A DNA stretch of 64,000 nt from positions 248,001 to 312,000 of the forward strand of contig NZ_PYJQ01000010.1 in NCBI RefSeq assembly GCF_003024605.1, written 5' to 3'. Below are positions 1 through 64,000 of this stretch, in pieces. Below the pieces are notes generated by a model that saw only the letters and a list, made by a program, of their open reading frames with translations, searched no databases and had not been told where the DNA came from. Both the position numbers and the translations under genes were made by a program. Source of the stretch: Rhizobium sp. JAB6. Its GTDB lineage: Bacteria > Pseudomonadota > Alphaproteobacteria > Rhizobiales > Rhizobiaceae. Each line of letters starts with the position of its first letter. Position 1 is the stretch's first letter.

Positions 1-701
1 GCGTATTCGTGCTGCTCTTCCGATAGGGTGACGCCGAGCACGTAACCGCCCGGCGCATGTTCGGCCATATGCAGCGCGAGGCCGCCCCAGCCGCAGCCGA
101 TATCGAGGATGCTGTTGTTCGGCTCGATCAAAAGCTTGGCGGCGAGATGCCGCTTTTTGGCAATCTGCGCATCGTCAAGTGATTGGTCTGCATGCTCGAA
201 ATAGGCGCAGGAATATTGCCGGTCCGGATCGAGGAAAAGCTCGTAGAGCCGGCCGTCGAGATCGTAGTGATGCGCGACATTCGCTTTCGATCGCCCCGGC
301 AGGTTGCGATGGCGGAAAATCCGCAGCTTCGTTCGCGCGTAATCGATGATGCGGGCAATAAGGGGATGAGTGCTGTTCTGCGCCTCGCGCAAGATCATCG
401 CCACGAAATCGTAAAGCGTACCCTGCTCGACGACGAAGCGGCCATCCATGAAGAGTTCGCCGAGCCGCATATCGGCATCGATGAGAAACGCCCATTCGGC
501 GCGGTCGTCGGTGAAACGAACGTGAACCGGCTTGCCGGTTCCGTCGCCGAAGGTCAGCACACGGCCGCTGGCCGTGGTCACGCTCAACGCACCACGCGTC
601 ACGATCGAAGACAGCGCGCGCTTCACGCACCAGTCCGCAACGCCGGAGAAAAGGGCATTGCTCTTGCCCTTGGGGCGGCTTTCAGCTGGAGAACCGGTCA
701 T
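1..701 (-). CDS. cfa: Cyclopropane-fatty-acyl-phospholipid synthase, partial (C-terminus beyond window)
   Basis: This is a SAM-dependent enzyme that adds a methylene group across the double bond of unsaturated acyl chains in membrane phospholipids. About 233 residues are visible. The Cfa-type N-terminal domain comes first and includes a DGRLYELFLDPDRQYSCAYF stretch. It is followed by the SAM-binding glycine motif LDIGCGWGGLALH and the segment GVTLSEEQHEYA, where the window ends. The ATG is joined to the upstream gene by a TGATG junction, so translation is probably coupled. It is the last visible gene of a nine-gene unit that also encodes a desaturase, which could supply the double bond Cfa modifies. 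The family is clear. Which Cfa paralogue it is cannot be told from this fragment. Confidence 0.9.
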   Translation of the reverse strand, partial: MTGSPAESRPKGKSNALFSGVADWCVKRALSSIVTRGALSVTTASGRVLTFGDGTGKPVHVRFTDDRAEWAFLIDADMRLGELFMDGRFVVEQGTLYDFVAMILREAQNSTHPLIARIIDYARTKLRIFRHRNLPGRSKANVAHHYDLDGRLYELFLDPDRQYSCAYFEHADQSLDDAQIAKKRHLAAKLLIEPNNSILDIGCGWGGLALHMAEHAPGGYVLGVTLSEEQHEY

Positions 702-1126
702 CACCCATCCTTACCGGCGCTGCTGCGCAGCCCGTCATGCTTCACATGCCAATCGTCACGCTCTTCCGGCACCGCATTGGCACCGGCAATCAACCAGACC
801 CCCAGGAGGATCAATCCGCTGCCGACCACCTGCAGGGCGACGACACGCTCGCCGAAGACGAACCAGCCTGTGGCGATGATCAGCACGTAGCTGATGCCGG
901 AAAGCGGGAAGGCGCGGCTGAGATCGAGTTCGGCAAGCACGTTCATCCAGATGAAGAAGGTCCCGATCTCGACGGCGATGGCCGCCAATATCCAGTAGGA
1001 GGAGAGCGCTTGCCACAGCCAGCCTTCCGTGCCGCCACCACTCATCTGCTCGGCTCCGAGCTTGATGAAGAACTGGAACAGAGTATTCAGCACCGGCACG
1101 GCAAGCCAGGAAAGACGCATCGGCAT
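701..1126 (-). CDS. ArnF/EmrE-like small membrane protein (DMT/SMR superfamily)
   Basis: This 141-residue protein has four predicted membrane segments and a polar C-terminal tail. The second half contains AFPLSGISYVLIIATGWFVF followed by a short loop and a last hydrophobic helix, a layout resembling ArnE/ArnF lipid-linked aminoarabinose flippase subunits as well as EmrE. The start codon shares one base with the stop of the preceding acyltransferase gene (TAATG), and its own stop overlaps the cfa start. A second protein of the same type is encoded at 3929-4282, so the two could form a heterodimer as ArnE and ArnF do. Transport of a lipid or a hydrophobic amine is inferred from context. A multidrug exporter is the alternative. 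Confidence 0.75.
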   Translation of the reverse strand: MPMRLSWLAVPVLNTLFQFFIKLGAEQMSGGGTEGWLWQALSSYWILAAIAVEIGTFFIWMNVLAELDLSRAFPLSGISYVLIIATGWFVFGERVVALQVVGSGLILLGVWLIAGANAVPEERDDWHVKHDGLRSSAGKDG

Positions 1127-2274
1127 TACACATCCGCCTCATCTGTCGAGAACAGCGGCGACACCAGCCGCAACACTCCCTGAAGGAAAGGATTGCGATG
1201 GCGGAAATACATGGCATTGGCCGTCAGCTTGCTGCCGAGCCGCACCTTGTTTTCATAATAGGCCTGGCCGCTCTGGTACCGGCTCAATCCATTGTCGAGG
1301 CAATAGCGCAGATTGGTGAACCAGCTCAGGAAATAGAGATTGTACGGCCGGCCCTTTTCGCCATCCATGCAGAAGAACTTGTCGATCGCCACCCGCTCGT
1401 CATGGACGATCAGATTGGCGGCCAGGAGCTTGTCTTCGACGAAATAGAAGGCGCAGAAGGAACGGCCGTTCATGCGGTCGAGAATGCCCTGGAAATAGGC
1501 AGGGGTCAGTTCCTCGAACTGCCATTCGCTGCGATTGCGCGTGTCGTGATAGAGCGCCATGACCTCCGGCAGGAATTCGCCGAAATCGGTCCGGATCTCG
1601 ACCCTGACCTGTTCGAAGGATTTCATCTTGCGCCGCATGTCCTTGCGGGTGCCGGACGAAAGCCTGGCGAGATATTCGTCGACCGTCTTGAAATCGATGT
1701 CGAGCCAGGCGGTCGGCAGGCCGCCGATCGAGGCATAGCCGCGCGTGGCAAACAGCGCGCCGAATTCGGCCGATGTCGGCTCGGGAATGTCCTTGAGGCC
1801 GATCAGCCCGCAATGCTCGGCCGCAGCGACCTGCTCGAAAAAGGACAGCATCTCAGCCAGCAAGACGCCGCGGCGCTCGCTATCGACGTCGGGATGAAAG
1901 CCGATCGCTCCCGTTTCCGTGCAGGGCGAACCGAGGCAGGCAAGACGCAGCTTCAGGAACTTCGGAAAATAGCGCTGGACCTTGCGCATGGACCGGCGCA
2001 GGAAACCTTCCTCCAGCGTGGTATCAAGGGCATAAAGGCAGAGAAAGGCCGGCATGGCCGCGCTGATCCGTCCGCCCTCCGTGACGGTGATGTAGCGCCA
2101 TTCGAACCCTTCGAGACCGGCTTCCTCGATCGCCAGCAGGCAATCATAGTCCTCGACCTGACCCGGGAAACACGCATTCCACGCATCGCGGCCGATGGCT
2201 CGGATGCTGACATGAACTTCGGCCACCGGATCGCCCATCGGCTGCGGCGGGACTTTAAGCAGCGGCTGCGACAT
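1126..2274 (-). CDS. FemAB/GNAT-type N-acyltransferase
   Basis: This 382-residue protein looks like the FemAB-like branch of the GNAT superfamily (acetyltransferase_6 type). Supporting stretches are the basic segment SSGTRKDMRRKMKSFEQV in the middle and the C-terminal acceptor-fold pattern FYFVEDKLLAANLIVHDE, followed by YNLYFLSWFTNLRYC. Proteins of this group move acyl or aminoacyl groups onto amines. A longer reading frame exists upstream, but the ATG at 2274 (MSQPLLKVP) is preferred because it gives a 20-base overlap with the hydrolase gene instead of a larger one. The gene sits between a hydrolase and an ArnF-like gene in the same unit. An acyl-transfer step in making a lipid-like product is an inference. 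The exact donor and acceptor are unknown. Confidence 0.7.
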   Translation of the reverse strand: MSQPLLKVPPQPMGDPVAEVHVSIRAIGRDAWNACFPGQVEDYDCLLAIEEAGLEGFEWRYITVTEGGRISAAMPAFLCLYALDTTLEEGFLRRSMRKVQRYFPKFLKLRLACLGSPCTETGAIGFHPDVDSERRGVLLAEMLSFFEQVAAAEHCGLIGLKDIPEPTSAEFGALFATRGYASIGGLPTAWLDIDFKTVDEYLARLSSGTRKDMRRKMKSFEQVRVEIRTDFGEFLPEVMALYHDTRNRSEWQFEELTPAYFQGILDRMNGRSFCAFYFVEDKLLAANLIVHDERVAIDKFFCMDGEKGRPYNLYFLSWFTNLRYCLDNGLSRYQSGQAYYENKVRLGSKLTANAMYFRHRNPFLQGVLRLVSPLFSTDEADV

Positions 2275-3070
2275 GACGCGCCTCGAAGAAATCGGCCGTG
2301 AAATCGGCCACCTGGCGGTGCTGCCGGTCGACATGGATCATGTGGTAGCTGTCGGTGATCCATTTCAGCTCGTGCGGAGCGCCGATATGCTCGGAAATAT
2401 AGCGGGCATGCTTCGGGCTGGCGAGATCGTCGTCCTCGGCATGCAGGATCAGCGTCGGCGTCTGCATTTGCGGCAACAGGCTGCGAAGAGCCTTGCCCAG
2501 CCGATGCATCTCGACCAGACCCTTGCCGGGAAATTTTTCCAAGACGCCTTCGCTCGCCATGCCTTCGATCAGCCGGCGCATGCGTTCGTCCTTTATCCCG
2601 AGCGAGGTCGTCTCGCTGAAGCTCAGCCGGTCGAGGAACGGAACGCGTGAGAGCCAGCCGATCTGTGAGGCCAGCAGCGGATAGTAGAAGGGAACGTCCC
2701 AGCCGTCGTAACTGAAGCAGGGAGAGTAGATCGCCACCGCGCCGATGGTCTTCTTCTGCTGTTCGGCGGCCAGCATGGCGAGCTTTCCGCCAACGCAGAT
2801 GCCGGCGGCGAAGACCTCCTGCGTCCGGGATGCCAGCAACCGCGATGCCTCGACGACCGAGGCCAGCCAGTCTTCCCAGCGGGTTCCGCGCAGCGTCTTC
2901 GCATCGACGCCGTGACCGGCCAGCAACGGCGCATATATGCTGTAGCCTCGGCGGTTGAGGTGCCGGGCCACCAGCTTCATTTCGGCGGGCGCCCCCGTCA
3001 GTCCATGGACCAGAAGGACGCCTTTGCCGTTTGAGCCCTCCATGAAGAAGCTCAATTCGTCAGCTTTCAT
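2255..3070 (-). CDS. Alpha/beta hydrolase with cysteine nucleophile elbow
   Basis: This is a 271-residue alpha/beta hydrolase. The oxyanion-hole motif HGLTGAP lies near residue 23. The nucleophile elbow reads GICVGG with Cys92 where most family members have serine. The acid residue is in the HAEDDD segment near 213 and the base is His243 in SYHMIH. A cysteine nucleophile is known in dienelactone hydrolases and in PHA synthases, where it carries an acyl thioester, so thioesterase or acyltransferase chemistry is as likely as ester hydrolysis. The ATG at 3070 (MKADELSFF) overlaps the desaturase gene by 11 bases. The substrate is unknown, but the neighbours suggest an acyl chain. Confidence 0.8.
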   Translation of the reverse strand: MKADELSFFMEGSNGKGVLLVHGLTGAPAEMKLVARHLNRRGYSIYAPLLAGHGVDAKTLRGTRWEDWLASVVEASRLLASRTQEVFAAGICVGGKLAMLAAEQQKKTIGAVAIYSPCFSYDGWDVPFYYPLLASQIGWLSRVPFLDRLSFSETTSLGIKDERMRRLIEGMASEGVLEKFPGKGLVEMHRLGKALRSLLPQMQTPTLILHAEDDDLASPKHARYISEHIGAPHELKWITDSYHMIHVDRQHRQVADFTADFFEARHVAAAA

Positions 3071-3932
3071 GAGAGAGCTCCGACTGCCGGTTTTCCTTGG
3101 CCATGAAGCCAAGAGCATGGCAGGTGCTGATCACATGCGTGCCGTTCTTTTCCTGCTCTTCCTTGATCTGCTCGTGCAGCGCCTGGAGTTTCGTCCAGTG
3201 AGTCCGCGGGCGATAATGGTGCTCCGCATGATAGCCGTTGCCGAACCAGAGCCAGTTGTAGAAGGATTTGTGGCTCGAAACACCCCAGGCGATCGGCTCG
3301 TCCGGATCGCCGTTCAGATGCTCGTAATAGCCGTTCAGCGACGATAGGCAATTGCCGATATAATAGAACGGCACGAAGAACAGCACCGCTTTCCAGTCGT
3401 AGACGAGCGCAAGCGCGGCAAGCCCCAGGAAGAAATAGAGCTCGAACCGGCCCCAGGCCGCGTCGAACGGACGGTTGCGGGCAATCGCCTTGTGAATGTC
3501 GCCGAGGCTGTCGCGGAAGAAACTCAGAAACGTGTAGGACCAGACGTTTTCCGGCTGGCCGTCGCGGCCGTAGCGATAGATCGACAGCATGTCGATAGTC
3601 TCGCCCTTTTCGTTCGGGCGGTCGCTGTTGCCGGAATGGTGGCGCATATGCACCCAATGATAATAGGTTTGCGAGAAACCGATCGCGACCGACTCCAGCA
3701 GGCTGAAACCATAGTTCATCCAGCGCGGCTTGAAATAGGGCGTGTGGATGAAGTTATGCGATATGCTGTTGATGTTCCAGGAGATGGAAACGGCATAAAG
3801 GCAGCCGAGAATGGCCGAAAGCCAAAGCGGCCGGCTTTCGAAGCCGACGATCAGATAGATGTCGAAGGCGAGATGGGCGACAGCGGCCAGAACCGGTGCC
3901 AGGTCCCATCGGGTGTGCGCAAAGATTTTCAT
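3060..3932 (-). CDS. Membrane fatty acid desaturase
   Basis: This 290-residue integral membrane di-iron enzyme introduces a double bond, or a hydroxyl, into an acyl chain. All three histidine boxes are present: HNFIH at 59-63, HWVHMRHH at 92-99 and HAEHH at 235-239. Hydrophobic segments lie before the first box and between boxes two and three, as usual in the family. The ATG at 3932 overlaps the upstream ArnE-like gene by four bases (ATGA), which supports this start over longer alternatives. In the same unit a cyclopropane synthase could act on the double bond it makes. Substrate and regiochemistry cannot be read from the sequence. Confidence 0.88.
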   Translation of the reverse strand: MKIFAHTRWDLAPVLAAVAHLAFDIYLIVGFESRPLWLSAILGCLYAVSISWNINSISHNFIHTPYFKPRWMNYGFSLLESVAIGFSQTYYHWVHMRHHSGNSDRPNEKGETIDMLSIYRYGRDGQPENVWSYTFLSFFRDSLGDIHKAIARNRPFDAAWGRFELYFFLGLAALALVYDWKAVLFFVPFYYIGNCLSSLNGYYEHLNGDPDEPIAWGVSSHKSFYNWLWFGNGYHAEHHYRPRTHWTKLQALHEQIKEEQEKNGTHVISTCHALGFMAKENRQSELSHES

Positions 3933-4282
3933 AATCCTGTAACTCCCACGCAAGCCACACCGGCGGTGACGAGGAATACGCCCGTCGCGTGGCGCAGGTT
4001 GATGTTTTCCTTGAAGATGACGGCGCCGGCGAGCACGATGACCACGTAGCTCAGCGCCATCAGCGGGAAGGCGATTGTCAGGGGGACGTGCTCGAGAACC
4101 GCCGTCCAGGTGAAAAGCTCCACGGCCCAGAACAGAATGCCGAGCCAGGTGATCGGCTTGGCCAGCGCCGAAAGCAGGGTGCCTTCGCCGGCCGTTTGCT
4201 TGAAGCAAACTTCGCGGGCCGTCTCCGCGAGTATGCAGAATAGGATCAGTCCCAGCATGGGAAGTGTCAGGCTGCCAGTCAT
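3929..4282 (-). CDS. ArnE/EmrE-like small membrane protein (DMT/SMR superfamily)
   Basis: This 117-residue protein has four membrane helices. Its central stretch VLEHVPLTIAFPLMALSYVV and the following F-K-E-N loop with RHATGVFL resemble the ArnE subunit of the undecaprenyl-aminoarabinose flippase more than a drug-binding EmrE. The membrane Glu near the start of helix 1 (LAETAREV) is present. It overlaps its neighbours by four bases on both sides, so it is embedded in the operon and unlikely to be an independent drug pump. With the partner at 701-1126 it could form a heterodimeric flippase for a lipid-linked product. That role is inferred. Confidence 0.75.
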   Translation of the reverse strand: MTGSLTLPMLGLILFCILAETAREVCFKQTAGEGTLLSALAKPITWLGILFWAVELFTWTAVLEHVPLTIAFPLMALSYVVIVLAGAVIFKENINLRHATGVFLVTAGVACVGVTGL

Positions 4283-5232
4283 TCCATGTACTCCGCCAGA
4301 ACTTCCAGCAGCGCGTGATTGGCGGCGCTGTTGATGTTCCTCGTCGTTTCGGCGCCTTGACGCATGCGCGGCTGATCGATGAAGATCTCCGCGCGCTTCA
4401 TGAACTGCGTCCGAAGACTGCCAGCATAGCTCGGGATCGAATAATCCCCGATGACATCGGCGCCGATGATACGGTGACGGCTGCCGATTTCGCTGATCAG
4501 CGAGAGGAGGTAGGGCAGCCGCATGCGGCCCTGATCCCAATTGGTAACGGCATCGTCGGCTGCCAGCACGTCCTTGTCGATCGTTACATAGACCGCTTCG
4601 GTACGAATACGGCTGAGCATGTGATCGATGAAATTTTCCTCGCCGATCTCGGCGATCGACTTCCAGTGCAGCGCACCCCGTTCCTGCCGGTAGCTGGCGC
4701 CATTGCCGTAGTCACCAACGACGCGGCTCGGCGGATGCTCGTAAGGATACAGCTCCAGCTTGCCGTCGGCGAGCCAATGCAGGTTGGCCCCCTTGCGCTC
4801 TGGGCTGCGAAGATCGTGACTGCAGACGCCGATCGTGATGACCTTCTGGACGTTGGAATTGGCAAGGGCGCTGTTGACCCAGGAACCGCAGTGCAGTCCG
4901 CCGTCGAATTTGACCCAATCCGGATGATTGTCGAAATGGATCAGCGTGGCCGCACTGGACTGACGCTCGAGCGCATCGTCGAGCAGCAGGGCGGTGATAT
5001 GATGGAAATCACCGGAGCCCATGAAGCTCAATTGCGGCGTCTTTCCTGTCGTCGGCCTGTTCTTGACGATCTCGCGGCTGAGATCGTCAAGGGCACCCTG
5101 TTTGCTCCAAAGCCGAACCTGCTGACCGGCGTTCTTGCCGAAATACTGGTACGCGCCGGCAAATTTGCAGGCGCGCACGAAGTCGGGCTGCAACTCCAAA
5201 GCATCATCGAGATGAAGAAGCAGCAGTTGCAC
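4279..5232 (-). CDS. Arginase/ureohydrolase-fold protein
   Basis: This 317-residue protein keeps the metal-binding layout of the arginase/agmatinase superfamily in variant form. FMGSGDFHH (around 70-78) replaces the usual GGDHS. HFDNHPDW supplies Asp101, His103 and Asp105. TIDKDVL supplies Asp219 and Asp221. All expected manganese ligands therefore appear present, but the surrounding residues differ from true arginases, so the substrate may be another guanidino or amide compound. The start is GTG, chosen because GGAG stands eight bases upstream and the aminotransferase stop lies four bases before it. Its place directly after an aminotransferase suggests both act on one amine-bearing intermediate. 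Confidence 0.72.
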   Translation of the reverse strand: MQLLLLHLDDALELQPDFVRACKFAGAYQYFGKNAGQQVRLWSKQGALDDLSREIVKNRPTTGKTPQLSFMGSGDFHHITALLLDDALERQSSAATLIHFDNHPDWVKFDGGLHCGSWVNSALANSNVQKVITIGVCSHDLRSPERKGANLHWLADGKLELYPYEHPPSRVVGDYGNGASYRQERGALHWKSIAEIGEENFIDHMLSRIRTEAVYVTIDKDVLAADDAVTNWDQGRMRLPYLLSLISEIGSRHRIIGADVIGDYSIPSYAGSLRTQFMKRAEIFIDQPRMRQGAETTRNINSAANHALLEVLAEYME

Positions 5233-5236
5233 GGTC

Positions 5237-6655
5237 TTATCTCCGGGCCGCGCGCGTCAGAAGCTGATCGAGCAGCGCAAGCGCCAGATCGATCTCTTCG
5301 CGGGTGATGAGCAGGTTCGGAGCGAAGGTGATGACGTTCTTATGGTAGCCGCCGACGTCAAGCACGAGGCCGTAGGTCCTGCCGCCGACCTGAAGATCGC
5401 CCTTCATGCCTTCGTCGCACATCCAGTCCATCGTCGCCTTGTCCGGCGTGTAGCTGTCGTCCTTGCAGATTTCCATGCGCAGCGCCAGGCCGAGACCATC
5501 GACTTCGCCGACGATGGCATGCCGCTTCTGCAGCTGCTTCAGTCCGTCGAGGAAATGCGCGCCCTTCTCCATGATCGCGGCGCCGAAATCCTGCTCTTCC
5601 AGCATCTTCATCGTTTCCAGCGCAACGGCAGTGCCCATCGGATTGCTGGCGAAGGTGGAATGCGTGGAGCCGGGCGGGAAGATCTCCGGATTGATCATCT
5701 CTTCGCGAGCCCAGACGCCGGAAAGCGGGTTGAGACCGTTGGTGATCGCCTTGCCGAAGATCAGCGCATCCGGCGAAACGCCGAAATGCTCGATCGACCA
5801 GAGCTTGCCCGTACGGTAGACGCCCATCTGGATTTCATCGACGACGAGCAGGATGCCGTGATCGTCGAGCACTTTCTTCAGTTCGACGAAGAAGTTCATC
5901 GGCGGAATGACGTAGCCGCCGGTGCCCTGGATCGGCTCGATGTAGAAGGCCGCATATTCGGACTTGCCGGCTTTCGGGTCCCAGACGCCGTTATATTCGC
6001 TCTCGAACAGGCGGGCGAACTTCTGAACGCAGTAATGTCCGTATTCTTCCTTCGACATGCCCTTCGGGCCGCGGAAGTAATAAGGGAACTCGACGAATTG
6101 CGCGCGATCGCCGAAATGGCCGTAACGGCGGCGATAGCGATAGCTCGAGGTGATTGCCGAAGCGCCGAGCGTGCGGCCGTGATAGCCGCCTTCGAAGGCG
6201 AACATCAGGCTCTTGCCGCCGGTGTAATTGCGCACGAGCTTCAAGGAATCCTCGACGGCCTGCGAGCCACCGACGTTGAAGTGGACGCGGCCCTTGCGGC
6301 CGAACTTGCGCTCGGCATCCTGGGCGATCATCGCGGCAAGCTCCACCTTTTCGCGGTGCAGATATTGCGAGGCGACCTGCGGGAGACGGTCGAGCTGGCG
6401 GTGCGCAGCCTGGTTCAGGCGCTCGTTGCGATAGCCGAAGTTGACGGCGGAGTACCACATCTGCAGATCCAGGAACGGCGTTCCGGACCGATCGTAGACA
6501 TAGGAACCTTCGCATTCCTCGAAGAATTTCGGCTTGTCCGTGTAGTGAACCGTATCGCCATGGGAGCAATAGAGCTCCTCAAGAACGCGCAATTCCTCTT
6601 CGGAGCGGACGGACTCGGTCTCGCCGCTGAAGGCTTCGGCTACATTCGTTTTCAT
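5237..6655 (-). CDS. Class III PLP-dependent aminotransferase
   Basis: This 472-residue fold-type I transaminase belongs to class III, the ornithine/GABA/diaminobutyrate group. The cofactor phosphate region is FEGGYHGRTLGASAIT (154-169). The PLP-pyridine aspartate is in VVDEIQMGVYRTG (Asp273) and the Schiff-base lysine is Lys302 in IFGKAITNG. The ATG at 6655 is preceded by a GAGAGG ribosome site. The gene follows the HAD phosphatase gene by 20 bases and precedes the arginase-like gene by four. The enzyme would install or remove an amino group on an aldehyde or keto intermediate. The specific substrate is not evident. Confidence 0.88.
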   Translation of the reverse strand: MKTNVAEAFSGETESVRSEEELRVLEELYCSHGDTVHYTDKPKFFEECEGSYVYDRSGTPFLDLQMWYSAVNFGYRNERLNQAAHRQLDRLPQVASQYLHREKVELAAMIAQDAERKFGRKGRVHFNVGGSQAVEDSLKLVRNYTGGKSLMFAFEGGYHGRTLGASAITSSYRYRRRYGHFGDRAQFVEFPYYFRGPKGMSKEEYGHYCVQKFARLFESEYNGVWDPKAGKSEYAAFYIEPIQGTGGYVIPPMNFFVELKKVLDDHGILLVVDEIQMGVYRTGKLWSIEHFGVSPDALIFGKAITNGLNPLSGVWAREEMINPEIFPPGSTHSTFASNPMGTAVALETMKMLEEQDFGAAIMEKGAHFLDGLKQLQKRHAIVGEVDGLGLALRMEICKDDSYTPDKATMDWMCDEGMKGDLQVGGRTYGLVLDVGGYHKNVITFAPNLLITREEIDLALALLDQLLTRAARR

Positions 6656-6675
6656 TCAATGCCTCTCGGTCTGTT

Positions 6676-7359
6676 TTACGCTGTCTTGAAGTGCGGCAGC
6701 GTACGGGAGCGTCGCTCGACGCTCGGGAGAACGGCTTCCATCTTTGGAAGCAGGTCGGAAAAGTCTTCGAAACCGACATAGGGAATGCCGCTTTCCTCGC
6801 AGTAATCGACAAGCTTGGCCTTGGCGAAAACGAGGTCCACCTTGTCGGAAACGCAGAAGTCGCTGCGCCCGTCGCCGATATAGACCTGCAGGTCGCTGCT
6901 ATCGACGACGCGGCATTTGCAGACGCCGGCGCCGGATACGCAGCCGGTCGCCGTAAACGGCGGAAACAGCGAATAGGATTCGCGGCCCTGGGAAACGCTG
7001 CAGGTCAGCACGTTGGCGACGATCGGCAGACCCTCGATGCCGTGACGCGCCAGGATGCGCCGGATGAAATAATCAACACCGTCGCTGACGATCGTGACAG
7101 GCAATTCGCCGCGGCGGCAGAAGGACAGGAAAGCCTCGAAACCGGAATCGATCGCCAGCGTATCGAGAAAACGGTCGAGCTCGCCTCTGCTTGCCTTGAT
7201 GAGAGCGATCTGCCGGCGCATGCATTCGCCGGAGCCGATCTGCCCCTGCTTCCACAATTGCTCGATATCTTCCCACTCGGAACCGGCGAAACGGGTTAGC
7301 ACCATATCCGTCGCGTCTTCGATGGATATGGTTCCATCAAAATCGCAAAACACCTGCAT
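6676..7359 (-). CDS. MtnX-like HAD-family phosphatase
   Basis: This 227-residue member of HAD subfamily IB resembles MtnX and phosphoserine phosphatase. The nucleophile motif CDFDGT has Asp6 and Asp8. Motif II is VSDGVDYFI, and the acidic motif IV is GDGRSDFCVS. The ATG at 7359 is preferred over a TTG one codon upstream. It is the first gene of the nine-gene unit, 100 bases downstream of the sensor kinase gene. No methionine-salvage gene is nearby, so an MtnX role is unlikely. Removal of a phosphate from an intermediate before transamination fits the gene order but is an inference. Confidence 0.8.
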   Translation of the reverse strand: MQVFCDFDGTISIEDATDMVLTRFAGSEWEDIEQLWKQGQIGSGECMRRQIALIKASRGELDRFLDTLAIDSGFEAFLSFCRRGELPVTIVSDGVDYFIRRILARHGIEGLPIVANVLTCSVSQGRESYSLFPPFTATGCVSGAGVCKCRVVDSSDLQVYIGDGRSDFCVSDKVDLVFAKAKLVDYCEESGIPYVGFEDFSDLLPKMEAVLPSVERRSRTLPHFKTA

Positions 7360-7462
7360 CAAATACCCCTTCGCCTAATCTTAAGTTGCGTCTAACAACC
7401 TCAGATGAGCCGGGCATGAGCGGAAAATGATGCGAATATGAAAAACGACGAGGCTGTCATTT

Positions 7463-8839
7463 TTAGCTGAGCGGCAATCTCAAATCGACTTGAAGACCGC
7501 TACCCAGACGAGATGTGGAAAGATCGACGGTTGCTGAAAGGCGGTCTGCGGTGTCTGCGACGATCGCAAGGCCAAGGCCAGCCCCTTCGGTGTGAAGCGT
7601 ATGGAGGCGGTAGAAGCGCTGGAACACCGCCTCCCTTTCGTGCGGCGGAATGCCGGGGCCGCTGTCGTTGATCGAAATGCAACCGAAGCCATCCTCCGAG
7701 GCGATGGAAACTTTGATTTCCCCGCCGGCGGGCGTGTATTTGATCGCATTGTCGAGCAGGTTGGTGACGAGCATGCGCAGCAGGGCCTCGTCGGTTCGGA
7801 TCTGGATCGCTTCGTCCCCTTCCAGCACGACGTCGAGCTTGCGGCTGGTGATGATGTTGCCGAATTCAGCAATGAGCGACGCCATCCAGTGATAAAGCTC
7901 GATCGAGGTGAGATTAAGAGGGTGATGACTGACCCTGGCGAGCCGCAGCAGCTGTTCGATAAGATGGATGGTGCGGTTGTTGCTGGCCACCAGATCGGAA
8001 ATGATCGCCTGGCGCTCCTGATCGCTGTCGCTGTTCTCGAGCATTCGCAACAGCAGCTTCACGCTCGCCTGCGGCGTGCGCAGCTGATGCGCGGCAAGAT
8101 CGGAAAAGCGTCGCTCCAGCGTCAGCGATTGCCCGAGCTTTTCAAGCAGCTGATTGATCGACCGGCCAAGCGGCAGCAGATCGCGCGGCAGCTCTTCGAC
8201 CGGGATAGCCGAGAGATCGTCGGGCGATCTGGTCCGGATTTGCCGCACCAGCCCGTGAATCGTGCGCAGGCCGCTATTGATGCCGAGCCAGATGAGAAAG
8301 CCGATGACCGGCACCAGCATCAGCAGCGGAAAGAACAGATTGAGCAAGATATTGGAAACGAGCGTTTCGCGCAGCGCGATCTTTTCGCCGAGCTCGATCA
8401 CGATGGTCGTGTTCGGGATCGGCAGCGAATAGACGCGCCACTCATCGCCGCCATAGGTCAGCGTGGTAAAACCCACCTTCTGCTGCGGAACGTCAGAGAG
8501 AAAGGCCGTGCTGCTGTAGAAGCGGATCTTGCCGTCGACCCAGGCGCGGAACATATGCGCATCGGCATAGTCATCAGCGTCTTCGTTGAAGGCCAGCTGA
8601 TTGTCCATGTTGAAATCGATGTCGTCGATCTGCTTGGCGCCATGGTCCGGATTCTTCTCCAGCGGCCGACGCAGCAGGCTCCAGATCACATTGGCATCAT
8701 CGATGAGCTGGGCATCGTAGATATTATTGATTTCCCGCGTCGCGCTGTTGAAGGCGAAGGCGGCGATCACGACGATCGTCACCACGACAACCGGCGCGAT
8801 GCGCAGAAACAGCTTGCGGGTGAGCGTGGAATTGTTCAT
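7463..8839 (-). CDS. Two-component sensor histidine kinase
   Basis: This is a 458-residue membrane sensor kinase. A transmembrane helix lies at about 13-31, a periplasmic sensor domain at about 32-160 and a second helix at about 164-186. The DHp helix has the phosphoacceptor His251 in LAAHQLRTPQ. The ATPase domain has the N box LVTNLLDNAIKYTP, the G1 box NDSGPGIP and the G2 box GAGLGLAIV. The gene overlaps the response regulator gene by four bases (ATGA), so the two are co-translated. It points straight at the lipid-type operon at 1-7359, which makes that operon a candidate target. The signal is unknown. Confidence 0.9.
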   Translation of the reverse strand: MNNSTLTRKLFLRIAPVVVVTIVVIAAFAFNSATREINNIYDAQLIDDANVIWSLLRRPLEKNPDHGAKQIDDIDFNMDNQLAFNEDADDYADAHMFRAWVDGKIRFYSSTAFLSDVPQQKVGFTTLTYGGDEWRVYSLPIPNTTIVIELGEKIALRETLVSNILLNLFFPLLMLVPVIGFLIWLGINSGLRTIHGLVRQIRTRSPDDLSAIPVEELPRDLLPLGRSINQLLEKLGQSLTLERRFSDLAAHQLRTPQASVKLLLRMLENSDSDQERQAIISDLVASNNRTIHLIEQLLRLARVSHHPLNLTSIELYHWMASLIAEFGNIITSRKLDVVLEGDEAIQIRTDEALLRMLVTNLLDNAIKYTPAGGEIKVSIASEDGFGCISINDSGPGIPPHEREAVFQRFYRLHTLHTEGAGLGLAIVADTADRLSATVDLSTSRLGSGLQVDLRLPLS

Positions 8840-9492
8840 CGCTCGATCATATAGCCGACGCCGCGGATCGACTTGATGAAATCGGTGCCGAGCTTCTTGC
8901 GCAGATTGTAGATCGTCACTTCGATCGTATTGCTCTCGACGGTGTTTTCCGCGTCATAAAGCGCATATTCGATATCGTTCTTCGTCACGTATCGGCCGCT
9001 GCGCTCCATGAGCAGCTTCAGGAGATGGAACTCCTTCGCCGTCGTATGGACCTGCACATTGCCCTTGCGAGCCACCATGGCGGAGGGATCGACCTCGACG
9101 TCACCGCAGCGGATGACGCTTTCGGTGCGTCCGTCGCGCCGGCGGATGAGCGCCCGCAGCCGCGCCAGCAGCTCGTCGAGATCGAACGGCTTGACGAGAT
9201 AGTCGTCCGCACCCTCATCCAGGCCCTCGACCTTCTGGCGCACGGAATCCATCGCCGTCAGCAGCAGCACAGGCACGGAATTTCCCCGCTGCCGGATGCG
9301 CCGCAGCACCTCCATGCCGCTCAGCTGCGGCAGATTGATATCGAGCACGATCGCCGCGAAATGCGAATGCTCCGCCGCTTCGAGGCCGGATTCGCCGTCG
9401 CGCATCCAGTCGACGCCATAGGCGTGCTTTTCCAGCGCCTTCTTCAGCGATGAGCCGAGGATATTGTCGTCTTCAACAAGCAGAACGCGCAC
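8836..9492 (-). CDS. OmpR-family response regulator
   Basis: This 218-residue regulator has a receiver domain with the phosphorylated Asp51 in VLDINLP and the conserved lysine in DDYLVKPF. A winged-helix DNA-binding domain follows, ending NLRKKLGTDFIKSIRGVGY. The GTG at 9492 is chosen because GTGAGG stands six bases before it and the resulting length is normal for the family. A longer form starting near 9552 would add about 20 residues of no known use. It forms an operon with the kinase gene that follows. Targets are not known. The downstream nine-gene unit is the nearest candidate. Confidence 0.9.
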   Translation of the reverse strand: MRVLLVEDDNILGSSLKKALEKHAYGVDWMRDGESGLEAAEHSHFAAIVLDINLPQLSGMEVLRRIRQRGNSVPVLLLTAMDSVRQKVEGLDEGADDYLVKPFDLDELLARLRALIRRRDGRTESVIRCGDVEVDPSAMVARKGNVQVHTTAKEFHLLKLLMERSGRYVTKNDIEYALYDAENTVESNTIEVTIYNLRKKLGTDFIKSIRGVGYMIER

Positions 9493-9654
9493 GACCGGCC
9501 TCACTAAACGGTGTATTCCATTGCGGATATGAACCGCACTTGGAGCGGCCATGTGGCAAAGCTATGACGGATATTTTCCGTGTGGCAAGAGCTTCAGGAA
9601 GAGACGGCATTGCCGCTGGCGGCTCGGAGGCACGGTTTTGTGCCGAATATGGTC

Positions 9655-10512
9655 TTATTGCTGAGTCGCCATCAGGCATTCTGCAAGACAGATTGCGGCT
9701 GGCATACTCTCCTGCGGCTGCAATATCCCTATCTCGCGATAAAATGCAGGTCCGGATAGGGGCACCATGCGGATCGGCGCCACCGGAGGAGGACTGCCGT
9801 CGACAACAGGCAGAAGTGCCACCCCGAGCCCCTGTCCGACCAGCGCGACGATCCCTGCTATATCGTCGATCTCCACCGATTCCCGCGGAACGATCGAATG
9901 CGACCGCAAGAAGCGGTCAACCTGCCGCCCTCCGAACGAGCTGCGATCATAGCGGATGAAGGGCTGCTCGCGCAGCAGCGTTCGCCAGTCGTCGCCCTGG
10001 AGCCGCTCGGGAACCGCAAGCACATAGGGCTCGCGCACCAGGGGTCGCCAGATGAGATTTTTGGGCAAGCCGAAAGGAGGTTCGATCAGCACGGCGAGAT
10101 CGAGTTCGCCGGCATCGAGCAGGTCGAGCAGATGCAGCGACACCCCTGGGACGATGCGGAGGTGATGGTTTGCAAATCGCTGCCGAAAAGGACCGAGTGC
10201 GCGGGCAAGCAGCGCCGATTGAACGGAAGCGATTGCGCCGACGCGCAGCTCGCCGCCCGAGGTCTCGTCGACGGGATCGGCAATGTGCTCGAACATCGCG
10301 ATAATGCTCTTGGCGCGCTCGAGCGTTCTAAGCCCGGCGGCATTCAGCGTTGCGGAGCGGCCCGTCCGCTCGAACAGTTTGACGCCGAGCCTTTCCTCGA
10401 GCCGTTTCATCTGCCCGCTGACAGCGGCCTGCGTCAGGCCAATGCGATCTCCCGCCGCAGCAAACGTTCCGAAGCGGGCGATAGCCACAAGGGTTTGAAG
10501 TTCCGCAATCAT
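9655..10512 (-). CDS. LysR-family transcriptional regulator
   Basis: This 285-residue LysR regulator has an N-terminal winged helix-turn-helix (residues about 1-60, including [20 protein letters not shown]) and a periplasmic-binding-like effector domain from about 90 to the end. It is divergent from the VOC-family gene at 10616, with 103 bases between them. This is the usual LysR arrangement for control of both genes. A perfect inverted repeat lies in the gap at 10552-10572. The effector is unknown. The helix-turn-helix and overall length leave little doubt on family. Confidence 0.92.
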
Positions 10513-10551
10513 GATTCATAATTTTTCCTGTATCTCAACATCACGATATAC

Positions 10552-10572
10552 CATTTTTCATAGAGAAAAATG
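10552..10572. promoter_or_regulatory. Inverted repeat, candidate LysR operator
   Basis: CATTTTTC and GAAAAATG form perfect 8-base arms around the spacer ATAGA. The repeat sits between the divergent LysR and VOC genes, about 40 bases before the VOC start. Binding by the LysR protein is an inference from position and symmetry. Confidence 0.5.
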
Positions 10573-10615
10573 TATCTTATTAATGGCTGCATCACTCGCT
10601 TCTCCGGAGACCATC

Positions 10616-11044
10616 ATGAGCGCAGCACCGCTTCATCCCTTCCACCTCGCATTTCCCGTCAACGATCTCGCTGCGGCGAGGAGCTTCTATGGCGGCCTTC
10701 TCGGTTGCCCCGAAGGCCGCAGTTCGCCTGATTGGATCGATTTCAACTTTTACGGCCACCAGATCGTTGCCCATCTGGCGCCGGGTGAAACGACCGACGT
10801 GGCAGCAAACGCTGTCGATGGCCACGGCGTCCCGGTACGCCATTTCGGCGTCGTTCTGTCGATGGAGGAATGGGAGGCAGCCGCCGAGAAGTTGGCGAAA
10901 GCCGACATAGAATTCGTCATCAAGCCCTATATCCGCTTCCGCGGCGAGCCGGGTGAACAGGCGACCATGTTCTTCAAGGACCCGAGCGGCAATGCCATCG
11001 AGATGAAGGCTTTCGCCGACATCAACAGCCTCTTCGCCAAATAG
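10616..11044 (+). CDS. VOC-family (glyoxalase/dioxygenase-fold) protein
   Basis: This 142-residue protein has the vicinal-oxygen-chelate fold. Two beta-alpha-beta modules are visible: [20 protein letters not shown] at the N-terminus, and [20 protein letters not shown] leading to the C-terminal metal-site strand [14 protein letters not shown]. The family includes glyoxalases, extradiol dioxygenases and fosfomycin-resistance enzymes. The pattern with [10 protein letters not shown] is close to uncharacterised glyoxalase-like proteins. The ATG at 10616 follows a GGAG site, and upstream in-frame codons look like promoter sequence. Control by the divergent LysR gene is likely. The substrate is not known. 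Confidence 0.85.
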
Positions 11045-11120
11045 GGATCAGACCGGCGACAGGAGCAGCCGCCACGGTGGAAACCGGCCGGTCGGGAATG
11101 CTCGTGTCGCCGGTAAACCT

Positions 11121-12572
11121 CTAGGCTGGCGTAAGGCCGGTCGCAACGGGGTCCCTATGCTTCATCCGCAGCTTTTGCATGGATGCTTCCAGCACGTCGA
11201 AGATCCGGGGCTCGGCCGATTGCGCGACGTTGAACCGCATGAAGCGGCCGGCCGTTTCCGACAGGCTGAAAACATTGCCCGGGGCGAGGATGACACCTTC
11301 CGCGAGGCAAGCACGGGCAAGGTCGGCGGCATCAAGCCCTTCCGGCAGCCTGCACCAAAGGAACATGCCCGCATGCGGCTTGAGCCATGGGGTGATACCG
11401 ATCGCTTCCAGCCGGGCCGAAACCTCATCCATCGCCTTTGCAAGCCGGACACGCAGCGCCTCGACATGCTTGCGATAACTTCCATCCTTCAGCGCGAGAT
11501 AGACGAGCTCGGCCGACACTTGCCCGCAGCTGAAGCTGCTGGCGACCTTGAGATCGACGAGATCGTCGATCCAGGCCGGCTTCGCGGCGACGAACCCGCA
11601 GCGGATGGAGGCCGACAACGTTTTCGAGGAACTGCCGATATGAATCACCCGCTCCAGCCCGTCATAGGCGGCCAGGCGCGGCGCCGGCACCTGCTCGAAA
11701 TCGGCGAAGATATCGTCCTCGATGATGACGAGCCCGGCAGCATCCGCCAGCTTCAGCAGCCGATGCGCCGTGACGGGCGAGAGCGTTGCACCCGTCGGGT
11801 TGTGAATGGCGGAGTTGGTGATGTAGAGCCGCGGCTTGTGCCGTTCGAGCGCTTGGCCGAACAGTTCGACATCCGGTCCCGTCGGCGTGAAAGGCACGGA
11901 AACGACTTTGGCGCGATGCGCCCGCAGCAGCGCATGGAAATTGAAGTAGCAGGGATCGTCGACCACGACGGTATCGCCGGGTTTGAGTAGGAAGCGGCAG
12001 AGAAGATCGATCGCCTGCGTGCCCGATTCCGTCAGCATGATCTGATCCGGCGGCACATTGATGCCGTGTTCGCCCAGGCGCCGGGCCAGCAGCTGCCGCA
12101 ATGGCTGCAGGCCGAGCGGCGTCCCGTAATTCGCAAGCACTCCGATATCGCCGCGCGCCAGCGTCCGCATCGCTTTGCGCAGGGCCGTCTGAGGCAACCA
12201 TGAAGGCGGCAGCCAGCCGCAGCCCGGCTTCAGCGTATCGTCGCCGACTTCGAGCGACTGCCGCGAGATCCACAGCGGATCGACATTGCGGCCCGATCTC
12301 GCCCCCGTTTCGGAGAGCGAGAGCGGCGGCAGCGGCCCGCAGACATAAAAGCCGGACCCGGGCCGTGAGCGGATCACGCCCTCGGCCGCGAGCCGTTCAT
12401 AGGCTTCGACAACGGTGGAAACGGAAACCCGCATCGTCTTGGCAAAGCTGCGCACGGACGGAAGCCGCGCGCCGGGCGCGAGGCTGCGCGCAGCGATGCG
12501 CTCCGATATCGTCGCCATCACGCCTTCGATCCGGGTTATGCCAGCAGTGCCGGTCATCGAAAGATTGTCCAT
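11121..12572 (-). CDS. MocR-type GntR/aminotransferase-like regulator
   Basis: This 483-residue regulator has an N-terminal GntR winged helix (about 15-78, with VSVSTVVEAYERLAAEGVI) joined to a class I aminotransferase-like domain. The PLP lysine is Lys317 in IGSSSKTLS and the substrate-side motif NPTG is at 258-261. MocR proteins such as GabR and PdxR use PLP with an amino compound as the signal. The ATG at 12572 is chosen because it begins just ahead of the GntR domain. It is divergent from a DMT transporter gene 106 bases away, so regulation of that exporter by an amino acid or vitamin B6 vitamer is likely. The hexamer GTACTG occurs at 12575 and again at 12611 and might be part of the binding site. 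Confidence 0.9.
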   Translation of the reverse strand: MDNLSMTGTAGITRIEGVMATISERIAARSLAPGARLPSVRSFAKTMRVSVSTVVEAYERLAAEGVIRSRPGSGFYVCGPLPPLSLSETGARSGRNVDPLWISRQSLEVGDDTLKPGCGWLPPSWLPQTALRKAMRTLARGDIGVLANYGTPLGLQPLRQLLARRLGEHGINVPPDQIMLTESGTQAIDLLCRFLLKPGDTVVVDDPCYFNFHALLRAHRAKVVSVPFTPTGPDVELFGQALERHKPRLYITNSAIHNPTGATLSPVTAHRLLKLADAAGLVIIEDDIFADFEQVPAPRLAAYDGLERVIHIGSSSKTLSASIRCGFVAAKPAWIDDLVDLKVASSFSCGQVSAELVYLALKDGSYRKHVEALRVRLAKAMDEVSARLEAIGITPWLKPHAGMFLWCRLPEGLDAADLARACLAEGVILAPGNVFSLSETAGRFMRFNVAQSAEPRIFDVLEASMQKLRMKHRDPVATGLTPA

Positions 12573-12678
12573 CCGTACTGCGCCTTTAACCATAACAGTT
12601 CGTATGAATTGTACTGTACCGTCTCTGGCTCGACCAGGCAAATGCGCCGATACCGCGAGCCAGTAAGGAGCACACGCA

Positions 12679-13542
12679 ATGGACAAGACGACGACAGGAT
12701 GGATCTACGGTTTGACGGGTGTGGTCATCTTCAGCGGCTCGCTGCCGGCCACGCGCGTGGCCGTGATGGATTTCGACCCGCTGTTCCTGACCGTTGCCCG
12801 AGCCGTAATTGCCGGCCTTCTGGGACTTGGTCTGCTGCTCGCCTTTCGTGAGAAGCGCCCTACCCGCGGTGATATCGCCTCGCTGACGATCGTCGCCCTC
12901 GGTTGTGTCGTCGGCTTTCCGCTCTTGACGGCACTGGCGCTGAAGCACGTCACCTCAGCCCATTCGATCGTCTTCATCGGATTGCTGCCGCTGGCGACCG
13001 CCATATTTGGCGTGGTGCGCGGCGGCGAACGGCCGCGCCCGGCCTTCTGGATATTCTCCATCCTCGGCAGCGCGCTCGTCTGCAGCTATGCGCTGGCGCA
13101 GGGTGTGTCAGCCTCGCCGGTCGGCGATCTCCTGATGCTTGCCGCCGTAGTCGTCTGTGGCCTCGGCTATGCCGAGGGTGCCGTGCTCGCGCGCCGGCTG
13201 GGCGGTTGGCAGGTCATCTGCTGGGCGCTGGTTCTGTCCCTGCCCGTCACCGTCGCGCTCTGTATCATGACAATGCCGGATAGCATGGCCGGAATCGGCG
13301 GGCCCGCCTGGCTCGGCCTCCTCTACGTCTCGCTTTTCAGCATGCTGATCGGCTTCATCTTCTGGTATCGCGGGCTCGCCCAGGGCGGTATCGCGGCCGT
13401 CGGCCAGCTGCAGTTCCTGCAGCCCTTCTTCGGCTTCGCGCTTGCCGCAGCCCTCCTCAAGGAAAGCGTCAGCTGGTCGATGCTGGTCGTAACCCTTGCC
13501 GTCGTCGCCTGCGTCGCCGGAGCCAGAAAGTTCGCGCACTGA
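12679..13542 (+). CDS. EamA/DMT-family transporter
   Basis: This 287-residue membrane protein has ten predicted helices in two EamA repeats. The first ends near SALVCSYALAQG and the second spans about 145-283. The signature region GQLQFLQPFFGFALAAALLK is near the end. Members of this family often export amino acids or related metabolites. The ATG follows an AAGGAG ribosome site. The divergent MocR regulator suggests that the transported compound is an amino compound, possibly an overflow metabolite. No closer assignment is possible. Confidence 0.88.
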   Translation: MDKTTTGWIYGLTGVVIFSGSLPATRVAVMDFDPLFLTVARAVIAGLLGLGLLLAFREKRPTRGDIASLTIVALGCVVGFPLLTALALKHVTSAHSIVFIGLLPLATAIFGVVRGGERPRPAFWIFSILGSALVCSYALAQGVSASPVGDLLMLAAVVVCGLGYAEGAVLARRLGGWQVICWALVLSLPVTVALCIMTMPDSMAGIGGPAWLGLLYVSLFSMLIGFIFWYRGLAQGGIAAVGQLQFLQPFFGFALAAALLKESVSWSMLVVTLAVVACVAGARKFAH

Positions 13543-13570
13543 AGGGCGGTATCACGAAAAAGCACGTCGC

Positions 13571-13616
13571 TTGACCCTTTAAACCGATCGGTCTATTTAA
13601 AGCCAATCGGTTTAAA
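13571..13616 (+). promoter_or_regulatory. Promoter with overlapping TetR-type operator
   Basis: A TTGACC box at 13571 and TATTTA at 13594 are 17 bases apart, which is ideal sigma-70 spacing. The perfect palindrome ACCGATCGGT (13583-13592) lies inside the spacer. A larger perfect inverted repeat, TTTAAACCGAT at 13578 and ATCGGTTTAAA at 13606, frames the -10 box. The second gene of the operon encodes a TetR regulator, so autorepression is very likely. Confidence 0.8.
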
Positions 13617-13626
13617 GGAGCGCATC

Positions 13627-14091
13627 ATGCCAACCCCACTCGTCCCGCCCTTCACCCGCGAAACCGCCATCGCCAAGGTCCGCATGGCCGAGGACGGATG
13701 GAACAGCCGCGACCCGGAGCGTGTCTCCAAGGTCTATACGGAGGACAGCCAATGGCGGAACCGCGCTGAATTTCCGCGCGGCCGCAAGGAAATCATCGAG
13801 TTCCTGACACGCAAATGGGCAAAAGAACTGGACTACCGGCTGATCAAGGAACTCTGGGCTTTCGAGGGCAACCGCATCGCCGTGCGCTTTGCCTATGAGT
13901 GGCATGACGACAGCGGCCATTGGTTCCGCTCCTACGGCAACGAGAATTGGGAATTCGACGCCGAGGGCCTGATGCAACGCCGTTTCGCCTCCATCAACGA
14001 CATGCCGATCAGGCAAGAGGACCGGAAATTCCATTGGCCGCTCGGCCGGCGGCCGGACGATCACCCCGGCCTCTCCGACCTCGGCCTGTGA
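13627..14091 (+). CDS. DUF1348 / NTF2-like protein
   Basis: This 154-residue protein belongs to the SnoaL/NTF2-like fold, DUF1348 group, recognised by [20 protein letters not shown] near the start, the internal [20 protein letters not shown] and the C-terminal [15 protein letters not shown]. The function of DUF1348 is not established; the fold usually binds or isomerises small hydrophobic molecules. The ATG follows an AAAGGAG site. The gene is the first of a two-gene operon with a TetR regulator one base downstream. Its promoter carries a palindromic operator, so its expression is probably induced by a small molecule. Confidence 0.85.
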
Positions 14092-14092
14092 G

Positions 14093-14656
14093 ATGGTGCG
14101 CATCCTCTTCGAAAAGGCCGATGCCATCGCCCTCGTTGCCGAAGTCTTTCGCGAGCTCGGCTACGAAGGTGCCTCGATGAGCGAGATCACCGCCCGCACG
14201 AAACTGTCCAAGGGCAGCCTTTATCATTTCTTTCCGGGCGGCAAGGAAGAGATGGCGGCCGAGATCATGGCCAATATCGACGCATGGTTCGTGACTGAAA
14301 TGTTCAAGCCGCTGGAAGAGGAGGAACCGCGCGCCGCGATTGCCCGCATGTGGGAGACGACGGACAGCTATTTCCGCTCCGGCCGCCGCGTCTGCCTGAT
14401 CGGCGCCTTTGCACTGGATGAAACGCGCGACCGCTTCTCCGCCGCCATCGGCGGCTATTTCCATCGCTGGATCGAATCCCTTTGCGGCGCTTTGCTCAGG
14501 GCCGGGGCGCCGGGCGCCGAGGCGAAGATGCTCGCCGAAGAGGCCGTCGGCGGCATCCAGGGCGCGTTGACGCTTGCCAGAGCCCTCGGAGACGAGGCAG
14601 TGTTTGGCAGAACCCTGGCGCGGCTGAAGCACCGGTTGGACGCAGCACTCGGCTAA
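14093..14656 (+). CDS. TetR-family transcriptional regulator
   Basis: This 187-residue TetR-family repressor has a helix-turn-helix at about 20-50, ending in the family hallmark KGSLYHFFPGGKEEM. The C-terminal ligand domain contains two cysteines, in VCLIGAF and LCGALL. It begins one base after the DUF1348 stop and is co-transcribed with it. The palindrome in the promoter at 13578-13616 is the expected binding site. The inducer is unknown. Confidence 0.9.
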   Translation: MVRILFEKADAIALVAEVFRELGYEGASMSEITARTKLSKGSLYHFFPGGKEEMAAEIMANIDAWFVTEMFKPLEEEEPRAAIARMWETTDSYFRSGRRVCLIGAFALDETRDRFSAAIGGYFHRWIESLCGALLRAGAPGAEAKMLAEEAVGGIQGALTLARALGDEAVFGRTLARLKHRLDAALG

Positions 14657-14933
14657 GGCCATCTTATCGACGTGAATCACTGAACTATCGATGCTCCGCC
14701 CTCGACGAATGGCTCATACCATCAGCTATTCCTCCACTTCTGCTGGCGATCCCACGAAAAATCGCCCGGGAGGGGCATAACCAGACCTCAGAGCTGGGGA
14801 TGACCGCCTCAACAACCCACTGATATTAAAGAATCCTCCACAAAAGTATGTCATCGTTAATCATGTTTGATTTGCAACTATCCAAGCTCCCATGTTCAGC
14901 AGGGAATGGGAGCATCGAGGAGATGGATAGAAG

Positions 14934-16259
14934 ATGCTGCAGCAGGTAAACGAAACCGACGACGCGCTGATCGATCAACTGCAACGGTCGGCCTTCGACT
15001 ATTTCATGCTCTATACCAACCCGGAAAACGGACTGGTGGCGGATACGTCGATCAAGACGAGCCATTGCAGCATTGCCGCCGTCGGCTTCGCCCTGTCGAG
15101 CTATCCGGTCGCCGTCGAGCGCGGCTGGATCACCCGAGCCGATGCGGCAAAGCGGGTGTTGGCCGCCCTTGATTTCTTCGCAGACAGCCAGCAGGGCACC
15201 GAACGCGGCGCCACCGGCCATCGCGGTTTCTATTATCACTTCCTGTACATGGAGACCGGCAAGCGCGCCTGGAATAGCGAGCTTTCGACGATCGATACCG
15301 GCCTGCTGCTGCTAGGCGTCCTGACCGCCGCCGCCTATTTCAATGGAAACAGCCAGGTCGAGCGCGATCTCCGCAAGCAGGCGAAATTTCTTTACGAGCG
15401 CTGCGACTGGCATTGGGCCTTGAACAAGGGCCAGACCATCAGCATGGGCTGGAAACCCGCGAGCGGCTTCCTGCGCTGGCGCTACCAGGGCTATGACGAG
15501 GCGATCTTCCTCTATGTGCTGGCGCTCGCCTCGCCCACGCATGCGATACCATCCTCCAGCTACGATGCCTTTGCCTCGACCTATACCTGGATGATGTTCA
15601 AGGATACGCCCTTTCTCTATGCCGGGCCGCTCTTCATCCACCTCTTCTCGCATGCCTGGATCGATTTCCGCGACATCCGTGACGAGCATGTCGCCGACAA
15701 GGATACGGACTACTTCCGCAATACGCAGACGGCAATTGCGGTGCAGCGCGACTACACGGATCGCAATCCCGGCCATTTCGTCGGCTATACGAAGGATGTT
15801 TGGGGGCTTTCCGCCTGTGACGGCCCGAACCCGACCGGCACAAAACATAGCCTGCGCTATGCCCCCAAGGTCTTCGGCTATGCCGCCCGCGGCGCGCCGC
15901 TCGGTCCCGACGACGGCACCATCGCCCCTTGGGGACCGCTGTCCTGCCTGCCGTTCGACCGCGAAGCGGCACTCAATGGCACGCGGGCACTGCTTTCAAC
16001 CTATCCCAACCTGCTGCTCGACGGCCGCTTCCCCGGCGGCTTCAATCCGAGCGTGAAAGGACCGGGGCCGGAAGGCTGGGTGGACGACCGCTCGGTGGCG
16101 ATCGACCAGGGGCTGCTGGTCATGATGATCGAAAACGCCCGCACCGGCATGATCTGGGATCTGATGCGGCAATCTCCGATCCTCCGCACCGGCCTGGAAC
16201 GCGCCGGCTTCACCGGCGGCTGGCTGGACGAGAAGAAGGCAAAGCCTGCGATCGCCTGA
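14934..16259 (+). CDS. Glycoamylase-like (GH144-type) beta-1,2-glucanase candidate
   Basis: This 441-residue protein has the glucoamylase-like domain found in GH144 endo-beta-1,2-glucanases and in the middle of cyclic beta-1,2-glucan synthase. Recognisable parts are AFDYFMLYTNPENGLVADTS near residue 20, GHRGFYYHFLYMETGKR near 96-112, GWKPASGFLRWRYQGYDEA near 172-190, and the late segment DGRFPGGFNP. Acidic residues such as Glu190 are plausible catalytic groups. No signal peptide is visible, so the enzyme may act in the cytoplasm, unlike secreted GH144 enzymes. Start ATG 14934 follows GAGGAG. It stands alone, with no sugar transporter or regulator adjacent. The substrate is an inference. Confidence 0.78.
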   Translation: MLQQVNETDDALIDQLQRSAFDYFMLYTNPENGLVADTSIKTSHCSIAAVGFALSSYPVAVERGWITRADAAKRVLAALDFFADSQQGTERGATGHRGFYYHFLYMETGKRAWNSELSTIDTGLLLLGVLTAAAYFNGNSQVERDLRKQAKFLYERCDWHWALNKGQTISMGWKPASGFLRWRYQGYDEAIFLYVLALASPTHAIPSSSYDAFASTYTWMMFKDTPFLYAGPLFIHLFSHAWIDFRDIRDEHVADKDTDYFRNTQTAIAVQRDYTDRNPGHFVGYTKDVWGLSACDGPNPTGTKHSLRYAPKVFGYAARGAPLGPDDGTIAPWGPLSCLPFDREAALNGTRALLSTYPNLLLDGRFPGGFNPSVKGPGPEGWVDDRSVAIDQGLLVMMIENARTGMIWDLMRQSPILRTGLERAGFTGGWLDEKKAKPAIA

Positions 16260-16353
16260 TTCATATCGCGACGGGCCGGCGCAAGAGAGTGGCAAAAAGA
16301 CACTCGTCCAACCATCATCTGCAGCGCCTCAAAGCTCCTTGCTCGTCCCGGCG

Positions 16354-17889
<1,536 letters not shown>

Positions 17890-17929
17890 CTTGTTTCCTC
17901 TTCCCTCAATGCTGGTTCCCGGAATTGCC

Positions 17930-19213
17930 TTAGATTCTGGCGCCGACGAAATGCGCGGCCTGGGCGCCCGCTTCATACCACATTTCCCTCGCTGCCCTGA
18001 AGCTCGGCTCGACGATCTCGGTCACCGGCAGCGGCAGATCGGCCTCGGAAATCTGCCCGAGGATGTGGCCGGCAAGCACCTTGCCGAACACGGTGCCGGG
18101 CGCAATTCCGCGGCCGTTATAGCCGGAGAAACCGACAACGTTCTGATCCAGCTTGTGGAAACGCGGCAGGGCGTTATCGGTCATGCCGATCTTGCCATAC
18201 CATTCGCATTCGAACGGGATATCGCCGAGCTGCGGGAAAAGCTTTCTGATCGAGCGCCGGGCCCAGTTCTTGTGAATGGCAAGTCCGGTATTGCGCAGCG
18301 CCCCGACACTGCCGAAGACGAGCCGGCCGGCCTGATCCATGCGGAAGGACGAGAGCACTTCCTTGGTATCCCACGCCCCCTCGCGTCCCGGCAGCACGGA
18401 TTTGCTGAGGTTGTCGCCAAGCGGGACGGTCGCAAAATTGAAATAGGGCAGATGGACCTGTTCATTCCGAACCTTTTCCCATGGGCCGGTGCTATAGGCG
18501 TCCGTGGCGACCACGATCCAGTCGGCGCTGACCTTGCCGCGCTCGGTCGAAACCAGCCATTTCGCACCGCTTCTTTCCGTCGCTGTCACCCGGCTGCCGG
18601 TGTGAATGGTAACGCCGGCTTTCACTGCGGCATGCGCAAGGCCGCGGGCATAGGCCAGCGGCTGCAGCGTGCCGGCACGCATGTCGAGCAGCGCCCCGGC
18701 ATAGGCCGAGCTGCCGAGCCGGCGCTCCGCCTCCCGCGCATTCAGCACCGTGACCGGTGCGCCGCGCTTTCCCCATTGCCGGGCGCGCTCCTCGATTTCC
18801 TTCAGCCCTTCAGGGCCAACGGCGCAATGCAGCGTGCCGTTGCGCTCGAGTTCGCAGGCGATGCCATGCTTGTCGATCAGTTCCATGACCAGCTTCGGCC
18901 CGTTGCCGAGCAGATCGAGCAGCCGCTCGCCGTGAACGGGGCCGAGTTCGCCGGGCAGATCGTCCGGCATCACCCACATGCCGGCATTGATGAGGCCGAC
19001 ATTGCGCCCCGCCCCGCCAAAGCCGATTTCATTGGCTTCCAGCAGCACGACGCTGGTACCGGCTTCCGCCAGATGCAGCGCCGTCGAAAGACCGGTATAG
19101 CCGCCGCCGACCACCACGACATCGGCGGAGATATCGCCGGAAAGCGGCTTCGTTGCCGGCGGTGGCGGAGCGGTCTTTTCCCAGAGACCATGGGAGCGTA
19201 GGTCATTCAGCAT
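17930..19213 (-). CDS. amaA: FAD-dependent amino acid oxidase, probable L-pipecolate oxidase
   Basis: This 427-residue DAO-type flavoprotein has the dinucleotide motif VVVVGGGYTGLSTALHLAE at 32-50 and the C-terminal flavin-site segment VVGFSGYNGRGIAPGT. The N-terminal extension LRSHGLWEKTAPPPPATKPL is usual for the PuuB/AmaA/OrdL group. AmaA oxidises L-pipecolate to piperideine-6-carboxylate, the substrate of AmaB encoded next. Other members of the group act on gamma-glutamylputrescine, so that is the main alternative. The ALDH7 neighbour favours pipecolate. A Lrp-type ligand-binding gene is divergent from it. Confidence 0.72.
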   Translation of the reverse strand: MLNDLRSHGLWEKTAPPPPATKPLSGDISADVVVVGGGYTGLSTALHLAEAGTSVVLLEANEIGFGGAGRNVGLINAGMWVMPDDLPGELGPVHGERLLDLLGNGPKLVMELIDKHGIACELERNGTLHCAVGPEGLKEIEERARQWGKRGAPVTVLNAREAERRLGSSAYAGALLDMRAGTLQPLAYARGLAHAAVKAGVTIHTGSRVTATERSGAKWLVSTERGKVSADWIVVATDAYSTGPWEKVRNEQVHLPYFNFATVPLGDNLSKSVLPGREGAWDTKEVLSSFRMDQAGRLVFGSVGALRNTGLAIHKNWARRSIRKLFPQLGDIPFECEWYGKIGMTDNALPRFHKLDQNVVGFSGYNGRGIAPGTVFGKVLAGHILGQISEADLPLPVTEIVEPSFRAAREMWYEAGAQAAHFVGARI

Positions 19214-19420
19214 GAAATCGGTCCAATCAAGAAAGCTATTGGCGCCAATCTAGCGCCATGCTCGAAATTGCGGAAGCCGCAAGAGCAACATCCGATGGAC
19301 ATGACATGATGCCAAAAAATCATCCGCTCTGGAGAAAAACTTGCATGGCGGCGGCGCTTTCGACCATTATAGAAAAAAGCCGGCCGCCATCGTGGCGGCA
19401 GACAGAAGCAGGACATTCCC

Positions 19421-19657
19421 ATGAAGCCCATTTTCGTTCAGCTCCAATGCGCCCCCGGCAAGACCTACGAGGTCGCCGACGCCATCTACCAGACGGAGCT
19501 GGTTTCGGAACTGTATTCCACCAGCGGCGATTACGACCTGCTGATGAAGGTCTACATTGCCGAAGAGCAGGATATCGGCAAGTTCATCAACGACCACATC
19601 GCCAACATCCCCGGCATCGTCCGCTCGCTGACGACGCTGACCTTCCGAGCGTTTTGA
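19421..19657 (+). CDS. Stand-alone Lrp/AsnC ligand-binding (RAM) domain protein
   Basis: This 78-residue protein consists only of the alpha-beta effector domain of Lrp/AsnC regulators. Its segments FVQLQCAPGKTYEVADAI, STSGDYDLLMKVYI and IPGIVRSLTTLTFRAF follow the family pattern. No DNA-binding part is present and the ATG at 19421 is clear, so this is a natural stand-alone domain, not a fragment. Such proteins bind amino acids and can form oligomers with full-length Lrp proteins. It is divergent from the amaA-like gene, with 207 bases between. A role as a lysine or pipecolate sensor is a guess from context. Confidence 0.85.
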   Translation: MKPIFVQLQCAPGKTYEVADAIYQTELVSELYSTSGDYDLLMKVYIAEEQDIGKFINDHIANIPGIVRSLTTLTFRAF

Positions 19658-19901
19658 GAGGCCTGGGGTGAGGGGCCAGGCACAATGGTCCAGCATTATC
19701 GCATTCACCTGACAAGCTTGACATTTCTGCCGCCTAACGCTCCCAAATTAACCCTCTTGTCCGAAACGGCTTGGCTTTCCACCCGCAGTTAAACCCTTTT
19801 TAACCGACCCGATGATCTGCTTTGCCGGCTGATCAACGGGCGGCGCGCTGCAGCGCCGGATTGCCGTCGCGCGGCGAGGCATAAAGGTCGAGGGTGGATC
19901 G

Positions 19902-21104
19902 ATGACATCGGCGATTGCGGATATTCAAGCAAACAAGCAGGCCGGGCCGTTGATCGTGCATGTCGTGCGCCAGTTCCTGCCGAACAAAGGCGGCCTGGAA
20001 GACGTCGTTGCCAACCTCTGCCGCCAGCTGGTTTCCCGCGGCTATCGCGTCCGAGTCGTTACCTGCAACAGCCTGTTTTCCGATCCCGGCCGCCACCTGC
20101 CGGAAAGGGAAACAATCGACGGCATCGAGATCGTACGCATTCCCTGGTCCGGCTCCAGCCGCTATCCGCTGGCACCCAAAGTCTTTCGCCATCTGGCCGA
20201 TGCCGACCTCGTGCATGTCCACGCCGTCGATTTCTTCTTCGATGCGCTGGCATGGGGCAAGCTCCTGCATGGGCGACCCATGGTCGCCACCACGCATGGC
20301 GGCTTCTTCCACACGCAGAAATATGCGGCCATCAAGAAGGTCTGGTTCAAAACCGCAACGCGGCTGTCCGCACTCGGCTACGCTTCTGTTATCTGTTGCA
20401 GCCAGTCCGACGCACGACTCTTTTCCCAGATCGCCCACAGCCGGGTGCGCTTGATCGAAAACGGCGCCGACGTCGGCAAGTTTTCAAATTGCGCTGCGCT
20501 GGAAGCGCGCCGCCGCATCGTCACGATAGGCCGTTTCTCGATCAACAAGCGGCTCGACCATCTTCTCGACGTCATGAAGGTGCTGGCGGCCCGCCATGAC
20601 GATTGGCATCTCGATATTATCGGCGCCGAGTCCGATCTCGACCGTGCGACGCTGGAAAAGGAAATTGCCGCCCGCAATCTCGCGCGCAATGTCGCTCTGC
20701 ATGTTTCGATCGACGAAGGCTCGATGCGCAACATCATCGCGCGCGCCTCGCTCTTTGCTTCGGCTTCGGAATATGAGGGCTTCGGCCTGGTGGCGATCGA
20801 GGCGATGAGCGCCGGCCTATTGCCGGTGCTGAACGCTAACGACGCCTACAAGGCCATGGCCGAAACCCATCCGGCCCTCATGCTTGCGGATTTCGCAAAG
20901 CCGGAAGCGGCCGCCGATACGCTGACCGCAGCCTTCGAACGCCTTGGGGCCGACGATCAGAGCCTGCGGCAGGAATTGCTGCGGGACGCCCGCGCCTATG
21001 CCTGGAACGAAGTCGCCCAACGCTATATGGATGTCTATGCCGAGACGCTGACGCCGCGAGGCAAATCGCCTCAGCTTCTGCGCCAGCGCGGCCAGGCGGC
21101 GTAA
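19902..21104 (+). CDS. Glycosyltransferase family 4
   Basis: This 400-residue GT-B enzyme has an N-terminal acceptor domain beginning HVVRQFLPNKGGLEDVVANL (22-41). The C-terminal nucleotide-sugar domain shows GRFSINKRLDHLLDVM and the donor-site signature SASEYEGFGLVAIEAMSAGL near residues 288-307, with both EX7E glutamates. The ATG at 19902 follows a GAGGG site. It overlaps the end of the minus-strand GT2 gene by 34 bases, tail to tail. It probably adds a sugar to a lipid-linked oligosaccharide, given the flippase nearby. Donor and acceptor sugars are not known. Confidence 0.88.
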   Translation: MTSAIADIQANKQAGPLIVHVVRQFLPNKGGLEDVVANLCRQLVSRGYRVRVVTCNSLFSDPGRHLPERETIDGIEIVRIPWSGSSRYPLAPKVFRHLADADLVHVHAVDFFFDALAWGKLLHGRPMVATTHGGFFHTQKYAAIKKVWFKTATRLSALGYASVICCSQSDARLFSQIAHSRVRLIENGADVGKFSNCAALEARRRIVTIGRFSINKRLDHLLDVMKVLAARHDDWHLDIIGAESDLDRATLEKEIAARNLARNVALHVSIDEGSMRNIIARASLFASASEYEGFGLVAIEAMSAGLLPVLNANDAYKAMAETHPALMLADFAKPEAAADTLTAAFERLGADDQSLRQELLRDARAYAWNEVAQRYMDVYAETLTPRGKSPQLLRQRGQAA

Positions 21105-21925
21105 CCTTCCAGAATGCCCATCAACCAGGCGCGCTTGTAGCGGGCTGCATCGACGTTGAAGCGCGCCAGCGCCGCCAGCCAGCCGGCGACCGGACGAAAC
21201 AGCCGGTAGCCGACATAATACGACGGAAAAGCCTGCTTTCGCATCAAAGCGCCGAAGCCGCGCCCGTATTTGCGGGCTCGCTCTACCTGCCGCGGTCCGT
21301 ATTCGCTGGTGACCTGATCGTGATGGACGATCAATTCCGGGAAGAACATCGCTTGCCTGCCGGCGCCGAGCGCGCGCAGCAGGAAATCCGCCTCCTCGCC
21401 GCTCTGGAAGGGCGATTCCGAACCGACGCCGAGATCCTCGTCGAAACCGCCGATATCAGCCAGGGCGGCGCGGCGCACGAAGATGCCGTTGGAATTGCCG
21501 CACTTCAGATAGTTCCAGCGCGTCAGTGCCAGCCGCGTCTCGCCCGTCGGGCTGACGGAAGCGAGACCTTCGGCATCGAGCGTGCGGCCGGTGATGATCG
21601 CCAGGTCCGGATGCGTCGAAAACAGCGCCGAGGCCGTCAAAAGCGTATCGGCCTCGTACCAGCAATCATCATCGGGAAAACAGATGTAATCGCCTGCCGC
21701 AACCGCCATGCCGTTGTTGCGTGCCCGCGAAAGTCCCTTCGGCGAGCGGATATGACGGATCGTGAAGGAAGGGGAAAAGCTGTCGATCATCGCCCGCAGC
21801 CGGTCGTCAGGATTCTGGTCGACGACGATCACCTCGAAATCTTTGTGGCTTTGTTCGGTCAGCGAGCGAAACAACCGCTCCAGCTGATCGAAACGGTCGA
21901 TCGTGCAGACGATGAGGCTGAACAA
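21071..21925 (-). CDS. Glycosyltransferase family 2
   Basis: This 284-residue GT-A enzyme has the family start LFSLIVCTIDRFDQLERLF, the acidic donor-site patterns VVDQNPDDR and FPDDDCWYE, and the GFDEDLGVGSESPFQSGEEADFL region that positions the acceptor. The TTG at 21925 is preferred because GGAGGG lies five bases upstream. A longer TTG start at 21958 is possible. It is convergent with the GT4 gene and divergent from the flippase gene. A role in making a surface polysaccharide is inferred from the neighbours. Confidence 0.85.
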   Translation of the reverse strand: MFSLIVCTIDRFDQLERLFRSLTEQSHKDFEVIVVDQNPDDRLRAMIDSFSPSFTIRHIRSPKGLSRARNNGMAVAAGDYICFPDDDCWYEADTLLTASALFSTHPDLAIITGRTLDAEGLASVSPTGETRLALTRWNYLKCGNSNGIFVRRAALADIGGFDEDLGVGSESPFQSGEEADFLLRALGAGRQAMFFPELIVHHDQVTSEYGPRQVERARKYGRGFGALMRKQAFPSYYVGYRLFRPVAGWLAALARFNVDAARYKRAWLMGILEGYAAWPRWRRS

Positions 21926-22111
21926 TGAAACCCTCCGCACAAGCCTGGGAGCGGCCAATATCAGAGAGAAAGAATATTAGCCGAAGTAAAAAATGAACTT
22001 AGGGCAGCATTAAACCCTAAATATTAAGGCATATGAAATAGAGCTGGCGCTATCCCCACGAAAAGCCGGATAGGAGCGAAGTCCCGGCAGTTTGAGGAAC
22101 GGTCTATCTTC

Positions 22112-23626
22112 ATGACGAAGAGCATAATGGCAAATTCGGTTTTGAACGCGGCGGCGGGATTGACCCTGCTTGCCACCGGTTTCGCCTGTTCGATCATCGC
22201 CGCGCGCCTGCTTGGCCCGGAGGCCAACGGCGTCATCGCCTTTTCCCTCTGGCTGACGACAACAGGCGCGCTCGTCGCCGAGCTCGGCGCCGGCGTCACC
22301 CTGCTGCGTATCCTGCCGCAGTTGAAGGGAAACGGCTATTCGGCGGAAGAGCGGCGGGGCTTTGCCGCCTACCTCCTGCAGCCGACGATTCTCGCAACCG
22401 TGATCCTGCTCGCCGGCTATGTCGCCTATTATTGGGATACGGAACGTTTGCACTGGGCGGGCGATGCGTCTGAAGTCATCGCCATAACAGGCGTATTCTT
22501 CGTTCTTCAGTCTCTTGGTGCCTACAGCAAGAACTACCTGATCGGCGAGCAGCGGGTCGGCGCTTTCCTGCGCATCACCTTGATAAGTTCGGCGCTCCAG
22601 CTCGTTACAGTCCTCTTCGGCGCGATCTTCTTCGGCATCAGCGGCGCGCTAGCCGGCTATGCGATCGGCCAGCTGCCGATGTTCATCGCGACGCTTAGGA
22701 TCGCCATCGCCCGCAAGAACAGCTGCGGTGTCGGCCTTTCCACTCTGTTTAGTTCGTCGCTCATTCTCTCGATCGAACTCATCAACAGCTCGATCTTCCT
22801 CAATCGCATCGAGCTTTTGTTCCTGCAGCGGTACTGGGGTATCGAGGCGGTCGGCTTTTACGCCGTCGGCCTGTCGCTCGCCAATCTGGCGCTGCAGCTG
22901 CCGGTGCAGTTGAGCGGCAGCCTCTTGCCCTATTATTCCGAGCAGATGCACGCGCGGGAATCGGACAAGCTGCCGGTCGAGGTCTTCGCCGGTGTGGCGC
23001 GCAGTATTGCCTATATCACCCTGCCGATGAGCTTCGGCCTCGCTGCCATCTCGCCGGAGCTCGTCGTAACGATCTTCGGCCCGGCTTTTGCGCCGAGCGG
23101 CGGCATGGTGGCACTGCTGTCCCTGACCGCCGTACCCTACGTCTTCATGCAGATATGCACGCAGTATCTCTATTCGCTGGATCGCGTGCGCGAACGCACC
23201 GTCATCGGCGTCGTCGCCAGCTTCATCATGGTCATCGGCTGCGCCGTCGCCGTGCCCTTCTACGGAGGCGAGGGTGCGGCATTTATTCGTCTGCTCACCT
23301 TTGCCGCCCTTTGCCTGCTGATGGTGCGCCGAATGGAATTCGAAGGATCGACGCGCGGTATGCTCATCAACCTTGCAAAAGTCACGGTTGCTGCCATTCT
23401 ATGCGCGGTTGCAGCCTATGGTTTCGTTCAGGCGCTGACCGGTGTCGCAGGTCTCGTAAGCGCCATTATCGGCGGCGCCCTTGCCTATGGCATTGCGCTC
23501 AGACTGCTGAAAGCCGTTCCAGCCGAAGACATTGACGTCTTGCAGCAGATCGCGACGCGACTGCCTGCACGCGTCAATCCGATTGCCACTCAGGCTCTGG
23601 CCCTCTTAGCGCCGCGCCGAATGTGA
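22112..23626 (+). CDS. Wzx-type polysaccharide flippase (MATE/MVF superfamily)
   Basis: This 504-residue integral membrane protein has about 14 hydrophobic segments. The start NSVLNAAAGLTLLATGFACS and the later ARLLGPEANGVIAFSLWL are typical of O-antigen and exopolysaccharide flippases, which move lipid-linked repeat units across the inner membrane. A weak ribosome site leaves the choice between ATG 22112 and ATG 22127 open. It is followed after 10 bases by the double hydrolase gene, so the two are one unit. No Wzy polymerase or initiating transferase is in the window, so the polysaccharide cannot be assigned. Confidence 0.85.
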   Translation: MTKSIMANSVLNAAAGLTLLATGFACSIIAARLLGPEANGVIAFSLWLTTTGALVAELGAGVTLLRILPQLKGNGYSAEERRGFAAYLLQPTILATVILLAGYVAYYWDTERLHWAGDASEVIAITGVFFVLQSLGAYSKNYLIGEQRVGAFLRITLISSALQLVTVLFGAIFFGISGALAGYAIGQLPMFIATLRIAIARKNSCGVGLSTLFSSSLILSIELINSSIFLNRIELLFLQRYWGIEAVGFYAVGLSLANLALQLPVQLSGSLLPYYSEQMHARESDKLPVEVFAGVARSIAYITLPMSFGLAAISPELVVTIFGPAFAPSGGMVALLSLTAVPYVFMQICTQYLYSLDRVRERTVIGVVASFIMVIGCAVAVPFYGGEGAAFIRLLTFAALCLLMVRRMEFEGSTRGMLINLAKVTVAAILCAVAAYGFVQALTGVAGLVSAIIGGALAYGIALRLLKAVPAEDIDVLQQIATRLPARVNPIATQALALLAPRRM

Positions 23627-23636
23627 GGAGACTAGC

Positions 23637-25427
23637 ATGGCTGGTTGGGGAGCCGCCGAAAAACAGGAGAAGGAAGGGCAGACAAGATCCGCAGCCTTCC
23701 CGATAACCTTCGCCGGCACCGTCGGCCTGTTTACCCCGGCCGTCACACCCTCGCGGGGCAGCGCCGTCCTGTTTCTCAGCCCCTGGGGTTTCGAGGAGAT
23801 GTGCGTCCGCAAGTTCTGGCGGATACTGGCTGAAGATCTTGCCGATATCGGCATATCCAGCCTGCGCTTCGATTATGCCGGCACGGGCGATGCACTTGAT
23901 ATCGTCGATGCGGGCGAAGGTCTGTTGCCGTGGCATGAAACCGCGCTGGCCGCCGCCACGCAGCTGAAAGCACTTTCCGGTTGCGAGCGCTTGATCCTCG
24001 TCAGCCAGGGCCTCGGCGGCACCTTTGCCGCCACGCTCGCTGAGCGGCTTGCCGGCATCGATGGCATTGCCTTTCTCGCACCTGTCGTCTCCGGCCGCGC
24101 CTATCTGCGCGAACTGACCGTCTGGTCGAAGATGATCGATGAAAGCATGGGACTTGCCGAAGCGCAGCGCCAGGCGGAAGGCGTCACCGTCGCAAGCCTG
24201 CGCATGCCCGATAGCGCCGCCGATGCGGTAAAGAAGCTGAATCTCATGACGCTGGATCGGCTCGGCACGGCCAACTGCCTCGTGCTGACGCGCCCGGGCC
24301 GCCCCGGAGATTCCGACTTGGCGCACCATCTGGAAACGCTCGGCGCCGATGTCGCACAGGCCTCCTACGAGGGTTATGACGATCTCGTCTCGAACCCGAC
24401 CATCGCCACGATGCCGACCCAAACTGGCCGGAAGATCGTCGAATGGGTGCAATCGGTCGCCGTTAAAACCATTGAGATGGCATCGGCGGATCTTGCACTG
24501 CCCGCCGCCGAGCCTCTGATCGGCGAAGGCTTTCGCGAGACGCCGCTGCGTTTCGGCGCGGACAACCGCCTGTTCGGCATTCTCTGCGAGCCGCAGGGTG
24601 CCCGCACCGGAGCGACCGCGCTTCTCCTGACGACCGCCTATGACAGGCATGCCGGCTGGGGCCGGATGTCGGTCACCATGGCGCGGGCGCTTGCCCGGGA
24701 CGGCATTGCCTCCCTGCGTTTCGATACGGCCAATGTCGGCGACAGCCCGCCGCTTTCGGGCGCGCCCGAGCAGGTGCTCTATTCCCGCGAACAGCATCTC
24801 GATGTCGTTGAGGCGCTGGATCTTCTGGAGAGGCGGGCGCTGCTGCCGGCCTATGTGGTCGGGCGCTGCAGCGGCGGCTATCTCGCTTTTCAGACAGCGT
24901 TGGGCGATGCGCGCTGCCGCGGCCTCATCACGGTCAATCCCTACAGCTTCCATTGGGACGAGAGCCGATCGGTCGATGAAGCCCTGCGCTTTGCTCCCCG
25001 GTCGCTGGAAACCTATGGGCGCAAACTCCTGCAGATGGAGACGCTGAAGCGGCTCTTCGGCGGCCAGATCGATGCAAGGAGCGCCATATGCAATATGGCG
25101 ACCGGTCTCGGCCGGCGGGCGCTGCGAACGGCTCGCCAACTGCTCGGCGCGTTCCCCATCTTCGCTGCGGCTCAGGGACCTGTTCTAAACGGCTTCCGCA
25201 CACTCGCCCGACGCGGCGTCGATATGTCGCTGATCTACAGCGCCCACGACATCGGTCTCGATCACCTGCATGACGAGTTCGGCGAGAACGGCGCCGGCCT
25301 GAAGCATTTTCCCGATATACGCCTCACCATCATTCCCGAAGCCGACCACAATCTGACCCCACCCTATGCCCGCAAGGTCTATCTGAGAGAGGTTCGGGAG
25401 ATGGGTTTGCGGCTCGGCAGCCGATGA
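23637..25427 (+). CDS. Tandem double alpha/beta hydrolase
   Basis: This 596-residue protein contains two alpha/beta hydrolase domains. The first spans about 20-275, with strand VLFLSPWGFEE, the FDYAGTGDA loop and an altered elbow LVSQGLGG around Ser123. The second spans about 300-596, with LLLTTAYDRHAG, the matching loop FDTANVGDS and an elbow VGRCSGG in which Cys411 takes the nucleophile place. The base is the histidine of PEADHNLTP. The first elbow lacks the leading glycine, so the N-terminal half may be degenerate. Tandem hydrolase pairs are known near polysaccharide exporters. The ATG follows GAGGAG and comes directly after the flippase gene. A deacylase or acyltransferase acting on a polysaccharide or its lipid carrier is one possibility. 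Confidence 0.75.
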   Translation: MAGWGAAEKQEKEGQTRSAAFPITFAGTVGLFTPAVTPSRGSAVLFLSPWGFEEMCVRKFWRILAEDLADIGISSLRFDYAGTGDALDIVDAGEGLLPWHETALAAATQLKALSGCERLILVSQGLGGTFAATLAERLAGIDGIAFLAPVVSGRAYLRELTVWSKMIDESMGLAEAQRQAEGVTVASLRMPDSAADAVKKLNLMTLDRLGTANCLVLTRPGRPGDSDLAHHLETLGADVAQASYEGYDDLVSNPTIATMPTQTGRKIVEWVQSVAVKTIEMASADLALPAAEPLIGEGFRETPLRFGADNRLFGILCEPQGARTGATALLLTTAYDRHAGWGRMSVTMARALARDGIASLRFDTANVGDSPPLSGAPEQVLYSREQHLDVVEALDLLERRALLPAYVVGRCSGGYLAFQTALGDARCRGLITVNPYSFHWDESRSVDEALRFAPRSLETYGRKLLQMETLKRLFGGQIDARSAICNMATGLGRRALRTARQLLGAFPIFAAAQGPVLNGFRTLARRGVDMSLIYSAHDIGLDHLHDEFGENGAGLKHFPDIRLTIIPEADHNLTPPYARKVYLREVREMGLRLGSR

Positions 25428-25490
25428 TCCGCCAACCGGAATAGCCCCGGAAATGTTCGCCATATCCGATACTTGCTGTATAGTCGCTCC

Positions 25491-26159
25491 ATGAGGCTCC
25501 TGATCGTCGAAGACAACCGCGAACTGGCGTCCTGGCTCGGCAAGGCGCTGCGTCAGGCGCAATATGTCGTCGACATCGCCTACGACGGCGAGGACGCCGA
25601 GCACATGCTGAAAGTCGCGGCCTATGCCATCGTCATCCTCGATCTGTCGCTGCCGAAAATGGACGGGCTGACACTGCTGAAGCGGCTGCGTCAGAGCGGC
25701 AACAAGGTGCCGGTCATCATCCTGACGGCCAATGCCAGCCTCGATGGCCGCGTTGCGGGCCTCGACAGCGGCGCCGACGATTATCTGGCCAAACCTTTCG
25801 AAATTGCCGAGCTCGAAGCCCGCATACGCGCAGCCGTCCGCCGCGGCCACGACCGCGCCGCCCCGGAGATCGCTGTCGGCGACCTGGTGTTCGACGGCGG
25901 CACCCGGCAATTCTACCTGGCCGGTGAATCCCTGGCACTGACGCCGCGCGAGCACGCGGTACTCGAACATCTGATCATGAAGGCGGGCACGACCGTCACC
26001 AAGGCGACCCTCTCCGAAAGCGTCTTCGGTTTCGACGATCTCGCCGACACCAGCGCCATTGAGATCTATGTACATCGCGTCCGCAAGAAGCTCGAAGGCA
26101 GCACCGTGCAGATCGCGACGCTGCGCGGCCTGGGTTACCTCCTTCGCCATGCGCAATGA
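25491..26159 (+). CDS. TctD-like OmpR-family response regulator
   Basis: This 222-residue regulator has a receiver domain with phosphoacceptor Asp51 in ILDLSLPKMDG and Lys in DDYLAKPFE. The winged-helix domain ends IEIYVHRVRKKLEGS and GLGYLLR. The ATG at 25491 gives the normal family length. It overlaps the kinase gene by 11 bases. The pattern with the HQLRTP-type partner is that of the TctD/QseB group, members of which control uptake of organic acids. The ABC transporter operon downstream on the other strand carries matching direct-repeat promoters and is a plausible target. Confidence 0.9.
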   Translation: MRLLIVEDNRELASWLGKALRQAQYVVDIAYDGEDAEHMLKVAAYAIVILDLSLPKMDGLTLLKRLRQSGNKVPVIILTANASLDGRVAGLDSGADDYLAKPFEIAELEARIRAAVRRGHDRAAPEIAVGDLVFDGGTRQFYLAGESLALTPREHAVLEHLIMKAGTTVTKATLSESVFGFDDLADTSAIEIYVHRVRKKLEGSTVQIATLRGLGYLLRHAQ

Positions 26160-27564
26160 TGAGGCTTCATCACCCAAGGGAATCCTGAGCCGTGCCGTCG
26201 GCGCGGTAAGGACGAGCCTGCGGGCGCAGCTCTTCGCCTGGGTCGTACTGACCCTGATCGGCGCGATCTGCATCAATCTTTATCTTAGCTTCCGTTCGGC
26301 CGACGCGACGGCCAATCTCGTCACCGATCACACCTTGCTTGCCTCGGCACGCGTCATTGCGGAGGCCGTGCGGGTCGATGCCAACGGCTCGGTGCAGATC
26401 GACATTCCGCCTGCCGCATTGGAAATGTTCGACACCGGCTATGGCGACCGCGTCTTCTATCAGGTCGTGACCGCATGGGGAAATCTCGTCGCCGGCTTCC
26501 CCGATCTGCCGCGGCCAGAGCGTGACCAGATCGGCGAAGATAAAACCTTTCGGACCGATGGTGTCCGCGTGCTGATGCTCAGCCATCCTGTTGTCGGCCT
26601 CGATAAGGACAGCACGATTTCCGTCGCCGTTGCCGTTACCCATAACAGTCAGTATGCCATGCGCCGCAGGCTGTGGCTGTCGGACTTCACCAAGCAGCTC
26701 GCGCTGGTGTTGCTTGCCGGCCTGGTGACCATCATTGGCCTGCAGCGCGGCCTTGCTCCCGTGCTGCGCCTGCGTGACGCCGTGCGCGGACGCGGCCGCC
26801 AGCGCCTCGATCCGCTGAATCCCCACATGGTGCAGAACGAGCTTCGGCCCCTCGTCCACGCCCTCAACGATCATATGGAGCGCGTGCAGAACCAGATGGC
26901 GGCGCAACGCCGCTTCGTCTCGAACGCCGCTCACCAGCTGCGGACGCCGCTTGCGCTGATTTCCACTCAGGCAAGCTTTGCTGCACGCGAAACGGACAAT
27001 GGCCGCCGCGATGAGGCGCTGACCGCGTTGCGTTCCAGCACGCGGCAGGTGACGCGGCTTGCAAGCCAGCTTCTGACGCTCTCGCGCGCCGAACCTGGCA
27101 GCCGCCGGCCGCGCAACGATACGATCGATCTGGCGGAAACCGCCAGGCGGGTGCTGGAAACGCTCGCCGAGGAAGCCCTGCGCCGCAATATCGATCTCGG
27201 TCTGGAAGCCGATGAGACACCGGTGCATATCGAAGGCGACGGCACCATGCTGCGCGAAATGCTGGTCAATCTCGTCGATAATGCGCTGCGGTATACGCAA
27301 GCGGGCGGCCGGGTCACGGTCGGCATCGGCCGGGACGGCGACACGGCTCTGCTATGGGTCGAGGACAACGGCCCGGGCATTCCCGAAGCGGAGCGGGCCC
27401 AGGTATTCGAACGCTTCTATCGCATCATGGGCACCGAGCCGGAAGGCAGCGGCCTCGGCCTCGCCATCGTCCGCGAAGTCGTGGACGGCGCCGGCGGCTC
27501 CGTCACGCTCGGCGATGCGGCGGGCGGCGGCCTGCTGGTCCGCGTGCGGCTGCCAGCGGCGTGA
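26149..27564 (+). CDS. TctE-like sensor histidine kinase
   Basis: This 471-residue membrane kinase has a first membrane helix at about 28-47, a periplasmic domain to about 180 and a second helix at about 182-200. The DHp domain has His262 in SNAAHQLRTPLALIS, and the ATPase domain has LVNLVDNALRYT, WVEDNGPGIP and GSGLGLAIV. The GYGDRVFYQV segment in the periplasmic part is usual for TctE-type sensors. The ATG at 26149 overlaps the regulator gene. The signal is not known. Organic acids are sensed by related proteins. Confidence 0.9.
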   Translation: MRNDEASSPKGILSRAVGAVRTSLRAQLFAWVVLTLIGAICINLYLSFRSADATANLVTDHTLLASARVIAEAVRVDANGSVQIDIPPAALEMFDTGYGDRVFYQVVTAWGNLVAGFPDLPRPERDQIGEDKTFRTDGVRVLMLSHPVVGLDKDSTISVAVAVTHNSQYAMRRRLWLSDFTKQLALVLLAGLVTIIGLQRGLAPVLRLRDAVRGRGRQRLDPLNPHMVQNELRPLVHALNDHMERVQNQMAAQRRFVSNAAHQLRTPLALISTQASFAARETDNGRRDEALTALRSSTRQVTRLASQLLTLSRAEPGSRRPRNDTIDLAETARRVLETLAEEALRRNIDLGLEADETPVHIEGDGTMLREMLVNLVDNALRYTQAGGRVTVGIGRDGDTALLWVEDNGPGIPEAERAQVFERFYRIMGTEPEGSGLGLAIVREVVDGAGGSVTLGDAAGGGLLVRVRLPAA

Positions 27565-27648
27565 AGGGGGTGAGGTGCGGTTGTTGCGCGACAGTCCCCT
27601 CTCTCCGCAGGCGGGGGAGAGGGCGCTTCTTGTATCGGTAAAACAAAA

Positions 27649-27671
27649 AGGCCGGGCGAAACGCCCGGCCT
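27649..27671 (-). terminator. Rho-independent terminator of the ABC transporter operon
   Basis: AGGCCGGGCG and CGCCCGGCCT form a perfect 10-base-pair stem with an AAA loop. On the minus strand the stem is followed by TTTTTGTTTT, so it ends transcripts from the permease gene at 27703. Confidence 0.88.
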
Positions 27672-27702
27672 CTGGCCTTGGGAGGTACCAGAAAACCAAC
27701 CC

Positions 27703-28584
27703 TTAATGCGTGTCGAGGCTTTGCTGCGGACGCCAGCGGGTGATGCGGTTTTCGATGAGTGTCATCACATATTCGGCGCCGAGGGTAACAACCATCACCA
27801 GGATGATCGCGGCATAGAGGCCGGCGGCGTCGTAGGTGCCCTTGGCGATCGAGATCAGGTAGCCGATGCCGGCCAGCGATCCGACGAACTCGCCGACGAT
27901 CGCGCCGATGATGGCGAAGGAGAAGGAGATGTGCAGGCTTGCAAAAATCCAGCTCATCGCCGACGGCAAGATCACTCTGCGGGTGACCTGCCAGTTGGAT
28001 GCGCCGAGAATTCGGGCGTTGGCGATCATGTTACGGTCGGCTTCGCGAACGCCCTGGAAGGCATTGGCAAACACCACGAAGAACACCATGATGAAGGCGA
28101 GCGCCACCTTCGACGCCAGGCCGAGACCCATGATCATCACGAAGATCGGCGCAAGAACGACGCGCGGGATCGAGTTGATCGCCTTGATGTAGATCGACAG
28201 AATATCGGAAGCGAGCTTGTTGCGGCCAAGGGCGACGCCGACGAGGACGCCGGTCACCGAGCCGATGATAAAGCCGATCAGCGCTTCTTCCATGGTGACG
28301 CCGAGATGATACCAGAGCGAGCCGCTCTCTGTTCCCTCGCGAACCCAGTCCCAAAGACGTAGCCCGATGGCGTAGGGGCTGGAATAGAAGAAGGGATCGA
28401 TCCAGTGCAGATCGGAGGTGAGCTGCCACAGGCCGAGGATGGCGGCGAGAATGCCCACCTGCCATGCGGCGACGACATATTTGCGGCGCGTCATCGCCTT
28501 TAGTGCTGCAGCTTCGATTTCCGCATCCGAAGTGCCGGCGCGGAAGATCGGGGCATTGCCTGCTTCGAGAGCTGTATTTGCCAT
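27703..28584 (-). CDS. ABC transporter permease (NitT/TauT type)
   Basis: This 293-residue inner-membrane permease has about six helices and the cytoplasmic coupling motif in EADRNMIANARILGASNWQV (EAA loop). It belongs to the SsuC/TauC/ThiX group. The ATG at 28584 follows a perfect GGAGG, which rules out the longer frame. It follows the ATPase gene by 13 bases and is the last gene of the operon, ahead of a terminator. Proteins of this group import sulfonates, nitrate or thiamine precursors. The substrate here is unknown. Confidence 0.9.
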   Translation of the reverse strand: MANTALEAGNAPIFRAGTSDAEIEAAALKAMTRRKYVVAAWQVGILAAILGLWQLTSDLHWIDPFFYSSPYAIGLRLWDWVREGTESGSLWYHLGVTMEEALIGFIIGSVTGVLVGVALGRNKLASDILSIYIKAINSIPRVVLAPIFVMIMGLGLASKVALAFIMVFFVVFANAFQGVREADRNMIANARILGASNWQVTRRVILPSAMSWIFASLHISFSFAIIGAIVGEFVGSLAGIGYLISIAKGTYDAAGLYAAIILVMVVTLGAEYVMTLIENRITRWRPQQSLDTH

Positions 28585-28597
28585 GATGAATCCTCCC

Positions 28598-29416
28598 TTA
28601 CGCCGCTTCCGCGGCACGGCGATAGCTGGTTTCGACCTCTTCGCGCAGGTCGTCCCAAATCGTCTTGCAATAATCGATGAAGTTCTGCTCGTAGCGGATC
28701 TCCGAGACGACGCGCGGGCGCGGCAGATCGATCGTGTAGACCGATTTGACCGTTGCCGGGCCAGCCGTCAGGACATAGACCTTGTCGGCGAGCGCGACGG
28801 CTTCTTCGAGATCGTGCGTGACGAAGACGACGGACGCCTGGCGTTCGGCCCAGAGCTTCAGGAGCTCTTCATGCATGACCGTGCGGGTCTGCACGTCGAG
28901 CGCCGAGAAGGGCTCGTCCATGAGCAGGATTTCCGGCTCGTTGATGAAGGTCTGCGCCAGCGAAACGCGCTTGCGCATGCCGCCCGAGAGCTGATGCGGA
29001 TAGTGATGCAGGAACTTCGAAAGACCCACGCGGGCCAGCCAATCCTTGGCCATCTTTTCGGCTTCGGCCTTCGACTTGCCGCGGAACAGCGGGCCGGACA
29101 TCACGTTTTCGATGACATTCTGCCACGGAAAGAGTGCATCCGTCTGGAAGGCGAAGCCGACGCGCCGGTCGATGCCGCTGACCGGCCCGCCCATCAAGCG
29201 GACTTCGCCGGCGCTCGGCTTGGCAAGGCCCGTGACGAGATTGAGCGTCGTCGACTTGCCGCAGCCCGTCGGCCCGACAACGGCGACGAATTCGCCGCGC
29301 TCGACGGTCATGTTGAAATCGCGCAGTGCGGTCAGCGACTTGCCGGTCGGCGACACGAAACGGCGGCTGACATTGATGAGCTCTATCGCCGGGGTACGGC
29401 GTTCATCCTGTTGCAT
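28598..29416 (-). CDS. ABC transporter ATP-binding protein (NitT/TauT type)
   Basis: This 272-residue ATPase has Walker [10 protein letters not shown], the Q-loop in [12 protein letters not shown], the signature [13 protein letters not shown], Walker [13 protein letters not shown] and the H-loop FVTHDLEEA. It energises the permease encoded 13 bases downstream. The ATG at 29416 (MQQDERR) is preferred to an upstream TTG. The gap of 121 bases to the binding-protein gene upstream has no terminator-like stem, so one transcript is likely. Confidence 0.92.
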
Positions 29417-29537
29417 GGTGCTGATCCTGACGCGTGCCTTCAGGGCGTGCACGCAAAGCCCGGTGAACTGCAAAGTCTGTTGAACTGCCGCTTCCGAAAC
29501 CTGTCTGAAAACTGGCCGGAAGCGGCGTTCTGACTGC

Positions 29538-30551
29538 TTACTTGACGTTCTTCACGAATTCCGTCGTGTAGGTCTTCGACAGGTCGATCGTCTTGCCCTT
29601 GACGTTCTTGGAGAACTGCGAGAGCACGGCGAGAACCGTCTTCGGACCATCTTCCGGCATCACGCCATCGGGCGTGAACATTTCCTTGCCGGCATCGAGC
29701 GCCTTGATGTAGCCGTCCTTGTCGCCGACGTAGAAATCTTTCGGCATCTTGTCGGCGATCTCAGCGCCCGAATGCGTGTTGATGAAACGCAGCGTCTTGA
29801 CGAAAGCGTTCGCGAGCTTCTGCACTTCTTCCTTATGCGCATCGACCCATGCGGCATCCATATAGAGCGAGGCCGCCGGATAGGTACCGCCGAGCGCCTC
29901 TTCGGTGCCCTTCAGCGTCCGCAGATCAACGAGGATTTTGGCCTCGCCGGTCTTCAGCAGGCGCGAGATTGTCGGCTCGGTGGTCATGCCCACCTGGATT
30001 GCGTCCTGCTGCATGGCGGCGATGAAGGTCTGGCCGGCGCCGACCGGTACAGGCGTGATGTCAGCCGGAGAGAGGCCTGCCTTCGATGCCATGTAAAGGG
30101 TCAGGAAATTAGTGGAGGAGCCGAGGCCGGTGACGCCGGCGCGCTTGCCCTTCAGGTCGGCAAAGGACTTGATATCGGGATATTTGGCCGAAACCAGCTC
30201 CACTTCACCCGGTGCCTGGCTGAACTGCACGACCGACTTGATGAACTTGCCCTTGGCCTGCAGGTCCACGCAGTGGTCGTAGAAGCCAACGACACCCTGA
30301 ACGGCGCCGGCAAGCAGCTGGTTTTCGGCGTCGACGCCGGCCGATTCGTTGAGAAGCTCGACGTCGAGACCTTCATCCTTGAAGTAGCCGAGGGATTCGG
30401 CGAGCTTGGCCGGCAGATAGATCTGCTTTTCGTAGCCGCCCACCATGATGGAAATCTTGTCAGCCGCATTGGCCGCGGTCGCTGCAAGGGAAGCGGCTGA
30501 TATGACGAGAGAAAGGGCTACGGTGTGAAAAAGGGTGCGCGATGAACGCAT
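29538..30551 (-). CDS. ABC transporter substrate-binding protein, copy 1
   Basis: This 337-residue periplasmic binding protein of the NMT1/THI5/TauA type has a signal peptide ending near ANAADKIS. Its binding-domain motifs are VGGYEKQIYLPAKLAESLGY, LAGAVQGVVGFYDH and GLGSSTNFLT. It is nearly the same length and sequence as the protein encoded directly upstream at 30798-31811, so the pair arose by tandem duplication. The ATG at 30551 has a GGAGGAG site. Its upstream region repeats that of the second copy, including the 11-base-period CTTTCAG boxes, so it may have its own promoter. The ligand is not known. Confidence 0.88.
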   Translation of the reverse strand: MRSSRTLFHTVALSLVISAASLAATAANAADKISIMVGGYEKQIYLPAKLAESLGYFKDEGLDVELLNESAGVDAENQLLAGAVQGVVGFYDHCVDLQAKGKFIKSVVQFSQAPGEVELVSAKYPDIKSFADLKGKRAGVTGLGSSTNFLTLYMASKAGLSPADITPVPVGAGQTFIAAMQQDAIQVGMTTEPTISRLLKTGEAKILVDLRTLKGTEEALGGTYPAASLYMDAAWVDAHKEEVQKLANAFVKTLRFINTHSGAEIADKMPKDFYVGDKDGYIKALDAGKEMFTPDGVMPEDGPKTVLAVLSQFSKNVKGKTIDLSKTYTTEFVKNVK

Positions 30552-30625
30552 CAATGTCTCCTCCTGTTCGAATCGTTGCGCCATGCGACGCTGCAGAAAA
30601 GATGCTTCCTCCACGAAGCTTAGCC

Positions 30626-30667
30626 AAACTAACCCAGGCTACCTTTCAGCTAGCTTTCAGCTTTCAC
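30626..30667 (-). promoter_or_regulatory. Promoter of binding-protein copy 1 with OmpR-type direct repeats
   Basis: On the plus strand CTTTCAG occurs at 30643 and 30654, exactly 11 bases apart, with a third form CTTTCAC at 30661. On the transcribed strand these read CTGAAAG and are followed after 11 bases by TAGTTT (30631-30626) as a possible -10 box. Direct repeats of this period next to a -10 are typical of PhoB/OmpR-family activators. Confidence 0.6.
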
Positions 30668-30702
30668 CCTCCAATGCGGCATTGCAATTTTATTAACGTG
30701 AA

Positions 30703-30732
30703 CGCCGGCGGCACAAATATGTGCCGCCGGCG
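30703..30732 (-). terminator. Strong hairpin between the two binding-protein genes
   Basis: CGCCGGCGGCACA and TGTGCCGCCGGCG form a perfect 13-base-pair stem around AATA. It lies after the stop of copy 2. No long T run follows on the minus strand, so it may act as a partial terminator or as a transcript-stabilising stem that lowers read-through. Confidence 0.6.
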
Positions 30733-30797
30733 CTCGTCCTTCACTTCGCGATCTGACGGAAATCCAGCCCCGGTCAGGACCGGAACGATGCTCCGAA

Positions 30798-31811
30798 CTA
30801 TTTGGCGTTCTTGACGAATTCCGTCGTATAGGTCCTCTTCAGGTCGATCGTCTTGCCCTGAACGTTCTTGGAAAATTCGGAAAGCACGGCAAGAACGGTT
30901 TTCGGGCCGTCTTCCGGCATCACGCCATCCGGCGTGAACATAGCCTTGCCGTTTTCGAGCGCCTTCACATAGCCTTCCTTGTCGCCGACATAGAAATCCT
31001 TCGGCATCTTGTCGGCGATCTCGGCGGCCGAATGGGTGTTGATGAAATGCAGCGTCTTGACGAAAGCATTCGCAAGCTTCTGCACCTCCTCCTTGTGATC
31101 CTTGACCCACGACTCCTGCATGTAAAGAGATGCGGCAGGATAGGTTCCGCCCAGGGCGGCTCTCGTTCCATCCATCGTGCGCATGTCGATGAGGACCTTG
31201 GCTTCCCCGGTCTTCAGGAGACGCGAGACCGTCGGCTCGGTCGTCATGCCGGCCTGGATGGCATCCTGCTGCATGGCGGCGATGAAGGTCTGGCCGGCAC
31301 CGACCGGAACGGAGGTGAATTCGCCCAGCTTCAGGCCGGCCTTGACCGCCAGATACTGGGTCAGGAAATTGGTCGAGGAACCGAGGCCGGTGACGCCGAG
31401 GCTCTTGCCCTTGAAATCGGCGGGGGATTTGATCTCCGGATGCTTGGCCGAGACCAGTTCGACTTCGCCTGGCGCTTGGCTGAACTGCACGATGGATTCG
31501 ACGAACTTGCCCTTGCCCTGAAGGTCGATGCAATGATCGTAGAAGCCGACGACGCCCTGCACAGCACCTGCCAGCATTTCATTTTCCGCATCGACGCCCG
31601 CAGGCTCGTTCAGAAGCTCGACATTCAGACCTTCATCCTTGAAGTAGCCGAGGCCTTCGGCAAGCTTGGCCGGCAGATAGATCTGCTTCTCGTAACCGCC
31701 CACCATGATCGAGATCTTATCGGCGGCATGTGCCGCAGGGGCTGCAAAGGAAGCAGCTGATAGGACGAGGGATAGGGCTACGGTATTAAAAAGAGTGCGC
31801 GACGAACGCAT
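30798..31811 (-). CDS. ABC transporter substrate-binding protein, copy 2
   Basis: This 337-residue periplasmic protein is closely similar over its whole length to the product of the next gene, including the signal peptide MRSSRTLF and the C-terminal YTTEFVKN. Differences are scattered and mostly mild. It is the first gene of the transporter operon. Start ATG at 31811 follows a GGAGG-like site. The two copies may bind related ligands or raise the amount of binding protein. Neither copy shows frameshifts or loss of key regions. Confidence 0.88.
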   Translation of the reverse strand: MRSSRTLFNTVALSLVLSAASFAAPAAHAADKISIMVGGYEKQIYLPAKLAEGLGYFKDEGLNVELLNEPAGVDAENEMLAGAVQGVVGFYDHCIDLQGKGKFVESIVQFSQAPGEVELVSAKHPEIKSPADFKGKSLGVTGLGSSTNFLTQYLAVKAGLKLGEFTSVPVGAGQTFIAAMQQDAIQAGMTTEPTVSRLLKTGEAKVLIDMRTMDGTRAALGGTYPAASLYMQESWVKDHKEEVQKLANAFVKTLHFINTHSAAEIADKMPKDFYVGDKEGYVKALENGKAMFTPDGVMPEDGPKTVLAVLSEFSKNVQGKTIDLKRTYTTEFVKNAK

Positions 31812-31884
31812 TAAGGTCTCCTCCGATTTGAATGCTCACGCCATATGACGCTGCGCAAAACTGCTTCCTCCACGAAGCCCGGCG

Positions 31885-31919
31885 AGTTTAGGACGTGCAA
31901 CCTTTCAGTCGGCTTTCAG
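31885..31919 (-). promoter_or_regulatory. Promoter of binding-protein copy 2 with OmpR-type direct repeats
   Basis: CTTTCAG occurs at 31902 and 31913, again 11 bases apart. On the transcribed strand they are followed after 11 bases by TAAACT (31890-31885), a good -10 box. The layout equals that of copy 1, while the bases between the boxes differ, so the boxes look selected for. Confidence 0.65.
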
Positions 31920-32082
31920 TGCACGATCCCAAACAACGACATTGCAAGTTTATTTCCTCGGTTTGGCGGCGCAAATCTGGCCGCCCTCATCACCGCCTTG
32001 CAACGAGAAGCGTTGCCCGATCTTGGCAATTCCCGCGCTGCGACTATTTGAGACGAAGTGCTTTCGTTGGGAGGGATCATCG

Positions 32083-32391
32083 ATGAGGATCATTGCCGCT
32101 GCCCTTGTGCTGATGACGATCACGATAGCCGCGCCGGCATCGGCGATTTCCCGTTACGAGTCGCTCGGCAAGACATGCGCATCGGTGCAGCAACTTATCG
32201 CAGCCGAACGGGCGGTGATACTGCGCTATCCATCGTCGCGCGGCGGCCCCATTCTCTACGATCGCTATGTGGCCGGCCGCGGGCAATGCGACATCTCCGA
32301 CTATGCCAGCCGCACTTATGTTCCCACCAGGGATAACCCGCTCTGTCCCGTCTACAATTGCAAGCCATCCTCCATTTTCAATCCGCATTGA
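32083..32391 (+). CDS. Small secreted four-cysteine protein, unknown function
   Basis: This 102-residue protein has a signal peptide of about 21 residues (MRIIAAAL to APASA). The mature part of about 80 residues has four cysteines, in KTCASV, GQCDIS and PLCPVYNCK, enough for two disulfides. I do not recognise a named family. The segment CASVQQLIAAERAVILRYPS near the mature N-terminus looks like a conserved core. The ATG at 32083 follows GGGAGGG. It is on its own between the transporter operon and an XRE regulator. It is probably periplasmic. Confidence 0.75.
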   Translation: MRIIAAALVLMTITIAAPASAISRYESLGKTCASVQQLIAAERAVILRYPSSRGGPILYDRYVAGRGQCDISDYASRTYVPTRDNPLCPVYNCKPSSIFNPH

Positions 32392-32511
32392 CGCGAATCA
32401 CCTTTTCTGCGGTTTATGCGGACGACGGATTATAAACTTTACAGAAAAAGACTTTTAGTTGAGTTACACCCATATTTAACGCACATTTTGCGGGCAGATG
32501 GAGAACGCGTT

Positions 32512-32549
32512 CCTTCCCGGGAAGGGTACGAGTATGGTGTTTCCACCAT
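32512..32549 (+). promoter_or_regulatory. Two palindromes upstream of the XRE regulator
   Basis: CCTTCCCGGGAAGG (32512-32525) is a perfect 14-base palindrome. ATGGTG and CACCAT form a second inverted repeat around TTTC (32534-32549). Both lie within 65 bases of the GTG start at 32576 and may be operators for autoregulation. This is inferred from position only. Confidence 0.45.
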
Positions 32550-32575
32550 CCCCTATATGATAAGGAGATTGCGCA

Positions 32576-33034
32576 GTGAGTGCAAAAGTACCGAACCCAA
32601 TCGATGCCTATGTTGGCTCTCGCGTGCGCACGCGCCGTCTCATGCTTGGCATGAGCCAGGAGCGGCTTGCCGAACAGATCGGTGTGACGTTCCAGCAGGT
32701 ACAGAAATACGAAAAGGGCACCAATCGCATCGGCGCCAGCCGGCTGCAGGCCATTGCCGGCGTGCTGGCCGTACCGGTTGCCTTCTTCTTCCAGCAGGAC
32801 AATTCGCAGCCGCTGAACACGGATGGCCTCGGCGCGATCAACGGTCTTGAGGATCTGTCGGATTTCCTGACGTCCAAGGAAGGACTGAGCCTCAACAAGG
32901 CGTTCATGAAGATCAACGATCCCAGCATCCGCCAGTCGGTGCTGACGCTGATCAAGTCATTGGCAAATGCTTCCGACATTCTGCCCAATCATATTCCGCA
33001 TGCAGCGGACGCGTCGGTCGGCCTGCGCAACTAA
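32576..33034 (+). CDS. XRE-family transcriptional regulator, PraR-like
   Basis: This 152-residue regulator has a Cro/CI-type helix-turn-helix (about 12-66). The recognition part TFQQVQKYEKGTNRIGASRL is typical of the PraR/SinR-like group of alphaproteobacteria. The rest is a helical tail (85-150) that probably mediates dimerisation. PraR in Rhizobium leguminosarum controls quorum sensing and attachment. This protein resembles that group but may be a paralogue. The GTG start has an AAGGAG site at proper distance. No partner gene is adjacent. Confidence 0.85.
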   Translation: MSAKVPNPIDAYVGSRVRTRRLMLGMSQERLAEQIGVTFQQVQKYEKGTNRIGASRLQAIAGVLAVPVAFFFQQDNSQPLNTDGLGAINGLEDLSDFLTSKEGLSLNKAFMKINDPSIRQSVLTLIKSLANASDILPNHIPHAADASVGLRN

Positions 33035-33287
33035 AACTGCGCCTCCAACAGGAACGACAATTCGGCCGGTCTGGCGACGGTCCGAGGCAGGCCGAAAGGC
33101 CGGCGCAGGATTATTGCCAATAACCGAAGCGCAAGGCTGGCCTGGCCAGTCAAGCGATCGCCGCCGAGATTGCATCGTGTCACGCTGCATGTCACGCGCC
33201 AAGCTGCAAAACATTCGTTACGGTTTGCTCATGTTCCCGGCAAGACACGATTCGTCTATCGGGAACGGGGGCAATAGAGGGCATGAA

Positions 33288-33527
33288 ATGACAGCAGCAC
33301 TTCCGATCGACACAGCGTACCAGGATCCCGACTCACTGAAGGAACTGGCATCAATCGCTCGGCTCATCACCTATGCACGGCAAAGCGCCAAAAACCTGAA
33401 CGCTGAATTCCCGGTCTGGTGCCTGGATTTGGCACTCGGGGCCGTGCTGCAGGAAATGTATGAAAATGGCTTGCCCAATCCCTTGTTCGAAGAGGGAACG
33501 GGCACAGGAAACGTGGTGGCACACTGA
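33288..33527 (+). CDS. Small hypothetical protein
   Basis: This 79-residue soluble protein is not recognised. The sequence is alpha-helical in the middle (LKELASIARLITYARQSAKN) and has WCLDLALGAVLQEMYENG near the end. It has no signal peptide and no membrane segment. The ATG at 33288 has a GAGGG ahead of it. Codon use looks normal for this genome, and the frame is the only one of good quality in this gap, so the gene is probably real. It could be translated with neither neighbour, as gaps of about 200-250 bases surround it. Confidence 0.6.
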   Translation: MTAALPIDTAYQDPDSLKELASIARLITYARQSAKNLNAEFPVWCLDLALGAVLQEMYENGLPNPLFEEGTGTGNVVAH

Positions 33528-33731
33528 ATTTAAGTAGTTCCGGCGCTTGCCGCCGGATACGGAACGATGCCGGTATGGCTTCCCAGGCCATATCGGCATT
33601 TTTCTTACGAGGGACCGTCGGGAGGACGAGGTTCACGTATGCCACGCGCAGGCTGTAGCGGCTTTGCGGCAACGACAGGCATAATCTTAAAGACCCAATG
33701 CAAGAAGCGATCCGAAAGGTCGCGGCGTGCT

Positions 33732-34445
33732 TTAGCCGCTATCCTGGCGCGGCCGAACGCCTGCGGTAAAGATCGCGATGCAATGACGCAGATGGCGCAA
33801 CCGCGTTTCGCGGTCCGTCCAATCCTTCGGACGGCCCGGCCTCGAGATCATCGCATCGAAGATCATGCTCATCAGCATGCGCGCGCCGCTTTCCGCATCG
33901 GCAATCTCGATCACGCCGCGCCGCTGTTGCTCGAGAAGCCAATCCGCCAGCATCTGCTGCGATTGCTTGCCGCCGTAGGTATGCAGCAACATCGCGATCT
34001 CCGGCGATTGCTGCGATTCACTGATGACGAGATGAATAAATGCGTCCCGCTCACGCTCCCGATCTTCATCAATATCGATCATGAATATCTGCTCGAGCGT
34101 CTTGTCGAACGGCAAGGTCTCATCTTCAGGCCGCGGCAGGGCCAGCATGGATGCACGATGCTGGGCGATGATGGCCACAAACAGATCGGTTTTGCTCGGA
34201 AACAGTCTGTAGAGGGTCTGCTTCGAAATCCGGCATCGGTTGGCAACCAAATCCATGGTTGTGCCGGCATATCCGAGTTCGTAAAAGATCGCGCGCGCCT
34301 CCCGGACGATCTCCGCGCGGCGCTCCTCGTCGGTCACGGTTTTCGGCCGGCCGCGCGGACGGCGTTTGGCGACCTGATCGGCCTTGGCTGTTCGTTCCTT
34401 TGTCAGCACACCGTATTGATCCCAACAACCGAATAGGATTGACAT
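33732..34445 (-). CDS. TetR-family regulator of the adjacent RND pump
   Basis: This 237-residue TetR repressor has a basic N-terminal tail (RRPRGRPKTVTDEERR), a helix-turn-helix with CRISKQTLYRLFPSKTDL at about 68-85, and a C-terminal ligand domain of the AcrR/BepR kind. It is divergent from the efflux genes with only 65 bases between, so it very likely represses them and itself. The ATG at 34445 lacks a clear ribosome site. A GTG at 34409 is a possible alternative start. Confidence 0.88.
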   Translation of the reverse strand: MSILFGCWDQYGVLTKERTAKADQVAKRRPRGRPKTVTDEERRAEIVREARAIFYELGYAGTTMDLVANRCRISKQTLYRLFPSKTDLFVAIIAQHRASMLALPRPEDETLPFDKTLEQIFMIDIDEDRERERDAFIHLVISESQQSPEIAMLLHTYGGKQSQQMLADWLLEQQRRGVIEIADAESGARMLMSMIFDAMISRPGRPKDWTDRETRLRHLRHCIAIFTAGVRPRQDSG

Positions 34446-34452
34446 TTGACGC

Positions 34453-34483
34453 GGTACAAATATTTTCAGTACGACTTGGTACT
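34453..34483. promoter_or_regulatory. Candidate TetR operator between regulator and RND pump
   Basis: AGTAC (34468) and GTACT (34479) form an inverted repeat with a 6-base spacer. A further GGTAC lies at 34453. The site fills the middle of the 65-base divergent gap, where a TetR-type repressor would block both promoters. Binding is inferred. Confidence 0.5.
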
Positions 34484-34510
34484 ATAAATAAGGCAACAGG
34501 AAATAGCAAC

Positions 34511-35815
34511 GTGCGAAAGCCCGCTCCTCCCACTTCTGCACTCGCATATCCGGTGACAACCAACAGCCTTTCAATCGGCCGCTCTTCGCTGACCGCCGTA
34601 GGATTGATTGCTGCGATGTTGCTGGCTGGCTGCAACCAGCAGAATTCCGCGCAAAACAATGCCCCCGTCGTCAAGACGGAGGTCAGCGCCATGTCACTGC
34701 ATCCGCAATCCGTCGCCATCACCGCCGAGCTGCCTGGCCGCACCAGTGCCTATCTCGTCGCCGAAGTGCGCCCGCAGGTCGGCGGCATCATTCGCAGCCG
34801 CAATTTCAAGGAAGGCAGCGAAGTCAAGGAAGGCGACGTGCTCTACGAGATCGATCCGTCCTCCTACCAGGCATCCTATGACAGCGCCGCCGCGGCCTTG
34901 CAAAAGGCGCAGGGCGCCCTGCCAAGCGCCCAGTCGAAAGTCGATCGCTACAAGAGCCTTACCCAGCAGGACGCAGTCAGCAAGCAGAACCTCGACGATG
35001 CCGTTTCCGCACTGGCGCAGGCCAATGCCGACGTGGCATCCGCAAAGGCTGCCCTGGAAACGGCGCGCATCAATCTCGACTACACCAAGATGCGAGCGCC
35101 GATCGGCGGCCGCGTCGATGCCTCCACGGTCACGGTCGGCGCCCTTGTCACCGCCGATCAGACGACGGCGCTGACCACCATCCGTCAGCTCGATCCAATC
35201 AATGTCGATGTCACGCAGTCGAGCACCAACCTGCTCGAATTCCGCCGCGCTGTCGCGGAAGGCCGGCTGAAGACCAGCGGAAACAACGTTTCCGTGCATC
35301 TGACGCTGGAAGACGGCAGCCAGTACAAGGAAACCGGTACGCTGCAGTTTGCCGAATCCTCCGTTGCGGAAACGGTCGGCACGATTACCGTGCGCGCCGT
35401 CTTCCCCAATCCGGATCGCATCCTGCTGCCGGGCATGTATGTTCGCGCCACCATTCAGGAAGGCATTGCCGAAAACAGCTTCCTGGTGCCGCAACGCGCC
35501 GTGACCCGCAACACGAAGGGCGAACCGATCGCCATGTTCGTGACAACCGAGGGAAAGGTGCAGCAGCGGGTGTTGAAGGTGGAACGCAGCATCGGCAACA
35601 GCTGGCTTGTCAACCAGGGCGTCGCCGACGGCGATCGCGTGATCGTCGAAGGCGTTCAGCGCGTCCGGGACGGCCAGGAAGTTACCGTTTCGCCGGTAAC
35701 GATCGACGATGCGACCGGCGAAGTGAAGCAGGCTGCTGCCGATGGCAAGCCGCCTGCCGAGCAGGCCGGGCTGGAAAAGACCGATATGAAAGCCGCCTCC
35801 GGCGTCCAGAAGTGA
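34511..35815 (+). CDS. RND efflux periplasmic adaptor (AcrA/BepD-like)
   Basis: This 434-residue adaptor subunit is anchored by a lipoprotein-type signal (AAMLLAGCN). Its lipoyl halves are VAEVRPQVGGIIRSRNFKEG and YTKMRAPIGGRVDASTVTVG, separated by a coiled-coil hairpin (about 115-185). A beta-barrel and membrane-proximal domain follow (VFPNPDRILLPGMYVRATI). It joins the inner-membrane pump to an outer-membrane channel. The GTG at 34511 is chosen since an AGGAAA site precedes it and the signal peptide follows. The pump gene starts nine bases after its stop. It resembles BepD of Brucella and AcrA. Confidence 0.9.
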   Translation: MRKPAPPTSALAYPVTTNSLSIGRSSLTAVGLIAAMLLAGCNQQNSAQNNAPVVKTEVSAMSLHPQSVAITAELPGRTSAYLVAEVRPQVGGIIRSRNFKEGSEVKEGDVLYEIDPSSYQASYDSAAAALQKAQGALPSAQSKVDRYKSLTQQDAVSKQNLDDAVSALAQANADVASAKAALETARINLDYTKMRAPIGGRVDASTVTVGALVTADQTTALTTIRQLDPINVDVTQSSTNLLEFRRAVAEGRLKTSGNNVSVHLTLEDGSQYKETGTLQFAESSVAETVGTITVRAVFPNPDRILLPGMYVRATIQEGIAENSFLVPQRAVTRNTKGEPIAMFVTTEGKVQQRVLKVERSIGNSWLVNQGVADGDRVIVEGVQRVRDGQEVTVSPVTIDDATGEVKQAAADGKPPAEQAGLEKTDMKAASGVQK

Positions 35816-35824
35816 GGTTAGACG

Positions 35825-38800
35825 ATGTCTCGTTTTTTCATCGACAGGCCGATCTTCGCCTGGGTGATCGCCATCGTCATCATGCTGGCGGGCGCGCTTT
35901 CGATTCTCATGCTGTCGATTTCGCAATATCCGCAAATCGCGCCGACGACGGTCAGCATCAGCGCCACCTATTCCGGGGCTGACGCGGCAACCGTCGAAAA
36001 CTCGGTGACCAAGGTCATCGAGCAGGGCATGACGGGTATCGACAATCTCGACTACATGACCTCGACCTCGACCTCGACGGGTCAGGCCTCGATCTCGCTG
36101 ACCTTCACCAACAAGGCCGATCCCGATGTCGCGCAGATGCAGGTGCAGAACAAGCTGCAGCTCGTCACGGCACAGCTGCCGCAGACCGTGCAATCCACGG
36201 GTATCGTGGTTTCCAAATCGACCTCGAACTTCCTGATGGTCGTGGGCTTCGTGTCCACCGACGGCAAGCTTAACTCGAACGACCTTGCCGACTATGTCGA
36301 CAGCACCCTCAACGACACGCTGAAGCGCATCGAAGGCGTCGGCAATACGCAGATCTTCGGTTCCGGATACGCCATGCGCATCTGGGTCGATCCGGACAAG
36401 CTCGCCAAATACCAGCTGATGACATCGGATGTCGTTTCCGCCATCCAGGCGCAGAACTCGCAGGTCTCGGCCGGTCAGCTCGGTGCATTGCCGCAGCGCA
36501 AAGGCCAGGAGCTCAATGCGACCGTCACGGCCAAGAGCCGTCTGCAGACGCCTGAGCAGTTCAACAACATCATCCTCAAGAGCCAGCCGAATGGTTCGCT
36601 CGTTCGCCTGAATGACGTTGCCTCGGTCGAACTCGGCGCCAAGAGCTATACGACATCGAGCACCTATAACGGCCATCCGTCGGCCGGCCTGGCCGTGATG
36701 CTTGCCTCGGGCGCCAACGCCATCAATACGGCGGAGGCGGTCCGCACGACCATCAACAATCTCAGCCAGACGCTGCCGCCGAATGTGGAGATCGTCTATC
36801 CCTACGATACGACGCCCTTCGTGAAGCTGTCGATCGAGGACGTGGTCAAGACCCTGTTCGAAGCCATCGTACTCGTCTTCATCGTCATGTTCGTCTTCCT
36901 GCAGAACATCCGCGCCACGCTCATCCCGACGCTCGCCGTCCCGGTCGTGCTGCTCGGCACCTTCGGCGTGCTGGCGCTGTTCGGCTACTCGATCAATACA
37001 TTGACCATGTTCGGGATGGTGCTCGCCATCGGCTTGCTTGTCGACGACGCCATCGTCGTCGTGGAGAACGTCGAACGCGTGATGGAGGAAGAGGGACTGT
37101 CGCCGCGCGAAGCGACGATCAAATCGATGCAGGAAATCACCGGCGCGCTGATCGGCATCGCCACGGTGCTTTCGGCCGTGTTCATCCCGATGGCCTTCTT
37201 CTCGGGTTCGGTCGGTGTCATCTACCGGCAGTTCTCGGTAACGATCGTCTCCGCGATGGTGCTGTCCGTCATCGTTGCTCTCATCCTCACACCTGCCCTT
37301 TGCGCCACTCTTTTAAGAAAGCCCAAGCATGGCGCCAAAGAGCGCGGTCTGTTTGGTTGGTTCAACCGCAACTTCGAGCGGGCAACGCATCGCTACCAGC
37401 GCGGCGTACATGGCATGATCCGCCTCAGCATCGTCTTCCTGCTGGTGTTCGTCCTCATAGGCGGCGCGGTTGCTGCCCTGTTCAACCGCCTGCCGAGCTC
37501 CTTCCTGCCGGATGAAGACCAGGGCATTCTGCTGACCGCCATTCAGTTGCCGCCAGGTGCCACGGATTCGCGCACCAAAGCCGTGCTCGATCAGGTGAGA
37601 GACTATTATCTCAACACCGAGAAGGACTATGTCGAGGGCGCATTCGCCGTCGCCGGCTTCGGCTTCAGCGGTCAGGGCCAGAATGTCGGCCTCGTCTTCG
37701 TAAGGCTGAAGGATTTCGACCTGCGCAAGACGCCGCAATCCAAAGCGCAAGCGATCGCACGGCGCGCAATGGGCGCTTTCTCGAAGATCAAGGACGGCAA
37801 CGTCTTTGCGCTGGCGCCGCCGGCCATCCCCGGCTTCGGCAGCTCGAGTGGTTTCGACTTCTTCATCAAGGACATCAACGGCGCCGGTCACGCGGCACTG
37901 ATCGCTGCCCGCAACCAGTTGCTGGGGGCGGCCGCCAAGAACCCGAAGCTCTTCGGCACCCGCCCGAACGGCCAGGAAGATACGCCGCAATTCTCCCTGA
38001 ATATCGATGAGGAAAAGGCAAGCGCCCTGAATATCAGCCTGGGGGATATCGATTCGACCCTGTCGACCGCCTGGGGCGGCACCTATGTCAACGACTTTAT
38101 CGACCGCGGTCGTGTGAAGCCTGTCTATGTTCAGGCCGACAAGGATTTCCGCATGCAGCCCGAGGATTTCGGTCGCTGGTATGTGCGCAACTCCAGCGGC
38201 GACATGGTACCCTTCTCGGCCTTCTCGAACGGCGAATGGAATTACGGTTCGCCGCGCCTGGAGCGCTATAACGGCTCCTCCGCCGTCGAAATCCAGGGCT
38301 CGGCCGCCCCGGGCGTCTCCTCCGGCGACGCCATGAACGAGATCGATAAGATCATGGCGACCCTGCCGCCAGGCTTCAGCCACGAATGGACAAGCCTCTC
38401 GGCCCAGGAAAAGCTCTCCGGCAACCAGGCGACGCAGCTCTATGCCATCTCGATCCTGGTGGTGTTCCTGGCGCTTGCCGCCCTTTATGAGAGCTGGTCG
38501 ATCCCGCTCGCCGTCATGCTGTCGGTTCCGATCGGCATCTTCGGCGCGCTGTTGGCTGCAACCCTGTTCGGCCAGTCGAACGACGTCTACTTCAAGGTCG
38601 GCCTTTTGACGACCATCGGCCTGGCGGCAAAGAATGCGATCCTGATCGTCGAATTCGCCATCGAGCAGCAGAACCAGGGTAAGAACCTGCTCGACGCCAC
38701 GCTGGAAGCATCGCGCCAGCGCCTGCGGCCGATCCTGATGACCTCGCTCGCCTTCATTCTCGGCGTCATGCCGCTGGCGATCGCCAATGGTGCGGGCTCG

Positions 38801-38974
38801 GGCAGTCAGAACTCGATCGGCATCGGCGTCATGGGCGGCATGATCTCGGCGACCGTGCTCGGTATCTTCTTCATCCCGCTGCTCTTCGTCTCCGTCCGCC
38901 GCATCTTCAAGGGCAGGATCGGTCCGGTGACCACACCGGAAACGCCTGCAACAGATAGCGGTACCACGCATTAA
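35825..38974 (+). CDS. RND efflux pump, inner-membrane transporter (AcrB/BepE-like)
   Basis: This 1049-residue proton-driven pump of the HAE1 group starts [20 protein letters not shown]. The proton-relay region [20 protein letters not shown] has the paired aspartates in helix 4. Two large periplasmic loops hold the drug pathway, and the sequence ends with a hydrophilic tail after [15 protein letters not shown]. The length is standard. It forms an operon with the adaptor gene. No TolC-type gene is next to it, so the outer-membrane channel must be encoded elsewhere. Substrates cannot be predicted. A terminator follows at 39028. Confidence 0.92.
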
Positions 38975-39027
38975 TGAAACGCCGCCCGCTCTCGCCACGG
39001 CGAAGCGGGGAGTGTCTTGAATGAACA

Positions 39028-39060
39028 AAAGGGCTCCCGCGGGTAATGCGGGAGCCCTTT
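39028..39060. terminator. Strong bidirectional-looking rho-independent terminator
   Basis: AAAGGGCTCCCGC and GCGGGAGCCCTTT form a perfect 13-base-pair stem with the loop GGGTAAT. A T tract ends the plus-strand copy and an A tract precedes it, so it can stop the acrB-like transcript and also that of the opposing mdtC gene. Confidence 0.9.
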
Positions 39061-39295
39061 TGATTTCTACAAGTTCCCCCTCCCGCCAGCCAGAGCAAGC
39101 GCATTTGAGGCACATCGGCGCCGCAAATTCCTTCCCCCCTTGGGAAGAATGAGGATGCCGGCAGCAACTTCATTTCATATGCGACTGCCGCGCTGCCTCG
39201 GAAGAGAGGTGACCCATCTTTCGCTGAGCCCAGGGTCGAATGGAAGATTGACGATTTGAAAACCGCGATCTGCGCTCAGTGAAACAGATAGCTCG
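39061..39295. other. Intergenic stretch without recognised gene
   Basis: This lies between the terminator and the end of the mdtC-like gene. No convincing frame with a ribosome site was seen. It holds short C-rich and imperfect palindromic pieces only (for example near 39133). Confidence 0.6.
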
Positions 39296-42200
39296 TCAGC
39301 TCGACGAAGCCGGAGCCGACGCTGCTGTCTGCGGTTTCGGCGACCATTTTGCGTGCAGCTTGGCAAGCATCAGGTAGATGATCGGCGTGGTATAGAGCGT
39401 CAGCACCTGCGATACGACGAGGCCGCCGACGATGGTGATCCCAAGCGGACGGCGCAGCTCCGCGCCGGGGCCGGTGGCGACAATCAGCGGAATGGCACCC
39501 ATAAGGGCGGCGAGCGTCGTCATCAGGATCGGCCGGAAACGCTTGAGGCATGCCTGATAGATGGCTTCCTCGGAGGAAAGGCCAAGCATACGCTCGCCCT
39601 GCAGGGCGAAATCCACCATCATAATGCCGTTCTTCTTGACGATGCCGATCAAGAGGATGATGCCGATGAAGGCGATGATCGTCAGCTCGGTGCCGCTGAC
39701 GGCAAGCGCCAGCAACGCGCCGAGGCCGGCCGAGGGCAATGTCGAGATGATCGTCAGCGGATGCGCCAGGCTTTCATAGAGAATGCCGAGAACGATATAG
39801 ACCGTCAGCAATGCCGCCAGAAGCAGCAGCGGCTGGCTGCCGGACGACTGGGTAACGCTCGCCGCATCGCCGGCGAAATCCGCATGCAGCGTATCGGGCA
39901 GATGCATGTCGAGCACCGCCTTCTGAATGGCATCGTTCGCCACCTGCAGGGGCGTATTGAGCGCGAGATTGTAGGAGATGGTGACGGAGGGATATTGGCC
40001 CTGGTGATTGACTACCAGCGGCGCCAGCGTCCGGTCGATCGACGCCACCGCGCTCAGCGGCACCTGCGTGCCGCCGGAGGCGGGCACGTAGAGTTTGGAA
40101 ATATCTTGCGGATCGAGCGCATAGTCGGGATCCGCTTCCAAGACGACCCGATACTGGTTGCGCTGCGTGTAGATCGTCGAGATCTGCCGTTGCGCAAAGG
40201 CGTTGTTGAGGGCGGAATCGATGGACTGGATGTTGATGCCGAGCTGGGAAGCGAGGGTGCGATCGATATTGACGGTCGCCTGCAGGCCATTGGGCTGCCT
40301 GTCGGTGGCAACATCGGTCAATCCCGGAAGAGCCTGCAGACGTTCCAGCACCTTGGGCGCCCATTCCACCAGCTCGTCGTAATTGGCGCCCCAGATGGTG
40401 AACTGATATTGGGATTGCGACTGGCGCGCGCCCGCGCGGATATCGCCTGGCGAAAACAGGAACGTGCTGAGGCCCGGAACGGCCATCAGCTGCTTGCGGA
40501 GCCGGTCTATGACATCGGCGGTCGGCGCACGCTCCGATTCCGGCTTCAGCGAGATGAAAAGCTGGCCACGATTGACGGAACTGGAAAAGCCTCCCCCGCC
40601 GACGGAGGAGCCGACACCCGACACCGCCGGATCCTTAGCGACGATATCCGCCGCCTGTTGCTGGAGTTTGACCATGGCCGGATACGAGATGTCGGTCGCA
40701 GCCTGCGTCCCGCCCTGGATAAAGCCGGTGTCGTCCTGCGGAATGAAGCCCTTCGGAACGTTTACGTAGAGATAGCCCGACATGACCACACAGGCGATGA
40801 TGACGATCACCGAAAGCAGGCGGTGATGCAGCACCGCCCGCAACGTGCGGCCATAAAATCGCGTAGTGGCGCCAAGCGTGCCCTCGACGACGCGGCCGAA
40901 CGGGCCAGGACGCGCGTGGACATCGTGCTGACGCAGACGATGACCGCAGATCATCGGCGTCAGCGTGAGGGATACCAGCGTCGAAACGACGATGGTGAAG
41001 CCGAGCGTCAACGAGAAGGTCTGGAAGAACCGGCCGACGATACCGCCCATGAAGAACAGCGGGATGAAGGCGGCAAGCAGCGACAGGCTGATGGAAACGA
41101 CGGTAAAGCCGATCTGCTTCGCGCCTTCCAGCGCTGCCCGCATCGGCTTCATGCCGGTTTCCAGATTGGCATAGATGTTCTCGATCATCACGATGGCGTC
41201 GTCGACGACGAAGCCGACGGAGACGGCAAGGGCCATGAGGGATAGATTGTCGATCGACAGCCCGAAGAGCCACATCGCGGCAAAAGTGCCGGCAAGCGAC
41301 AGGGGCACTGTAACGCCGGCGGCAAAGGTCGGCGTGGCGCGCCGCAGGAAGACGAAGACCACGGCCATGACCAGGCAGATAGTGGCAAGCAGCGTCCATT
41401 GCATATCGGTGACGCTGGCATGAATTGTGGTGGTGCGGTCGGAAAGGATGGAGACATTCACGCCGGCCGGAATGAGCCGCTTCAGCTCCGGGATCAGCTG
41501 CTTGACGCCATCGACGGTGGCAATGACGTTTGCATCTGCCTGCTTGGTGATGTTGAGCAGCACGGCGGGCTTGCCATCATACCAGGCATCCGAGCGGCTG
41601 TTGCGTACACCCGGTTCGACGGTGGCGATATCGGAGAGGCGAACCGCCGTGCCGTCGCCGCTGCGCACAACTATCCGCCCGAAGGCTTCCGGCGTCTTCA
41701 ACTGGCTGTTGACGGCGACGGAGAAAGCGCCGCTGGCACCGTCGATCGAGCCGAAGGGGCCGAGCACGTTGGCATTGACGATCGCCGTACGGACCGCTTC
41801 GAGCGAGAGGCCCATGGCCGAAAGCCGGTCCGGATCCAGCCGCACGCGGATGGCGGGCTGGTCGGCGCCGCTCACGGTTACGCCGCCGACGCCATCCACC
41901 TGCGAAATGCGCTGCACCACCACGGTATCCGCCGCATCGTAGATGGCGCTCGGGGAGACATTGTCTGACGTCAGCGCCAGAATGAGAACGGGAGCCGCCG
42001 CCGGATTGATCTTGCGGAAGGACGGGAGAGTGGGCAGATCGCCGGGCAGGTCCGTCGCAGCCGCGTTCAATGCAGCCTGGACATCCTGCGCAGCCCCATC
42101 GACGCTGCGCGAAAGATCGAACTGGACGATGATCGTGCTCGATCCGAGCGAGCTGACGGACGTCAATTGGGTGACGCCGGCAATAGTCCCGAGGTGACGC

Positions 42201-42403
42201 TCCAGCGGGGCGGCCACGCTCGCCGCCATGCTGGCCGGATCGGCGCCGGGACGGCTGGAGGAAACCACGATGGTTGGCAGATCGACGGTCGGCAGGCTCG
42301 CAACCGGGAGGAAGCGATAGGCGACGATGCCGAGGATCATCAGCCCGATCGCCAGAAGGGTCGTCCCGACAGGGCGTTTGATGAACGGCTCGGAGATGTT
42401 CAT
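39296..42403 (-). CDS. mdtC: RND efflux pump subunit, MdtC-like
   Basis: This 1035-residue inner-membrane RND transporter starts MNISEPFIKRPVGTTLLAIG, which is the MdtB/MdtC type. The proton-relay helix is SVGFVVDDAIVMIENIYANL. In MdtABC pumps two different RND proteins form a heterotrimer, and the gene order here (A, B, C with four-base overlaps) is the same. It is the second RND gene and is therefore called MdtC-like. B and C are not easy to tell apart by eye. It ends with a Pro/Ala/Ser tail. The convergent acrB-like gene is 321 bases away. Confidence 0.88.
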   Translation of the reverse strand: MNISEPFIKRPVGTTLLAIGLMILGIVAYRFLPVASLPTVDLPTIVVSSSRPGADPASMAASVAAPLERHLGTIAGVTQLTSVSSLGSSTIIVQFDLSRSVDGAAQDVQAALNAAATDLPGDLPTLPSFRKINPAAAPVLILALTSDNVSPSAIYDAADTVVVQRISQVDGVGGVTVSGADQPAIRVRLDPDRLSAMGLSLEAVRTAIVNANVLGPFGSIDGASGAFSVAVNSQLKTPEAFGRIVVRSGDGTAVRLSDIATVEPGVRNSRSDAWYDGKPAVLLNITKQADANVIATVDGVKQLIPELKRLIPAGVNVSILSDRTTTIHASVTDMQWTLLATICLVMAVVFVFLRRATPTFAAGVTVPLSLAGTFAAMWLFGLSIDNLSLMALAVSVGFVVDDAIVMIENIYANLETGMKPMRAALEGAKQIGFTVVSISLSLLAAFIPLFFMGGIVGRFFQTFSLTLGFTIVVSTLVSLTLTPMICGHRLRQHDVHARPGPFGRVVEGTLGATTRFYGRTLRAVLHHRLLSVIVIIACVVMSGYLYVNVPKGFIPQDDTGFIQGGTQAATDISYPAMVKLQQQAADIVAKDPAVSGVGSSVGGGGFSSSVNRGQLFISLKPESERAPTADVIDRLRKQLMAVPGLSTFLFSPGDIRAGARQSQSQYQFTIWGANYDELVEWAPKVLERLQALPGLTDVATDRQPNGLQATVNIDRTLASQLGINIQSIDSALNNAFAQRQISTIYTQRNQYRVVLEADPDYALDPQDISKLYVPASGGTQVPLSAVASIDRTLAPLVVNHQGQYPSVTISYNLALNTPLQVANDAIQKAVLDMHLPDTLHADFAGDAASVTQSSGSQPLLLLAALLTVYIVLGILYESLAHPLTIISTLPSAGLGALLALAVSGTELTIIAFIGIILLIGIVKKNGIMMVDFALQGERMLGLSSEEAIYQACLKRFRPILMTTLAALMGAIPLIVATGPGAELRRPLGITIVGGLVVSQVLTLYTTPIIYLMLAKLHAKWSPKPQTAASAPASSS

Positions 42404-45400
42404 GTCTCGCCACCCGCCAATTCATCCATCTCGGCGCTCGGCGTGCCGCTGGTGCGGCCGACGATCTTGGTGCGCAGTCGCTCGAAGGCGAGATAGATCA
42501 CCGGCGTCGTATAGAGCGTCAAAAGCTGCGAGAGCACCAGACCGCCGATGATGGTGATGCCGAGCGGAATGCGCAATTCTGCGCCCGTGCCCTGCGCCAG
42601 CGCCAGCGGCAAGGCGCCGAAGAGCGCCGCGAGCGTCGTCATCATGATCGGCCGGAAACGCAGGATCGAGGCTTTCAGAATGGCCTCGCGCGGCTCGAGA
42701 CCCTCCTTCCGCTCCGCCTCCAGCGCGAAGTCGATCATCATGATCGCATTCTTCTTGACGATACCCATCAGGAGCACGATGCCGATCAGCGCGATGATCG
42801 ACAGATCCTGCCCGAACAGCATCAGAGCCAGCAGCGCGCCGACGCCGGCCGAAGGCAGCGTCGAAAGGATCGTCACCGGATGCACGGCGCTCTCATAGAG
42901 CAGGCCGAGCACGATGTAGATCGTCACGATGGCCGCGAGAATCAGCCAGGGCTCGCCCGCCAGCGACGAGGCGAACTCCTCGGCATCGCCGGAATATTTG
43001 CGCTGGATATTGTCGGGCATGCCGATATCCAGCTCCGCCGCCTTGATCTCGGCGACGGCGTCGCTGAGCGACGCGCCCTTGGCGAGATCGAAGCTGAGCG
43101 TCACCGCCGGAAACTGCTCGTCATGGCTGATGACCAGCGGCGCGGTCGTGAAACTTGCGGTCGTGAAGGCGTTGAGCGGCACCTGCGTATCGCTGGCACC
43201 GGCGACATAGAGCTTGTCGAGCGACTTCGGGTCCGACTGGTATTGCGGTGCGGCCTCCAGAATGACGCGATACTGGTTGGCCTGGCCGTAGATCGTCGCG
43301 ATCTGCCGCTGGCCGAAGGCATCGTTCAAAGTATCGCTGACGGCCTGCATGGACACGCCAAGCCGCGAAGCGGTTTCGCGATTGACGTCGACGAAGATAC
43401 GCCCGCCGCCCATTTCCACTTCGGAGGCGACATCCATCAGCTTCGGGCTCTCCTGCAGCCGCTGGGCAAGCTTCTGCGCCCAGTCGACCACTGTATTCGT
43501 ATCCGTACCCGTCAGCGTATATTGATAGGGCGCGCGGCTGGCCCTTGTACTGATCGAGATATCGCGCACGCTCTGGAAGGTGACGTGGATGCCGGGCAGG
43601 CCCGCCACCTCGCCGCGCATTCTCTCGATAATCTGATCGGCGGAGGCATTACGCTCACTTCGCGGCTTCAGGATGAGGCTGAGATTGCCGGTATTCAGCG
43701 TCAGATTGCTGGCGCTGGCACCGATGACGGCAACGACGCCGGTAACATCCGGATCCTTGCGCAGCCGGTCGGTCACATCAGCCTGAATCTGCTTCATGGT
43801 TTCGAAGGAGGTGGTCGGCTCGGCCTCGATGACAGCGGTGATGAGGCCCGTGTCCTGCGCCGGCAGGAAGCCCTTCGGAATGACGACATAGAGCGCGACC
43901 GTCGCAGCCAGCGTCACCACCGTCACCAGCAGCATGAGGCGGCTGCGATCCACGGCCCAGACAAGGCTGCGCCGATAGCCTTCCACCATCCAGTCGGTGA
44001 AACGGTCGGCGCCGGCCAGAAAGCCGCCCTGATGCTCCTTGGGCTTGCGCAGGATGCGCGCGCACATCATCGGCGTCAGCGTCAGCGAGACCACGGCGGA
44101 TACGACCACGGCTATAGTGAGCGTCAGCGCGAACTCGCGGAACATGCGCCCCACGATACCGGTCATGAACAGCAACGGAATGAAGACGGCAACCAGCGAA
44201 ACGGTCAGCGAAATGATGGTGAAGCCGATCTCGCCGGCTCCCTTCAGCGCCGCCTGCATCGGATTTTCGCCCTCTTCGATATGTCGGGCGATGTTCTCGA
44301 TCATCACGATGGCGTCGTCGACGACGAAACCCGTGCCGATCGTCAGCGCCATCAGCGAGAGATTGTCGAGGCTGAAGCCGGCGAACCACATGACGCCGAA
44401 GGTTGCGATCAGCGACAGCGGCAGCGCGACGCCGGCAATGAAGGTCGCCGTCATCGTCCGCAGGAAGAGCAGAACAACGAGAATGACGAGGCCGATGCTG
44501 ATAACCAGCGTCCATTGCACGTCGTGGATCGAAGCGCGGATCGTCTCCGTGCGGTCATTGACGATATCGAGGGACACACCAGCCGGCATCGCCTGCTTTA
44601 GCTTCGGGATCTGCTTCAGGACATTCTCAACGGTCTGGATGACGTTGGCGCCCGGCTGACGCATGATATCGAGAATGACGGCGGGCTGGCCCTGATACCA
44701 GGCGCCGACGCGATTGTTCTCCAGCCCCTCTACGACCGTTGCGACGTCCTTCAACTGTACCGGGGCGCTGTTGCGGTACGCGACGATGACGGATCGGTAG
44801 ACGTTGGGATCGACGATCTGATCGTTGGCCGCGAGCGTGAAGCTCTGCTGCGTGCCGTCAAGCGAACCCTTCGCGCCGGCAACGCTGGCATTGGTGATCG
44901 CCGTACGGATATCCTCCAGGGCAAGCCCGTAGGAGGCAAGACGCGGCAGATCCACCTGGATGCGGATCGCGGGCTTGACGCCGCCCTGAATGTTCACGTC
45001 GCCGACACCGGAAACTTCGCTCAGGCGCTGCGCCATCATGGTATCGGCGAAATCGCTGAGTTCGCGGATCGAATAGCTGTTGGAGCGCAGCGCCAGCGTC
45101 ACGATCGGGGTATCGGCCGGGTTCACCTTCGAATAGGTCGGCGGATAGGGAAGCGTGCGCGGCAGGGTCGATCCGGCGGCGTTGATCGCCGCCTGTACAT
45201 CCTGCGCGGCGCCATCGATATCGCGGCCGAGATCGAACTGAAGGGTAATCTGGCTGATGCCGAAAGCGCTCGACGACGTCATGGAGGCAAGGGAGGGGAT
45301 CTGGCCGAGTGGCCGCTCCAGCGGCGCCGTCACCAGCGCCGCCATCGTGTCGGGATCGGCCCCCGGAAGCTGCGTCGTCACCTGGATCGTGGGAAAATCC

Positions 45401-45519
45401 ACCTGCGGCAGCGGCGCGACCGGCAGGAACAGGAAACCGAGAATGCCGCCCAACAGAACCGCCACCCCGAGAAGCGAGGTGGCGATCGGCCTGGAGATGA
45501 AGAGCGACGAGACATTCAT
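42400..45519 (-). CDS. mdtB: RND efflux pump subunit, MdtB-like
   Basis: This 1039-residue RND transporter starts MNVSSLFISRPIATSLLGVA. The helix-4 proton-relay stretch TIGTGFVVDDAIVMIENIAR matches that of the MdtC-like partner, so both chains have relay residues. The late periplasmic loop has the pattern VDVNRETASRLGVSMQAVSD typical of MdtB. It overlaps the adaptor gene and the mdtC-like gene by four bases each. Substrates of MdtABC in enterobacteria include bile salts and novobiocin. In a rhizobium, plant flavonoids are a reasonable but untested idea. Confidence 0.88.
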   Translation of the reverse strand: MNVSSLFISRPIATSLLGVAVLLGGILGFLFLPVAPLPQVDFPTIQVTTQLPGADPDTMAALVTAPLERPLGQIPSLASMTSSSAFGISQITLQFDLGRDIDGAAQDVQAAINAAGSTLPRTLPYPPTYSKVNPADTPIVTLALRSNSYSIRELSDFADTMMAQRLSEVSGVGDVNIQGGVKPAIRIQVDLPRLASYGLALEDIRTAITNASVAGAKGSLDGTQQSFTLAANDQIVDPNVYRSVIVAYRNSAPVQLKDVATVVEGLENNRVGAWYQGQPAVILDIMRQPGANVIQTVENVLKQIPKLKQAMPAGVSLDIVNDRTETIRASIHDVQWTLVISIGLVILVVLLFLRTMTATFIAGVALPLSLIATFGVMWFAGFSLDNLSLMALTIGTGFVVDDAIVMIENIARHIEEGENPMQAALKGAGEIGFTIISLTVSLVAVFIPLLFMTGIVGRMFREFALTLTIAVVVSAVVSLTLTPMMCARILRKPKEHQGGFLAGADRFTDWMVEGYRRSLVWAVDRSRLMLLVTVVTLAATVALYVVIPKGFLPAQDTGLITAVIEAEPTTSFETMKQIQADVTDRLRKDPDVTGVVAVIGASASNLTLNTGNLSLILKPRSERNASADQIIERMRGEVAGLPGIHVTFQSVRDISISTRASRAPYQYTLTGTDTNTVVDWAQKLAQRLQESPKLMDVASEVEMGGGRIFVDVNRETASRLGVSMQAVSDTLNDAFGQRQIATIYGQANQYRVILEAAPQYQSDPKSLDKLYVAGASDTQVPLNAFTTASFTTAPLVISHDEQFPAVTLSFDLAKGASLSDAVAEIKAAELDIGMPDNIQRKYSGDAEEFASSLAGEPWLILAAIVTIYIVLGLLYESAVHPVTILSTLPSAGVGALLALMLFGQDLSIIALIGIVLLMGIVKKNAIMMIDFALEAERKEGLEPREAILKASILRFRPIMMTTLAALFGALPLALAQGTGAELRIPLGITIIGGLVLSQLLTLYTTPVIYLAFERLRTKIVGRTSGTPSAEMDELAGGET

Positions 45520-47012
45520 TGTTGCTGCGTCGGCGTAGCGGAGGAATTGTTGGAGGCCGAACCGCCCCCCGTATCCACACCCTGCTCGCCGCCAGCGGCA
45601 GGCTGACCATCCTGGCCGCGATGGCCATTATGACCACCGGTGCCGCCCTGGCCGCCTTGACCACCCTGGCCGTCGTGGCGGCGATGCGGGCGCTCGCTCG
45701 CATTGGCGGTGCCGGCACCGCCATTCTGGACTTGGTTCTCTGCGACGGGCTGCCCGTTATTGTTGGACGGCGGAGTATCCGGCGATGCCTGAGCCGGATT
45801 GGCCGAAATCTGCACTTTCGATCCATTCTGGAGCCGTGCGAAGCCCGTCGTCACCACCTTGTCGCCGGGCGCCACGCCATCGGCAATGACGGCAAGCGTA
45901 TCGTCCTGCTGCCGCACCTTCACCGGCTTCATCGCAACGGTCTGATCCTGGCCGACGATATAAACGAAGGTGCCGTTCGGCCCGCGCTGCACAGCGCCGC
46001 TCGGAATGACGGTAACACCCTTCAGCGTTTCCACGAGCAGGCGGGCATTGACGAAGGCGCCGGGCCACAGAGCCAGTTTGTCGTTCGGGAAATTCGCCTT
46101 CAGCTTTACCGTGCCGGTGGTGGGGTCGACCTGATTGTCGACGACGCCAAGCGAACCATTATCGACCACCGTCTCGCCATCGTTGCCCAAGGCCTGGACG
46201 GAAAGCGTTCCAGCTGCGCTTGCTGCATTGACGCGGGCAAGCTGTTGCTGCGGAATGGAAAACAGCACGGAAATCGGCTTGATCTGGGAGAGCGTTACGA
46301 TGCCTGTCGTGTCGCCCGAACTGACGAGATTGCCGACGTCGACGTTGCGAATGCCGGTGCGCCCGTCGAAGGCCGCCCTGATCGTCGTATAATCGAGTGT
46401 TGCCTGCGCGCTCTCGATGGCCGCTGAATCCGCCTGGACCTGCGCGGTATATTGCCCCACCAATGAGGTCTGCGTGTCGACCTGCTGCTGCGTGCCGGAC
46501 GCGCTCTTCACCATCATCTGGTAGCGGGCGAGATCGCGCTGGGCACCTGCAAGCAGGGCTTCGTCCTGCGCCTTCTTGGCGATCGCCTGGTCGAGCTGCG
46601 CCTTATAGACGGAATCGTCGATACGGGCGATGACGTCGCCCTTCTTGACGTCCTGGCCTTCGACGAAATTGATTCCGACGATTCGTCCGCTGACCTGCGC
46701 GCGCACCGTCACGGTATTCAGAGGCTTCACCGACCCCACGCCGTTGATGTAGACGGGCACATCGGCCGTCGTCGCGTCGGCGGCGAGCACCGGAACTGGT
46801 CCACTGAACTGCGACATGCTGCGCCGTCCGCCACCACCCTGCCGCTGGCCGCTACGGCGTCCGCTCTGCGCCTGCTCGCCGGGTGCCGTCGCATTCTGGT
46901 AGCCGAGCAGCTTCTCTACCGGCGCAAGCCAACGATCGCGGGCCGCATAGGCGCCATACCCGACCGCGCCGATCACTGCCAACCAAACGACGACCCGAAA
47001 CGTCCGAGCCAT
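45516..47012 (-). CDS. mdtA: RND efflux periplasmic adaptor, MdtA-like
   Basis: This 498-residue adaptor has an N-terminal signal-anchor (FRVVVWLAVIGAVGYGAYA). A short Gln/Gly/Arg-rich linker follows, then a lipoyl domain split around a hairpin, with IVGINFVEGQDVKKGDVIAR and TIRAAFDGRTGIRNVDVG, and the beta-barrel segment. The last 80 residues are unusual. They are rich in Gly, Gln, His and Asn (GQGGQGGQGGTGGHNGHRGQ) and extend beyond normal MdtA. The tail could bind metal or be disordered linker. It is the first gene of the operon, followed by mdtB with a four-base overlap. The regulator is not adjacent. Confidence 0.88.
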   Translation of the reverse strand: MARTFRVVVWLAVIGAVGYGAYAARDRWLAPVEKLLGYQNATAPGEQAQSGRRSGQRQGGGGRRSMSQFSGPVPVLAADATTADVPVYINGVGSVKPLNTVTVRAQVSGRIVGINFVEGQDVKKGDVIARIDDSVYKAQLDQAIAKKAQDEALLAGAQRDLARYQMMVKSASGTQQQVDTQTSLVGQYTAQVQADSAAIESAQATLDYTTIRAAFDGRTGIRNVDVGNLVSSGDTTGIVTLSQIKPISVLFSIPQQQLARVNAASAAGTLSVQALGNDGETVVDNGSLGVVDNQVDPTTGTVKLKANFPNDKLALWPGAFVNARLLVETLKGVTVIPSGAVQRGPNGTFVYIVGQDQTVAMKPVKVRQQDDTLAVIADGVAPGDKVVTTGFARLQNGSKVQISANPAQASPDTPPSNNNGQPVAENQVQNGGAGTANASERPHRRHDGQGGQGGQGGTGGHNGHRGQDGQPAAGGEQGVDTGGGSASNNSSATPTQQQ

Positions 47013-47228
47013 TCACGCACCTTTCTTCAAAGCCCGGGGCGATCGACTATCCCCCGTAATTCACGGCGCGACCTTAGCTTGCATCATGTCGCTTAGGAAT
47101 TTGGTATGGGCATTAAATTTTGTCCATTTTAGCGCCACTTAGCGTAACAAACTGTAATATTGGACGAAAAATCGGGGTTGTGGTTGCAAGGCGGGGGCGG
47201 CTCTACCCACACCAGCCATTGCAGCGCA

Positions 47229-48338
47229 TTAAAGCACGCCCCAGCCCCGATAACGCCCCCGCCCGGTCATTTCGCGCAGGCCAAGTTCGGTCACCAGATT
47301 GAGTGCGCCCCTTGAGGTAACGCCGGCGTGGCGCGCAATCATTTTCGCCGAAACGATCGGCCGCGATAACACGACGTCGATGACCTCGGGCAGGCTGCTG
47401 TTCGATCGTCTGTCCTTGAGCCGCAGCTCCATCTGCAGCTTGGCAAGGGAAAGCCGGTCGAGCTCCTTGAGGCCTGAATCGGCCGAAAGTGCCATGGCCT
47501 CCAGAAAAGCAGTCAGCCGTGTGGTGCGATCCGGTGCCCGCCGGCGGTCGTGACGGACGGCCTTCAGGCCGACATTCAGACAGAAGAGATGAGACGTAAC
47601 CTTGCCCCGGCTGCGCAGATAGGCGCTGGCCAGCAAGCCGCCGAGCCAATGCTGCCGCCGCAGCGGCTCGATCCTTTCCCAGGCATCGAAAAGCACCGCC
47701 GCACCCAGGGTGGCCGGCAGCAGATCCGCCTCGCGAATGACGGCGCGCCAGCTATCCAGCCGCTCATCCTCATCCCAATCCTCGTCTCGGACGAGTGCCA
47801 GGGGATCCTGGGCATCGATGATCGGCTGCCGGGCCTCCGGAGCGCCGCCATTCAGGATCTTGTCGGATCGGGCGAGAATGGCATCGATCTCGGCGAAATC
47901 GACGCCGAAATCGTCCTCCTCGTCCTCCGGCTCGTCAGGCTCCATGGCCCGGGCAGAGGTCGCGCGCGGCGTGCTGCCCTCGTCGGTCTCGCCGACCTCA
48001 CCGCGCAGGACGGCAAGGCCGGCCTGCTCCAGGCCCCAGGACGGATCGGCGGTCCAAAGACGACGACGACTGCGCAGCACCGCATGGGCGATGGTCAATT
48101 CATGCGTCGGGGTGCGCGTATCCATGCGCGCGTCATGCAGGACGAGATCCTCGACATGCACGAGCTCGCCGCCCACCCAGAGTGCACCGGCAGCATCGAA
48201 AAAGTGCCCACGTTCGCGAAAGCCATTCGCCACCGCATGCCTCAGCACGCGTTCATCCAACCGCGCCAGCATATCTTCCGCCTTGACGACGGCGGGCAGA
48301 AGAGTGGCAAGCGGCAGCGTGCTCAGATCATATCGCAT
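47229..48338 (-). CDS. RHE_PE00001-family protein (DUF1612 plus helix-turn-helix)
   Basis: This 369-residue protein is of a kind found mainly on plasmids of rhizobia. The N-terminal DUF1612 part starts MRYDLSTLPLATLLPAVVKAE and includes FFDAAGALWVGGELVHVEDL and HELTIAHAVLRSRRRL. An acidic region follows (EPDEPEDEEDDFGVDF, about 135-150), and the C-terminal part (about 290-369) has a helix-turn-helix, IVSAKMIARHAGVTSRGALN, for DNA binding. Its function is unknown; a DNA-binding role in plasmid biology has been supposed. The ATG at 48338 was chosen over a GTG nine bases upstream. Neither has a strong ribosome site. The frame is intact. Confidence 0.82.
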   Translation of the reverse strand: MRYDLSTLPLATLLPAVVKAEDMLARLDERVLRHAVANGFRERGHFFDAAGALWVGGELVHVEDLVLHDARMDTRTPTHELTIAHAVLRSRRRLWTADPSWGLEQAGLAVLRGEVGETDEGSTPRATSARAMEPDEPEDEEDDFGVDFAEIDAILARSDKILNGGAPEARQPIIDAQDPLALVRDEDWDEDERLDSWRAVIREADLLPATLGAAVLFDAWERIEPLRRQHWLGGLLASAYLRSRGKVTSHLFCLNVGLKAVRHDRRRAPDRTTRLTAFLEAMALSADSGLKELDRLSLAKLQMELRLKDRRSNSSLPEVIDVVLSRPIVSAKMIARHAGVTSRGALNLVTELGLREMTGRGRYRGWGVL

Positions 48339-48444
48339 TGGAATCACGTCATTGCATCGATCTTACGGAACTTATCATCGCCATCCGCGGTGAGATAGGA
48401 AGGCCGGCTCTGTGAACTGTGGATGGCAATCACTATTTTCCGGC

Positions 48445-48475
48445 TTGACCTTCCAGCGATGGGAAGGTCCATAAA
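48445..48475 (+). promoter_or_regulatory. CueR/HmrR-type copper-responsive promoter
   Basis: TTGACC at 48445 and CATAAA at 48470 are separated by 19 bases, the over-long spacing used by MerR-family activators. ACCTTCC (48448) and GGAAGGT (48462) form a perfect inverted repeat with a 7-base centre, the classic CueR/HmrR operator. It drives the copper ATPase gene. The hmrR gene is not in the neighbourhood. Confidence 0.88.
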
Positions 48476-48510
48476 CCTGTCCGAAGCCCCTTCGGGCAAA
48501 GGAGTATGAC

Positions 48511-51009
48511 ATGGCACCGCACCACGACCACGATCACAGCCATCATGGTCACGACCACCATAACACCCTCACCCAGAATGAAATGATCCGCGATGCCGTC
48601 TGCGGCATGACCGTCGATCCCGATGCGGGCAAGCCGTCGCTGCAATATCACGGCCGCACCTTCCACTTTTGCAGCAATGGCTGCCGCGCAAAGTTCGAAG
48701 CTGCGCCGGAAAACTATCTGACGGCCAAGGATCCCGTCTGCGGCATGATGGTCGATCGCGCAACCGCCCGCCATTTCACGAAGCACGGGGGCGAAAAATT
48801 CTATTTCTGCTCGGCCGGCTGCAAGGCGAAGTTCGAAGCGGAGCCATCGGCTTATCTCGATGGCAACAAGCCCTCGCCGAAGCCGGTGCCGAAGGGCACG
48901 CTCTATACCTGCCCGATGCATCCCGAGGTGATCAGCGACCATCCAGGCGACTGCCCGAAATGCGGCATGGCGCTGGAGCCCATGGGAATCCCCGCCGCCG
49001 ACGAAGGCCCGAACCCGGAACTTGCCGATTTCACGCGCCGGCTTTGGATCAGCGCCGCCCTGTCGCTGCCGCTGCTTGCCATCAGCATGGGGCCGATGAT
49101 CGGCCTTCCCATTCGCGACTGGATCGGCGAGCCGATCGCCACGTGGGTCGAGCTTGTCCTCGCAACGCCGGTCGTTCTTTGGGCGGCGCTGCCCTTCTTC
49201 CGCCGCGCCTGGAATTCGCTGGTCAACCGCAGCCCGAATATGTGGACGCTGATCGGCCTCGGCGTCGGCACCGCTTATGTCTACAGCATTATTGCGACGC
49301 TTGCCCCCGGCCTCTTTCCGATGAGCTTTCGAGGGCATGGCGAGAGCGTGCCCGTCTATTTTGAAGCGGCCTCCGTCATCGTCGCGCTGGTCTTCGTCGG
49401 CCAGGTGCTCGAGCTGAAGGCCCGCGAACGCACCGGTTCGGCCATTCGAGCGCTTCTCGATCTCGCTCCGAAAACGGCGCGGAAGATCGGCGCCAACGGC
49501 AGCGAAACCGATGTGCCCGTCGATGAGATCCAGGCTGGCGACCGGCTGCGGGTGCGCCCCGGCGAGCGCGTCCCCGTGGATGGCTCGGTTGTCGACGGCC
49601 GATCTACCGTCGATGAATCGATGATTACGGGCGAACCGCTGCCGGTCGAAAAGGCCAAGGGCGATGCCTTGACCGGCGGCACGCTCAACAAAAATGGTGC
49701 ACTCATCATGCAGGCCGAGAAGGTCGGCGCCGAGACCACGCTCTCGCGCATCGTCGAGCTTGTTGCCAAGGCGCAGCGCTCGCGCGCGCCGATTCAGACG
49801 ATGGTCGATCGCGTCTCTGCCGTCTTTGTGCCCGCCGTCGTCGCGGCCGCCATCATCGCCTTTGCCGTCTGGGCTTTCGTCGGACCGGAGCCGAGGCTGG
49901 CGCATGCGCTGCTTGCCGCCGTCGCCGTGCTGATCATCGCCTGCCCTTGCGCGCTTGGGCTAGCGACGCCCATGTCCATCATGATCGCCACGGGCCGAGG
50001 CGCACAGGAAGGCGTACTGGTCCGCGATGCCGAGGCGCTGGAACGCTTCGCCAAGGTCGATACGCTGATCGTCGACAAAACAGGCACGCTGACCGAGGGC
50101 AAGCCGAACCTGACCGAGATCGTCCCCGCGACAGGCATCGACGAGGCATGCCTGCTCTCGCTCGCCGCCAGCCTGGAGCGCGGCTCCGAACACCCACTGG
50201 CTGAGGCCATCGTTGCCGGAGCCGAGGGGCGTGGGGTGCACTTCGTCGAAATCTCCGGCTTTGCGGCCGTGACAGGCAAGGGCGTGGAGGGCCGCGTCGG
50301 CGAAACCACGATCGCGCTCGGCAATGCCGCGATGATGGCCGGCCTTGCCGTTTCGACCGATGCCTTGAAGGCTGAGACGGAGCGCCTGCGCAGTGAGGGC
50401 AAGACCGTCATGTTCGTCGCCATCGACAGGAAACTGGCCGGCCTTGTCGCTGTCGCCGACCGGATCAAGCCGACCACGGCAGCCGCCATCAAGGCACTGC
50501 ATGAAAGCGGCCTGACGATCATCATGGCGACCGGCGATAACGGCAAAACCGCCACTGCCGTCGCCAAAGAGCTCGGCATCGATGAAGTGCGCGCCGATAT
50601 GCTGCCGGAAGGCAAGAAAGCGCTGATCGACGAGCTGCGCGCCGAGGGCCGTATCATCGCCATGGCCGGCGACGGCGTCAACGATGCTCCGGCACTTGCG
50701 TCGGCCGATGTCGGCATCGCCATGGGCACGGGCGCCGATGTCGCCATGGAAAGCGCCGGCATTACGCTGGTAAAGGGCGACCTCAACGGCATCGTGCGGG
50801 CGCGCCATCTCTCGGAAGCGACGATCCGCAACATCAGGCAGAACCTTGCCTTCGCCTTCGGCTACAACGCGCTCGGCGTGCCGCTGGCGGCCGGCGTGCT
50901 CTATCCCGTCTTCGGCATGCTGCTGTCGCCGATGATTGCGGCCGCGGCGATGAGCCTGTCCTCGGTCTCAGTGATCGGCAATGCGCTGAGGCTGCGGCTG
51001 GCGAAATAG
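48511..51009 (+). CDS. actP: Copper-exporting P1B-type ATPase with tandem YHS domains
   Basis: This 832-residue pump exports copper at the cost of ATP. A His-rich N-terminus ([14 protein letters not shown]) is followed by two YHS domains (about 28-72 and 74-117), each with CGM and FCS-GC patterns, and a heavy-metal-binding YTCPMHPEV segment (about 131-156). The P-type core has eight helices, the TGE motif, CPC at 478-480, the phosphorylated Asp522 in DKTGTL, and GDGVNDAP. The usual HMA domain is missing and YHS domains take its place. The ATG follows AAAGGAG. The MerR-type promoter upstream shows copper control. Rhizobial ActP/CopA is the closest named relative. Confidence 0.9.
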
Positions 51010-51058
51010 AGCGATATAGCATCCGATATTGTTACGAACTCGCCCTCTGGCGGTCGTT

Positions 51059-51086
51059 CCTTCTCCCCGCATGAGCGGGGAGAAGG
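51059..51086. terminator. Palindrome of the rhizobial CTTCTCCCCGC type, possible terminator
   Basis: CCTTCTCCCCGC and GCGGGGAGAAGG form a perfect 12-base-pair stem with the loop ATGA, between the convergent actP and thiolase genes. There is no T run. A related, imperfect hairpin lies at 27596-27623, so this may be a short repetitive element. Confidence 0.55.
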
Positions 51087-51147
51087 CTACGATGACGGGC
51101 CATGCCGGTGCGGCATCGGCAGACGCACCTGACTTGCCCGAATTCGC

Positions 51148-52338
51148 TTATCCAACCCGCTCCACAGCAATTGCCGTCGCCTCGCCGCCGCCGATGCAAA
51201 GCGCGGCGACGCCCTTCCTTGCCCCCTGACGCTCGAGCGCATGCAGCAGCGTCACGATCAACCGCGCTCCAGTAGCGCCGATAGGGTGGCCGAGCGCGCA
51301 GGCACCGCCGTTGACGTTGAGCCGGTCGCGGGCAATGCCCAGTTCCTTGGCGGCCGCCATGGCGACGACGGCGAAGGCCTCGTTGATTTCGAAAAGATCG
51401 ACATCGCCGATCTTCCAGCCGCTCCTGTCGAGCACCTTGCGGATCGCCGGGATCGGCGCGGTGGTGTACCAGGCCGGTTCCTGAGAATGCGTGGCATGCG
51501 CCTTGATTTCGGCAAGGATCGGCAATCCCTCGCGCTCGGCAAGCGAACGGCGCGTCAGAATGAGCGCTGCCGCACCATCGGCATTGGCCGAGGCGCTGGC
51601 CGCCGTAATTGTGCCATCCTTGCGGAAGGCCGGTTTCAGTGTCGGGATCTTTTCAGGCGAAACCTTTTGCGGATGCTCATCCTTGGCGATTGTGACCGGA
51701 CCACCCTTGCCACTCACCGAGATCGGCGTGATTTCCGCTTCGAAAGCGCCAGTCTCGAGCGCCTTGCGAGCGCGCGACAGGGTTTCGACCGCGTAGGCAT
51801 CCTGATCGTCGCGGCTGAACTGATACGCCTCGACCGCTAGCTCGCCGAAATCGCCCATGGAGCGACCTTTTTCATAGGCGTCCTCCAGCCCATCCAGCAT
51901 CATGTGGTCCAAGATGCGGTCATGGCCCATGCGATAGCCGCCGCGCGCCTTGGCGAGCAGATAGGGCGCATTCGACATGGATTCCATGCCACCGGCGACC
52001 GCGATGGAGGCCGAGCCGGCGAGAAGCAGGTCATGTGCCAGCATGGTCGCCTTCATGCCCGAACCGCAGACCTTGTTGACGGTGGTGGCACCCACGGCAT
52101 CCGGCAGGCCGGCCCCGCGCGCAGCCTGCCGGGCCGGCGCCTGCCCCTGCCCCGCGGGCAGGACGCAGCCGAACAGAACCTCATCCACTCTCTCCGCCGG
52201 AAGTCCGGCGCGCTCCAGCGCAGCACGGATGACATGCGCACCGAGCTCGGGCGCCTGCAGAGCCGAAAGATCTCCCTGGAAACGGCCGAGTGGCGTGCGC
52301 GTGGCGGAAACGATGACGACGGGATCGATAGCAGGCAT
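51148..52338 (-). CDS. Acetyl-CoA C-acyltransferase (thiolase)
   Basis: This 396-residue thiolase condenses or cleaves acyl-CoA. The acyl-accepting Cys91 is in NKVCGSGMK, the NEAF motif (LFEINEAFAVVAM) contributes to catalysis, and the C-terminal GGACALGHPIGATG has the His and Cys of the active site. Its length fits biosynthetic acetoacetyl-CoA thiolases (AtoB, PhaA) and some degradative ones. No fatty acid or PHB genes are adjacent, so the role is open. A perfect inverted repeat (52386) just before the start codon suggests control by a repressor. Confidence 0.9.
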   Translation of the reverse strand: MPAIDPVVIVSATRTPLGRFQGDLSALQAPELGAHVIRAALERAGLPAERVDEVLFGCVLPAGQGQAPARQAARGAGLPDAVGATTVNKVCGSGMKATMLAHDLLLAGSASIAVAGGMESMSNAPYLLAKARGGYRMGHDRILDHMMLDGLEDAYEKGRSMGDFGELAVEAYQFSRDDQDAYAVETLSRARKALETGAFEAEITPISVSGKGGPVTIAKDEHPQKVSPEKIPTLKPAFRKDGTITAASASANADGAAALILTRRSLAEREGLPILAEIKAHATHSQEPAWYTTAPIPAIRKVLDRSGWKIGDVDLFEINEAFAVVAMAAAKELGIARDRLNVNGGACALGHPIGATGARLIVTLLHALERQGARKGVAALCIGGGEATAIAVERVG

Positions 52339-52385
52339 GACATCTCCTCACAGTCAGCAAACAGCTTGATGCCATTGCTAGCATG

Positions 52386-52407
52386 TTAGATGATATCCGT
52401 CATCTAA
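52386..52407. promoter_or_regulatory. Perfect inverted repeat between thiolase and vapB
   Basis: TTAGATGA and TCATCTAA are perfect 8-base arms around TATCCG. The site lies 48 bases before the thiolase start and about 100 before vapB. Control of the thiolase is more likely by distance. The protein that binds is not known. Confidence 0.55.
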
Positions 52408-52504
52408 ATATCTAGGAAAACGGAACACAATCCGGCAACGGATGGGATTGCCCTGACGGTAAACAGGCCCTAGGGGATATCCAGAGTATTTGAAAGGATA
52501 TTTC

Positions 52505-52732
52505 ATGCCGCTTTACATCAAGGACGACGCCATAGATCGATTGGCGCGGCGCTATCAGGCTCTGACCAAGGCCGGCACCAAGACGGAAGCGGTGCGGCTC
52601 GCCTTGCAAAAGGCGCTGGATGAGGAGCTGACCAAACCGGCACTTGCCGATGTCGCCGTCGCTTTCTGCCGCAATCTCAGGCAGAAAGCCATCGCCAAGG
52701 GTGGAAGCGCCGATACAAGGGGAGAGGCCTGA
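52505..52732 (+). CDS. vapB: VapB-type antitoxin (Rv0623-like)
   Basis: This 75-residue antitoxin has an N-terminal ribbon-helix-helix, MPLYIKDDAIDRLARRYQAL, of the Rv0623/PSK type with the KTEAVRLALQKAL helix. The C-terminal tail is expected to wrap the toxin. The ATG follows AAAGGA. Its stop overlaps the toxin start (TGATG), usual for VapBC. It would also repress the operon. Confidence 0.85.
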   Translation: MPLYIKDDAIDRLARRYQALTKAGTKTEAVRLALQKALDEELTKPALADVAVAFCRNLRQKAIAKGGSADTRGEA

Positions 52733-53127
52733 TGTTCATCGACGCTTCGGTGCTGTCGGCCATGATGACCGACGAGGAAGAGGCCCGCGCCTTCGCCATC
52801 CGCATGCAGCCGGCAATGGCACGCATGACTTCGCCGCTGATCGCAGCGAATGGCGCAATCCAGGTTTCCACTATTTTGGGATTGTCGCCGACCGAGGCAA
52901 GCGAAGCGGTGCGCACCTTCCTGCAACTGATGAACATCCAGTTGCTCGCCGTGCCGCCTCGTGCCTCAGTTCTCGCGACCGAAGCTTACGAACGCTATGG
53001 CCAAGGCGGCCATTCGGCGCGCCTCGACCTGGACGATTGCATGACTTATGCCTGCGCCCGTTATTACCGTCAGCCGCTATTGTCGAACAGGGACCGCTTC
53101 AAGCACACAGATATCGAGCTGGCTTAA
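52732..53127 (+). CDS. vapC: VapC-type PIN-domain toxin
   Basis: This 131-residue ribonuclease has a PIN fold. The first acidic residue is Asp4 in FIDASVLSAM, followed by acidic residues in the middle and DLDDCMTYA near 99-107. A metal ion is held by these acids, and the enzyme cuts RNA, often tRNA or rRNA. The sequence is complete. It is paired with vapB directly upstream. Confidence 0.87.
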   Translation: MFIDASVLSAMMTDEEEARAFAIRMQPAMARMTSPLIAANGAIQVSTILGLSPTEASEAVRTFLQLMNIQLLAVPPRASVLATEAYERYGQGGHSARLDLDDCMTYACARYYRQPLLSNRDRFKHTDIELA

Positions 53128-53138
53128 GTACGGCTCCG

Positions 53139-53444
53139 TTATGGGCAAAGCGAAGCGGAGCCTGCACTATAGGTGCTCGAACGAGCGCCGACGGAGTTAG
53201 GAGCAGCGGCGCACTGCAGGCGGGAAATGGAGTCGCCGGCGCGGATCGGGCCGGTCACCGACGGATCGGTATTGATCGTGCCGTCCGGAAGGATCGCGTC
53301 CTTCGAATGGTCGACGCTGCCGATATCGGCTTGGAACGCCTCGACATTGACGCGCTTGGGGTGATGCTTGTGCACCTGCTCTGCCATGGCGGCACTGGAC
53401 ATGCCGACAACGAGAGCGGAGATAGCGAGGGTTCTGAGCAGCAT
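53139..53444 (-). CDS. Small periplasmic protein, unknown
   Basis: This 101-residue protein has a signal peptide (MLLRTLAISALVVGMSSAAMA) followed by a His/Lys-rich start (EQVHKHHPKR). A DGTINTDPSVTGP stretch is reminiscent of small exported proteins common in Rhizobium. It has two cysteines in the mature part. It is convergent with vapC, 11 bases away. I do not recognise a family. The start at ATG 53444 gives a proper signal peptide and has AGGAGG ahead of it. Confidence 0.7.
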   Translation of the reverse strand: MLLRTLAISALVVGMSSAAMAEQVHKHHPKRVNVEAFQADIGSVDHSKDAILPDGTINTDPSVTGPIRAGDSISRLQCAAAPNSVGARSSTYSAGSASLCP

Positions 53445-53547
53445 GGGACTGCCTCCTGTGGGAGTTAACTCAAGTTTCATATGGGAACCGGCAAGCCACT
53501 TTACAGCGGTTTGCCTGTCAATATCGTTAAGAATTTGAAGGTTTTGA

Positions 53548-54987
53548 TCAGGTCTTCACTTTGTGGCGGGATACCTCTGCGCCGGCATCATGCGGCAGGC
53601 TGATAAAACGCAATGCGGAGATGCCACCGATAAGGCCAATGATGAGGAAAGCCCAGCGAAAATCGAGGGGCGAAAGCGTTTCCCCACCATGAATGATACG
53701 CGAGAGATTGAGAACGGCGGCAGCGACGGCAACGCCGAGCAGCAGCGAAACCTGCTGCAGCATGCTCGACAATGTCGAGGCGGAGCTGCGCTGCGCTGCA
53801 TGGATATCGGCAAACCCCAACGTATTCAGCGCCGTGAAGTTCATGGAGCGCGACAGGCCGGCAATGAATAGCAGGCAATATATCAATGCATCCGGCGTCG
53901 ACGGAGACAGAAGCGCACATCCGGCGATGCTCGCCGACGAGATCAGCCCGTTGACGACGAGCACGTTGCGGAACCCGAAAATCCTCAGCATCTGCGTCGT
54001 GATCGCCTTCATGCCGAGATTGCCGGCAAAATAGAACAAGAGATAGGCGCCGGCGTCGATCGCCGTACGGCCAAAACCGACCTGGAAAAGCAGCGGGATC
54101 AGGAAGGGCGTGGCGTTGATCGCCACACGGCTCGCCGTACCGGCCGAAAGCGTCGACATGGCGAAGGTCTGCACCTTGAAGGCGGAGAGATCGAGCAAGG
54201 GCGCATCGACCGTCATGAAATGCCGGGTGGCGATGACGGAGAAGACCGCGCCTGCAGCGATCAACCCAATGCTGGGCGCCAGCCCCGTCGTGCCCTGCAC
54301 TACCAATTCGAGGCCGGCAAGTAGGAAGGTCAGCCCCGCCGCCGATTGCAGGAAGCCGATAAAATCGAGGCGAGCGACCTTTTCCTCCCGCTGATCAGGC
54401 ACAAAGCGCAGAACGAGACCGAGACCAATGATGCCGATCGGGATATTGATCAGGAAATTCCAGTGCCAGCTGAGATAGGTGGTGATGAAGCTGCCGAGCA
54501 CCGGGCCGATGACAGGCGCAGTCAGCGCCGGCCATGTAATCATCGACATCGCATGCACCAGATCGGATTTGCGCGCATTTTTCAGCACGATGATGCGCCC
54601 GACTGGCGTCATCAGCGCGCTGCCAATGCCTTGAACGGCGCGGGCAAGGATGAATTCGGTCAAAGTGCCGGAGAGACCGCAAAACAGCGATGCCACGGTG
54701 AAGATCGTAATCGACGCCAGGAACACCCGTCGTGCACCGTAGCGATCGCCGGCCCAGCCGGCCAGCGGGACGAAGGCCGCCATCGTCAGCAGATAGACCG
54801 TGATACCGATGCTCATCGTCACCGGCTGGACGCCGAAGGTTTTCGCCATCTGCGGCAGAGACGTCGTGACGATGGTGCCGTCCAGGATCTGCATGAAGAA
54901 GGAGACGGCCACGACGAAGGCGATGATGCGGGACTGCCGACCGAAACTCGCTTCGGTAGGCTCTTCTATGGTCCTGGCAATGGTCAT
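53548..54987 (-). CDS. MFS multidrug exporter, DHA2 (EmrB/QacA) family
   Basis: This 479-residue 14-helix transporter starts with a helix holding the DHA2 motif MQILDGTIVTTSLPQMAKTF. Motif A is LAGWAGDRYGARRVF, and motif C is in ITWPALTAPVIGPVLGSF. It lacks an EmrA-type adaptor next to it. Substrates are likely hydrophobic drugs or metabolites. It stands alone with no regulator next to it. Confidence 0.88.
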   Translation of the reverse strand: MTIARTIEEPTEASFGRQSRIIAFVVAVSFFMQILDGTIVTTSLPQMAKTFGVQPVTMSIGITVYLLTMAAFVPLAGWAGDRYGARRVFLASITIFTVASLFCGLSGTLTEFILARAVQGIGSALMTPVGRIIVLKNARKSDLVHAMSMITWPALTAPVIGPVLGSFITTYLSWHWNFLINIPIGIIGLGLVLRFVPDQREEKVARLDFIGFLQSAAGLTFLLAGLELVVQGTTGLAPSIGLIAAGAVFSVIATRHFMTVDAPLLDLSAFKVQTFAMSTLSAGTASRVAINATPFLIPLLFQVGFGRTAIDAGAYLLFYFAGNLGMKAITTQMLRIFGFRNVLVVNGLISSASIAGCALLSPSTPDALIYCLLFIAGLSRSMNFTALNTLGFADIHAAQRSSASTLSSMLQQVSLLLGVAVAAAVLNLSRIIHGGETLSPLDFRWAFLIIGLIGGISALRFISLPHDAGAEVSRHKVKT

Positions 54988-55183
54988 GATCTGAATTCGG
55001 AGACTGGTTCAAGGGAGCCGTGCTTGCCGGCAACAATCATACGATCATTGAATACGCTCATGATGGTGGCTTGCAAAGCCACAAACCCAAACCGTCGCTA
55101 TCAAAAATTGACACGGTGACATCAGAACCGCGATTCTAAAGGGTCAATCCAAGGGCACCCTCACCCGCAGTGCGCCGGGAGCC

Positions 55184-55846
55184 TCAATCGTCGGAGTAAC
55201 GCTGCTCCCACCAGGGGTCGCCATACATGTGATAGCCGTTCTTTTCCCAGAAGCCGGCTCTGTCGGCGCCGATGAGCTCGATGCGGTTCAGCCACTTGGC
55301 GCTCTTCCAGAAATAGAGATGCGGCACGACGAGGCGCATCGGCCCACCGTGCTCGTGCGTCAACGGCTGGCCTTCCCAGGCGGTCGCCAGGATTGCATCC
55401 TCAGCGGCAAAATCTGATAGCGGTAGGTTGGTGGTATAGCCGTCATAGCTCGTCAACAGCACGTAATGCGCCTCTTCCGTCGGCATCGCGAGATCGAGCA
55501 GATCGCGCGTCGAAATCCCTTCCCAGCGATTGTCGTAGCGCGACCAAGTCGTCACGCAATGGATATCGCTGACACGGGTACTTTGCCCGATCGCCTGGAA
55601 AGCCGCCCAATCCAAACTGAGCCGCTTTTCCACGAAACCGATCACATCGAGCCGCCAGCTCGACAGTGAAATCTGCGGCTGCACGCCGAGATCGAGCACC
55701 GGCCAGTTCTTGACGAGATGCTGCCCCGGCGGCAGCCGCTCCGCCTCGGGCCGACTGATCCGTCCCGTCAGAAACTTGCCCTGCGCCGCCCAGCGGCGCT
55801 TGGAGGTCGTGAGCTTGCTATCGGCGGGAATCTGGTCGTCGCTCAT
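55184..55846 (-). CDS. Sulfite-oxidase-like molybdopterin oxidoreductase
   Basis: This 220-residue cytoplasmic protein has the oxidoreductase molybdopterin-binding fold. The cofactor cysteine is in SDIHCVTTWSRYDNRWEG. The second half reads HEHGGPMRLVVPHLYFWKSAKWL. Length and pattern match the YuiH/sulfite oxidase-like group, shorter than MsrP (YedY), and no twin-arginine signal is seen. No partner heme protein is adjacent. The substrate is not known. It lies downstream of hutD on the same strand, after 78 bases. Confidence 0.85.
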   Translation of the reverse strand: MSDDQIPADSKLTTSKRRWAAQGKFLTGRISRPEAERLPPGQHLVKNWPVLDLGVQPQISLSSWRLDVIGFVEKRLSLDWAAFQAIGQSTRVSDIHCVTTWSRYDNRWEGISTRDLLDLAMPTEEAHYVLLTSYDGYTTNLPLSDFAAEDAILATAWEGQPLTHEHGGPMRLVVPHLYFWKSAKWLNRIELIGADRAGFWEKNGYHMYGDPWWEQRYSDD

Positions 55847-55924
55847 GACGGTATCCTCTCTGCTGAGTAGAAATAGGATGACCGAGTTGGGCAGGTGTCA
55901 AGTCAAGGAACGGCAGATAGCCGG

Positions 55925-56503
55925 CTATACTGCCGTGACGGCGATCCAGAACAATTGCGCCCTGCCCGAAATAGACCGCCGTGCGACGTCACTCTCCGAG
56001 ACAAGCAGGCAATCGCCCGCGTCAAGCGCCATTCCATCGATTTCCGCATTCCCACGATGGCAAAGAACAAGGATAGTCCCGCTCTCGAAAGCGACTTCGC
56101 CTTTTCCGTCGATAGCAAAGCGGCGAACCAAATGCGTAAAGCGTCCCCGCCGCGTCATGACATTGAGATCCGTAATCGTGCCATCGATCAACGTCGCCGA
56201 GGTTGGCGCGTCGGCCGGGAAGGGCAGCGGTTCGCTCGACTGGGTCAGGCGTTCGGGCGCACGCCCCTCGATGAAGAGCGTCATGCCTTCGCCATCGAGA
56301 ATGGATAGCGTACGATCGATGCCGGGAAAGACCGAGAACGGACCGTCCGTTGCAACGGTCGCCATGCTGACGCGCCAGCCAAAGTCGGCAAGCCCGGCAC
56401 CCTCGGGCGAAACGGCGATCTCCACCGTCTCCCCGCCGCCGTTTTTCCAGGGCATGCGACGGTGACAATCGTGGCGGAGAAGCGTGATTTTCGGCGTTGC
56501 CAT
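55925..56503 (-). CDS. hutD: HutD family protein
   Basis: This 192-residue double-stranded beta-helix (cupin-type) protein of the HutD family is recognised by the start RRMPWKNGGGETVEIAVSPE, the middle SMATVATDGPFSVFPGIDRT and the GRFTHLVRR region. HutD is thought to limit or modulate histidine catabolism, perhaps by binding formylglutamate or urocanate. It is separated from hutU by a toxin-antitoxin pair on the opposite strand, so it may need its own promoter. The ATG at 56503 is clear. Confidence 0.9.
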   Translation of the reverse strand: MATPKITLLRHDCHRRMPWKNGGGETVEIAVSPEGAGLADFGWRVSMATVATDGPFSVFPGIDRTLSILDGEGMTLFIEGRAPERLTQSSEPLPFPADAPTSATLIDGTITDLNVMTRRGRFTHLVRRFAIDGKGEVAFESGTILVLCHRGNAEIDGMALDAGDCLLVSESDVARRSISGRAQLFWIAVTAV

Positions 56504-56539
56504 CTATTCCTGTCCCATCATTGCAATTCGATTCAGAGT

Positions 56540-56565
56540 AAACTAAGTTTAGTGGACTAAGTCCA
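56540..56565 (+). promoter_or_regulatory. Double palindrome, antitoxin operator
   Basis: AAACTAAGTTT (56540-56550) and TGGACTAAGTCCA (56553-56565) are perfect palindromes sharing the core ACTAAGT, with centres 14 bases apart. They lie immediately before the antitoxin start at 56579, as expected for Phd-type autorepression. hutD diverges from the same 75-base gap. Confidence 0.75.
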
Positions 56566-56578
56566 TTCGGAGCCTGCT

Positions 56579-56851
56579 ATGGAAACCGTCAATATTCACG
56601 AGGCGAAAACGCATTTGTCGCGACTGATCGAAAAAGCCGCCAAGGGCGAAGCTTTCATTATCGCCAAGGCGGGCAAGCCGATGGTGAAGGTCGTGCCGAT
56701 CGAAGAGAAAGAGGCGCCAAAGAAGCGTCGCATCGGTTTCATGGATGGCCAATTTACTGTCCCCGAAGACTTCGACACGATGATGGCCGATGAAATCGAA
56801 GAGATGTTTTATGGGAATCTCAACGATTTCAAAGACATTAAAGAAAAATGA
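56579..56851 (+). CDS. Phd/YefM-type antitoxin
   Basis: This 90-residue antitoxin begins METVNIHEAKTHLSRLIEKA, the Phd/YefM DNA-binding fold, followed by GEAFIIAKAGKPMVKVVPI. The acidic C-terminal tail (MMADEIEEMF) should bind the toxin. It overlaps the toxin gene by four bases. The two palindromes upstream are the probable operator. Confidence 0.88.
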   Translation: METVNIHEAKTHLSRLIEKAAKGEAFIIAKAGKPMVKVVPIEEKEAPKKRRIGFMDGQFTVPEDFDTMMADEIEEMFYGNLNDFKDIKEK

Positions 56852-57234
56852 GGTTTCTTGTCGATACGCATATTCTGCTTTGGATGACCGGTATGTCACG
56901 ACGATTGCCGGAGAAAGCCCGCAATCTGATTGAAGATATTGACAATACGATTGTATTTTCGACTGTCAGCATATGGGAGGTGGCGATCAAGACCGGGCGC
57001 GCTCGGGCAGACTTTACCATCGATGCCCGCAAGCTTCGCGAAAATCTGCTCGAAAATGGCTACCAAGAACTAGCGGTTCTGGGTGAACATGCAGCTGCCG
57101 TCGCGGATCTGCCCGATATTCACAAAGACCCCTTTGATCGAATTCTTGTCGCCCAAGCCTTCGTGGAAGGTATTTCCCTGATCACCGCCGACAAGACCGT
57201 CGCAAGCTACGGCGGTCTTGTGCGGCTGATTTAG
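56848..57234 (+). CDS. PIN-domain toxin paired with Phd-type antitoxin
   Basis: This 128-residue PIN-domain ribonuclease has acidic residues in LVDTHILLW (Asp6), in VSIWEVAIKTG (Glu) and in DPFDRILVAQA (Asp). This belongs to the PIN group that pairs with Phd antitoxins. The stop is three bases before the hutU stop on the other strand, so the module sits very tightly at the hutU end. Sequence is complete and probably active. Confidence 0.88.
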   Translation: MRFLVDTHILLWMTGMSRRLPEKARNLIEDIDNTIVFSTVSIWEVAIKTGRARADFTIDARKLRENLLENGYQELAVLGEHAAAVADLPDIHKDPFDRILVAQAFVEGISLITADKTVASYGGLVRLI

Positions 57235-57237
57235 GCC

Positions 57238-58923
57238 TTAGTTCCCCAGGATCGCCGGCAGGCGCAGGCCCTGCTGCTTGGCCCAGTCAAGCGCGATATC
57301 GTAGCCGGCGTCGGCATGGCGCATGACGCCGGTCGCCGGGTCGTTCCACAGCACGCGCTCCAGGCGCTTGGCTGCATCATCCGTGCCGTCGGCGCAGATG
57401 ACCATGCCCGAGTGCTGGGAAAAGCCCATGCCGACGCCGCCGCCGTGGTGCAGCGACACCCAGGTGGCGCCTGAGGCGGTGTTGAGCAGAGCGTTCAAGA
57501 GCGGCCAATCGGAAACGGCATCCGAGCCGTCCTTCATCGCTTCCGTTTCGCGGTTCGGCGAGGCGACCGAGCCTGAGTCGAGATGGTCGCGGCCGATGAC
57601 GACGGGAGCCTTCAGCTCGCCATTTCTGACCATTTCGTTGAAGGCGAGGCCGAGGCGGTGGCGATCGCCGAGGCCGACCCAGCAAATGCGTGCCGGCAGT
57701 CCCTGGAAGGAAATGCGTTCGCGCGCCATGTCCAGCCAGTTGTGCAGGTGCTTGTTGTCGGGCAGCAGCTCCTTCACCTTGGCATCGGTCTTGTAGATAT
57801 CTTCCGGATCGCCAGAGAGAGCAGCCCAGCGGAACGGGCCGATGCCGCGGCAGAAGAGCGGACGGATATAGGCCGGAACGAAGCCGGGGAAGGCGAAGGC
57901 ATTTTCGAAGCCCTCATCCTTGGCGACTTGACGGATATTGTTGCCATAGTCGAGCGTCGGCACGCCGGCATTCCAGAAATCGACCATCGCTTCGACATGA
58001 ACCCTCATCGAAGCGCGGGCGGCGGCTTCGACGGCCTTCGGATCGCTCTCACGCTTCGCCCGGTGTTCGGCGACCGTCCAGCCTGCCGGCAGGTAGCCGT
58101 TCAGCGGGTCGTGGGCCGAGGTCTGGTCGGTGACGATATCCGGGCGCGGACCGCCGGCCTTCATACGCTTTACGAGCTCCGGGAAGATTTCGGCGGCATT
58201 GCCGAGCAGACCGACGGACTTGGCTTCACCGGCCTTCGTCCACTTGTCGATCAGGGCCAGCGCCTCATCGAGCGTCTTTGCCTTCTCGTCGACATAGCGG
58301 GTGCGCAGGCGGAAATCGATGCGGGTTTCGTCGGATTCGACAGCGAGGCAGCAGGCGCCGGCCATGACGGCCGCCAGCGGCTGCGCGCCGCCCATGCCGC
58401 CGAGGCCGCCGGTCAGGATCCACTTGCCCTTGAGGTTGCCGTCATAGTGCTGGCGGCCCGCTTCGACGAAGGTCTCGTAGGTGCCCTGCACGATGCCCTG
58501 GGTACCGATGTAGATCCACGAGCCGGCCGTCATCTGGCCGTACATGGCAAGGCCCTTCTTATCCAGCTCGTTGAAGTGATCCCAGGTTGCCCAGTGCGGC
58601 ACGAGATTGGAGTTGGCGATCAGCACGCGCGGCGCATCCTTGTGCGTGCGGAACACGGCCACCGGCTTGCCGGACTGCACGAGCAGCGTCTCGTCTTCGT
58701 TCAGCGTCTTCAGCGTGGCGGCGATTCGGTCGAAATCGTCCCAGGTGCGGGCGGCGCGGCCGATGCCGCCATAGACGACCAGCTCGTTCGGGTTCTCGGC
58801 AACATCCGGATCGAGATTGTTCATCAGCATGCGCAGCGGCGCTTCGGTCAGCCAGCTCTTGGCGTTGAGTTCCGGACCACGAGGAGCGCGGATTTCGCGG
58901 ATATTATGGCGTGGGTTGGTCAT
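57238..58923 (-). CDS. hutU: Urocanate hydratase
   Basis: This 561-residue NAD-dependent enzyme converts urocanate to imidazolonepropionate, the second step of histidine breakdown. Typical parts are [20 protein letters not shown] near the start, [16 protein letters not shown] (NAD site) and the conserved C-terminal [20 protein letters not shown]. The ATG at 58923 is the family start. hutH ends one base upstream, so the two are co-translated. The end of the gene abuts a toxin gene on the other strand. Confidence 0.97.
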
Positions 58924-58924
58924 G

Positions 58925-60460
58925 TCACATCTCCAAGGAGGGCAGGATGTCGGTTGAAATCGAGGCATTGAGGGCGCCGGAGCCGACAAGGTCCGAGGCG
59001 GCTTTCAGGTCGTTTGCCATGTAGCGGTCCTCTTCGAGCGAAGGCACGACGGCGCGGATGGCGGCAATGGCAGAGGCCAGTTCCGGGCTGGTCGTCAGCG
59101 GCGCGCGCAGTTCCACGCCCTGGGCGGCGGTCAGCGCTTCGATGCCGATGATGCCGAAGAGGTTTTCGGTCATCTGCAGCAGGCGGCGCGCGCCATGGCA
59201 GGCCATGGAGACGTGGTCTTCCTGGTTGGCGGAAGTCGGCGTCGAATCGACGGAGGCCGGGTGCGACATCTGCTTGTTTTCGGACATCAGCGCAGCCGAG
59301 GTCACTTCGGCAATCATCAGACCGGAGTTGAGGCCCGGCTTCTTGGCGAGGAACGCAGGCAGGCCGTAGCTGAGCGCGGGATCGACGAGCAGCGCGATGC
59401 GGCGCTGCGCGATCGCGCCGATCTCACAGACGGCGATGGCGATCTGGTCGGCGGCGAAGGCGACCGGCTCAGCATGGAAATTGCCGCCGGAAACGACGGA
59501 ATTGTCCGAAAGCACGAGTGGATTGTCGGTGACGGCATTCGCTTCGATTTCGAGCGTGCGGCCGACGGAGCGCAGCAGATCGAGGCAGGCGCCGTCCACC
59601 TGCGGCTGGCAGCGGATGCAGTAGGGATCCTGCACACGCTCGTCGCTCTCGATATGGCTTTGGCGGATCACGGAGCCTGCCAGCAGGCCGCGAAGGGCGG
59701 CGGCTGTGTCGATCTGACCCTTATGGCCGCGCAGCGTATGAATATCGGGATGGAACGGGGCGGAGGAGCCCATTGCCGCATCCGTCGACATGGCGCCAGT
59801 GATGAGGGCAGCTTGGGCGGCGCGATGCGCGCGGAAGAGGCCGGCAAGCGCAAGAGCGGTCGAGACCTGCGTGCCGTTGATGAGCGCAAGTCCTTCCTTG
59901 GCGGCGAGCACGACCGGCGTCAAACCGGCCTGGTCGAGCGCAGCAGCGCCGGAAAGGCGCTCGCCGGCATAGAAGGCTTCGCCATGCCCCATCATGACGG
60001 CGGTCATATGCGCCAGCGGCGCCAGATCGCCCGATGCGCCGACAGAACCCTTTTCGGGAATGACGGGCACGACGCCCTTTTCGAGCATGCCTTCGATCAA
60101 CCGCACCAGCTCCAGCCGCACGCCGGACGCACCGCGTCCGAGCGAAATGAGCTTCAGCGCCATGATGAGGCGGACGACATTCTCAGGCAGCGGCTGGCCG
60201 ACGCCGCAGCAATGCGAGAGGATGAGATTGCGCTGAAGTGTGGCGACATCGGCGCTATCGATCTTGATCGACGCCAGTTTGCCGAAACCTGTATTGATGC
60301 CATAGACCGGCGCGTTTCCGGCGGCGATTTCGGCGATGCGGGCCGCAGCCTTGGCAATGCCGGCGTCGAAGGAGGCATCGAGCCTGGCTGGCTCGCCGGT
60401 CCAGTAGATTGCTGCCAATTGCTGCAGCGAAACGGAGCCGGGATGAAGAACGACGGTCAT
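58925..60460 (-). CDS. hutH: Histidine ammonia-lyase
   Basis: This 511-residue enzyme removes ammonia from histidine to give urocanate. The self-forming MIO cofactor comes from Ala142-Ser143-Gly144 in [12 protein letters not shown]. The active-site tyrosine segment [13 protein letters not shown] is at 50-62. Length is standard. It overlaps hutI by four bases and precedes hutU by one base, which makes a three-gene translation-coupled unit. Confidence 0.97.
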
Positions 60461-61713
60461 CGGTTGAACCTTTTTCCCTTGAAGACATGGGCATGGAGGG
60501 GATTGAAGCCGATGCGATAGACGAGCTCCGCCGGGCTTTCGACATCCCAGATGGCAAAATCGGCCGACTTGCCGCCTTCGAGCGTGCCCGTTTCAGAGAG
60601 CAGCCCAAGAGCGCGCGCGCCTTCGCGCGTCGCGCCGGCAATGCATTCTTCCACGGTGAGGCCGAAGAGCGTCGCGGCCATGTTCATGGTCAGCAGCATC
60701 GAGGTCAGCGGCGAGGTGCCCGGATTGCAGTCGGTCGCAATCGCGATCGGCACGCCGGCATCGCGCAGCGCTTGAACGGGCGGCTTCTGTTTCTCATGGA
60801 TGGCATAGAAGGCGCCGGGGAGAAGCACGGCAACGGTGCCGGAGGCAGCCATTGCCTTGACGCCGTCCTCATCCAGATATTCGACGTGATCGGCCGATAG
60901 CGCGCCATAGGAGGCGGCAAGTTTTGCGCCGCCGAGATTGGAGAGCTGCTCCGCATGCAGCTTCACCGGAATCCCGAGCGACTTGGCAAGATCGAAGACG
61001 CGGGCGATTTCCGCTGTCGAAAAGGCAATGCCCTCGCAGAAGCCATCGACCGCATCCGCGAGCCCTTCGGCATGCGCTTGATGCAAGCCGGGCAATACGA
61101 CATCATCGATATAGTCGCCGTTGCGGCCCTTGTAGTCGGCCGGCGTGGCATGGGCGCCGAGATAGGAAGTGACGACCCGAACCGGGCGGACCTCCCCGAG
61201 CTTGCGCGCGGCGCGCAGCATCTTCAGCTCGGATTCGATGCTCAGACCATAACCGGATTTCACCTCGATGGTCGTTACGCCTTCGGAAAGCAGCGTATGG
61301 AGGCGCGGCAGCGCCACGGCGACAAGCTCGTCCACCGACAGTGCCCGCGTCGCGTTGACGGAGGAAACGATACCGCCGCCGGCGCGGGCGATTTCTTCGT
61401 AGCTCGCGCCTTCCAGCCGCATCTCGAATTCACGGGCGCGATTGCCGCCATAAACGATATGCGTATGGCAATCGACGAGGCCGGGCGTCACCCAGCGCCC
61501 TTCGAGATCGATGATTTCGGCACGGGACGTGTCCGGCAGATCGGCTTCATGGCCGGCGAAGACGATACGGCCACCCTTGGTCAGGATCGCGCCTTTCTCG
61601 ATCATGCCGAGCCGGGCCTCGCCCTCTTTCAAGGTCGCCAGACGCGCATTGCGCCAGACGCGGCCTGCCGCGTCGTCCTTCTCGCCATCTTCGGAAAAAT
61701 TATTCCCACCCAT
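60457..61713 (-). CDS. hutI: Imidazolonepropionase
   Basis: This 418-residue zinc/iron amidohydrolase opens the imidazolone ring to give N-formimidoyl-glutamate. Metal ligands are in [13 protein letters not shown], the [10 protein letters not shown] region and ADHVEYLDE. The substrate arginine patch follows the first motif. The ATG at 61713 is preferred over a much longer frame that would run through the operator region. It is the first gene of the hutIHU operon. The operator at 61744 is 31 bases before the start. Confidence 0.96.
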
Positions 61714-61743
61714 CAGCTTTACGCCTTTCCTCGTTGGCTCATA

Positions 61744-61755
61744 ATGTATATACAT
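61744..61755. promoter_or_regulatory. hutO: HutC-type operator
   Basis: ATGTATATACAT is a perfect 12-base palindrome containing TGTATATACA, the core known for HutC repressors. It lies in the 101-base gap between the divergent hutI and hutF genes and can control both. Confidence 0.85.
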
Positions 61756-61814
61756 AATCGAAAGGCTGACAAGAGGGATTTTGGACTCCGTGTCCGAAAG
61801 GAAAGGGTGAGACC

Positions 61815-63158
61815 ATGACGACACTTCATGCACGCACGGCTTTGCTTGGCGACGGATGGCACGAGAATGTGCGATTGACCCTCGAAGGCGGCCGCATCAC
61901 CGAGATCGCGACGGATGTTGCGCCCGAGGCCGGTGACGACAGGCAGGGCGTTCTGGTCCCGGCGATGGCGAACCTGCACAGCCATGCCTTTCAGCGCGCC
62001 ATGGCCGGCCTCGCCGAAGTCCGCGGGCCGGCAAACGACAGCTTCTGGAGCTGGCGCACCGTCATGTACAAATTCGCTCTGTCGATGACGCCCGATCATG
62101 TCGAGGCCGTCGCGGCGCAGCTCTATATGGAGATGCTGGAAGCTGGCTTTTCCCGCGTCGGCGAATTCCACTATCTGCACCATGACAAGGACGGTGGCCA
62201 TTATGCCAATATCGCCGAACTGGCCGAGCGCATCGGCGCCGCCAGCACTGAGACCGGCATCGCCTTGACGCTGCTTCCCGTCTTCTACGCCCATTCCGGC
62301 TTCGGCGCCGCCGCCCCCATCGAGGGCCAGCGCCGCTTCATCAATTCGATCGAGAGCTTCGAAGCGCTGATGGCCGGCTGCCGCACGGTCACCAGCCGCC
62401 TGCCCGGGGCCGAACTCGGCATTGCGCCGCATAGCCTGCGCGCCGTGACACCGGAAGAGCTGACAAAGCTCGTGCCGATCGCCGGCGATGGGCCGATCCA
62501 TATCCATGTCGCCGAGCAGGTGAAGGAAGTCGAAGACTGCATCGCCTGGTCGGGTGCGCGCCCGGTGCAATGGCTGCTTGACAATGCGCCCGTCAATGAT
62601 CGCTGGTGCCTGATCCATGCAACGCACATGAACGAGTATGAGACCCGGCGCATGGCAAGAAGCGGCGCGGTCGCCGGCCTCTGCCCGATCACGGAGGCCA
62701 ATCTCGGCGATGGCGTGTTCCCGGCACCGCTTTTCCTGGAGGAAGGCGGCCGCTACGGCGTCGGTTCCGATTCCAATATTCTCATCTCCGTGCCCGAGGA
62801 GCTGCGGCAGCTCGAATATTCGCAGCGCCTGGCGCTGCGCGCCCGCAACGTCATCGCCGCTACAGGCGGTTCCACCGCCCGTATGCTGTTCGATGGCGCA
62901 TTGGCCGGCGGCGGCGCCGCCCTGAAGGCGCAGGCCGGCCTCGCCATCGGCAACCACGCCGATATCGTTTCGCTCGATGTAAGTGCCGTGCCGTACCTCT
63001 CCGGCGATCGCCTTCTCGATCACTGGACCTTTGCCGGCGGCATCAAGGTCGATGGCGTCTGGGTGCTCGGCCGCAAGCAGGTCGAAGGCGGCCGCCATCG
63101 AAAGAGAGAGGAAATTTCGGCGCGATTCCGGCAGGCGATGGCCGAGCTGATCGCTTAA
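61815..63158 (+). CDS. hutF: Formimidoylglutamate deiminase
   Basis: This 447-residue zinc amidohydrolase converts N-formimidoyl-glutamate to N-formylglutamate and ammonia, the first step of the two-step route. Metal ligands are in [24 protein letters not shown] and LIHATHMNE, and an aspartate in GSDSNILIS. HutG, which would finish the pathway, is not in the window. It is divergent from hutI and upstream of hutC by 52 bases. Confidence 0.95.
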
Positions 63159-63210
63159 AAACAGCTTTTCCTCCCCTAGATTGGCCTCTAAATAACCTGC
63201 GGGAGATTCC

Positions 63211-63957
63211 ATGTCTCACACGGAACAGACGGACGGTATGACCACAGGCAAAGAGGCGACCCTGCATCAGCGTATCCTCAGCGATATCGAGGGCCGGATC
63301 GTCTCCGGCGCCTGGCCTCCAGGGCATCGCATCCCGTTCGAGATGGACCTGGCGGAGCAGTATGACTGCTCGCGCATGACGGTGAACAAAGTGCTGACCC
63401 AGCTTGCCCGCGCCGGGCTGATCGAGCGGCGAAAGCGCTCGGGCAGCTTCGTCACGCATCCGCAGGCGCAATCCGCCGTGCTTGAGATCCACGACATCAA
63501 ATCCGAGGTTTTGTCGCTTAACCTGCCTTATTCGCACCGGCTGATAAAGCTTGCCGAGCGGCGCGGACGGACGGAGGACGCGCGCAGGCTGCAGTTCGTC
63601 GGCTCTATCCCCGTGATAGAGATCACCTGCATCCACTATGCCGGTCCGCGCCCCTTCTGCCTGGAAAATCGCGTCATCAATCTCGACGCGGTGCCGGAAG
63701 CCGCGACGGCAGATTTCGAGACATTGCCGCCAGGCCCCTGGCTGCTCAACCAGGTGCCCTGGAGCACCGCCGAACATCAGATCCGCGCCATATCGGCCGA
63801 AGGCGACGCCGCCGCCAACCTCGATATCCAGAAGGGTACGGCATGCCTCGTCGTCGAGCGGCGCACCTGGAGCGCCGCTGGTCCGATAACCCATGTCAGC
63901 CTCACCTATCCCGGTGATCGCCATAGCCTCGTGGCGCGCTTTACACCGGCAAGCTGA
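63211..63957 (+). CDS. hutC: Histidine utilisation repressor
   Basis: This 248-residue GntR-family repressor of the HutC type has an N-terminal winged helix (about 16-88, with YDCSRMTVNKVLTQLARAGL) and a UTRA domain (about 90-245) that binds urocanate. It represses the hut genes until urocanate accumulates. The palindrome at 61744 is its probable site. The ATG at 63211 follows GGGAG. The last 43 bases of the window hold no recognised feature. Confidence 0.94.
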   Translation: MSHTEQTDGMTTGKEATLHQRILSDIEGRIVSGAWPPGHRIPFEMDLAEQYDCSRMTVNKVLTQLARAGLIERRKRSGSFVTHPQAQSAVLEIHDIKSEVLSLNLPYSHRLIKLAERRGRTEDARRLQFVGSIPVIEITCIHYAGPRPFCLENRVINLDAVPEAATADFETLPPGPWLLNQVPWSTAEHQIRAISAEGDAAANLDIQKGTACLVVERRTWSAAGPITHVSLTYPGDRHSLVARFTPAS

Positions 63958-64000
63958 CCCTATTCCCGCACCGCTTTAAGGACGCTGCGGCGACTCTGTC

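Follow-up and report, generated by a model that had tools for sequence, protein, structure and literature searches.

TGAAAG direct repeats as predicted operators of a TctD-like regulator at an NMT1-type ABC uptake locus of Rhizobium

Two promoters of an ABC uptake locus in Rhizobium sp. JAB6 carry an 11-bp direct repeat of CTGAAAG, and both copies are predicted, from comparative sequence evidence, to be 'TctD boxes', operators at which the TctD-like response regulator of the gene at 25491 would activate the uptake system in the manner of PhoB; we assign this reading a probability of about 0.86. It rests on a conserved repeat, TGAAAG[C/G]-N4-TGAAAG, usually followed after 10-11 bases by the TA of a −10 element, that is co-conserved with the TctD clade of regulators. 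The same interpretation had been offered in a preliminary description of this DNA, and the comparisons below support it, with binding itself as a prediction.

Materials and methods

Sequences. The window is the whole stretch of 64 000 nucleotides that was analysed, and all positions refer to it. The genome sequence searched amounted to 4.0 Mb (73% complete). Most counts below keep near-identical relatives as separate rows; only the regulator tree was thinned.

Transporter survey. Among 199 Rhizobiaceae genomes, 35 had a match to the substrate-binding protein (SBP) at E≤1e-40. The orthologue set comprised the 16 SBP matches outside the window with at least 69% identity, from 15 genomes. A 22-column matrix was trained on 15 of the 16 sites at these genes together with the SBP2 site of the window. 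The named set consisted of the best 80 of at least 580 relatives from a scan of genome contigs, with a site called at a matrix score ≥20 within 320 bp upstream of an SBP gene. Seven SBP genes were treated as unlinked, there being no regulator nearby and the regulator lying on another contig, as judged by contig numbers, lengths and positions.

Regulator survey. A search with the regulator gave 21 matches at E≤1e-60 in 297 genomes of the order, and 31 of 349 genomes of the phylum matched. The distant sample of 24 loci, 20 chosen from the matches plus four plasmid loci, is a selection of matches. Recognition helices were compared in 122 regulators, not thinned, counting sites within about 6.5 kb.

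Results

The repeats and their surroundings. Features of the locus are collected in Table 1. The exact pattern CTGAAAG-N4-CTGAAAG occurs twice in the 64-kb window, at the SBP1 and SBP2 promoters only, and the genome-wide search that the preliminary description had called for gave the same two copies in the 4.0 Mb (73% complete) covered, both before SBP genes. At each promoter the second heptamer lies 11 bases before a −10-like hexamer fitting TANNNT, and the four-base spacers differ, just as had been described. Looser matching adds nothing: with up to three mismatches the window has six matches, a number that 21 of 100 shuffles also reach, and with up to two mismatches the genome has 25 sites and the reversed pattern 30, which leaves the exact pair as the entire genomic signal. 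By matrix, the SBP1 operator (109 bp from the start codon and not among the training sites) scores 28.1, and the SBP2 operator (108 bp from the start codon and one of the 16 training sites) scores 33.6.

Table 1. Predicted operators and neighbouring features, in window coordinates
Feature	Position	Strand	Basis
TctD-like OmpR/PhoB-family response regulator, inferred binder	25491..26159	plus	Pfam Response_reg and Trans_reg_C; best NCBIfam model TctD; TctD clade
TctE-like sensor histidine kinase	26149..27564	plus	Pfam 2CSK_N, HisKA, HATPase_c
ABC transporter permease	27706..28617	minus	Pfam BPD_transp_1
ABC transporter ATPase, start codon uncertain	28601..29473	minus	Pfam ABC_tran
SBP1, NMT1/SsuA-like substrate-binding protein, heading the SBP1-ATPase-permease run	29538..30551	minus	Pfam NMT1; start from SBP2 homology
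Putative −10 hexamer of SBP1, TAGTTT, 11 bases after second heptamer	30626..30631	minus	Sequence; position conserved in relatives
Predicted operator of SBP1 promoter, CTGAAAG-CTAG-CTGAAAG, 11-bp direct repeat	30643..30660	minus	Sequence and matrix
Strong hairpin in the interval from SBP2 to the SBP1 promoter; putative terminator lacking a T-run	30703..30732	minus	−29.9 kcal/mol, z −9.0
SBP2, tandem SBP1 paralogue with its own operator	30798..31811	minus	Pfam; homology
Putative −10 hexamer of SBP2, TAAACT, 11 bases after second heptamer	31885..31890	minus	Sequence; position conserved in relatives
Predicted operator of SBP2 promoter, CTGAAAG-CCGA-CTGAAAG, 11-bp direct repeat	31902..31919	minus	Sequence and matrix

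The regulator gene does start with an ATG at 25491, where the preliminary description had placed it next to the operon, but the transporter operon runs towards it, in convergent orientation, and the nearer site is some 4.5 kb away. No operator-like match was found upstream of 25491 that would indicate autoregulation. Among the matches listed, the nearest named relative is Rhizobium hainanense (SBP 98%, regulator 100%).

Some other elements were seen nearby. A third (G)TGAAAG, out of phase, abuts the SBP1 operator upstream (30661-30667), and at two related loci (L047 and L048) there is a weaker third half-site that is in phase at 11 bp. The stem of the hairpin is a perfect 13 bp, and upstream of SBP2 there is another GC-rich inverted repeat like it. 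An inverted repeat whose loop resembles a Shine-Dalgarno sequence, GCTTCGTGGAGGAAGC, is present in both SBP leaders about 50-65 bases ahead of the start codons, at 30604-30619 for SBP1 and at the equivalent position for SBP2; the SBP1 and SBP2 5′ leaders as a whole fold no better than shuffles.

Promoter duplication. The SBP1 and SBP2 proteins are 83% identical and their promoters are paralogous duplicates. The agreement between the two promoters stressed in the preliminary description is therefore real but counts as one observation plus retention, not as two independent observations. Such a history would also allow the repeats to be functionless remnants of the duplication, an idea we find barely credible, since the heptamers are kept at 14 of 14 positions whereas the spacer agrees at 1/4, the 40 bases upstream at 22/40 and the 30 bases downstream at 17/30 (flanks about 55%), and since the repeat is conserved in other genera, families and classes with different flanks.

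Conservation at SBP promoters. TGAAAGC-N4-TGAAAG is found upstream of the SBP start in all 16 Rhizobiaceae orthologues, one of which has CGAAAG as the second half, and the flanking sequence varies between genera. The matrix puts the SBP-upstream site first in each of the 16 loci. Regulator and kinase genes adjoin the transporter in 15 of them; the exception (L036) is a lone SBP whose genome has the full cassette on a different contig.

In the named set (the best 80 of at least 580 relatives), the site is present in 69 of the 70 loci with a regulator and in 8 of the 10 without one or, counted per SBP gene, in 84 of 95, and off-target matches scoring ≥20 number zero in the 1 275 136 bases of these loci. 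Among the same best 80, 77 loci do not match any training locus at this position, yet the site is present in 74; for 67 of the 76 unique sites, the −10 TA starts 10 or 11 bases past the second heptamer. The 11 SBP genes without a site are the upstream SBP copy in eight loci (L098-L104 and L106) together with L105, L110 and L169 (score 16). Seven of these failures (L099-L104 and L106) have kept the spacing, with a first half-site that reads CTTTCAG, the reverse complement of CTGAAAG. This form belongs to the upstream SBP copy of a group related to R. tropici; three bases are changed, and the change resembles a micro-inversion.

Genes unlinked to the regulator. Five of the seven unlinked SBP genes have the site (L036, L096, L097, L107 and L134); the other two (L105 and L110) lack it despite a regulator in their genomes. 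In the window's own genome the two SBP sites are all that the pattern detects. An unlinked TctD-type site in the correct orientation stands before a CitMHS citrate-transporter gene (L240, genome G1005). The same site was seen in related DNA of a second genome of that genus (L244, G1024). A site before an MFS gene (L242) was dropped as a trans target for its wrong orientation, and further sites examined as trans candidates (L304, L306, L311, L320 and L329-L333, with L332 and L333 being one site in two related genomes) had no convincing target gene.

Loci found through the regulator. In all 15 new loci of the order seeded by the regulator (two from Rhizobiaceae), a site matches 11 or more of the 12 half-site bases. 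Three of them from one genus (L085-L087) have no NMT1 SBP, and in one (L087) the site lies directly before a different SBP gene. Among the 24 selected distant TctD-family loci, 15 have a site at this level; the nine others are L187, L188, L190, L191, L195, L197, L199, L208 and L209. By Pfam, the gene downstream of the site encodes TctC in nine cases (L189, L193, L200, L201, L203, L204, L205, L207 and L210), a porin in four (L196, L198, L202 and L206) and another SBP in two (L192 and L194). The porin at L206 is of the OprD family, the family to which OpdH, the TctD target of P. aeruginosa, belongs.

The regulators of L200, L204 and L205 exceed the NCBIfam cut-off for TctD, and there the site before TctC reads TGAAAGGTAA(A/T)TGAAAGGTT. 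In two gammaproteobacteria with an annotated tctD, Klebsiella aerogenes and Serratia proteamaculans, tctC is preceded by TGAAAGGGAAATGAAAGGT and TGAAAGGTAAATGAAAGGT, respectively, each with 12 of 12 half-site bases, and in Comamonas endophytica (L189) the site again precedes a tctC-family gene. A search of 13 genomes picked for a TctD-family regulator, allowing one mismatch, gave 16 matching places, of which the tctD locus accounts for 11, with a match in 12 of the 13 genomes; the reversed control gave one. E. coli was searched for a tctD locus and none was found.

On these comparisons the predicted operator goes with the regulator rather than with the transporter type. The preliminary description had held that a lack of similar sites near other targets would speak against it; the repeat is found at orthologous SBP genes, at unlinked SBP genes and at distant tctC, porin and SBP promoters. 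Its choice of the TctD-like protein as the candidate binder gains support from this co-conservation with the TctD clade.

Controls. Adjacency by itself does not prove regulation, and the repeats might belong to another conserved regulator, with the TctD-like gene merely a neighbour. Across 41 genomes the pattern was found in 21/21 with the SBP or the regulator and in 3/20 without the SBP, against two matches in total for the reversed pattern. One further locus (L147) has the site on a short contig of a 3.9-Mb MAG in which no regulator was found. The 3/20 and L147 count in favour of another binder. One of those three genomes (G012) holds an exact match (L334), flanked on one side by a regulator with the helix YIHRLRKK and on the other by an operon that opens with a gene lacking any Pfam match, followed by a TctA-TctB fusion. 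We regard the other-regulator explanation as very unlikely because the site tracks TctD-clade regulators across differing target transporters, is present at unlinked SBP genes in genomes containing the regulator, and is absent beside paralogues: 20 loci of paralogous OmpR/PhoB-type regulators (38-46% identity; together 133 482 bases, each locus covering less sequence than those under test) gave no site with ≥11/12 half-site bases. A single transporter locus was found in a genome that lacks a close regulator (L088, best match 41%), and this one case is without the site. In the regulator tree, a TGAAAG-type site is in reach for 37 of the 48 TctD-clade rows and for 2 of the 30 others.

Identity of the regulator. 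The window's regulator has receiver and winged-helix domains and is partnered with a kinase bearing a 2CSK_N domain. Its best NCBIfam model is TctD (PRK15479 equivalog), where its 269.2 bits fall below the curated 337-bit cut-off. In a quick tree built from 78 thinned rows it belongs to the 48-row TctD clade, which includes L200, L204 and L205, with an SH-aLRT of 99. TctD in the strict sense is linked to a tripartite tricarboxylate transporter; the neighbour here is an importer with NMT1, ABC_tran and BPD_transp_1 domains.

Recognition helix. The helix of the TctD clade is mostly AIEIY[VI][H/Y]R[LV]RKK, whose H/Y position is taken by S, G, A or T in the 20 paralogues. Among the 122 regulators, those with His or Tyr had TGAAAG in 66 of 84 cases and TGACAG in none, and the 33 with Ser or Gly had TGACAG in seven, TGAAAG in two (L255 and L257) and neither in 24. 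TGACAG repeats accompany the Ser/Gly regulators of L208, L209, L211, L247-L252 and L267, with an 11-bp period near the genes of L208, L209, L211 and L267. The regulator of L334, 39% identical, agrees with a helix-residue code in combining His with a TGAAAG site. Counter-examples are L255-L257, of which L256, from outside the 122-regulator set, combines Ser with TGAAAG. We treat the code as a lead: there are these counter-examples, and the tree offers two to three independent pairs, which gives no power.

Discussion

Proposed mechanism. Regulators of the OmpR/PhoB family commonly bind 11-bp repeats as head-to-tail dimers and contact sigma-70 in place of a −35 element. The PhoB-like geometry put forward in the preliminary description, a 7+4 repeat with the −10 box at +11, holds in the window and also across relatives. 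In the mechanism that we propose, sensing of the ligand would lead the TctE-like kinase to phosphorylate the regulator, two molecules of which would bind head-to-tail in the −35 position, one per half-site and on the same face of the DNA. The bound regulator would then recruit sigma-70 RNA polymerase by PhoB-type activation, and both SBP2 and the SBP1-ATPase-permease run would be transcribed more strongly. Any unlinked SBP gene that carries the box would come under its control in trans.

Sign of regulation. The same protein could instead bind chiefly as an unphosphorylated repressor, the signal derepressing the promoters. A site in the −35 position is compatible with occlusion too. For P. aeruginosa, derepression of opdH has been attributed to TctD-TctE (PMC6403454), and TctD is reported to oppose PhoB at common promoters (PMC4513871). 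Against this stand the near-fixed spacing to the −10 box, as activation predicts, and reports that Salmonella tctCBA is repressed when tctD is deleted and that Bordetella BctDE is necessary for expression (PMC5812351). A sigma-70 scan of 30500-32050, which knows one promoter type, gave no match; no −35 element to occlude was found, a weak point because shuffles average just 0.5. We consider repression by the same regulator improbable; activation is likelier because of the spacing and of the Salmonella and Bordetella reports. The same paper also reports that full induction in Bordetella needs ligand-bound BctC (PMC5812351), and by analogy one may speculate that the extra SBPs under the same box act like BctC.

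Relation to described systems. The closest parallel is TctD-TctE with tctCBA (the Salmonella type, with BctDE in Bordetella and TctED in P. aeruginosa), which shares with the present locus a regulator clade containing TctD proteins that pass the cut-off, a 2CSK_N-domain kinase and an operator TGAAAG-N5-TGAAAG before a transporter gene. The present locus departs from it in that an NMT1-type ABC importer, with its SBP gene duplicated, is the target instead of a TctCBA tripartite transporter, that the transporter and regulator genes are convergent, not divergent, and that the regulator falls under the TctD equivalog cut-off. Pho boxes, which replace a −35 element, are likewise direct repeats with a period of about 11 bp, and PhoB has the same family of DNA-binding domain, but its half-site is TGTCAT where TGAAAG is found here, and the present case involves another regulator and no known link to phosphate. 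PmrA (BasR) is among the best solved relatives of the window's regulator (4s04, 4s05 and 8jo2, after 1kgs, DrrD) and also has an 11-bp direct repeat as its operator; the PmrA box sequence differs from the TGAAAG repeat, and the window's regulator is 42% identical to an E. coli BasR. In the literature surveyed on TctD-family operators (including CTGAAAGC, TctDE and citrate, and Rhizobium TctD) we recognised no written-out operator; a P. aeruginosa TctD motif is published as a logo (PMC4513871).

Significance. A wider proposal can be framed, tentatively, and we think it rather doubtful as a whole: that one TctD box, TGAAAG[G/C]T-N3-TGAAAG, is shared by Alpha-, Beta- and Gammaproteobacteria and has moved between transporter classes with its regulator; that its fourth base is read by the helix residue (TGAAAG by His or Tyr, as in YVHRxRKK, and TGACAG by Ser or Gly); and that the unlinked rhizobial SBPs were enlisted by the box alone and may feed ligand information to the kinase, as in Bordetella BctC-BctE. 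The system described here is ordinary in kind, and it yields a candidate family-wide operator, the TctD box, that can be tested. TctD-family two-component systems are widespread, and a clean box would allow regulons to be predicted in unstudied genomes, would give a clue to the substrates of NMT1-type importers and orphan SBPs, and would offer a natural series of regulator/operator pairs on which a DNA-recognition code could be tested.
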